Part shown: one piece after another, positions 1-27,865 of the stretch
Numbering within the stretch: position 1 is the stretch's first letter
Layout: each line of letters begins with the position of its first letter
Virus record (IMG/VR): IMGVR_UViG_3300030106_003744
Location: 1-27,865 of that record
Length of the DNA: 27,865 nt
Source: a virus
Direction: 5' to 3' (one strand)
Position numbers and translations under genes: made by a program
The notes under the pieces: generated by a model
What the model was told of the DNA's origin: nothing
What the model saw: only the letters and a program-made list of their open reading frames with translations
Database searches by the model: none

Positions 1-147
1 ATTGTTAAAGGAGAGTTTTCTATGTTGACAGGTGAACTATCAGCTATAACAAATTTAGGTGCTAATTTAGCATATCCTAATAACTCAGTATTAACTAAAA
101 CAGAAGCACAAACATTAGCAAACTCATCAACATTTACTGGAGAATAA
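1..147 (+). CDS. 3' end of a gene entering from the left
   Basis: The frame is open from the first base to a TAA, giving 48 residues. An internal ATG lies at position 22, but it has no good ribosome site right before it and the frame stays open upstream. I therefore treat it as the C-terminus of a longer protein. The tail is rich in Ser, Thr, Asn and Ala (LTGELSAITNLGANLAYPNN and on). The family is not recognised. The next gene starts two bases after the stop, so the two are likely co-translated. Its position before the lysis genes would suit a virion protein, but that is inference. Confidence 0.6.
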   Translation: MVKGEFSMLTGELSAITNLGANLAYPNNSVLTKTEAQTLANSSTFTGE

Positions 148-148
148 T

Positions 149-592
149 ATGGCTTTAAGTAAAGAAGAAATACTAAAAAAGAAAAAAGAGAGAGCTGCGG
201 CTAAAAGGCTTATGATAGATAAGCTTAGATTCTGGGTTGGTGTATTTTCTGTACCTACTATTCTTATTATGGCTTGTATGCTTATAGCAGCAGCTTATTA
301 TTTAGGTGAATCACAATTAGCTGTTGTGACTGGACTTATTTCTACTATTACAATAGGCTTAATTAATGTTCTTAATGGAATGGTAGTACCGCCTGCACCT
401 GAAGATCCATTAGCTGTTGTAGCTAAAGATTTAGTGCATCATTTGCAAGATCAAGCTAATAAAGATATGGAAGTATCTATGGATAGAAACAAAATTAAAA
501 TTGGTGGTCATGGTGTTAAGATGGAGTCACAAACTCCTGAAAGTCCTTTATGGGGAGATGATGAACCTATAAAAAAAAGAGGTAAAAAGTAA
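149..592 (+). CDS. Small membrane protein with two hydrophobic helices, possible lysis protein
   Basis: The protein has 147 residues. A Lys/Arg-rich N-terminus (residues 1-27) precedes two hydrophobic segments at about 30-52 and 58-78, separated by a short YYLGESQ turn. A hydrophilic C-terminal half ends in KKRGKK. The sequence therefore shows an inner-membrane hairpin with both ends probably in the cytoplasm. It is the first complete gene of a run that ends in a muramidase and a holin-like peptide, so a role in lysis or membrane remodelling is plausible. I do not recognise the family. The stop overlaps the next start as TAATG, pointing to translational coupling. Confidence 0.7.
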   Translation: MALSKEEILKKKKERAAAKRLMIDKLRFWVGVFSVPTILIMACMLIAAAYYLGESQLAVVTGLISTITIGLINVLNGMVVPPAPEDPLAVVAKDLVHHLQDQANKDMEVSMDRNKIKIGGHGVKMESQTPESPLWGDDEPIKKRGKK

Positions 593-825
593 TGTTGTTT
601 TTAACTTGGCTTACATTGGTTAGTTTTACAGTTGGTGTAGGTGAATATTATAATTGTCAATATCCAAGAGTAGATGAAACTTATAGTAGTGAAGGATTTT
701 TTTGCAACTGGGAAGATAGAGACTTTTATAAAGAAGATGGTAAGTGGATACTTACTCCTATAGACTCTACAGACAATTGTTTTGAAAAACAAGCTAGAAA
801 AAAATATTGGGAAAAAAGAAAGTGA
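592..825 (+). CDS. Small exported protein with signal-peptide-like N-terminus
   Basis: The protein has 77 residues. The first ~17 are a hydrophobic stretch (LFLTWLTLVSFTVGVG) like a signal peptide or anchor. The rest is short and polar with three cysteines and a basic C-terminus (KKYWEKRK). There is no lipobox, so it is not an evident outer-membrane spanin. It starts inside the stop codon of the previous gene (TAATG) and its own stop overlaps the next GTG start. That tight packing supports a real gene. By position it may belong to the lysis set, for example as a periplasmic factor. The function is unknown. Confidence 0.6.
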   Translation: MLFLTWLTLVSFTVGVGEYYNCQYPRVDETYSSEGFFCNWEDRDFYKEDGKWILTPIDSTDNCFEKQARKKYWEKRK

Positions 826-932
826 CTTTACTGATAGCTTTTGTTAAGAGTATTTTTTTAGCTATACCTATATTTTTAATATATATTGCAATAAAAATAA
901 AATGGAAAGAGTGGTACAATGAAAAAATATAA
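822..932 (+). CDS. Tiny single-helix membrane peptide (GTG start)
   Basis: A GTG codon in a GTGA overlap with the previous stop opens a 36-residue frame. Almost all of it is one hydrophobic helix (LLIAFVKSIFLAIPIFLIYI) followed by a basic-aromatic tail ending KWKEWYNEKI. Phages often carry such peptides in lysis regions as holins, antiholins or helper proteins. The evidence here is the precise overlap, the coherent membrane segment and the neighbours. No Shine-Dalgarno site is obvious; re-initiation after the upstream gene would explain its expression. The call could be wrong because short AT-rich frames are often hydrophobic by chance. Confidence 0.45.
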   Translation: MTLLIAFVKSIFLAIPIFLIYIAIKIKWKEWYNEKI

Positions 933-1006
933 TATATCAATGACTCCCCTGCCTTGCTTTCATATATCATCAGCTGTTAAATATGTTTTTAAAAAGGAGA
1001 AAAAAG

Positions 1007-1495
1007 ATGATAGGTCATCTAACAAAGTTCAATCAGATAATAGATAAAGTTTTAAATCATGAAGGTGGATATGTAAATGATCCTACTGATCCTGGTGGTG
1101 AAACAAAATATGGTATAAGTAAAAAAGCTTATCCAGATGTTAATATTAAAGACTTAACATTAGAAGATGCTAAAGCTATATATAAAAAAGATTATTGGGA
1201 TAAGACTAAAGTTGATTCTATACCTGATCAACTAAAGTATATCTATTTTGATATGTGTATTAATATGGGGCAAAGAACAGCTGTAAGAGTATTGCAAAAT
1301 GCTGCTAATAACAAAAACTCTAAAGACATTGAAGTTGATGGATATATAGGTCCAAACACATTAAAAGCTATAGAAAAAGTAGAACATAAAAGAGCACAAT
1401 CTTATAGAGTTATGTACTATGCTACATTAATAAAAAAGAAGCCTAGTCTAGAAAAATATTGGTATGGCTGGTTTAAAAGGTCTTTGGAGGTCTAA
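1007..1495 (+). CDS. GH108-family N-acetylmuramidase (endolysin)
   Basis: This 162-residue enzyme cuts the glycan backbone of peptidoglycan to release progeny. The N-terminal glycoside hydrolase 108 signature is clear: LNHEGGYVNDPTDPGGETKY, with Glu19 as the expected catalytic acid, followed by GIS. The C-terminal part (YIGPNTLKAIE) matches the PG_binding_3 segment normally paired with GH108. The length is normal for the family. I chose the ATG at 1007 over an in-frame ATG at 983 because AAGGAG sits 7 bases before it and the shorter form begins where family members do. No signal peptide is visible, so export should depend on a holin. The TAATG overlap with the next, holin-like gene supports a lysis pair. 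Confidence 0.93.
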   Translation: MIGHLTKFNQIIDKVLNHEGGYVNDPTDPGGETKYGISKKAYPDVNIKDLTLEDAKAIYKKDYWDKTKVDSIPDQLKYIYFDMCINMGQRTAVRVLQNAANNKNSKDIEVDGYIGPNTLKAIEKVEHKRAQSYRVMYYATLIKKKPSLEKYWYGWFKRSLEV

Positions 1496-1641
1496 TGTTA
1501 GATACATTAAAAACAGCAGGAGTTGGTATTGCAGGGAGTGCATTGCATTGGACAGAATATGTGCCTCCTATTATGAGTGCACTAGCAGCTCTTGCTACCT
1601 TAGTATATATGTTAATTAAAATAAATAAGGAACTAAAATGA
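1495..1641 (+). CDS. Putative holin (48 residues, one membrane helix)
   Basis: A small frame opens inside the muramidase stop codon (TAATG), with a strong TGGAGG site just upstream. The peptide has a Gly/Ala-rich N-terminus, a conserved-looking WTEYVPP segment, one hydrophobic helix (IMSALAALATLVYMLIKI) and a basic tail (NKELK). Its size, single helix, charged C-terminus and place next to the endolysin fit a small holin that makes inner-membrane lesions and lets the muramidase reach the wall. Its stop overlaps the next start as ATGA. The holin assignment rests on context and topology, not on a recognised family signature. Confidence 0.65.
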   Translation: MLDTLKTAGVGIAGSALHWTEYVPPIMSALAALATLVYMLIKINKELK

Positions 1642-1853
1642 TACAAGCAGTCTTAGTAAAAACATTATTGTCAAAGCTTTTGCCTTTGATATTGAAAGAG
1701 ATGAGTAAAACTATTAAACCTATGCAAGATTATGTATACAAGCCTAATGATGCAGATAAAAGAATTGACAAGTTGGAAATAGATAACTTTCAACTTAGAG
1801 AAAGAATAAATGAACTAGAAAAAAACATATATCAAAACAAGGAGACAAAATGA
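1638..1853 (+). CDS. Small protein with amphipathic N-terminus and coiled coil
   Basis: The protein has 71 residues. An N-terminal amphipathic or hydrophobic helix (VLVKTLLSKLLPLILKEM) is followed by a YVYKPND hinge and a heptad-rich helix (RIDKLEIDNFQLRERINELE) that should form a coiled coil. It is locked between neighbours by ATGA overlaps on both sides. A membrane-associated coiled coil beside holin and endolysin could act like an inner-membrane spanin. It could equally be a small virion or assembly protein belonging to the next gene set. No family is recognised. Confidence 0.65.
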   Translation: MIQAVLVKTLLSKLLPLILKEMSKTIKPMQDYVYKPNDADKRIDKLEIDNFQLRERINELEKNIYQNKETK

Positions 1854-2059
1854 GTTTTTTAAAAAGTATGATAGCTGATAATAAAGAAGAGATTATTAAT
1901 AAAATATTTGATGATGAGTTGCAGAAAAAAATTGTTGATAAGTTAAATGAAAATGTTGACATTCCTTTTATATCAGAAAAAACAGAAGAAAAAGTATTAA
2001 ATGCTATTTATGACTCTATTGAAGATGTTGTAAAAAATGCAATGATAGAAAAACTTTAA
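1850..2059 (+). CDS. Small acidic helical protein of unknown function
   Basis: The protein has 69 residues, mostly predicted helix, rich in Asp, Glu, Lys and Ile, with no cysteine and no membrane segment. Two similar halves are separated by an IPFISEKTEEKV segment. It starts in an ATGA overlap, preceded by AAGGAG, and ends in a TAATG overlap with the tail gene. Position suggests a small virion, chaperone or lysis accessory factor. Function unknown. Confidence 0.65.
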   Translation: MSFLKSMIADNKEEIINKIFDDELQKKIVDKLNENVDIPFISEKTEEKVLNAIYDSIEDVVKNAMIEKL

Positions 2060-5000
2060 TGCCACCAAAAGTATTTAAAATACCACTATTAACAGGTGGA
2101 ATAAATAATGAAGCTGATCCAGCTTATATAAAAGATGAAGAATCTACAGCTTTAAATAATTTTATACCTAATATAAGAGGTAGGCTTAGACTTTCAGGCA
2201 CTATGATGGTAAAGCCTTTAAGTTATAATGATTCTGATACATCTTTAGCATTAGCTACTACCAATGCTTATCACACATCAGGATATGGATTATATTATTT
2301 TAGATCAGATTATACAATGTTATCTGCTGAAAATACATATCTTAGTAATGGTAATCCTAATGAAGTTTCATCTGGAATAGGTTATTATGTATTTCAAGAT
2401 AATAAATATGTTAAAATATATGATCCTATTAATAAGTTTTTTTTAACTACTAATATAAATGGTGCTACAGGTGCAAGGGCTGGTGTAGCTGGATCTGATA
2501 TAAGTACAAAGCCTTATGTTTTACCTGTATATTATTATGGTGATAATGCATTAAGGATATCTGCAGCACATACAGAAGGTGTAGGTGGATCAACATTTCA
2601 TAGAAGATATCTAGGTTTTATAAATAGAACCTTATTTGATGGGGATGGATCTACTTATACAGCATTTAGGAATCATAAAAGATGGTATCAAGATACTGCT
2701 AAAATACTACCTCCATCTGCATCAAGTTATACACAAGATGTAGGAAGTGAAAAGCCAGGTAAAATGGCTATAAATTTTCAAAATGGTGCAGTTGGAAGTG
2801 ATTTAACTTTTTCTAATGGAAAAGAAGGAGTTCATATTGAAGTTGCATATAGTCAAGCTCTTACTAGCTCAACATGGCAAGCTAAAGTTTATAAATTTTA
2901 TGGAACTTATATTTATGATGGCTCTCAAGAATCAAGTGTATTTGAACTAGGTGAAATAGGTGCAGGTGGAGTTTCTGCTAATACAGCTATTGCTATAGGT
3001 TTAACAGTTACATATTCTGATAATGATGATAATGCTCAAGCTACCACTAATGGGTATATATCTAGTACTGGAGGGGGAACAGGTTTACATATAAATCCTA
3101 GAATAACAGGATCTAGATTATATTTTTCTGATCCAGATGATGGACATGGTATATTATATCATTTACTTGATATAGATTTTATTAAAGGTTGCAAAAAAGT
3201 TGATGAATCTTCTTACACAGCATGGGCAGCTAGATCTGAAACAGATCATGAAACATATCAATGTCCAGATGGTGTTATGGCTAATTTAGGTGGAAATGGA
3301 ACGACAGCAGGTTTTTTATTTGCTAATCCTCCTAAAATTGTAACATATGAAGATATAAATGGATATGGTCCAAATGAAGATTTAAATCCAGAATTTAATT
3401 GTGCAGCTATGATAGGCAAAAGAGTTTATATAGGCAATGTTAAAGTCAATGGTGAAGTTTTTAATGATAGAATTATGAGATCACCTTTAAACTTTGAAGG
3501 TAAGCCTCAATTTGATACATTTCCTGAAACTCATTTTTTAGATATTGGAGCTGATGATGGAGATAAAATAATACAACTTATGGCTAGTGGTGATAAATTA
3601 ATTGTATTTAAAGAAAATTCAGTTTCAGTTTTAAATGTTTCAAAATTTGGTGCAGAATTTATAGAACAAAGTTTTAAATATGTTGGTATAAAAAATCCTT
3701 GTCAAGCTGTAAGTACTAACTATGGTGCATGTTGGGTTAATCCTAATGGTTGTTTTATTATAGAGAATAATAAATTAATAAATTTAGTTGATAATAAAAT
3801 ACTTAAACAAGGTCAACTTAAATCTTATCAAAAAAATATGTTATGGAATTTTTCTGACAAAGATTATAATAATGTGCCTTCTATAGGTTATTATCAAAAA
3901 CAAGACCAGTTGATATTGGCTTTTAATATAGCTAAAGAAGCCCCTTCTAGACCTAAAGATTGCTGGATATATAGTTTTAAATCAGGTGCATGGTCTTTTC
4001 ATGCAGGAGCTATGGATACTTATCAAGTTAGAAGTAATTTTATTAATAATAATTTAGGTGAGCTTTTACAAACTGGTGGCTATTATAATGGAACAAGTGC
4101 AACTGATGATAAATTAACTTTGTCTTACTGGAATCCTTTGTCAACTTCTAAAGATGAATGTGTTTATGCTACTAAAGATTTAAATTTTGGTTCTCCAGGA
4201 ATTAATAAAAAAATATATAAAGTAGGAATTACTTATTCTACTAGCCAACCATTAACAGGTATACAGCCTTTTTTTGCTATAAATGGAGATGATGAAATAG
4301 CTCAAACATTTGTTAGTAGTCAAGGTGAGTTAAATGGCAGTGGCATAATAGAAGCAGAAGCAGGATCTATATCTACAGAAATATTAAAGTTTTATGAAAA
4401 TGGTGTTTATAAAGTAAATGATTCATCTAATAATTATTATTTAATACAAGGCTCTCAATGCAATGAAGGTGGTGTAGTAGGAGATAAAGCATATATACAA
4501 TATGAAACTGATGTTACTGGATCAAATTGGACTATAGCATCAGGATCATCTTTTTTAAGTATAGCAGGTAATTTGTTTGTGTTTACAGGATCTGGTGATG
4601 CTGTAGCCACACATACATTTAGCACTACATCAGCTATAACAAGTCATGCTCCTCATGTATTACAATTTAATATTGTTGATATAGCTACAAACATGACTAT
4701 ACAAATTATTGGACTAAATATAGAAGATGGTGGAGAAACTACATTAGCTACTCCATCTCAATATACTGATACTGGAGTTAAAACAGTTTCATTTACACCA
4801 ACTACAAGTCATACTACATATAAAATTAAATTTTTAAATTCAGGTTCATCAGGCATAACTACTATAAATAATATAAATTTAGAATCAGCTTTTATGTCTA
4901 TTAATAATACAGGTGGTGAATATCCTAGAAACATTATATATAATTCTGGAACATCTACTGTTACAAGATCAGGTGGACTTATTACTAGTAATCAAACTAA

Positions 5001-5562
5001 TACTAGTGGCAATCATTATATTACTATATCAAATAATGTAAAACATCAAATACAAGTAGAATTAAGCAATACTATAGGTGTTGGTATAAAAGTAAGATTA
5101 ATAGATGTTGGAACATCTTCTACAGCCCTTCCTAATTTAAAAGATATTTCAGGCTATGATAGCAACTCAGGTAGTACATATCCACAATCTGTACCATTAG
5201 AAGGAGATGGAATAGATGGAGCATCAGCAGATTTTGCTACATTAAATTTTGATTCACCTAATGTAGCTACTATTAATACTGTTAGTGCATTAAATACTAG
5301 TAATAGATATTATATAGTTATAACAAATGATAGGCCATCAGGACTTGTAGATGGGTATCCAACAGATGTATTTATAGTAGGATCATTGTCTATGAGAGAA
5401 GTAGGTAGTTACAGAACAGGTTTTTTAAACTTTGCATCACCTATAACATGCAAGTCATTTCAATTTATGTTAAAAAATTCTGGAACTGCTAATGCTTCAT
5501 TTACTGTTAGAGATGTAGAAATTTTTTATAGATTATTAAAACCAAAGTTAACATCAGATTAA
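2059..5562 (+). CDS. Tail nozzle-like (tubular protein B type) virion protein with inserted beta-sandwich domains
   Basis: The protein has 1167 residues. The N-terminus (KIPLLTGGINNEADPAY, then EESTALNNFIPNIRGRLRLSG) follows the pattern of phage tail nozzle/tubular B proteins, in which a GGI motif leads to an 'lNf.p..rGrlr' motif. The C-terminus (FTVRDVEIFYRLLKP) is also typical of that family's last strand. Residues of roughly 755-1116 look like an insert: Ser/Thr/Gly-rich beta sequence containing two units that resemble carbohydrate-binding-like jelly rolls (ending INNINLES and GSLSMREV). That makes it longer than T7 gp12 (about 800 residues). It should form the distal tail and possibly touch the cell surface. 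It starts within TAATG with no Shine-Dalgarno site, so coupling is likely. Confidence 0.75.
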   Translation: MPPKVFKIPLLTGGINNEADPAYIKDEESTALNNFIPNIRGRLRLSGTMMVKPLSYNDSDTSLALATTNAYHTSGYGLYYFRSDYTMLSAENTYLSNGNPNEVSSGIGYYVFQDNKYVKIYDPINKFFLTTNINGATGARAGVAGSDISTKPYVLPVYYYGDNALRISAAHTEGVGGSTFHRRYLGFINRTLFDGDGSTYTAFRNHKRWYQDTAKILPPSASSYTQDVGSEKPGKMAINFQNGAVGSDLTFSNGKEGVHIEVAYSQALTSSTWQAKVYKFYGTYIYDGSQESSVFELGEIGAGGVSANTAIAIGLTVTYSDNDDNAQATTNGYISSTGGGTGLHINPRITGSRLYFSDPDDGHGILYHLLDIDFIKGCKKVDESSYTAWAARSETDHETYQCPDGVMANLGGNGTTAGFLFANPPKIVTYEDINGYGPNEDLNPEFNCAAMIGKRVYIGNVKVNGEVFNDRIMRSPLNFEGKPQFDTFPETHFLDIGADDGDKIIQLMASGDKLIVFKENSVSVLNVSKFGAEFIEQSFKYVGIKNPCQAVSTNYGACWVNPNGCFIIENNKLINLVDNKILKQGQLKSYQKNMLWNFSDKDYNNVPSIGYYQKQDQLILAFNIAKEAPSRPKDCWIYSFKSGAWSFHAGAMDTYQVRSNFINNNLGELLQTGGYYNGTSATDDKLTLSYWNPLSTSKDECVYATKDLNFGSPGINKKIYKVGITYSTSQPLTGIQPFFAINGDDEIAQTFVSSQGELNGSGIIEAEAGSISTEILKFYENGVYKVNDSSNNYYLIQGSQCNEGGVVGDKAYIQYETDVTGSNWTIASGSSFLSIAGNLFVFTGSGDAVATHTFSTTSAITSHAPHVLQFNIVDIATNMTIQIIGLNIEDGGETTLATPSQYTDTGVKTVSFTPTTSHTTYKIKFLNSGSSGITTINNINLESAFMSINNTGGEYPRNIIYNSGTSTVTRSGGLITSNQTNTSGNHYITISNNVKHQIQVELSNTIGVGIKVRLIDVGTSSTALPNLKDISGYDSNSGSTYPQSVPLEGDGIDGASADFATLNFDSPNVATINTVSALNTSNRYYIVITNDRPSGLVDGYPTDVFIVGSLSMREVGSYRTGFLNFASPITCKSFQFMLKNSGTANASFTVRDVEIFYRLLKPKLTSD

Positions 5563-5729
5563 TGTCAAATGAATTAAATGCTAAAATGGATAGAATATCC
5601 ATAAAGAATGGAACTCCTATATCATCAGAAGGAGAAGATGGAGATTTGACAGCTAGATTAACTAGAAAAGGTATAAGATTATTTTTAAAATTTAGAAACA
5701 AATGGGTTGCATTTAAACCTGAAGATTAA
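5562..5729 (+). CDS. Small tail-fibre-type protein
   Basis: A 55-residue frame opens inside the stop of the nozzle gene (TAATG). The sequence has a Gly-rich middle with SSEGEDGDLTARLTRKG followed by IRLFLKFRNKWVAF. The pattern 'segedGD...R.t.kGi.Lf.K..nkW' is one I associate with short segments in phage tail fibre and baseplate proteins, where it forms small beta structures. A structural role at the tail tip is therefore likely. It is the last gene before a 57-base gap. The family assignment is from pattern memory only. Confidence 0.65.
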   Translation: MSNELNAKMDRISIKNGTPISSEGEDGDLTARLTRKGIRLFLKFRNKWVAFKPED

Positions 5730-5732
5730 TAT

Positions 5733-5768
5733 ATTGAATAAAGATGTAATATTTAGTATCTTTTAAGC
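5733..5768 (+). promoter_or_regulatory. Possible sigma-70-like promoter before the cargo genes
   Basis: The only gap of more than 50 bases in the rightward block lies between the fibre-type gene and the 201-residue gene. It holds TTGAAT, then 17 bases, then TATCTT (4 of 6 to TATAAT). An AAGGAT ribosome site follows before the ATG. In such AT-rich DNA this match can arise by chance. Confidence 0.2.
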
Positions 5769-5786
5769 TACAAAAAGGATGTAAAA

Positions 5787-6392
5787 ATGAGCAAAGGCAA
5801 ATTACTACTGCAAAAAGATATAAAAGCTGATTATGAAGCTATTCAAGAAGAAGCTAAAAAACAGCAAAATAGACAAAGAAAAAAAGGTTTATTTTCAGCT
5901 ATAGGTGGAGCTTTAGGAACTTTAGCTGTCCCTCTTTTAATTGGAACAGGTGCAGGAGCACCTCTTGCATTAGGAGCAAGAATGTTAGCAGGATTTGTTG
6001 GTAGAAATATTGGTGAATCATTTGGCCCTAAAGTTGATACAGATGCAATTAAAAAAGCATCAGAAAAAGGATTTGCAACTGATGCAGCAGAAGAAATAGT
6101 TGAAGATTTAAAAACAGCTCAAAAGAATTTAGATAGACAACAATTAATACAATCTATTGTACAGCCTGTACAAGCTGTAGGTGTAGATAAAGTAGCAGGT
6201 ATGGTAACTGAAGGACTTACTAAAGTAGCTCCTGAAACTGTAGCTAAATATAAAGAATTTGAAAAAACAGGTTTATTTGGTGATGATATAAAAAAATTAT
6301 TTCCAGATCTATATAAAGAAACTACAGATGTAGCTAGTGTAGACGATACAATTGATACAGTATATGGAACTTTTAAAGTAGGAGGTAAGTAA
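5787..6392 (+). CDS. Probable internal virion (ejection) protein, small
   Basis: The protein has 201 residues. A charged coiled-coil-like N-terminus (KADYEAIQEEAKKQQNRQRK) leads into a Gly/Ala-rich hydrophobic stretch at about 34-72 (IGGALGTLAVPLLIGTG and further), then an acidic helical C-terminal half. A Gly/Ala-rich, potentially membrane-inserting segment is common in ejection proteins of short-tailed phages (T7 gp14 and P22 gp7 types). The gene opens the run leading to the two giant proteins, which supports that reading. The start has an AAGGAT site 5 bases upstream. No specific family is claimed. Confidence 0.6.
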   Translation: MSKGKLLLQKDIKADYEAIQEEAKKQQNRQRKKGLFSAIGGALGTLAVPLLIGTGAGAPLALGARMLAGFVGRNIGESFGPKVDTDAIKKASEKGFATDAAEEIVEDLKTAQKNLDRQQLIQSIVQPVQAVGVDKVAGMVTEGLTKVAPETVAKYKEFEKTGLFGDDIKKLFPDLYKETTDVASVDDTIDTVYGTFKVGGK

Positions 6393-6880
6393 TGGCACAT
6401 GAACCAGGACATCCAAGCTTACAAGAAGAATTAGGTATAACACCAGGTGTACCAACAATAGGTGGAGAACAAACATTAACTCCTAGAAATGTAGAATTTC
6501 TTGCTCCAGGTCTTCTGCCTTTAATGGAAGAATTAGATATTGATGAATCAAGACTAGCTTATTTTGAAGCTTATGACCCTACTAGAGAAGAAATGGCAGC
6601 TGTTAAAAGAAGAAGTGCTGAAAAAGATGCTATATCAAACTATCAAATGCAAACTGGCAGTGTATTATCTAAAGCTTATGAACAAGGAAGATCAGGACAA
6701 TCTGGCTTTGGTGGAACTAGATCAGATTCATCTGATATTGCAAAAGCTTTAAATTTAACAAAACAAGAATTACAATCAGATATGAGTGCTGCAGAGCTAA
6801 CAGAACTTGGTTCTATAAAAGCAGCTCAAGATGCATATAAAAGAGAAATATTTGAATTATTAGGGATGTTATCACAATAA
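6392..6880 (+). CDS. Virion-region protein of unknown function
   Basis: The protein has 162 residues. The N-terminal third is Pro/Gly-rich (GITPGVPTIGGEQTLTP), the middle is acidic, and the C-terminal half is Gln/Ser-rich and helical (SDIAKALNLTKQELQSDMSA). No membrane segment or cysteine is present. The start lies in a TAATG overlap and is preceded by a strong GGAGG, so it is well supported. Its place between the likely ejection proteins suggests a capsid-interior or head-tail component. Function unknown. Confidence 0.6.
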   Translation: MAHEPGHPSLQEELGITPGVPTIGGEQTLTPRNVEFLAPGLLPLMEELDIDESRLAYFEAYDPTREEMAAVKRRSAEKDAISNYQMQTGSVLSKAYEQGRSGQSGFGGTRSDSSDIAKALNLTKQELQSDMSAAELTELGSIKAAQDAYKREIFELLGMLSQ

Positions 6881-8193
6881 TGGCAGAAAAATACACACAA
6901 GATCCATTAGCTATATTTTTAGAATATCAATTACCTGATATGATAAATGAAGCTAGAAGAACAAAAGAAAATAGGCAGCATGAATTTGATATGATTAAAG
7001 CAAGAGAAGAATCAAGTAAAAGACTTGCTGAATTTAATGCTGAACTAGGAGAAGAACAAGCTACAAATCAAACTAAATTGCAACTTTTAATATCTGATAG
7101 AGATAGAATGATAAGGAATATTGAAACTAAAAGAGATGCTTTATTACAATCTAATATAAATATGGAAGAATATGATTTACTTAAAGACAAAACAGAGGAT
7201 GGAGAAGCTTTATCTACTTTAATTAAATCAGAAAATTTAAGAGAATCTGTTAAATCTTTACAAGATTTTCAAGATTTAGATCAAGGTATAAATGTTTTAA
7301 ATGATAATTTAAATTATTTAAATGAAAGTTTAAATATTATTGACAGAATATCTGCAGCTCAACAACAAGGTATAAATTTTGCTAAAGGTGTAGAGGATTT
7401 TGATAAAAATGAAGAAATTAATGAAGCTGACTTTGCACAATTATTAAGAAATTATCAAGATTTAGAATTAAAGCCTAGATTTGATTTAAATACTGCAGAA
7501 GGGCAATTAGAACAAATTGCATTTATGCAACAAATACCAACTTTAGAAGAAAAACTTAAATTAGGTCAATTTATAATAAATAGAAGAGACTCACAAAACA
7601 AAGCTAAAATATCAGAATATAAAGCAATAAAAGCTGCCATTGAAGCTGAGTTTTTAAAAAATAATGGCATGAGCATGCCTACATTTAATAGTTTTTATAA
7701 TTCTTATAGCAAAAAAGCTACAGAAAGAAATGAAATAGCAAAGAAAAATAGAAAAACTGCATATGGTCAACATGTTCAAGATTTAATTTTTATTAATAGA
7801 GAAAAAAATGAATTAATGTCAGCTGTGGATCTTGATAATGATATGCAAATAATAGAAGGTAATATAATAAATCTTTTAAATCATGGTACTGCTGGACAAT
7901 TTGGAGTTGCAAAATTAAAAACTGTAATAAATAATTATAATAAAGCTACAAATAGATCAGAACAAAAAGCTGTATTTGATGATTTTATAAGAAAATTTCG
8001 TAGAGGCATAATAACACTTGATCAATTAGATTTAGGTGGGGCTGGTTCACTTACAACAGATGAAGAATATGAGGCAATAGAAAGTCAATTAGATTTTTAT
8101 AATCATATGTCATCCAATATTAATCTTTTGCCAGGATATAATGAAATTTATTCACCTGATGAATCTGTAGAAGATACTAGAGGCCTTCAATAA
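6880..8193 (+). CDS. Coiled-coil virion-region protein, possible internal virion protein
   Basis: The protein has 437 residues and is almost entirely charged helix with long heptad-like stretches (for example residues 20-60 and 75-160) and no cysteine. It starts in a TAATG overlap with the previous gene. Large helical, Gln/Glu/Lys-rich proteins next to giant cargo proteins resemble gp15-type ejection proteins of podoviruses, but no diagnostic motif is seen. The acidic C-terminus ends SPDESVEDTRGLQ. It probably belongs to the ejected set together with the two genes downstream. Confidence 0.55.
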   Translation: MAEKYTQDPLAIFLEYQLPDMINEARRTKENRQHEFDMIKAREESSKRLAEFNAELGEEQATNQTKLQLLISDRDRMIRNIETKRDALLQSNINMEEYDLLKDKTEDGEALSTLIKSENLRESVKSLQDFQDLDQGINVLNDNLNYLNESLNIIDRISAAQQQGINFAKGVEDFDKNEEINEADFAQLLRNYQDLELKPRFDLNTAEGQLEQIAFMQQIPTLEEKLKLGQFIINRRDSQNKAKISEYKAIKAAIEAEFLKNNGMSMPTFNSFYNSYSKKATERNEIAKKNRKTAYGQHVQDLIFINREKNELMSAVDLDNDMQIIEGNIINLLNHGTAGQFGVAKLKTVINNYNKATNRSEQKAVFDDFIRKFRRGIITLDQLDLGGAGSLTTDEEYEAIESQLDFYNHMSSNINLLPGYNEIYSPDESVEDTRGLQ

Positions 8194-8205
8194 CAACCTT
8201 AATTA

Positions 8206-11200
8206 ATGGTATATGATCCTAATAAAAGACATTTTACTTTAGAGGAATTTGGAACAGAACTTAAACAAAAATTTCCAGATGAATTTAATGATGTTGGTGC
8301 ACTAGAAGCTGCACAAATTGAACTAGACAACAATCCCTACTACAAAGATTACATACTAGATTATTATGAAGATAATTTAGATGTTTTTGATAAAACTCTT
8401 GGTGCATTGCATAATACAATATATGGTTTTGCAGGAATAATAAAAGACATAGGTACAGGTACTTTAGGATATGGAGCTGCAGCATTAGAAGCTGTAGAAG
8501 ATTCTAAAAAATATTTAGCTAATCAACTAGGATTAGATGATTTAGTCTCTTTTACACCTATTGGTAAAGTTGATGATTTGTTTGATAAATATCAAAGTTA
8601 TAAAGGCACAAAGCTAGCCAATGGACAAGACTGGGATAGTTCTGTAGCTAAATTTTATCATAATCAATCTAGATTTTTAAAAGAAGAAGGTGACAAAATA
8701 TTTAATAATTATGTAGAAAATAGTGAAAATCTTCATGGTTATTTAGAATGGACTCAAAATACACCATATAGTTTAAAAAATACTTTTGAATATCCTTTTA
8801 GTATGACAACAAGAGCAATGAGTGATTTAGGACCATCTATTGCTACATATGCTGCAGCTGTATATTATGGTGCTCCAGTATTTCTTACTGGTGCTATTAT
8901 GGAAGGTAGTGGTGAATATAATACAGCTATGGAAAGATTAAGAAAAAAATCTGAAGACAAGGGCGAAGTATTTAATCCTGCATCAGTAAGCAAAACAGCT
9001 TTAGCTGCATCTACAGCTTATGGATTACTTTCAGGTTTAATAGAAAGATTTCAACTAAGATCTATTGGTAAGGCTGCTGGTTTTACTAAAAAAGCTACTA
9101 AAGAAAAATTTATAGAAAATATAGCTGATAAAATAGATGACAATATAAAGAAAACAGGTGGATCTGTTGCAAATATAACTAACTTATCAAAAAAAGCTGC
9201 AAGTATTGGACTTAGAAATGTAGATCAAGTTTTAAGAGCTACCTCAGAGGGTATTCAAGAAGGTATGCAACAAACTACTGCTGAAATAATAGGTAATGTA
9301 TATGACAAGTATGATGGAGATATAGAATTAGCAGCTAAAAATTTTGCTAAAGATTTATATGGAGATGTATCAGAAGAAAATTATAAAGATAGGATGCAAA
9401 GTTTTTGGTCTGGAGCTTTAGGTGGATTTGGTTTAGGAAAGCTAGGTCGTGGTTTAAATAAACTTGGACAAGGATATAATAAAAGATTTAGAAATGATTT
9501 AAGAAATAAAAAAGATCAAGAAATAAATCAAGCTATAAGTGAAGATATAGGTGTTGATTCAGCTCCTATTCCAGCTGTAGTAAATCCAAAGACTGTTGAT
9601 AAAGTCTCTAATATAAAAGACTTTGTATTTGGTCCTGAAAGCTTAACAGAACAAGATGATATTAATATTGAAAATATATCAAATAGAGGAGGTCAAGTTT
9701 TAGATCCATCAGATAGATTTGAATTAGCTGTTGAACATTTAATTGAAGATCCAGGAATAATAGATAGAGGTGAGCTTGGTGAAGTTTCAAGAAGTGATAT
9801 ATTATTTAATATAGAAAATAATGATTTTGTAGATGTTTTATCTGATAATCAACTAGCACAAATAAAAGAAACTTTAGGTGAAACAATAGCACCTGAAGGT
9901 GTAGAAAGAATAGATGATCCTGTCATAGAACAAGTTCCAGATACATCTGAAGTTATAAAGCCAACAGAACAACCTGAATTAGATGTATTGCAAGCTAAGC
10001 TTGATGATGTTAATAAAAAACTGCAAACCAATGTTACTGGTAAATTAAAAGCTAAATTAGAAAAAGATAAAATTGAATTAGAAAAGTCATTAGGTGTAAC
10101 ACCTGAAAAAACTGTAGATACTAGTGTTGATCCAGCTATTTTAGCTGAAAGAAAAAAAAGACAAGATAAATTTATAGAAGAATCTAAAAATAAAAGTTTA
10201 GAAGAATTAAGAGGGGTAGCTAAAGCAAGAAATATTCCTAATTTTAATAATTTAAATAAACAACAAATATTAACAGCAATATCTAATCAAGAGCCTTCTA
10301 GGTTGCCAGAAGAAATTCTTGATGATTCAAAATCTAAACAAAAGTTAAAAGATATTATAAATAAAGGAAAAAAGAAAGTAGTTCCTTTAGTTAAAAAAGG
10401 AGATTTAAAATACAAAGCAGCTGAAGAAGTAATTGGAGATGATGTAAGTAAAATTATAGAAGAACCTATTGAAAAAATTAAAAATCAACAAATAGATTAT
10501 CAAAAGCCTCAAAAAGGTAAGAAAGTTGTTGACAACAAGCAAACTGCAAAAGAATTAGCTGCAAGATTAAAAAAGAAGTTTCCTTATATAAAGCAAAAAG
10601 AATTAGAAAAAGTATTAGATGAAGAAGGTAATGAAGTAGCAGGTAGAGCTTTTAAGGCTGTTGTAGAGTGGTCTAAGGGTAAAGCTACACTAGATACAAT
10701 ACCTCATGAATATGGGCATTTATTTATTAGAATAATGAAAGATAGTCCTATAATTAAAGAAGGTATAAAAAGATTTGGTAGTGAAGAAAAATTAGTACAA
10801 TACATGGGTGAGTATTATGCTAATAAAATACAAGATAAAAAATTATTATCTAGATTTAAAACATGGTTAAGAAAATTTAGAAATGAATTAAAAAACTTTT
10901 TTGGCATGGCATTGACAGATAAACAATTAGGCAATTTAATATCTGAAAGATTCTTCAGCTATGATATGAAAGAAAAAGATTTATTTCAACTATTAGAGTT
11001 TGATACAATAGATTTTCAAAAAATAATTAGGACATCTAAATTTAGAAAAGTATTAAATAAAGCATTTGATTCATCTTTTGAAATAGCTTTATTAAAAATA
11101 AAAGATGGTATGTTAGATATTAATACATATATAGATATTATGGAATCTAATTTACCTGAAAGATATAGAGAAAACTTTAGAGATTGGCTATCAAGCAGAA

Positions 11201-14200
11201 AAGAATCTAATATACTAGGTTTTAATTCTATAAAAGAAAGAGTAGCTAAGTCATTAGAGACTAATCCTTTAAATCATAATCCTATTCAATACAATACTAG
11301 TGTAGCTACAATAGAAACACTGCAAAACTTTTTAGACAATGAAATAGCCTTGCATGAAGGAGAGCATGATTCTAGGTCTAATGGTAATGAATATGCTATT
11401 GGAGTTTTAAATTTATTTAATGTTGATATATATAGAAATGAAGCATTTAAACTTTTTGAAGCTGCAAGAAGTAAAAGTTATGCTGATTGGAAAGTTAGTA
11501 ATTTTATACCTTTACTTAATAGTAAAGGTAAGTTGCAAAAAGATTTAACTAAAGATGAAGAAAGAAGAGCTAGAAGATTATATTATGTAACTACTAATCA
11601 AGTAGAATCTAATAGAGGTATAGCTCATAAGTTAATTAATCCTATTACTCTTATAAGAAGAGGTAGTAAAGAATCTCCTATATTTGATTATAAATATATT
11701 GCAGAAAGTCAAAGAGTTTATACTAAGCAGTATAAAAAAGGATTTATACAAGAACAAGCAAAGTTTTTAACAAATTGGATTTCACATAATATACCACATA
11801 TAGCAGGTATGAGTAGAGGTATGTCTGTTTTAAATGGTAGAAGTGGATCCTCTATGTTTTTTGTTCCTGATGCTGATGGAAATTTAATTCAATCTTATGA
11901 GTTTTTAAATGTTGATGATTTAGTTAAACTGCAAAAATCTGCAGTTATGAGAAACAAGACTATTATATTTACTAGAGGTGATAATAAAAAATTATATTTA
12001 GCTGATATATCACCTATACATAAAAATCATGCTAAAGATGATAAATCTTATAAAACATTTTGGGACAATGCTTTAGAAAAAGGTTATATAACTAAAGATC
12101 AAAATAAAACATTTTTATCAATAAAAGATAAAGTTCAAAGAGAAAAAGAAATAGCTTCATTTGAATATACTAATGCTTTATTTCCAGGCTACATGAAAGA
12201 TTCTTTTGAGAATGTATTAAAAAGAATTAAAATACCTTTGACTCCATCCTATGTCAGTGATGAAATGCCTGACTTAAATACTTTTTATATTAATACAGAT
12301 AAAATTAATTTTAGATATAAAGGTAAGTCTGTAGAAGGAATAAAAAAGATTGCAGATGTTGGAGATACTTATATAGGAGATGGCAATACTTTAACAAGTA
12401 GAAATACTATTCAAACTATTGCTAATATATTTGGTTTAAATCCTAATACAGGACATCTTAAAACTATTATATATGATGTAAGTAGAAATAAAGATAACAA
12501 AGGTAATTTAAAAAACATTAAAGATGTTGATTTATTAATGATTAAGCATCAACAAAGTATACCAGAAGCAGGTTTAGAAATATATGATGGAGATACTTTA
12601 ATAGGAAGAGTAGATAATTCAAACAATATTATAGCTGCTGATGGTAAAACTATTATTGATATGATACTAACTAATGATGAAGCTAAAAAAGCTGAAGGTA
12701 AGTATAATACTAATAATTTTATAGTTAAAGGTAGTAGCCTTGGTTTAATTAAAATGGTTAATAAAAAGAAAAAGAAAGTTAAATTTCCTCTTCAATGGTT
12801 AAATCATTTATTTAATACAGATTTAATTAATATAATAAAAGAAGAATATGCTGGAACAAATAGTAAATCATATAAGATAATGAGCAATACAATTAATTCT
12901 ACAGCAGATTCTAGTAGTCTTAAATCTTTAGTAAATACTCTAAAAAGAAGTTTTCCTGATCAACTTAGTAGTGCTTTATATGACTTTGTAAATAGTGAGT
13001 TAGGATTTCATCCAGCAGCTAGTTATGGTTTAGAAACATTAATAAGGTCTAAATTATTTAATCCTGCTTTCAATATGGATAATCAAGATGGAGTTATGTT
13101 GCAAATGACTCCTAATTATGTTGAAGATTTAAATACTGATGAAATAGCAATAGGAATTTCTGATGCTACACAAATTATTAAACAGTATAAAAAAGAAACT
13201 AATAAGAAGTCTCCTACCATAGAAGAGTTAAATAGTTGGTTAGCTAATAATGATATTAGAGTATTAGCATATAGAAGTCCTATTCCATATATAGGTGGTG
13301 CAGATTATGTTAGAATAAAAAGAGTGCATAATATAGATGGAACAGTGCAAGTAAATACAGAAACTACATTTAGACAATATGAAGGAGATCATGATGGTGA
13401 TCATCTAGTCTTGCATTTTGTAAGTGAAAAGTTAGATCCTGTATTTAAACAATATTTTAAATCTGAAGAATATTTAAATTTAAAAAGAGGATTAGATTTA
13501 TCTGAATTTGTTGTTAGTAAAAATATAAACTCTGCTGTACAAGATGATAGATTTAGTATGATTGAAGCAATGATAAAAGGTGAGTCAGCTATTGGAGAAG
13601 TTGCAAAGGTTCAAGGTATTTATGGCTTAATAAAGCAGACATTTAATTATTTAGATGTAGATGGTGTTAGAATAGGATTGAATACAGGTAATGTTGATTT
13701 ATCTTTTATGAAGCCAGGATATAAAGATACTGTAGATCATATGTTAAGAATATATATACAAGCATCTGTAGACAATGCTAAGTTTTTATTACTTGACAAA
13801 TGGAATTATAGTCAAAGAAGTTTAATACAAAAATTATTTGTAGTTCAAAATGGTGTATATAAAGGTAAAACACTAGAAGATGTTATGAATGATAGATTGG
13901 GCTATGGCAAAAAACTGTATGATAAGCTTTATAAAAATTTATGGACAAAGTATAAAAAAGTTTATGATGTAAGAAATATGGGAGACTATACTGATGGTGG
14001 TTATGATATAGATAGAATTATTGAAGAATCAAATAATGTTTTAAGTTATAGTGAAAATAGAAAGTCTAGCTATGTAACTGAAAGTAGTTTTAAAAATGTA
14101 CAAACTATTTTAGAATCTATAATTTCAATGCCTTCAGCTATATATAATAATAAAATATTAAATAATCCTACTAATCATAAAGAATCTATAATGAGATATA

Positions 14201-14712
14201 GTAATGAAACTTTATTAGCTAGTCATATAGAAGCAGTTGAAACATTATTGCCTAGATTAGAAGAAATAAAAGAAAAGTATAAAGCTTTTCCTAAAGAATT
14301 TGAATTAATACAAGGTAGAATAAATACTTTTATTAATATGTTAAATACTAATAATCTTGAGTTTAGAAAAATAATGCCTTTAATGTGGGAACAGAATGAA
14401 ACATTTCTTAAAGTTAGAGATAATGTAGCTAGGTATGTAGAATCTTTTAAAACAGAAGATAAATGGGAAGCTTTTACTATTATGTATTTAGATACATTAT
14501 TAAGATCAGATGTAAAAGCAACTAAATTTAAAAAACCTGCACAAATAAATATAGCTAGATTAGAAAAGCTTTTGCCATTAGAGTTATTGCATAAGAAAAC
14601 TATAAGTAAGTATATTAAAAATTATAATAATCATTTATTTAGAGATGTAACACAAACTGATAAAAATATGATGAATAATGAAAAATTAGTAGATAAAGGG
14701 TGTCAATTGTAA
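8206..14712 (+). CDS. Giant virion protein with zinc-protease motif and RNA-polymerase-like catalytic barrel motif
   Basis: The protein has 2168 residues. The order seen is: an N-terminal 'TLEEFG..LKQKFPDEFND' segment; hydrophobic segments near 206-236 and 262-285; a charged Gln/Glu/Lys linker of about 480-800; HEYGH at 834-838 with a following acidic segment (MGEYYANKI) as a possible third zinc ligand; and a C-terminal region resembling multisubunit-type RNA polymerase. There, R1690-x-P1692 precedes EGDHDGDHLVLHF, with Asp1728, 1730 and 1732 matching the Mg-binding DxDGD of beta-prime-type barrels. A VDNAK motif follows at 1855-1859. K1508 and K1516 (K-x7-K) match the lysine spacing of the beta-type barrel. 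I infer a virion-delivered RNA polymerase like phi14:2 gp66. It has no clear Shine-Dalgarno site. The alternative is a catalytically dead polyvalent protein. Confidence 0.7.
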   Translation: MVYDPNKRHFTLEEFGTELKQKFPDEFNDVGALEAAQIELDNNPYYKDYILDYYEDNLDVFDKTLGALHNTIYGFAGIIKDIGTGTLGYGAAALEAVEDSKKYLANQLGLDDLVSFTPIGKVDDLFDKYQSYKGTKLANGQDWDSSVAKFYHNQSRFLKEEGDKIFNNYVENSENLHGYLEWTQNTPYSLKNTFEYPFSMTTRAMSDLGPSIATYAAAVYYGAPVFLTGAIMEGSGEYNTAMERLRKKSEDKGEVFNPASVSKTALAASTAYGLLSGLIERFQLRSIGKAAGFTKKATKEKFIENIADKIDDNIKKTGGSVANITNLSKKAASIGLRNVDQVLRATSEGIQEGMQQTTAEIIGNVYDKYDGDIELAAKNFAKDLYGDVSEENYKDRMQSFWSGALGGFGLGKLGRGLNKLGQGYNKRFRNDLRNKKDQEINQAISEDIGVDSAPIPAVVNPKTVDKVSNIKDFVFGPESLTEQDDINIENISNRGGQVLDPSDRFELAVEHLIEDPGIIDRGELGEVSRSDILFNIENNDFVDVLSDNQLAQIKETLGETIAPEGVERIDDPVIEQVPDTSEVIKPTEQPELDVLQAKLDDVNKKLQTNVTGKLKAKLEKDKIELEKSLGVTPEKTVDTSVDPAILAERKKRQDKFIEESKNKSLEELRGVAKARNIPNFNNLNKQQILTAISNQEPSRLPEEILDDSKSKQKLKDIINKGKKKVVPLVKKGDLKYKAAEEVIGDDVSKIIEEPIEKIKNQQIDYQKPQKGKKVVDNKQTAKELAARLKKKFPYIKQKELEKVLDEEGNEVAGRAFKAVVEWSKGKATLDTIPHEYGHLFIRIMKDSPIIKEGIKRFGSEEKLVQYMGEYYANKIQDKKLLSRFKTWLRKFRNELKNFFGMALTDKQLGNLISERFFSYDMKEKDLFQLLEFDTIDFQKIIRTSKFRKVLNKAFDSSFEIALLKIKDGMLDINTYIDIMESNLPERYRENFRDWLSSRKESNILGFNSIKERVAKSLETNPLNHNPIQYNTSVATIETLQNFLDNEIALHEGEHDSRSNGNEYAIGVLNLFNVDIYRNEAFKLFEAARSKSYADWKVSNFIPLLNSKGKLQKDLTKDEERRARRLYYVTTNQVESNRGIAHKLINPITLIRRGSKESPIFDYKYIAESQRVYTKQYKKGFIQEQAKFLTNWISHNIPHIAGMSRGMSVLNGRSGSSMFFVPDADGNLIQSYEFLNVDDLVKLQKSAVMRNKTIIFTRGDNKKLYLADISPIHKNHAKDDKSYKTFWDNALEKGYITKDQNKTFLSIKDKVQREKEIASFEYTNALFPGYMKDSFENVLKRIKIPLTPSYVSDEMPDLNTFYINTDKINFRYKGKSVEGIKKIADVGDTYIGDGNTLTSRNTIQTIANIFGLNPNTGHLKTIIYDVSRNKDNKGNLKNIKDVDLLMIKHQQSIPEAGLEIYDGDTLIGRVDNSNNIIAADGKTIIDMILTNDEAKKAEGKYNTNNFIVKGSSLGLIKMVNKKKKKVKFPLQWLNHLFNTDLINIIKEEYAGTNSKSYKIMSNTINSTADSSSLKSLVNTLKRSFPDQLSSALYDFVNSELGFHPAASYGLETLIRSKLFNPAFNMDNQDGVMLQMTPNYVEDLNTDEIAIGISDATQIIKQYKKETNKKSPTIEELNSWLANNDIRVLAYRSPIPYIGGADYVRIKRVHNIDGTVQVNTETTFRQYEGDHDGDHLVLHFVSEKLDPVFKQYFKSEEYLNLKRGLDLSEFVVSKNINSAVQDDRFSMIEAMIKGESAIGEVAKVQGIYGLIKQTFNYLDVDGVRIGLNTGNVDLSFMKPGYKDTVDHMLRIYIQASVDNAKFLLLDKWNYSQRSLIQKLFVVQNGVYKGKTLEDVMNDRLGYGKKLYDKLYKNLWTKYKKVYDVRNMGDYTDGGYDIDRIIEESNNVLSYSENRKSSYVTESSFKNVQTILESIISMPSAIYNNKILNNPTNHKESIMRYSNETLLASHIEAVETLLPRLEEIKEKYKAFPKEFELIQGRINTFINMLNTNNLEFRKIMPLMWEQNETFLKVRDNVARYVESFKTEDKWEAFTIMYLDTLLRSDVKATKFKKPAQINIARLEKLLPLELLHKKTISKYIKNYNNHLFRDVTQTDKNMMNNEKLVDKGCQL

Positions 14713-17700
14713 TGAGAGGAATTATACCTAAAAAATGTAAATCATTGTCAGGAGATACAGTTAAAGCTTCTGATAAACAAAGAGTAACAGAATATCTAGT
14801 TCAAACTGCAATTAATAAAAAGTTTCCTATTGAAAAAAACACTCAACAATTTTTTAATTTAGTTTTTAAAAAATTAAAAGGCTTACCTACAAATACTTTA
14901 GTTACTGAAAATGAATTAGATTCTATTTTAGAAAAACAATTAAAAATTTTTAATAAAACAGCAAAAAAGAGATTAAAGCCTCATCCATATAAAAAGATTT
15001 TTAAGATTCATCTTATGTTAGGTAGTAATGAAATACTTTTAAAAAGTTTTCTAGATAATTATACTGGTAAAATATTGCCAGTCAAATCAGCTAAACTTAC
15101 TAAAGAAGAAAGAGCTTTAGGTGCAACTATTGTACCATTGGATAGAGCTCCTTTATCTACTATAAATTCTTTATATGCACAAATGGAACAAACTTATAAT
15201 GCTAAAGGTGAAAGATATTTTAAAGGGTTTACAGGCAATTTAAGACTAATGTTTAACAAAGGTACAAGAATAAAAGATTTTGATCCTACAGGTGGGTTAA
15301 CTAAAGTAATGGCAGCTACAGAAGCATATGTAAGTAAAGTTAGTGGGCATGTAGCTAAATGGCTTGGTGTAGAAAATGATTCAGGCAACATTGTTTCTGG
15401 AATGAGTCAAATTTATAATGATATTAAAAAAAATATAAAAAGTGATTTAAATGATGATGATCAATTTAGAATGACACAATTATTTAATATGATAATGCAT
15501 AACTGGACTTATATTGAACATAGCTATATTGATAAAAAAGGCAATAAAGTTATAGTAGATGCTAAAAAACTTTATTCTTTATCTCCAGATAAAAAAGCAA
15601 AATTTATAAAAGATAATAATATAAAATCATCTGTAATGATTCATTCTAATTATGAGCCTATAGTAGATCCAAAAGAAAAGTTTAATCCAGAGTTTTATTA
15701 TTATGACAAAGAAAATAAAGTTTGGAGATATAAGCTTACTAAAGATATAGTTTATAATTATAGTAAACCTATTAGTATGAAAGATTATATTAATGGTAAA
15801 AGTTTAAACAGTAGTCAAAAACAAGATTTAAAAGATAAAATTTATTTAGATGACTCTGTTAGATTTGTATTAAATGCTAAAGATTTATATGATAATTTAT
15901 TGACTAACAATTTAAGTCAAGACAATTTAATTAAAATGGGTGAAAGTGTAGATAAAGCAAGAAACATACATAGTAAAGTTTTTCAAGATTTAAAAAGAAG
16001 ATTTGAGCTATTAAAACAAAATTATATAAAAGAAATACATAAATGGATACCTAATACAAGAAATAATGAAAAGTATTTAAATATTATAATTGATGCTGTA
16101 AAAACAGGTAATATAAATCCTTATACTAATAAAGAAATATTTGATGAAGATTATGATTCTATTTTATTTTTAAAAGATACATTTGGTGGTTTAATATTTA
16201 CTGATCCATATTTAACAGGTGAATCAACTATATTAGAAAAAAAAGACAGTTTTCCTATAGAATATGATAGTACTAGTATGTTTTATATGTATCAAAATTT
16301 ATTATATGATAAAGAACAAGATTTAAAAGGTATTAATGAAGCTTTAAAAACTGCAACAAAAAGAGAAGTTAGAATATCATTAAACAATTCTAAGAAAAAA
16401 GTTGAAGCATCTATAAGAAAAATACAAAGAAATCAAGCTATGTTTAATGATCAAGATATTGATTTATTTTCTGGCAAAACTAATTATAGTCCTAGAAATG
16501 CTGTAAACTTTAGAAATATTTCCAATGCTTTTGATATTAGAAATATGAAACTAGGTGAAAATATTTATGAAAATTATTTAAAAAGAATGTATCAAACATT
16601 AGAAAAAAGTAATTTAGCAGTTGAAATTATGGGTGGAGTTAGATTGTCTGGAACAGATAAAACAAATAGATTTAATACCTCTACAAACCCTATAACTGTT
16701 GATTATGCTTTAGAACAAATGAAAGCAGTATTAAGTAGTCCAGATATAAAAGGTAATTTCTTTGGATATAATTTAAGTAACAGTAATATTATTAGAGCAA
16801 TTTATGAAAAAACAGGTATTAAAATTAATGAATGGAAAGCTAGTAAATATAATAGAATATTAAGTTCATTTTTCACAGGTGGTTATTTAGGAGGAATATC
16901 AACTGCAGTATTGCAAAGATCTGTAATACTTAATAAAAAAATAGCTTTTGGTTGGAATAGTACAAGAAAAGCAAGAGAAGTATATAATAATTATAGAAAA
17001 GAAATAAATGAATTTGTTGCAGCTACAGGTGTTACAGATTGGACAGATTATTTTTCATCTGAATTATTTGGAGATTTAGCTCAAATAGAAGTTACTACTA
17101 GAGAAGAAGCTATTAAAATAACACAATATACTTTAGAGTATCATAATGATTTATCTAAAGGTATGAATAAAGATGTAGCTTTTAAAAAGTTAACAAATAA
17201 AATTACTAATATTGTTAAACAAGTTCCAGGTGTAAAAAAATTATTAGAAACATCTATAAAAAATATATTAAAAGATCCTGATTTACCTGCAAATTTAAAA
17301 GCTAAATTAAAAGCCGATAAAGAAAATAAACTATTACATATTGTAAATAATTATGCAAACTGGGCTATAACAAGAAACTTTTCTTCTTATCCAATTACAA
17401 AAGATATTAATATTGTTCAAAAAGCATTAAGAAAAAAAACACAGTTTTATGCATGGTTAAGTAGATCTGTCAAAGATCAAGCACCAGCAGTAATTGATTT
17501 TATTACTATGTCTGAACAAGAAAAAGACATGAGATCACAAACTGTTATTATAACTATGCAAATGATGCAAGATAGTGGTATGTTGTTAATAAATAATAGA
17601 GAAAATGGTTTAGATATATTTGATGCTTTAAGAAAAAAAAGGAATAATGAATTAACAACTGAAGAATTAGATATATTAAATAAAGATTTAGAATTAATAA

Positions 17701-18488
17701 TTAAAGTAGCAAGACAACAAGTAGCACAAATAGATATGATGATGACTACCTCAACTTTAGGACAATACAATAGAAATTTTGGTGGATTACATACTAGATT
17801 TACAACATATACTCAGCAAAAATTTGGATCAGAAGTAACTTTATTTAGAGAATATTATAGATCATTAGATATTAAAACAAAAAATGGATTGCATGGAAAA
17901 GAAGTTTTAAGATTAATTAGACTTTTATATGAAGATTTTAAAGATATACTAAAACCTACACTTTCATTAACATCTAAATCAAGACAAAGAAAAATAGAGG
18001 CTTTGTGGGAAAAAAATCCTGAATTAGCAAAATTAAGACTTTTTATATTAACTCAAGGAATTGCAACAGCATTATTTGAATTTGGATTTTTTACAGCTCT
18101 TGGACCAGGTCTAAGATCAATTTTATATGGACTTGGATCACCAATTAATCCTATGAAATTAGTACAAGGTATAAAATCTAGCATAGGAAGTGCTTTAGCA
18201 TTGCCTGCTTATTTAATATATGCATATTTTAATGATGATGATGAAGAGGATGTAATGGAAGAAGCAGCATGGGCTTTAAAAAGTAATCCTATAGTAGGAT
18301 ATGGAACAGGTGAATCTTTTGATATGATGCTTTATTTAATGAAGTTAATAAATAATGAAGATGAAGAAAAACAAGCACAGGACCTTGTAAATAGAATAAC
18401 ACCGTTATTGCCATTGCAAGGCCCTGAAAGAATAGCATTTAGATATATTGGTAGTCCTGCTATAGTAAATGCCATTAAAGATGATTAA
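14712..18488 (+). CDS. Giant virion cargo protein of unknown activity
   Basis: The protein has 1258 residues when started at the ATG inside the upstream stop (TAATG), the junction type used throughout this operon. A GTG at 14700 would add four residues. It is a basic, Lys/Asn-rich helical protein. A hydrophobic cluster near the C-terminus (ALFEFGFFTALGPG, then ALALPAYLIYAYF) is followed by an acidic run (NDDDEEDVMEEAAW), and the protein ends SPAIVNAIKDD. No catalytic motif is evident. Its size and its place after the polymerase-like protein suggest a co-ejected protein, comparable in role to T7 gp16 or the large cargo proteins of crAss-like phages. Its stop codon overlaps that of the convergent gene on the other strand. 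Confidence 0.65.
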   Translation: MRGIIPKKCKSLSGDTVKASDKQRVTEYLVQTAINKKFPIEKNTQQFFNLVFKKLKGLPTNTLVTENELDSILEKQLKIFNKTAKKRLKPHPYKKIFKIHLMLGSNEILLKSFLDNYTGKILPVKSAKLTKEERALGATIVPLDRAPLSTINSLYAQMEQTYNAKGERYFKGFTGNLRLMFNKGTRIKDFDPTGGLTKVMAATEAYVSKVSGHVAKWLGVENDSGNIVSGMSQIYNDIKKNIKSDLNDDDQFRMTQLFNMIMHNWTYIEHSYIDKKGNKVIVDAKKLYSLSPDKKAKFIKDNNIKSSVMIHSNYEPIVDPKEKFNPEFYYYDKENKVWRYKLTKDIVYNYSKPISMKDYINGKSLNSSQKQDLKDKIYLDDSVRFVLNAKDLYDNLLTNNLSQDNLIKMGESVDKARNIHSKVFQDLKRRFELLKQNYIKEIHKWIPNTRNNEKYLNIIIDAVKTGNINPYTNKEIFDEDYDSILFLKDTFGGLIFTDPYLTGESTILEKKDSFPIEYDSTSMFYMYQNLLYDKEQDLKGINEALKTATKREVRISLNNSKKKVEASIRKIQRNQAMFNDQDIDLFSGKTNYSPRNAVNFRNISNAFDIRNMKLGENIYENYLKRMYQTLEKSNLAVEIMGGVRLSGTDKTNRFNTSTNPITVDYALEQMKAVLSSPDIKGNFFGYNLSNSNIIRAIYEKTGIKINEWKASKYNRILSSFFTGGYLGGISTAVLQRSVILNKKIAFGWNSTRKAREVYNNYRKEINEFVAATGVTDWTDYFSSELFGDLAQIEVTTREEAIKITQYTLEYHNDLSKGMNKDVAFKKLTNKITNIVKQVPGVKKLLETSIKNILKDPDLPANLKAKLKADKENKLLHIVNNYANWAITRNFSSYPITKDINIVQKALRKKTQFYAWLSRSVKDQAPAVIDFITMSEQEKDMRSQTVIITMQMMQDSGMLLINNRENGLDIFDALRKKRNNELTTEELDILNKDLELIIKVARQQVAQIDMMMTTSTLGQYNRNFGGLHTRFTTYTQQKFGSEVTLFREYYRSLDIKTKNGLHGKEVLRLIRLLYEDFKDILKPTLSLTSKSRQRKIEALWEKNPELAKLRLFILTQGIATALFEFGFFTALGPGLRSILYGLGSPINPMKLVQGIKSSIGSALALPAYLIYAYFNDDDEEDVMEEAAWALKSNPIVGYGTGESFDMMLYLMKLINNEDEEKQAQDLVNRITPLLPLQGPERIAFRYIGSPAIVNAIKDD

Positions 18489-18652
18489 GATTTTTTCTGT
18501 ATTAATTTGCTTCTTTTAACTTCTCTATCTTTTATTCTTTGTATCATCATATCTCTTGTTGTTTGTGGTAATCTGGAATCATTTAAAGTAAATAAATTCT
18601 TTTTAATTAATTCCATGTGTCTAGTTAGTTTCTTCCATTCTCTGTCTGTCAT
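18485..18652 (-). CDS. Small basic protein, last gene of the leftward block
   Basis: The protein has 55 residues, strongly basic and helical (MTDREWKKLTRHMELIKKN at the start). The ATG is preceded by AAGGAG at ideal spacing. The start lies inside the 3' end of the nuclease gene (32-base overlap). Its TAA shares the palindromic TTAA with the stop of the convergent giant gene. The charge pattern suggests nucleic-acid contact, but no family is recognised. The good ribosome site is the main reason to accept it. Confidence 0.65.
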   Translation of the reverse strand: MTDREWKKLTRHMELIKKNLFTLNDSRLPQTTRDMMIQRIKDREVKRSKLIQKKS

Positions 18653-18995
18653 TTAACTCCTTAATCAATTCAATAAATTTATCTATAGGTATGCATGCAT
18701 AAGGATCTTTTCTATTTTTCTTTACTACAAGTATAGGAGATAGTCCTTCTTTGCAGTTAACTTCACACTGATCTACCGATGACCAAAACTGTAGTCTTTC
18801 TACATTTTTACATTCAAAACTATAAGGTATAACTTTTCTAGCTGCAGGTGATAATACAATATCTTCTCCTGTCATACCCATAGTTTGTGATTTTATGTCA
18901 TCTTCTTCAAGATCAGGAAATGCACTTCTCAGTGCATCCCTGACCATGTTTTGCAGTTTCCTTCCTTTTGCCTTGCTGCTCTTAGGGCTAGGCAT
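18621..18995 (-). CDS. PDDEXK-type nuclease, possible resolvase-like endonuclease
   Basis: The protein has 124 residues. A basic N-terminus (SPKSSKAKGRKLQNMVRDAL) is followed by the PDDEXK pattern: Asp45 in TGEDIVLSP, then Glu61-Cys-Lys63 in YSFECKNVE, then a VDQCE.N helix and a strand ILVVKKNRKDPYACIP. This order (D, ExK, Gln-containing helix) fits Holliday-junction-resolvase-like or VRR-type phage nucleases that act on branched recombination and replication intermediates. It sits among replication/recombination genes. The start overlaps the previous stop as TGATG. Whether it acts on junctions or as another DNA nuclease cannot be told from sequence. Confidence 0.75.
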   Translation of the reverse strand: MPSPKSSKAKGRKLQNMVRDALRSAFPDLEEDDIKSQTMGMTGEDIVLSPAARKVIPYSFECKNVERLQFWSSVDQCEVNCKEGLSPILVVKKNRKDPYACIPIDKFIELIKELNDRQRMEETN

Positions 18996-19249
18996 CAGAA
19001 CAAATCTTCTAATGAAACTGCTTTAGTATTATTAGATTCATTTTGTTTAGATTCTTCTGTAAAGCTTATAAATACTGATTGATCTTCTTTTCCATACTTA
19101 CCTTGTTTTATCCAACCAGTCATTAACATTTCTTTACCTTCTATTGTTGCAGTGCCTTTAAAGAATGGACTATTCTTTACACTAGGGTCATGTTTTTTCC
19201 ATCTATTCAACCAACCTGTTCCTAGATCTTTCCATCTACTTCCTGCCAT
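18995..19249 (-). CDS. Small OB-fold-like protein, possible single-strand DNA-binding protein
   Basis: The protein has 84 residues. The centre has a beta-rich pattern (SPFFKGTATIEGKEMLMTGW, then IKQGKYGKEDQSVFISF) recalling small phage proteins of the DUF736 or ssDNA-binding type, in which strands alternate with Gly turns. The C-terminal tail is polar then acidic (AVSLEDLF), ending in a hydrophobic residue as many SSB tails do. An AAGGAG site precedes the ATG. It lies directly before the nuclease gene, which suits a DNA-metabolism role. The assignment is by pattern only. Confidence 0.5.
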   Translation of the reverse strand: MAGSRWKDLGTGWLNRWKKHDPSVKNSPFFKGTATIEGKEMLMTGWIKQGKYGKEDQSVFISFTEESKQNESNNTKAVSLEDLF

Positions 19250-19269
19250 TTTCTTCTCCTTATTTTATA

Positions 19270-19284
19270 CCCCAAAACACAATG
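19270..19284 (-). promoter_or_regulatory. Variant copy of a repeated intergenic motif
   Basis: The sequence CATTGTGTTTTGGGG matches the exact motif CTTTGTGTTTTTG at 24543-24555 and 26940-26952 in 11 of 13 positions. As in those copies, it lies a few bases after a TAA stop and ahead of the ribosome site of the next gene. It is followed by GTATAAAATAAGG. A promoter role is inferred. Confidence 0.35.
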
Positions 19285-19286
19285 TT

Positions 19287-19463
19287 TTAGGATTGCTTCT
19301 TAATTTTATTTGGATACATTGTTAAAAATGCTTTTATCCACCAGCAGTTACCTGCAGCTTCTTTAGCTATCTTTAATCTTCTTTGATGACTTGTGTTATT
19401 ATCTTTATATATACTTTTCTTTTTATTAGCTTTCTGTAATTTTCTCTTTGGAAACTTTGACAT
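19287..19463 (-). CDS. Small very basic protein
   Basis: The protein has 58 residues. Its N-terminal half is dominated by Lys and Arg (MSKFPKRKLQKANKKKSIYK). The middle holds EAAGNCWWIKAFLTMYP, giving a basic, aromatic protein that may bind nucleic acid. No family is recognised. The ribosome site is weak (AGAG-like). Support comes from the fit between neighbours: it fills an otherwise empty stretch and its stop is followed by the repeated motif that follows other genes of this block. Confidence 0.5.
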   Translation of the reverse strand: MSKFPKRKLQKANKKKSIYKDNNTSHQRRLKIAKEAAGNCWWIKAFLTMYPNKIKKQS

Positions 19464-19482
19464 TTACTATTTCTCTTTCATT

Positions 19483-19499
19483 TTGATCAACCTGATCAA
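19483..19499. repeat. Perfect 7-bp inverted repeat
   Basis: TTGATCA and TGATCAA flank a 3-base ACC spacer, making a perfect dyad between the zinc-ribbon and basic-protein genes. It is too short in its loop for a good hairpin and has no T-run, so a protein-binding operator is as likely as an RNA structure. Function unknown. Confidence 0.4.
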
Positions 19500-19509
19500 T
19501 GTATTCTTC

Positions 19510-19602
19510 TCAATCCATGGTATAACCACAATTTTGACATTGATAATGGCAGTTTAATATATAAACATTTCCATTACATATCATACATTTAACTATTTTC
19601 AT
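19510..19602 (-). CDS. 30-residue zinc-ribbon peptide
   Basis: The frame encodes a tiny protein with two CxxC pairs: CMIC near the N-terminus and CQNC near the C-terminus, 16 residues apart from first pair to second. This fits a treble-clef or zinc-ribbon knuckle that binds one zinc. GGAG lies 8 bases before the ATG, which overlaps the end of the HNH gene by 14 bases. Such peptides in phages can act in transcription or as nuclease partners, but nothing here identifies a role. The paired cysteines in a short AT-rich frame make chance less likely. Confidence 0.6.
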   Translation of the reverse strand: MKIVKCMICNGNVYILNCHYQCQNCGYTMD

Positions 19603-19903
19603 AATCTTTTCTCCATTTATTGTACTTTATGTACATCTTCTTACACATCTTACATGCATCACATCTGCATCCCATACTATATGCTACATAACTAGGATGA
19701 TTACTTATAGATGTAGCTTGTTTAGCTGAATTACATGACAGATGAGAATAGGCTATATTATCTATATCCCAAAACAAATCATTAGATTTATCTAGCCATG
19801 GTTCTATATGATCAATAGAAAGTTCTTTATAGTTTTCTATCTTTTCTTCACATCTTAAACAATAATTAAGTTCCAACTTTTGAACAAGACTAAAAAACAG
19901 CAT
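19589..19903 (-). CDS. HNH endonuclease (N-terminal part may lack a start codon)
   Basis: From the ATG at 19903 the protein has 104 residues. The HNH core is clear: Cys15-x2-Cys18, Asp31-His32 in SIDHIEPW, Asn49 in DIDNIAYSHLSCN and His54. A second cysteine cluster, GCRCDACKMC, is typical of many small phage HNH proteins. These are usually mobile (homing-type) nicking or cutting enzymes. The frame stays open upstream to 20068 and encodes NTRKRLSIRKS and KQLGINYGTASNRLKKM, which look like the normal N-terminal domain of this family. That extension has no ATG, GTG or TTG. So either a short form is made, a rare start is used, or the gene has decayed. Confidence 0.8.
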   Translation of the reverse strand: MLFFSLVQKLELNYCLRCEEKIENYKELSIDHIEPWLDKSNDLFWDIDNIAYSHLSCNSAKQATSISNHPSYVAYSMGCRCDACKMCKKMYIKYNKWRKDYENS

Positions 19904-20000
19904 CTTTTTTAATCTGTTAGATGCTGTTCCATAGTTTATTCCTAGTTGTTTACTTTTTTTCTCTGTACTTTTTCTAATACTTAATCTCTTTCTAGTATTA

Positions 20001-20071
20001 TAGGGACTGGATTTTTTGATTGGATGTTGTGGCTTGTGCGATAAATAATCAAGGAGGATATCCAGCCCCTA
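20001..20071 (-). ncRNA. Long stem-loop of leftward RNA before the HNH gene
   Basis: In leftward RNA, UAGGGGCUGGAU pairs with AUCCAGUCCCUA over 12 positions, with one G-U pair and no mismatch. An inner 6-bp stem (UUGAUU/AAUCAA) lies within the 47-base loop. On the other strand the wobble becomes an A-C mismatch, so the structure favours leftward RNA. The 5' arm and loop include GGCUGGAUAUCCUCCUU, which resembles the 3' end of 16S rRNA. The element lies between the DUF932 gene and the HNH gene and overlaps the open upstream extension of the HNH frame. Class unknown. Confidence 0.45.
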
Positions 20072-20081
20072 ATTCTGTTAA

Positions 20082-20900
20082 CTAATTAAGCTGTTCTTTG
20101 CTGTAGTTTAACAAAGAAGTAGTGACATAATCATTATTCTTATAGTCAGCTACTGTTTGTTTTTCTTTGTGCCAAAGAACATGAGTGCAAGCATTAAGAA
20201 GATCCCAAGATGTAATTATTTGATCTTCTTTATAGTACTCATCATTATATATTTGATCTATTACTTGCCCAAATGCTGATACAGATAACTTTGGTAAATA
20301 ACTTTTTCTAATCTTACCAATATCATTTATTGTTATTGCATCAGTAGTTAACTTACTACAAGTTGCAGCAAATTGCTTAACATTTGTTTTAGCATGTTGA
20401 AGAATTTCTCCAGCTTTTTCTAATTCTTCTGCCCAGTTCTCATGTTTATTAGTATGTTTGAATCTATAACTTTGAAATATTTTCTTAGACATCATACCAT
20501 TCTTACACAATAATCTGTATGCAAAGATAGAGAACCTACCAGATGTTGTGCCATCATAGCTATTATTAACCATTACACCTACACCTAGATTATCTCCTAC
20601 TTTAACTTCTGCGTCTATCTCGCCAATAGCTTTGTATGATCTAATAAACTGTTTACCATTGAAAAATGTTTTATCTATAGCAAAATCTATATCTGATTGT
20701 TTAATTACACTTTCTACCATATCTGTAATATGTTGATTGTTAACTAACATATAGTCTTTGCTAACTATTCCTACTTCATTCCAAGGTTTACTATAATCTA
20801 ATTCATCTTTTATTTGTATTGAATATGCAGAAGACTTTAGATCATCTCCATACAATGGTACTTTTTTAATTTCTGCAAATGGGTTTTTAATATTATTCAT
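20082..20900 (-). CDS. DUF932 phage/plasmid-like protein
   Basis: The protein has 272 residues and has the hallmarks of the DUF932 family (phage/plasmid-like protein, TIGR03299-type). These include an N-terminal VSKDYMLVNNQHI segment, a central GEIDAEVKVGDNLGVGVMVN strand region with GTTSGRFSIFAYRLLCKNGM, and a C-terminal helical part (NACTHVLWHKEKQ). Members are widespread in phages and plasmids near replication and recombination genes; their biochemical role is not established. It follows the Gp157-like gene by a TAATG overlap and belongs to the same operon as the Sak4-like ATPase. The length is near the family's usual range. Confidence 0.85.
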   Translation of the reverse strand: MNNIKNPFAEIKKVPLYGDDLKSSAYSIQIKDELDYSKPWNEVGIVSKDYMLVNNQHITDMVESVIKQSDIDFAIDKTFFNGKQFIRSYKAIGEIDAEVKVGDNLGVGVMVNNSYDGTTSGRFSIFAYRLLCKNGMMSKKIFQSYRFKHTNKHENWAEELEKAGEILQHAKTNVKQFAATCSKLTTDAITINDIGKIRKSYLPKLSVSAFGQVIDQIYNDEYYKEDQIITSWDLLNACTHVLWHKEKQTVADYKNNDYVTTSLLNYSKEQLN

Positions 20901-21391
20901 TACTTTAGTCCTTTCACATAAGGGTTCTTCTTTAATTCTACTCCTTCTATCTTCTTACCTTTTTTAAGGTCTTTGAGTAGATTCTTCTTGTCTAGTTTTA
21001 CTACTCTATGTTCTACCCAATATTCTTGAGGTATTATAGATTCATCTACTATATTAACAGATGTTGATTCCATAATCTTTATTGGATTAAAATCAGAGTA
21101 TTTAGGCATTTTATCAACAGTATTGTTTGCCTCTATTACTAGTTCTTTTAGATTTTTCTGAGCTGTCTGTCTTTTCTTTATTTCTTCTTCTATCTTTTCT
21201 TTATATTCTTTAGCAAGCTCAATATCTTTGTCTAGCTTTTTATAAAACCAATACACACCGTCTTCTTTTCTAGAAAGTTCAGTATATAAACCTGCTAGTT
21301 TTTCTTTTATTTCTTGGTCTGTAAGGCTAAAGTCATCTTTAGCCATTACTATATCAGTTGTTATATCTATGAAACTTCTTTTCTTTGACAT
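20900..21391 (-). CDS. Gp157-family coiled-coil protein
   Basis: The protein has 163 residues. A long coiled coil (about residues 35-90, with EYKEKIEEEIKKRQTAQKNL) is followed by IPQEYWVEHRVVKLDKK and then LLKDLKKGKKIEGVELKKNP. The pattern 'IPeeYw...K.DK..l...lK.Gk.i.Gv.l' is the C-terminal signature of the Siphovirus Gp157 family. Family members usually lie next to single-strand annealing or Sak4-like genes and are thought to act with phage recombination systems, though the mechanism is unclear. It joins both neighbours by TAATG overlaps and has an AGGAAGGA site. Confidence 0.85.
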   Translation of the reverse strand: MSKKRSFIDITTDIVMAKDDFSLTDQEIKEKLAGLYTELSRKEDGVYWFYKKLDKDIELAKEYKEKIEEEIKKRQTAQKNLKELVIEANNTVDKMPKYSDFNPIKIMESTSVNIVDESIIPQEYWVEHRVVKLDKKNLLKDLKKGKKIEGVELKKNPYVKGLK

Positions 21392-23145
21392 TAATATCCT
21401 TCCTGTATCATGTTTAGACCATCTAATCTAAGACTAAGATTTAATTGTTCTTTTTCTCTGTTAGCTACAGTCTTAACTCTTATTCTTTTTATTCTATTAC
21501 CATCCATTTTATCTCTATCAGCATGCAATGATAGTATTTTGTTAGCAGAGTATGCAATTCTAAAACTACCTCTTGAAGCAGATATATCATTTACATTGCC
21601 TTCTCTGATAGCACCTTTACTAATTTCTGAAACAGTTATCACTACTACATTCTGTCTAATAGCCAATGTTCTTAGGCCTTCTGATATCTCTTCCATCTTC
21701 ATGTTAGCATCTTTATGATTAGTATTAAGCAGACCCATATGATCTACTACTACAATCTCAGGCTTTTGTGCTAGTGATGATATTCTTTTCTCTATTTCAA
21801 ATGGATGACAGTTGTTAGTATCAAATGTTAACCACTCAAAGTCTTTATGTAGACCATTTCTTTTATTTCTGTAATAGTCAAGTATTTCTTGTTCTGACAT
21901 ACCTGTCTGTATTTGTAAGAATCTCATGTATATTTGTCTTGAACTCATTTCTAATTCAAGAAAATATGTTGGTCTTTTAAGTTGACAAAGCCAGTTTTGT
22001 ATTAGCATTGTCTTCATTGATTTAGGTGGTGCTTGTATAACTAGTACTTCTCCTGGATAAATAGGAAAGTCTTGATTATACAGTTGACCTATATTTATAG
22101 GTTCTACATTTGAATCAAGAAAGTCAATCAACAAGTCTTCCATGTTTTCTGCTGTTATTGCTTTTTGACTTTTCTTTGAACTGTATAATGTGCAACTAGA
22201 ATTGCAGAAATGATCCATTACTGAATCACCACATCCATATCTGTATCCTTTACCATTATGACCTGTATAGCAGTTTTCTACAATAGTATCCATTTCCTTT
22301 TTGGGAAATGGTTTATCTTTCATATCAACTCTTTGTCTAAAGTCTTCCATGATAACTCTGACTACATGTTCTGGATATCTATCTTTTAGCCATGCTGCAA
22401 GTCTTAATGATACATTATGTCTTGATCCAAAGGATATACCCTCTAACATTTTCTGTATACAAGGATAATAGAATGAATCTCCTGTTCTGCTTGATGTTAC
22501 AATAGGTGCTGTGTGTGCTACTTTAACTCTTTTCATAACATCAAAGACTGGTGTTTCTTCTTCTGTTTCTATTAAATACCAGTCAGGTATTCTAATATGT
22601 GTAGCTAGTTTCTTTATACTTTCTATATCAGTATGTAATTCAGATTCAGATATTGGAACTTTAAATAAATTAGATTTACTATTTCTTGTATTTGTTAACC
22701 TAATTATTCTTGTTTTATCTACTACTGAACTATCAGCATAATCAAATATACCATTAGATGTAAGACAATCTTTAACTCTAAGATGAAGATCTTTTGAAGG
22801 TTCCCATTTAAATATTCCTTGTGATACACCTACATGAAATCCAGTACCTGAAAAGTAAAGTTTATATGTTACATCTAATTCTTTTAGATATTCACATAAG
22901 CCTATTGTTAGTTGTCTTGCTCTTTCAGAACTATCTCCATCTACATCAAAGTAAAACTCTTTTGGCATATAGACCTTACCATCAAAACCTGCAAGTGTAT
23001 ATTTCTTTTTGTAGTATTCTTTAACATAATCATCATAACTGTATAGACTAGTATAGGTATCTTTAGTACCTTTCCATTTATCTATTTCATCTTCAGGCAT
23101 AAAGTGATGCCTATTTGCAATACCAAATGCAACTTCTTTTATCAT
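21391..23145 (-). CDS. Primase-helicase fusion (AEP-type primase plus RecA/DnaB-like helicase)
   Basis: The protein has 584 residues. The N-terminal archaeo-eukaryotic-type primase shows Asp67-Val-Asp69 in FYFDVDGDS, SGTGFHVGV with His104, and a VDKTRIIRLTN segment with Asp143. A cysteine cluster (Cys305, 314, 318) may bind metal. The C-terminal RecA-like helicase has a deviant P-loop APPKSMKT (372-379), Walker B VVVDHMG (Asp468), VSEISK as sensor and an ASRGSFRIAYSANKI segment as in DnaB-like enzymes. It should prime and unwind DNA at the phage fork. AAGGAG precedes the ATG, and the stop overlaps the Gp157 gene. Met replaces the usual Gly in the P-loop; similar KSMKT forms may be normal in this subfamily. 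Confidence 0.88.
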   Translation of the reverse strand: MIKEVAFGIANRHHFMPEDEIDKWKGTKDTYTSLYSYDDYVKEYYKKKYTLAGFDGKVYMPKEFYFDVDGDSSERARQLTIGLCEYLKELDVTYKLYFSGTGFHVGVSQGIFKWEPSKDLHLRVKDCLTSNGIFDYADSSVVDKTRIIRLTNTRNSKSNLFKVPISESELHTDIESIKKLATHIRIPDWYLIETEEETPVFDVMKRVKVAHTAPIVTSSRTGDSFYYPCIQKMLEGISFGSRHNVSLRLAAWLKDRYPEHVVRVIMEDFRQRVDMKDKPFPKKEMDTIVENCYTGHNGKGYRYGCGDSVMDHFCNSSCTLYSSKKSQKAITAENMEDLLIDFLDSNVEPINIGQLYNQDFPIYPGEVLVIQAPPKSMKTMLIQNWLCQLKRPTYFLELEMSSRQIYMRFLQIQTGMSEQEILDYYRNKRNGLHKDFEWLTFDTNNCHPFEIEKRISSLAQKPEIVVVDHMGLLNTNHKDANMKMEEISEGLRTLAIRQNVVVITVSEISKGAIREGNVNDISASRGSFRIAYSANKILSLHADRDKMDGNRIKRIRVKTVANREKEQLNLSLRLDGLNMIQEGY

Positions 23146-23163
23146 TATGTCTCCTTAGTAGGT

Positions 23164-23189
23164 GAGAGAGGAGATAAATCTCCCCTCTC
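23164..23189 (-). ncRNA. Intergenic hairpin upstream of the primase-helicase gene
   Basis: In leftward RNA, GAGAGGGGAGA pairs with UCUCCUCUCUC across a UUUA loop: 11 pairs with one G-U and no mismatch. The opposite strand has an A-C mismatch there. No U-run follows on the leftward side; four Ts follow on the rightward side. It sits 19 bases before the primase start, so a role as an RNA-stability or processing element, or a block to antisense transcription, fits better than a terminator. Confidence 0.55.
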
Positions 23190-23206
23190 TTTTCGTTCAT
23201 CTTATC

Positions 23207-23722
23207 TTAGTCCCAAGGATCTGGGTTGCTATTTGAGGAAGGTGAATTGTTAAGATATTTCTTTATTCTATCTTCACAAGATTGTTTCATTCTATCTACA
23301 CCTGCTTGATCAAACTCCTCCAAATCATTCTTAAATACAGATGGAGCAATTATTTCTGATACATTAGTGTAGCCTTGATCATTCTTGTAAAAGAATACAT
23401 TTATCTTATTGCCAATTAGATTTTCTGGTTGATCATCAATGCCTATAGTAGTACTACCATCACTACCTTCTAAGACTTCTTTGATGCCAGAGTTAGAGAA
23501 TCTAAATAAGTTTAATACTGCAAACTCTTCTTTAGTTTCTTTATTGAACTTTTCATGTATTCTAAGCTTTAAAGTTTCAGGATAACCATCAAAGAATATA
23601 TCTAAATATTTAGTGCCTTCTCCTGTATTGTATTTGCCAGGAACAGCTTTAGACATAGTTACTTCATGCCAACCTTCTCCAAATGATACTCCTGTAGTCT
23701 TCTTTATAGTTAATGTTTTCAT
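23207..23722 (-). CDS. DUF669-like protein, possible ssDNA-binding partner of the Sak4-like ATPase
   Basis: The protein has 171 residues. A beta-rich core (FGEGWHEVTMSKAVPGKYNT, then YLDIFFDGYPETLKLRIHEK, then NLIGNKINVFFYKND) matches the DUF669 pattern of small beta-barrel phage proteins usually encoded beside Sak4/AAA ATPases. The C-terminal 30 residues are polar and end NPDPWD, an acidic-aromatic tip like that of SSB tails. An ssDNA-binding role is therefore likely but inferred. The start overlaps the stop of the ATPase gene (TAATG) and is preceded by GGAAGGA. Confidence 0.75.
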   Translation of the reverse strand: MKTLTIKKTTGVSFGEGWHEVTMSKAVPGKYNTGEGTKYLDIFFDGYPETLKLRIHEKFNKETKEEFAVLNLFRFSNSGIKEVLEGSDGSTTIGIDDQPENLIGNKINVFFYKNDQGYTNVSEIIAPSVFKNDLEEFDQAGVDRMKQSCEDRIKKYLNNSPSSNSNPDPWD

Positions 23723-24465
23723 TAAGATTCCTTCCTTATTGTTTTAAGACTATATGTTTTACCTGAACCTGGTGCACCAATGATTAATATCTTTGCACCA
23801 TTCCAGCCTTTCTTCTTGACTGCATCAATTACTAATCTATAGTTCTGTGGTATTTCTGCATCTAGTAATTGAGTTCTATCTTTAGCATTGTCATATCTTT
23901 CTGTTCTTTGTGTTCTCCACATAAATGTACTGTTACCTTTTAAGTCTGTAACAGATTTAGTATAGAATACAAAGTCAAACCATTTAGATATGTCTTCTTT
24001 GCTTGATCCATCTATATATGGTATGAGCTTAGTAGTCCCATCATCCATATGTTGTGTTTTACTATGACAATTCATAATCACAATGCCTGGTATCTTTGTT
24101 AGCATGTCAAGCATTTTATCTAGATTATTCTTTAGTTTGCCCCACTCTTTTAGTTTCATTGTACCATCTTCAAGAGTAAGAGACCTTTGGTACTTTTTAG
24201 ATAATTCAGAAACTGTATCTACTACTATGCCTGATATTTCTGTTTCATTAGCAGGTTTGATTTCTGTTTTTTCTTGTTTAACAACTGTATTGCCAATCTT
24301 TACTTCTTCTACTACTTTGAATGGTTTATACAATTGCTTAATAGTTGTAGCAAACTCTTTCCAACTACTTGATTCTAGCATAGGGTAGCCAAATAATTTC
24401 TGTACATCTTTGGGGCCACCAAGTGTTTTAGACCCATGCTCTAGGTCAAAGTATAGTAACTTCAT
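23722..24465 (-). CDS. Sak4-like RecA-fold ATPase with C-terminal (circularly permuted) P-loop
   Basis: The protein has 247 residues. Normal Sak4/AAA_24 proteins begin with the P-loop. Here the N-terminus starts at the next strand (LLYFDLEHGSKTLGG, with Asp7 and Glu9 like the usual 'DtE'). It then has a W35 helix, Walker B GIVVDTVSEL (Asp83), the IVIMNCHSKTQ strand, an ISKWFDFVFYTK strand and TQRTERYDNAKDRTQ. Only at the very end comes ILIIGAPGSGKTYSLKTI (P-loop 230-237), followed by six more residues. The order is thus rotated, with new termini between helix 1 and strand 2. Sak4 proteins act in phage single-strand annealing recombination. The DUF669 gene follows by TAATG. AAGGAG precedes the ATG. 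Confidence 0.8.
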   Translation of the reverse strand: MKLLYFDLEHGSKTLGGPKDVQKLFGYPMLESSSWKEFATTIKQLYKPFKVVEEVKIGNTVVKQEKTEIKPANETEISGIVVDTVSELSKKYQRSLTLEDGTMKLKEWGKLKNNLDKMLDMLTKIPGIVIMNCHSKTQHMDDGTTKLIPYIDGSSKEDISKWFDFVFYTKSVTDLKGNSTFMWRTQRTERYDNAKDRTQLLDAEIPQNYRLVIDAVKKKGWNGAKILIIGAPGSGKTYSLKTIRKES

Positions 24466-24489
24466 TTATTCTCCTTTTGATAAGACGAG

Positions 24490-24514
24490 AAAGGACTACA
24501 ATATGTAGCCCTTT
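24490..24514 (-). ncRNA. Intergenic hairpin upstream of the Sak4-like gene
   Basis: In leftward RNA, AAAGGGCUACA pairs with UGUAGUCCUUU across a 3-base loop: 11 pairs, with one G-U and no mismatch. The rightward strand has an A-C mismatch at that position. No U-run follows in the leftward direction. It lies about 24 bases before the ATPase start and downstream of a copy of the repeated CTTTGTGTTTTTG motif. It may protect or process the mRNA 5' end. Confidence 0.5.
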
Positions 24515-24542
24515 TCTGCCTCATAATTTAAGATAAAATAAT

Positions 24543-24555
24543 CAAAAACACAAAG
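24543..24555 (-). promoter_or_regulatory. Repeated 13-base motif CTTTGTGTTTTTG, candidate promoter
   Basis: This exact 13-mer also occurs at 26940-26952, and an 11/13 match lies at 19272-19284, all in leftward orientation. Here it lies two bases after the TAA of the 70-residue gene and is followed by AT-rich DNA before the Sak4-like gene. The shared position after gene ends and before ribosome sites suggests an internal promoter, or another intergenic signal. Confidence 0.4.
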
Positions 24556-24557
24556 AT

Positions 24558-24770
24558 TTATTCATCTCCTTTTAACTTCTTTTCTAGTTGATCTATTGCA
24601 AATTCAAGATCATGCAATGCTGAGTTAGCAGAGTCTAATTCATTTCTACATCTTGATATTTCTGAGCTAACATTTATGCTTGGCTGTTGATATGTTTTAA
24701 GATTTCTTATTACAGATGAAAGTGTTTCAGTTGTTCTGTTTAATTTATCTATATCACTATTGTAAGACAT
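24558..24770 (-). CDS. Small coiled-coil protein
   Basis: The protein has 70 residues, helical, with heptads of Leu and Ile in both halves (for example RNELDSANSALHDLEFAIDQ). No cysteine cluster, membrane segment or catalytic motif is visible. It starts just after the 172-residue gene with a GGAGCTTAAT leader, so the pair is probably co-translated and may form a complex of helical proteins. Function unknown. Confidence 0.65.
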   Translation of the reverse strand: MSYNSDIDKLNRTTETLSSVIRNLKTYQQPSINVSSEISRCRNELDSANSALHDLEFAIDQLEKKLKGDE

Positions 24771-24771
24771 A

Positions 24772-25290
24772 TTAAGCTCCTAGTTGTGGTACACCTGCAC
24801 CAGTTAATATTTTATTAACTTCAGCTGTTAGTCCATCAAGTTCATTAATGCCATGAAGAAGATCTGTTGCTGCTCTTTTCTGTCTTTCTAGTTCTTCTAT
24901 TTCTTTTCCTATATCATTACCTTTACTGTTTTGCAGTGCAACTTCTTCACAAGCTTTTCTATATGCTGAATTTATAGTTTCATAACTTGATCCATTGTAT
25001 ATAGTAGGCCAGTCACTATTGTAACCTTTTACATCTAAAGCCTTTTTAATGTTTTCATAGATTTGTTTTAAAGTACTACAAAGTGTATCAGCTTCATGTT
25101 TTATTACATTGAATCTCATTAGTTTATCAAATACATCTATTTCTTTGAGATAGTTTTCATATTGTTTATTACCTAGATCAGTTACTTTAGATGCATTTTT
25201 ATGTTTAAGAACTGATATCTTAGCATCTATAGCTTCTTCTATTCTTTGAGTAAAATACTTTCTTTGTTGAACACTTATTTTATTTGACAT
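24772..25290 (-). CDS. Helical coiled-coil protein of unknown function
   Basis: The protein has 172 residues, largely helical and charged. Basic N-terminal helices (SVQQRKYFTQRIEEAIDAKI) are followed by a mixed central part and a C-terminal coiled coil (GKEIEELERQKRAATDLLHG), ending in GAGVPQLGA. The start has a good AAGGAG site. It is followed within two bases by the 70-residue coiled-coil gene. The position upstream of the recombination genes suggests an early accessory protein. No family recognised. Confidence 0.65.
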   Translation of the reverse strand: MSNKISVQQRKYFTQRIEEAIDAKISVLKHKNASKVTDLGNKQYENYLKEIDVFDKLMRFNVIKHEADTLCSTLKQIYENIKKALDVKGYNSDWPTIYNGSSYETINSAYRKACEEVALQNSKGNDIGKEIEELERQKRAATDLLHGINELDGLTAEVNKILTGAGVPQLGA

Positions 25291-25312
25291 GTTTGTCTCC
25301 TTCTTTTATTAT

Positions 25313-25597
25313 TTATAATACTGGCATTATTTCTGTTTTTAAATACTTTTGTCCTTGTACTTCTATTGTTTGTCCTGGAAACTCTGCTTTAAGCACACCA
25401 CCATCATTACCTTCATCATCCATTTGTGCTATTATTATTGTTCCATTATCAAGAGTAAAAGTTATAGGCCTTTTATGCCAACCAAAGTCTTCTTCTGCTT
25501 CTGTCTTTGTTAAGTAGGCTACTTCTGTTATTGTTCTACCTACTAATATATCTGAAGCTACTTTAGTCCACTTTCTTATTATATCTGCTTCTAGCAT
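25313..25597 (-). CDS. Conserved-looking small beta-rich protein
   Basis: The protein has 94 residues. An N-terminal helix (EADIIRKWTKVASDILVGRT) is followed by ITEVAYLTKTEAEEDFGWHK and a strand-rich part (RPITFTLDNGTIIIAQMDDE, then GNDGGVLKAEF). The 'GW..RPI...LdnG..i....DdEGNdgG' pattern is reminiscent of small proteins found in many phages and bacteria, but I cannot name the family. AAGGAG precedes the start. The upstream gene overlaps it by 35 bases. Function unknown. Confidence 0.7.
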   Translation of the reverse strand: MLEADIIRKWTKVASDILVGRTITEVAYLTKTEAEEDFGWHKRPITFTLDNGTIIIAQMDDEGNDGGVLKAEFPGQTIEVQGQKYLKTEIMPVL

Positions 25598-25730
25598 TTA
25601 TTCTCCTTCTTATTAATTTATATTTTCCATAAAAGACATTGTCCCAAGCTTTTATCATTGCTTGTTCATTGGTTAGTTCTCCATCTTGAAACAAGTCTTC
25701 ATCAGGCACTTCTTCCCAGTTATTAAACAT
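25563..25730 (-). CDS. Small protein, unknown function
   Basis: The protein has 55 residues. The N-terminal half is acidic and aromatic (FNNWEEVPDEDLFQDGELTN), and the C-terminus is strongly basic (KYKLIRRRINARSRYNKKVD). The ATG directly follows the previous stop (TAAATG) and has AAGGAG at good spacing. It overlaps the next gene by 35 bases, which is unusual but supported by ribosome sites for both. The basic tail may contact nucleic acid. No family recognised. Confidence 0.6.
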   Translation of the reverse strand: MFNNWEEVPDEDLFQDGELTNEQAMIKAWDNVFYGKYKLIRRRINARSRYNKKVD

Positions 25731-25886
25731 TTATCTCCTTCTATTTTCTTTCATTATTTCTGATATATATATTTGTTGCAAATTATCAAGATGATTTAAA
25801 TCTCTTTCATTCTTAATAATGCCTTGTTTATCTATTTTATCTTCAAGTTGTTTAATAGCTTTTTCTATTTCATTTATTTTTATCAT
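25731..25886 (-). CDS. Small helical protein, unknown function
   Basis: The protein has 51 residues, a single charged helical hairpin (for example NEIEKAIKQLEDKIDKQG) ending in KENRRR. A strong AAGGAGG site precedes the ATG. That site lies at the end of the structured gene-poor stretch upstream, so the 25906-26001 stem could control access to it. The stop abuts the next ATG. Function unknown. Confidence 0.65.
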   Translation of the reverse strand: MIKINEIEKAIKQLEDKIDKQGIIKNERDLNHLDNLQQIYISEIMKENRRR

Positions 25887-25905
25887 CTATCCTCCTTAAA
25901 GTTTA

Positions 25906-26001
25906 TCCCTGCCATAGTCTTTGTGTCAGAAAGATAATATCTAGAGCTACAATAATCCTTGTTATCCAAAGCTATTGTGATTCTATCTACTATGACAGGG
26001 A
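25906..26001 (-). ncRNA. Long-range 13-position stem with nested hairpin
   Basis: In leftward RNA, UCCCUGUCAUAGU (26001-25989) pairs with ACUAUGGCAGGGA (25918-25906), with one U-G pair. Inside, ACAAUA/UAUUGU (25978-25973 with 25954-25949) encloses CUUUG/CAAGG with a GAUAA loop, again with one U-G pair. The closing stem ends about 10 bases before the AAGGAGG of the next gene, a position suited to translation control. Confidence 0.5.
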
Positions 26002-26166
26002 ATTTTAATATTGAGGCTGGGCATGCTGGGATGTTCATGCATGCTATGTAAGAGGAGCTACCTCTCCTTCCCACTCAGCCTGTTGGTACCAATAATTAAA
26101 CAGGGCAGCATAAATATTGACTATGCCAATCATTACATTATTACCTAAGTTTAATTAATAATTTTT

Positions 26167-26200
26167 GGGACACAGGTAGAAAGAGAGGTACCTATGTCCC
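26167..26200 (-). ncRNA. 12-position stem-loop
   Basis: In leftward RNA, GGGACAUAGGUA pairs with UACCUGUGUCCC across a 10-base loop, with one U-G pair and no mismatch. It is followed by AAAAAT rather than Ts, so it is not an intrinsic terminator in this direction. It lies just after the 7-bp hairpin that borders the end of the 46-residue gene. Confidence 0.5.
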
Positions 26201-26201
26201 T

Positions 26202-26231
26202 AATAGCTTCCACACACATATGTTAGCTATT
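26202..26231 (-). repeat. 7-bp perfect inverted repeat at a gene end
   Basis: AATAGCT and AGCTATT flank a 16-base loop that contains ACATATGT. The repeat touches the stop codon of the 46-residue gene. No T-run follows. It may be a weak 3'-end structure. Confidence 0.4.
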
Positions 26232-26371
26232 TAATTTATTTCAGTCTTTTTTCTAAAGTCTATATTCTTTGTTACAATATAGTCTACAAAGTAGTCAAGC
26301 TCATCTTGTGTAAATAGTTCTAGATGAGCTTTTATAAACTCTATTAATATATCTCTTTCTTTTTGTTGCAT
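26231..26371 (-). CDS. Small acidic helical protein
   Basis: The protein has 46 residues, helical, with EFIKAHLELFTQDELDYFVD in the middle. It starts in a TAATG overlap with the previous gene, the junction type common in this genome, and ends at the border of the structured stretch. No motif is recognised. The helical pattern and the exact overlap support a real gene. Confidence 0.55.
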   Translation of the reverse strand: MQQKERDILIEFIKAHLELFTQDELDYFVDYIVTKNIDFRKKTEIN

Positions 26372-26535
26372 TAGATCTCTCTAGGATGATACTGCCTGAA
26401 AGTAATACCTCCAGGCATATATGCTGTAGTGTGATATTTAGTTGTCTTTATTTTAGTAATAAAGCCTAATTTACTACAGCTTGTTAGAAATGCACAGATT
26501 ATTTTTGAAAATATTGATTCTTTTTCTTTACTCAT
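26371..26535 (-). CDS. Small protein, unknown function
   Basis: The protein has 54 residues: MSKEKESIFSKIICAFLTSC, then KLGFITKIKTTKYHTTAYMP, ending FRQYHPREI. The alternation in the C-terminal half suggests two or three beta strands. GAGGA precedes the ATG, which overlaps the end of the zinc-ribbon gene by 8 bases. It ends in a TAATG overlap with the next gene. No family recognised. Confidence 0.55.
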   Translation of the reverse strand: MSKEKESIFSKIICAFLTSCSKLGFITKIKTTKYHTTAYMPGGITFRQYHPREI

Positions 26536-26662
26536 ATTCTTCCTCTTCTTTCTTTATTGCACCTACACTTATGTTATAGCAAGTAACACAAACCTCATCT
26601 CCATGAGGATCTCTTAGTACTGCATCTTGCTCTTCACATCTTTCACAGCTACCTCTTTCCAT
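26528..26662 (-). CDS. 44-residue zinc-ribbon protein
   Basis: The frame encodes two CxxC pairs, CERC near the N-terminus and CVTC 16 residues later, then a helix and an acidic tail (KKEEEEYE). This fits a single zinc-binding ribbon. The start overlaps the 3' end of the preceding gene by 14 bases and the ribosome site is weak, so coupling is likely. It is the second tiny zinc-ribbon gene in this block. The role is unknown; zinc ribbons in phages often touch DNA or RNA polymerase. Confidence 0.6.
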   Translation of the reverse strand: MERGSCERCEEQDAVLRDPHGDEVCVTCYNISVGAIKKEEEEYE

Positions 26663-26915
26663 AATGCTTAGCCATTTCTTCCATGTCTATTTCAAACTGC
26701 AATATAGTTTCTTCAGCTGTATTGATTTGTTCTTGTAGTTTTGTTAAGCATTGCTGTATAGCTTTTGGATTAGCTTTAATACCAAGCAAAGCTTGTGCTT
26801 CTTTCATTACTCTTACTGTTTCTATTAGATACAACTCTTGTTCTACATCATTCATTGTAGGCATTGTATCAAATATATCTTCTTTGTCTTTGTGATGTTC
26901 ATATATCTTTGACAT
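26649..26915 (-). CDS. Small helical protein, unknown function
   Basis: The protein has 88 residues from the ATG at 26915, which has AAGGAG at ideal spacing. An in-frame ATG at 26948 lies upstream of that site and is rejected as the start. The N-terminus is charged (SKIYEHHKDKEDIFDTMPTM), followed by long helices with a probable coiled coil (LTKLQEQINTAEETILQFEI). A copy of the repeated 13-base motif lies 25 bases before the start. No family is recognised. Confidence 0.65.
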   Translation of the reverse strand: MSKIYEHHKDKEDIFDTMPTMNDVEQELYLIETVRVMKEAQALLGIKANPKAIQQCLTKLQEQINTAEETILQFEIDMEEMAKHYGKR

Positions 26916-26939
26916 CTTATCTCCTTCTTTGTTTAAACC

Positions 26940-26952
26940 CAAAAACACAAAG
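26940..26952 (-). promoter_or_regulatory. Repeated 13-base motif CTTTGTGTTTTTG, candidate promoter
   Basis: This copy directly abuts the TAA of the 89-residue gene and is followed by GGGTTTAAACAAAG and then the ribosome site of the next gene. The first bases (CTTTGT) can pair with ACAAAG at 26932-26927, giving a 6-bp stem that the other copies do not share. See the copies at 24543 and 19270. Confidence 0.4.
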
Positions 26953-27222
26953 TTATTTGTATTTAACTCTATATTCTTCTACTTTATTGTATATATAGTC
27001 TGGGTTGCTGTCTTTAGTTATGCTATCTAGTATAGCTTCAGCATCTTCTAATTGTTGAGGATGGCAGAGTTGACCACTTTCTAATATAGCTAAAGCTCTA
27101 TCATCTAGCTTTATATGTTTAACAAATTTACCATCTTTGTATTCTGTTACCATTTTTACAATGATGTTGTTGCCATATTTATCAGGCTTTAAGCTTGTTT
27201 GTTTAAGCTGGTATGTCTTCAT
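26953..27222 (-). CDS. Small protein, unknown function
   Basis: The protein has 89 residues. Its N-terminal half looks beta-rich (NNIIVKMVTEYKDGKFVKHI) and its C-terminal half helical (LEDAEAILDSITKDSNPDY). A GAGGT site precedes the ATG, which overlaps the previous gene by 20 bases. No metal-binding or membrane motif is visible. Function unknown. Confidence 0.65.
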   Translation of the reverse strand: MKTYQLKQTSLKPDKYGNNIIVKMVTEYKDGKFVKHIKLDDRALAILESGQLCHPQQLEDAEAILDSITKDSNPDYIYNKVEEYRVKYK

Positions 27223-27475
27223 TTGTTACCTCTTTGATTTTATTTTTATAATGATTAATCTGTCCTTCTTTATCTTCTGGTATCCATTCTTTTTCTGCAG
27301 CATTAAGGACATTAGCTATGCTATTTATGTTTCCATAAGTATGAGATATATGTGTAAGAATATCTCCTAGCAATTCTTTCATTAGTTTTATTTCTTTGTT
27401 GTGTTCTTTGACTTTTTGTATAGTTTGTTCAAGGGTTATTGGGTTAGTTTGTTGTGAGTTAGTTGTTGTTTTCAT
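27203..27475 (-). CDS. Small helical protein, unknown function
   Basis: The protein has 90 residues. A polar Thr/Asn-rich start (TTTNSQQTNPITLEQTI) leads to helical segments (KVKEHNKEIKLMKELLGDIL, then a short His-rich region). GGAG lies 4 bases before the ATG, inside the end of the upstream gene (17-base overlap). No family recognised; by context an early accessory protein. Confidence 0.65.
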   Translation of the reverse strand: MKTTTNSQQTNPITLEQTIQKVKEHNKEIKLMKELLGDILTHISHTYGNINSIANVLNAAEKEWIPEDKEGQINHYKNKIKEVTNEDIPA

Positions 27476-27752
27476 AGTACTCCTTCCAGCTAAACACTAC
27501 AAGCAAGAAAGATATAGCTAACACTATAAAGAAAGGTTTATATACTAATTTATTTATATAAGCATATGTTATATAAGTAGTTGATAGTATAGTAGCAAAG
27601 CTAGCTAGCATTATATCTACAGCAGTAGCAGGCTTTATCTCTGGACTTTCTTTTATTGATTCAATTAAAGGTGGTTTCTTTTTAACTTTAGGCTTAGCCT
27701 TTGCTTTAGTCTTTTTGGTTACTTTAGTTTTCTTATTTACTTTAATCATCAT
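27459..27752 (-). CDS. Membrane protein with Lys/Ala/Pro-rich N-terminal tail
   Basis: The protein has 97 residues (or 96 from the second ATG). The first ~28 residues are a run of Lys with Thr, Ala, Pro and Val (KVNKKTKVTKKTKAKAKPKV), like histone-H1-type or AlgP-type tails. Two hydrophobic helices follow at about 46-64 and 70-87. The topology suggests a basic cytosolic tail that could bind nucleic acid or acidic phospholipid at the membrane. It lies among early accessory genes. No family recognised. Confidence 0.65.
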   Translation of the reverse strand: MMIKVNKKTKVTKKTKAKAKPKVKKKPPLIESIKESPEIKPATAVDIMLASFATILSTTYITYAYINKLVYKPFFIVLAISFLLVVFSWKEYYENNN

Positions 27753-27855
27753 TACCTCTCTCTCTTGTTATAAAAAGATGTGTTTCTTCCATTAGTTTTA
27801 ATTTATCTGCAGGCATACCTTCCAATGGTTCTTCTATTAATGACATCCATTTCAT
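27742..27855 (-). CDS. Small protein at the right edge (possibly truncated at 5')
   Basis: From the ATG at 27855 the frame encodes 37 residues (MKWMSLIEEPLEGMPADKLK, ending TRERGNDD). It overlaps the next gene by 11 bases. The frame remains open to the window edge, so the true start could lie outside. The helical, charged sequence and overlap support a gene, with no functional clue. Confidence 0.45.
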   Translation of the reverse strand: MKWMSLIEEPLEGMPADKLKLMEETHLFITRERGNDD

Positions 27856-27865
27856 TAAAAGTATT

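Follow-up and report, generated by a model that had tools for sequence, protein, structure and literature searches.

The virion RNA polymerase of the podovirus N4 is a giant, injected single-chain enzyme which is T7-like and unrelated in fold to the two-barrel RNA polymerases (RNAPs). To our knowledge, few virion RNAPs of the two-barrel fold have been studied, namely gp66 of the crAss-like phage phi14:2 and gp96 of Thermus phage P23-45. In phi14:2 the polymerase gene (gp077, encoding gp66) is the second-last and precedes a gene of ~1420 aa (gp076), the products of both being virion proteins by MS/MS. The trigger-loop lysine of gp66 is K1615 (PMC8713982), and virions of phi-crAss001 carry RNAP proteins as cargo (PMC10172136).

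We analysed a linear viral fragment of 27,865 nucleotides (henceforth the window), in which an open reading frame at 8206-14712 (+) encodes a giant late protein of 2168 aa with a putative polymerase at its C-terminus. An earlier note, made from the sequence of the window, had read motifs in this region as those of an injected two-barrel polymerase; as detailed below, the fold and the catalytic residues of that interpretation stood, while its pair of barrel lysines did not. In this uncultured marine phage, the giant protein very probably ends in a single-chain RNA polymerase that takes up its C-terminal half and shares its basic architecture with the enzymes that transcribe our own genes.

Fold of the C-terminal region and its viral relatives

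Used alone as a query, the window protein finds only its near-identical twin, a contig of 48,095 bases (G001) with ~97% amino-acid identity to the window over the 2168-aa protein. Searches of the window protein against Pfam, PHROGs and PDB sequences detected no RNAP and gave no Pfam or PHROG match above threshold, and tblastn with the RNAP region and three relatives as queries detected no polymerase relative among 50,697 deposited phage records. A terminase scan yielded hundreds of related viral contigs. The protein was matched in 5 of the 31 terminase-related contigs searched, the RNAP region being the matching part in four (28-32% identity, E 1e-64 to 1e-84, in ORFs of 2517-3790 aa). Relatives carry the domain either at the C-terminus of ORFs of up to 3790 aa or in ORFs of ~1490 aa, the latter in G013 and G014, where it was found by reading the contigs directly. 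Alignment-based scans gave 33 loci and then 13 further ones, making a family of 46 phage loci; the family alignment (A4) holds 40 sequences with 22-41% identity to the window, two of which match Pfam RdRP weakly (E 0.006).

Two other contigs of the terminase group, G030 and G032, show DADFDLDK/DADFDFDK in a protein of ~3100 aa (L104, 7833-17027 (-), and L106, 627-9989 (-)). Neither gave a family match, though the giant ORF occupies the corresponding place, and the best alignment of the family profile in G030 lands on RTP...DFDLD. These two contigs probably carry a more divergent polymerase.

The RNA polymerase region comprises residues 1210-2168 (11833-14709, +), of which about 1230-2168 would make up the enzyme itself. 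An AlphaFold2 model built from the single sequence had a pLDDT of 32 and was discarded, whereas the model built with A4 reached a pLDDT of 87.4 and a pTM of 0.84. When the latter was compared with the PDB using Foldseek, phi14:2 gp66 ranked first (6vr4; E 1.7e-13, probability 1.00, TM 0.51 by query length), followed by QDE-1 (7y7s; 1.4e-9), P23-45 gp64 (8f72; 5.4e-6) and P74-26 gp62 (8f5m; 9.6e-6). Cellular largest subunits (beta-prime/RPB1) ranked after the single-chain RNAPs, and a gp96 structure is absent among the PDB matches listed. Against predicted viral structures, unnamed viral proteins came top (TM 0.82 and 0.81), with crAss-like proteins lower. Computation on the predicted model thus shows the fold class to be that of the two-barrel RNA polymerases, in agreement with the earlier proposal of a two-barrel polymerase; its closest kin in fold is the single-chain gp66. 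Profile-profile comparisons (hhalign) were weak, with E-values of 0.0023 for the crAss family (over 56 columns only), 0.01 for gp96 and 0.1 for gp64, and no match was obtained with the gp66 sequence on its own. Each time, the single best alignment with the crAss RNAP family, gp96 or gp64 was the RxP...DxDxD stretch.

Catalytic residues of the polymerase region

All motifs from which the two-barrel reading had started (R1690xP1692, D1728/D1730/D1732, VDNAK and K1508/K1516) lie exactly at the positions given for them. The metal-binding DxDGD (D1728-H-D1730-G-D1732; 13387-13401, +), found within EGDHDGDHLVLHF, retains all three aspartates in 40/40 sequences of A4 and in every site-covering locus of the two scans; loss of these residues in relatives, which the earlier note had named as grounds for abandoning its reading, was not seen in the same sequences. 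R1690-x-P1692 (13273-13281, +) is equally invariant (40/40) and aligns with the R-x-P of P23-45 gp96 and of gp66. Together with a dN/dS between the window and G001 of about 0.16 in the RNAP region (0.21 in the remainder of the gene), this invariance makes the motifs more than chance resemblances, and the Asp triad and RxP sustain the proposed beta-prime-type catalytic barrel. The RNAP domain is shown by computation to be under purifying selection. Further positions invariant in A4 (40/40) are H1448, D1491, E1492, K1494, E1726, Q1852, A1853 and D1856.

Following the catalytic barrel, a helix of 34 residues (1779-1812; 13540-13641, +; model helix 570-603) is probably the bridge helix, and VDNAK at 1855-1859 (13768-13782, +) is probably the trigger-loop motif, as it matches FVDNAKDP of gp66. 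The gp66 lysine K1615 lies in this stretch; its window equivalent, K1859, stands in a column split between Lys (21 of the 40 sequences) and Glu (19). The histidine of DHDGD, which had been regarded as an unusual replacement, occupies a free column (Y, G, H, N, S or A at position 1729). Seven of the 40 sequences (L135, L136, L137, L140, L143, L156 and L157) have DxDHD for DxDGD, always with VDHPK for VDNxK/E, and this may be a single change because the seven look like one clade by sequence. Loss of a catalytic Asp in clade L135-L144 was considered and rejected, the motif there being DxDHD with every Asp kept.

The two lysines assigned to the beta-type barrel in the earlier note, K1508-x7-K1516 (12727-12753, +), are not kept by relatives: Lys occurs in 4/40 sequences at K1508 and in 26/40 at K1516, the K1508 column having Pro in 24/40 and Pro, Ser or Ala in most relatives. 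Given that K1508 is usually proline in relatives, this pair was rejected as the beta-barrel lysines on conservation. K1419 (12460-12462, +; strand at model residues 208-216) and K1447 (12544-12546, +; strand at model residues 234-242) are invariant instead (both 40/40), and ahead of them lies an Asp-Gly, D1392-G1393 (12379-12384, +), that is also invariant (40/40). K1419 and K1447 fall on two successive predicted strands, and their spacing is usually 15 residues in relatives and 28 in the window. The gp66 family has an invariant Lys pair, K1012/K1027, likewise 15 apart, with which we would equate K1419/K1447. From these alignments, K1419 and K1447 appear to be better candidates for the beta-barrel lysines than K1508/K1516.

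Gene context, candidate early promoter and proposed role

The 2168-aa gene is the penultimate one of the rightward late operon, preceded by an endolysin gene (983-1495), a gene for a 1167-aa protein (2059-5562) and three smaller ORFs, and followed by a 1262-aa gene. The 1262-aa protein (14700-18488) has no convincing family match, and in relatives, too, an ORF of about 970-1300 aa comes next after the polymerase. The genes after the late operon are leftward and include RusA, DUF932, Gam/Gp157, primase/helicase and Sak4. G001 looks complete, and circular or circularly permuted, because both of its ends interrupt one primase/helicase gene (250 + 334 = 584 aa). In this 48-kb genome no polymerase was recognised besides the candidate RNAP. 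A search of G001 and of a relative, G033, for T7-like RNAP (PF00940) was empty, as it was for the control genomes; the absence of such an enzyme is therefore judged from the early region, which has no large ORF left without an assignment.

The N-terminal half of the giant protein contains HEYGH (residues 834-838; 10705-10719, +), a zincin-like metalloprotease motif. The zincin-like region (residues 780-917; 10543-10956) matches the human-gut phage MT835645 (33%, E 1e-11), which is the sole match of the full 2168-aa protein among phage records and whose long genes appear broken under table 11. A Rho_N-like DNA/RNA-binding segment was seen at residues 661-693 (10186-10284), slightly under the Pfam cut-off (E 2e-5). 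In two relatives, the N-terminal part of the giant RNAP protein has an FtsK gamma domain (G020, L098 6562-14331 (-), E 3.5e-25; G017, L095 3361-11739 (+), E 2.3e-20), a DNA-sequence-reading module that may perhaps serve in handling entering DNA.

The early strand of the window phage and of its nearest relative bears the motif CTTTGTGTwTTTGGGT, in most cases directly ahead of early genes. The window has it at 26939-26952 (-) as CTTTGTGTTTTTGG, with a homologous site in G033; at 24542-24555 (-); and at 19271-19284 (-). The first and the third of these sites precede the start codons (ATG) of ORFs of 88 and 84 aa by 23 and 21 nt, respectively, and the second precedes the 247-aa Sak4-like gene by about 76 nt. 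In L007 of G001, sites on the early strand lie at 5557, 6201, 7981 and 10682 (+); this locus has 5 motif matches against 0.41 expected, and 0/200 shuffles reach 5. G033, whose RNAP is 38% identical, has the motif four times on the early strand (31193, 33391, 35924 and 36128 (-)). Weak matches with two mismatches in the late part (window 5865, L007 578) are probably due to chance, and a quick de novo search of more distant relatives, covering all but the last two genomes, gave no clear early motif. Where the distance to the ATG is about 21-23 nt, a Shine-Dalgarno-like stretch lies in between, which would put the start site within about 10 nt, unlike in a sigma-70 promoter. On this arrangement, we regard CTTTGTGTwTTTGGGT as a candidate phage early promoter, and its presence ahead of the leftward genes indirectly supports the polymerase starting them. 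Between the candidate promoter and the Sak4-like gene, the hairpin-like AAAAGGGCTACATATTGTAGTCCTTTCTC (about 24470-24515, -) is also found in G001 and G033 and perhaps represents a terminator or an RNA element.

We think it quite probable that the protein is a single-chain two-barrel DNA-dependent RNAP of the gp66/QDE-1 type that is packed in the virion, ejected and transcribes the leftward early genes. The polymerase, fused at the C-terminus of a large late-operon protein bearing a zincin-like motif, would be packed together with the ejection proteins, enter the cell before or alongside the DNA and there transcribe the leftward early genes from the compact CTTTGTGTwTTTGGGT promoters. Gene position, analogy with gp66 and gp96 (PMC10770324) and the motif make both packaging and early transcription likely.

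Alternatively, an active two-barrel RNAP might stay unpackaged, being produced late to serve within the cell, either in transcribing late genes or in priming replication. A two-barrel RNAP outside the virion is known from P23-45 as well (PMC10770324), and the window phage has a primase/helicase but none of its early genes was recognised as a DNA polymerase; however, the domain is fused into a late-operon protein of 2168-3790 aa with a zincin motif, its positional counterpart in phi14:2 encodes a virion protein, and the early strand is the one that bears the candidate promoter motif, all of which make this improbable. Less probable still is a polymerase-derived domain that has lost polymerisation and acts as a structural or ejection part: Glu in place of the trigger-loop Lys (19/40) and DxDHD in place of DxDGD (7/40) would fit such a loss, but the three Asp, RxP and both lysines (K1419/K1447) never vary among sequences with 22-41% identity to the window, and the domain is under purifying selection. 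That short motifs merely look alike by chance within an unrelated tail or ejection protein would agree with the window protein having no sequence-family match, but this is strongly disfavoured to the point of being negligible, given that four different single-chain RNAPs, gp66 first, match in fold at E < 1e-4 and that the motifs are invariant in 40 sequences.

Relation to described single-chain RNA polymerases

We lean slightly towards the protein representing a separate virion two-barrel RNAP lineage of uncultured marine short-tailed phages, found in no cultured phage searched, which tolerates DxDHD together with Asn-to-His in VDN, and a trigger-loop Glu in half of its members, and whose branch in the window would read a compact non-sigma promoter. 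We know of no other family in which DxDHD with the VDN Asn-to-His change, or the trigger-loop Glu, has been noted. Such a lineage adds a broad marine group unrecognised by sequence libraries and natural variation at catalytic positions previously thought fixed. The candidate promoter of this small genome (48 kb) means that sigma-free promoter finding by injected two-barrel polymerases can be examined using a single protein and a short piece of DNA.

Among the described enzymes, QDE-1 (RDR) offers the second-best fold (E 1.4e-9), but it is cellular, functions in RNAi and shows no sequence-level membership. P23-45 gp64 and P74-26 gp62 match in fold (E 5e-6 to 3e-5), and gp64 has DxDGD, but both are small non-virion enzymes (~600 aa). 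P23-45 gp96 resembles the window protein in joining an RNAP to a giant virion protein that also has a metallopeptidase, the counterpart here being the zincin-like motif, and its RNPVMGHGG...DFDGD aligns with RSPIPYIGG...DHDGD of the window, with an hhalign E of only 0.01. By contrast, the RNAP of gp96 is N-terminal, lacks the clamp and belongs to a siphovirus tape measure, whereas that of the window is C-terminal.

Membership of the Crassvirales is not indicated for the window phage, whose genome is 48 kb: its TerL is nearest to podoviruses, e.g., Roseobacter phage CRP-4 (26%), and not to crAss phages among the matches listed, and tblastn with the RNAP gave no crAss-phage match. The polymerase of phi14:2 (Phi14:2_gp077, PDB 6VR4) nevertheless shares with the window protein a single chain, RxP, DxDxD and VDNAK, a penultimate place in the late operon and a length of about 2170 aa, while differing in having DFDID for DHDGD, in sequence similarity that is only local, and in the C-terminal position that the polymerase takes in the window protein. 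The window polymerase is a new, divergent lineage of an already known kind of enzyme.
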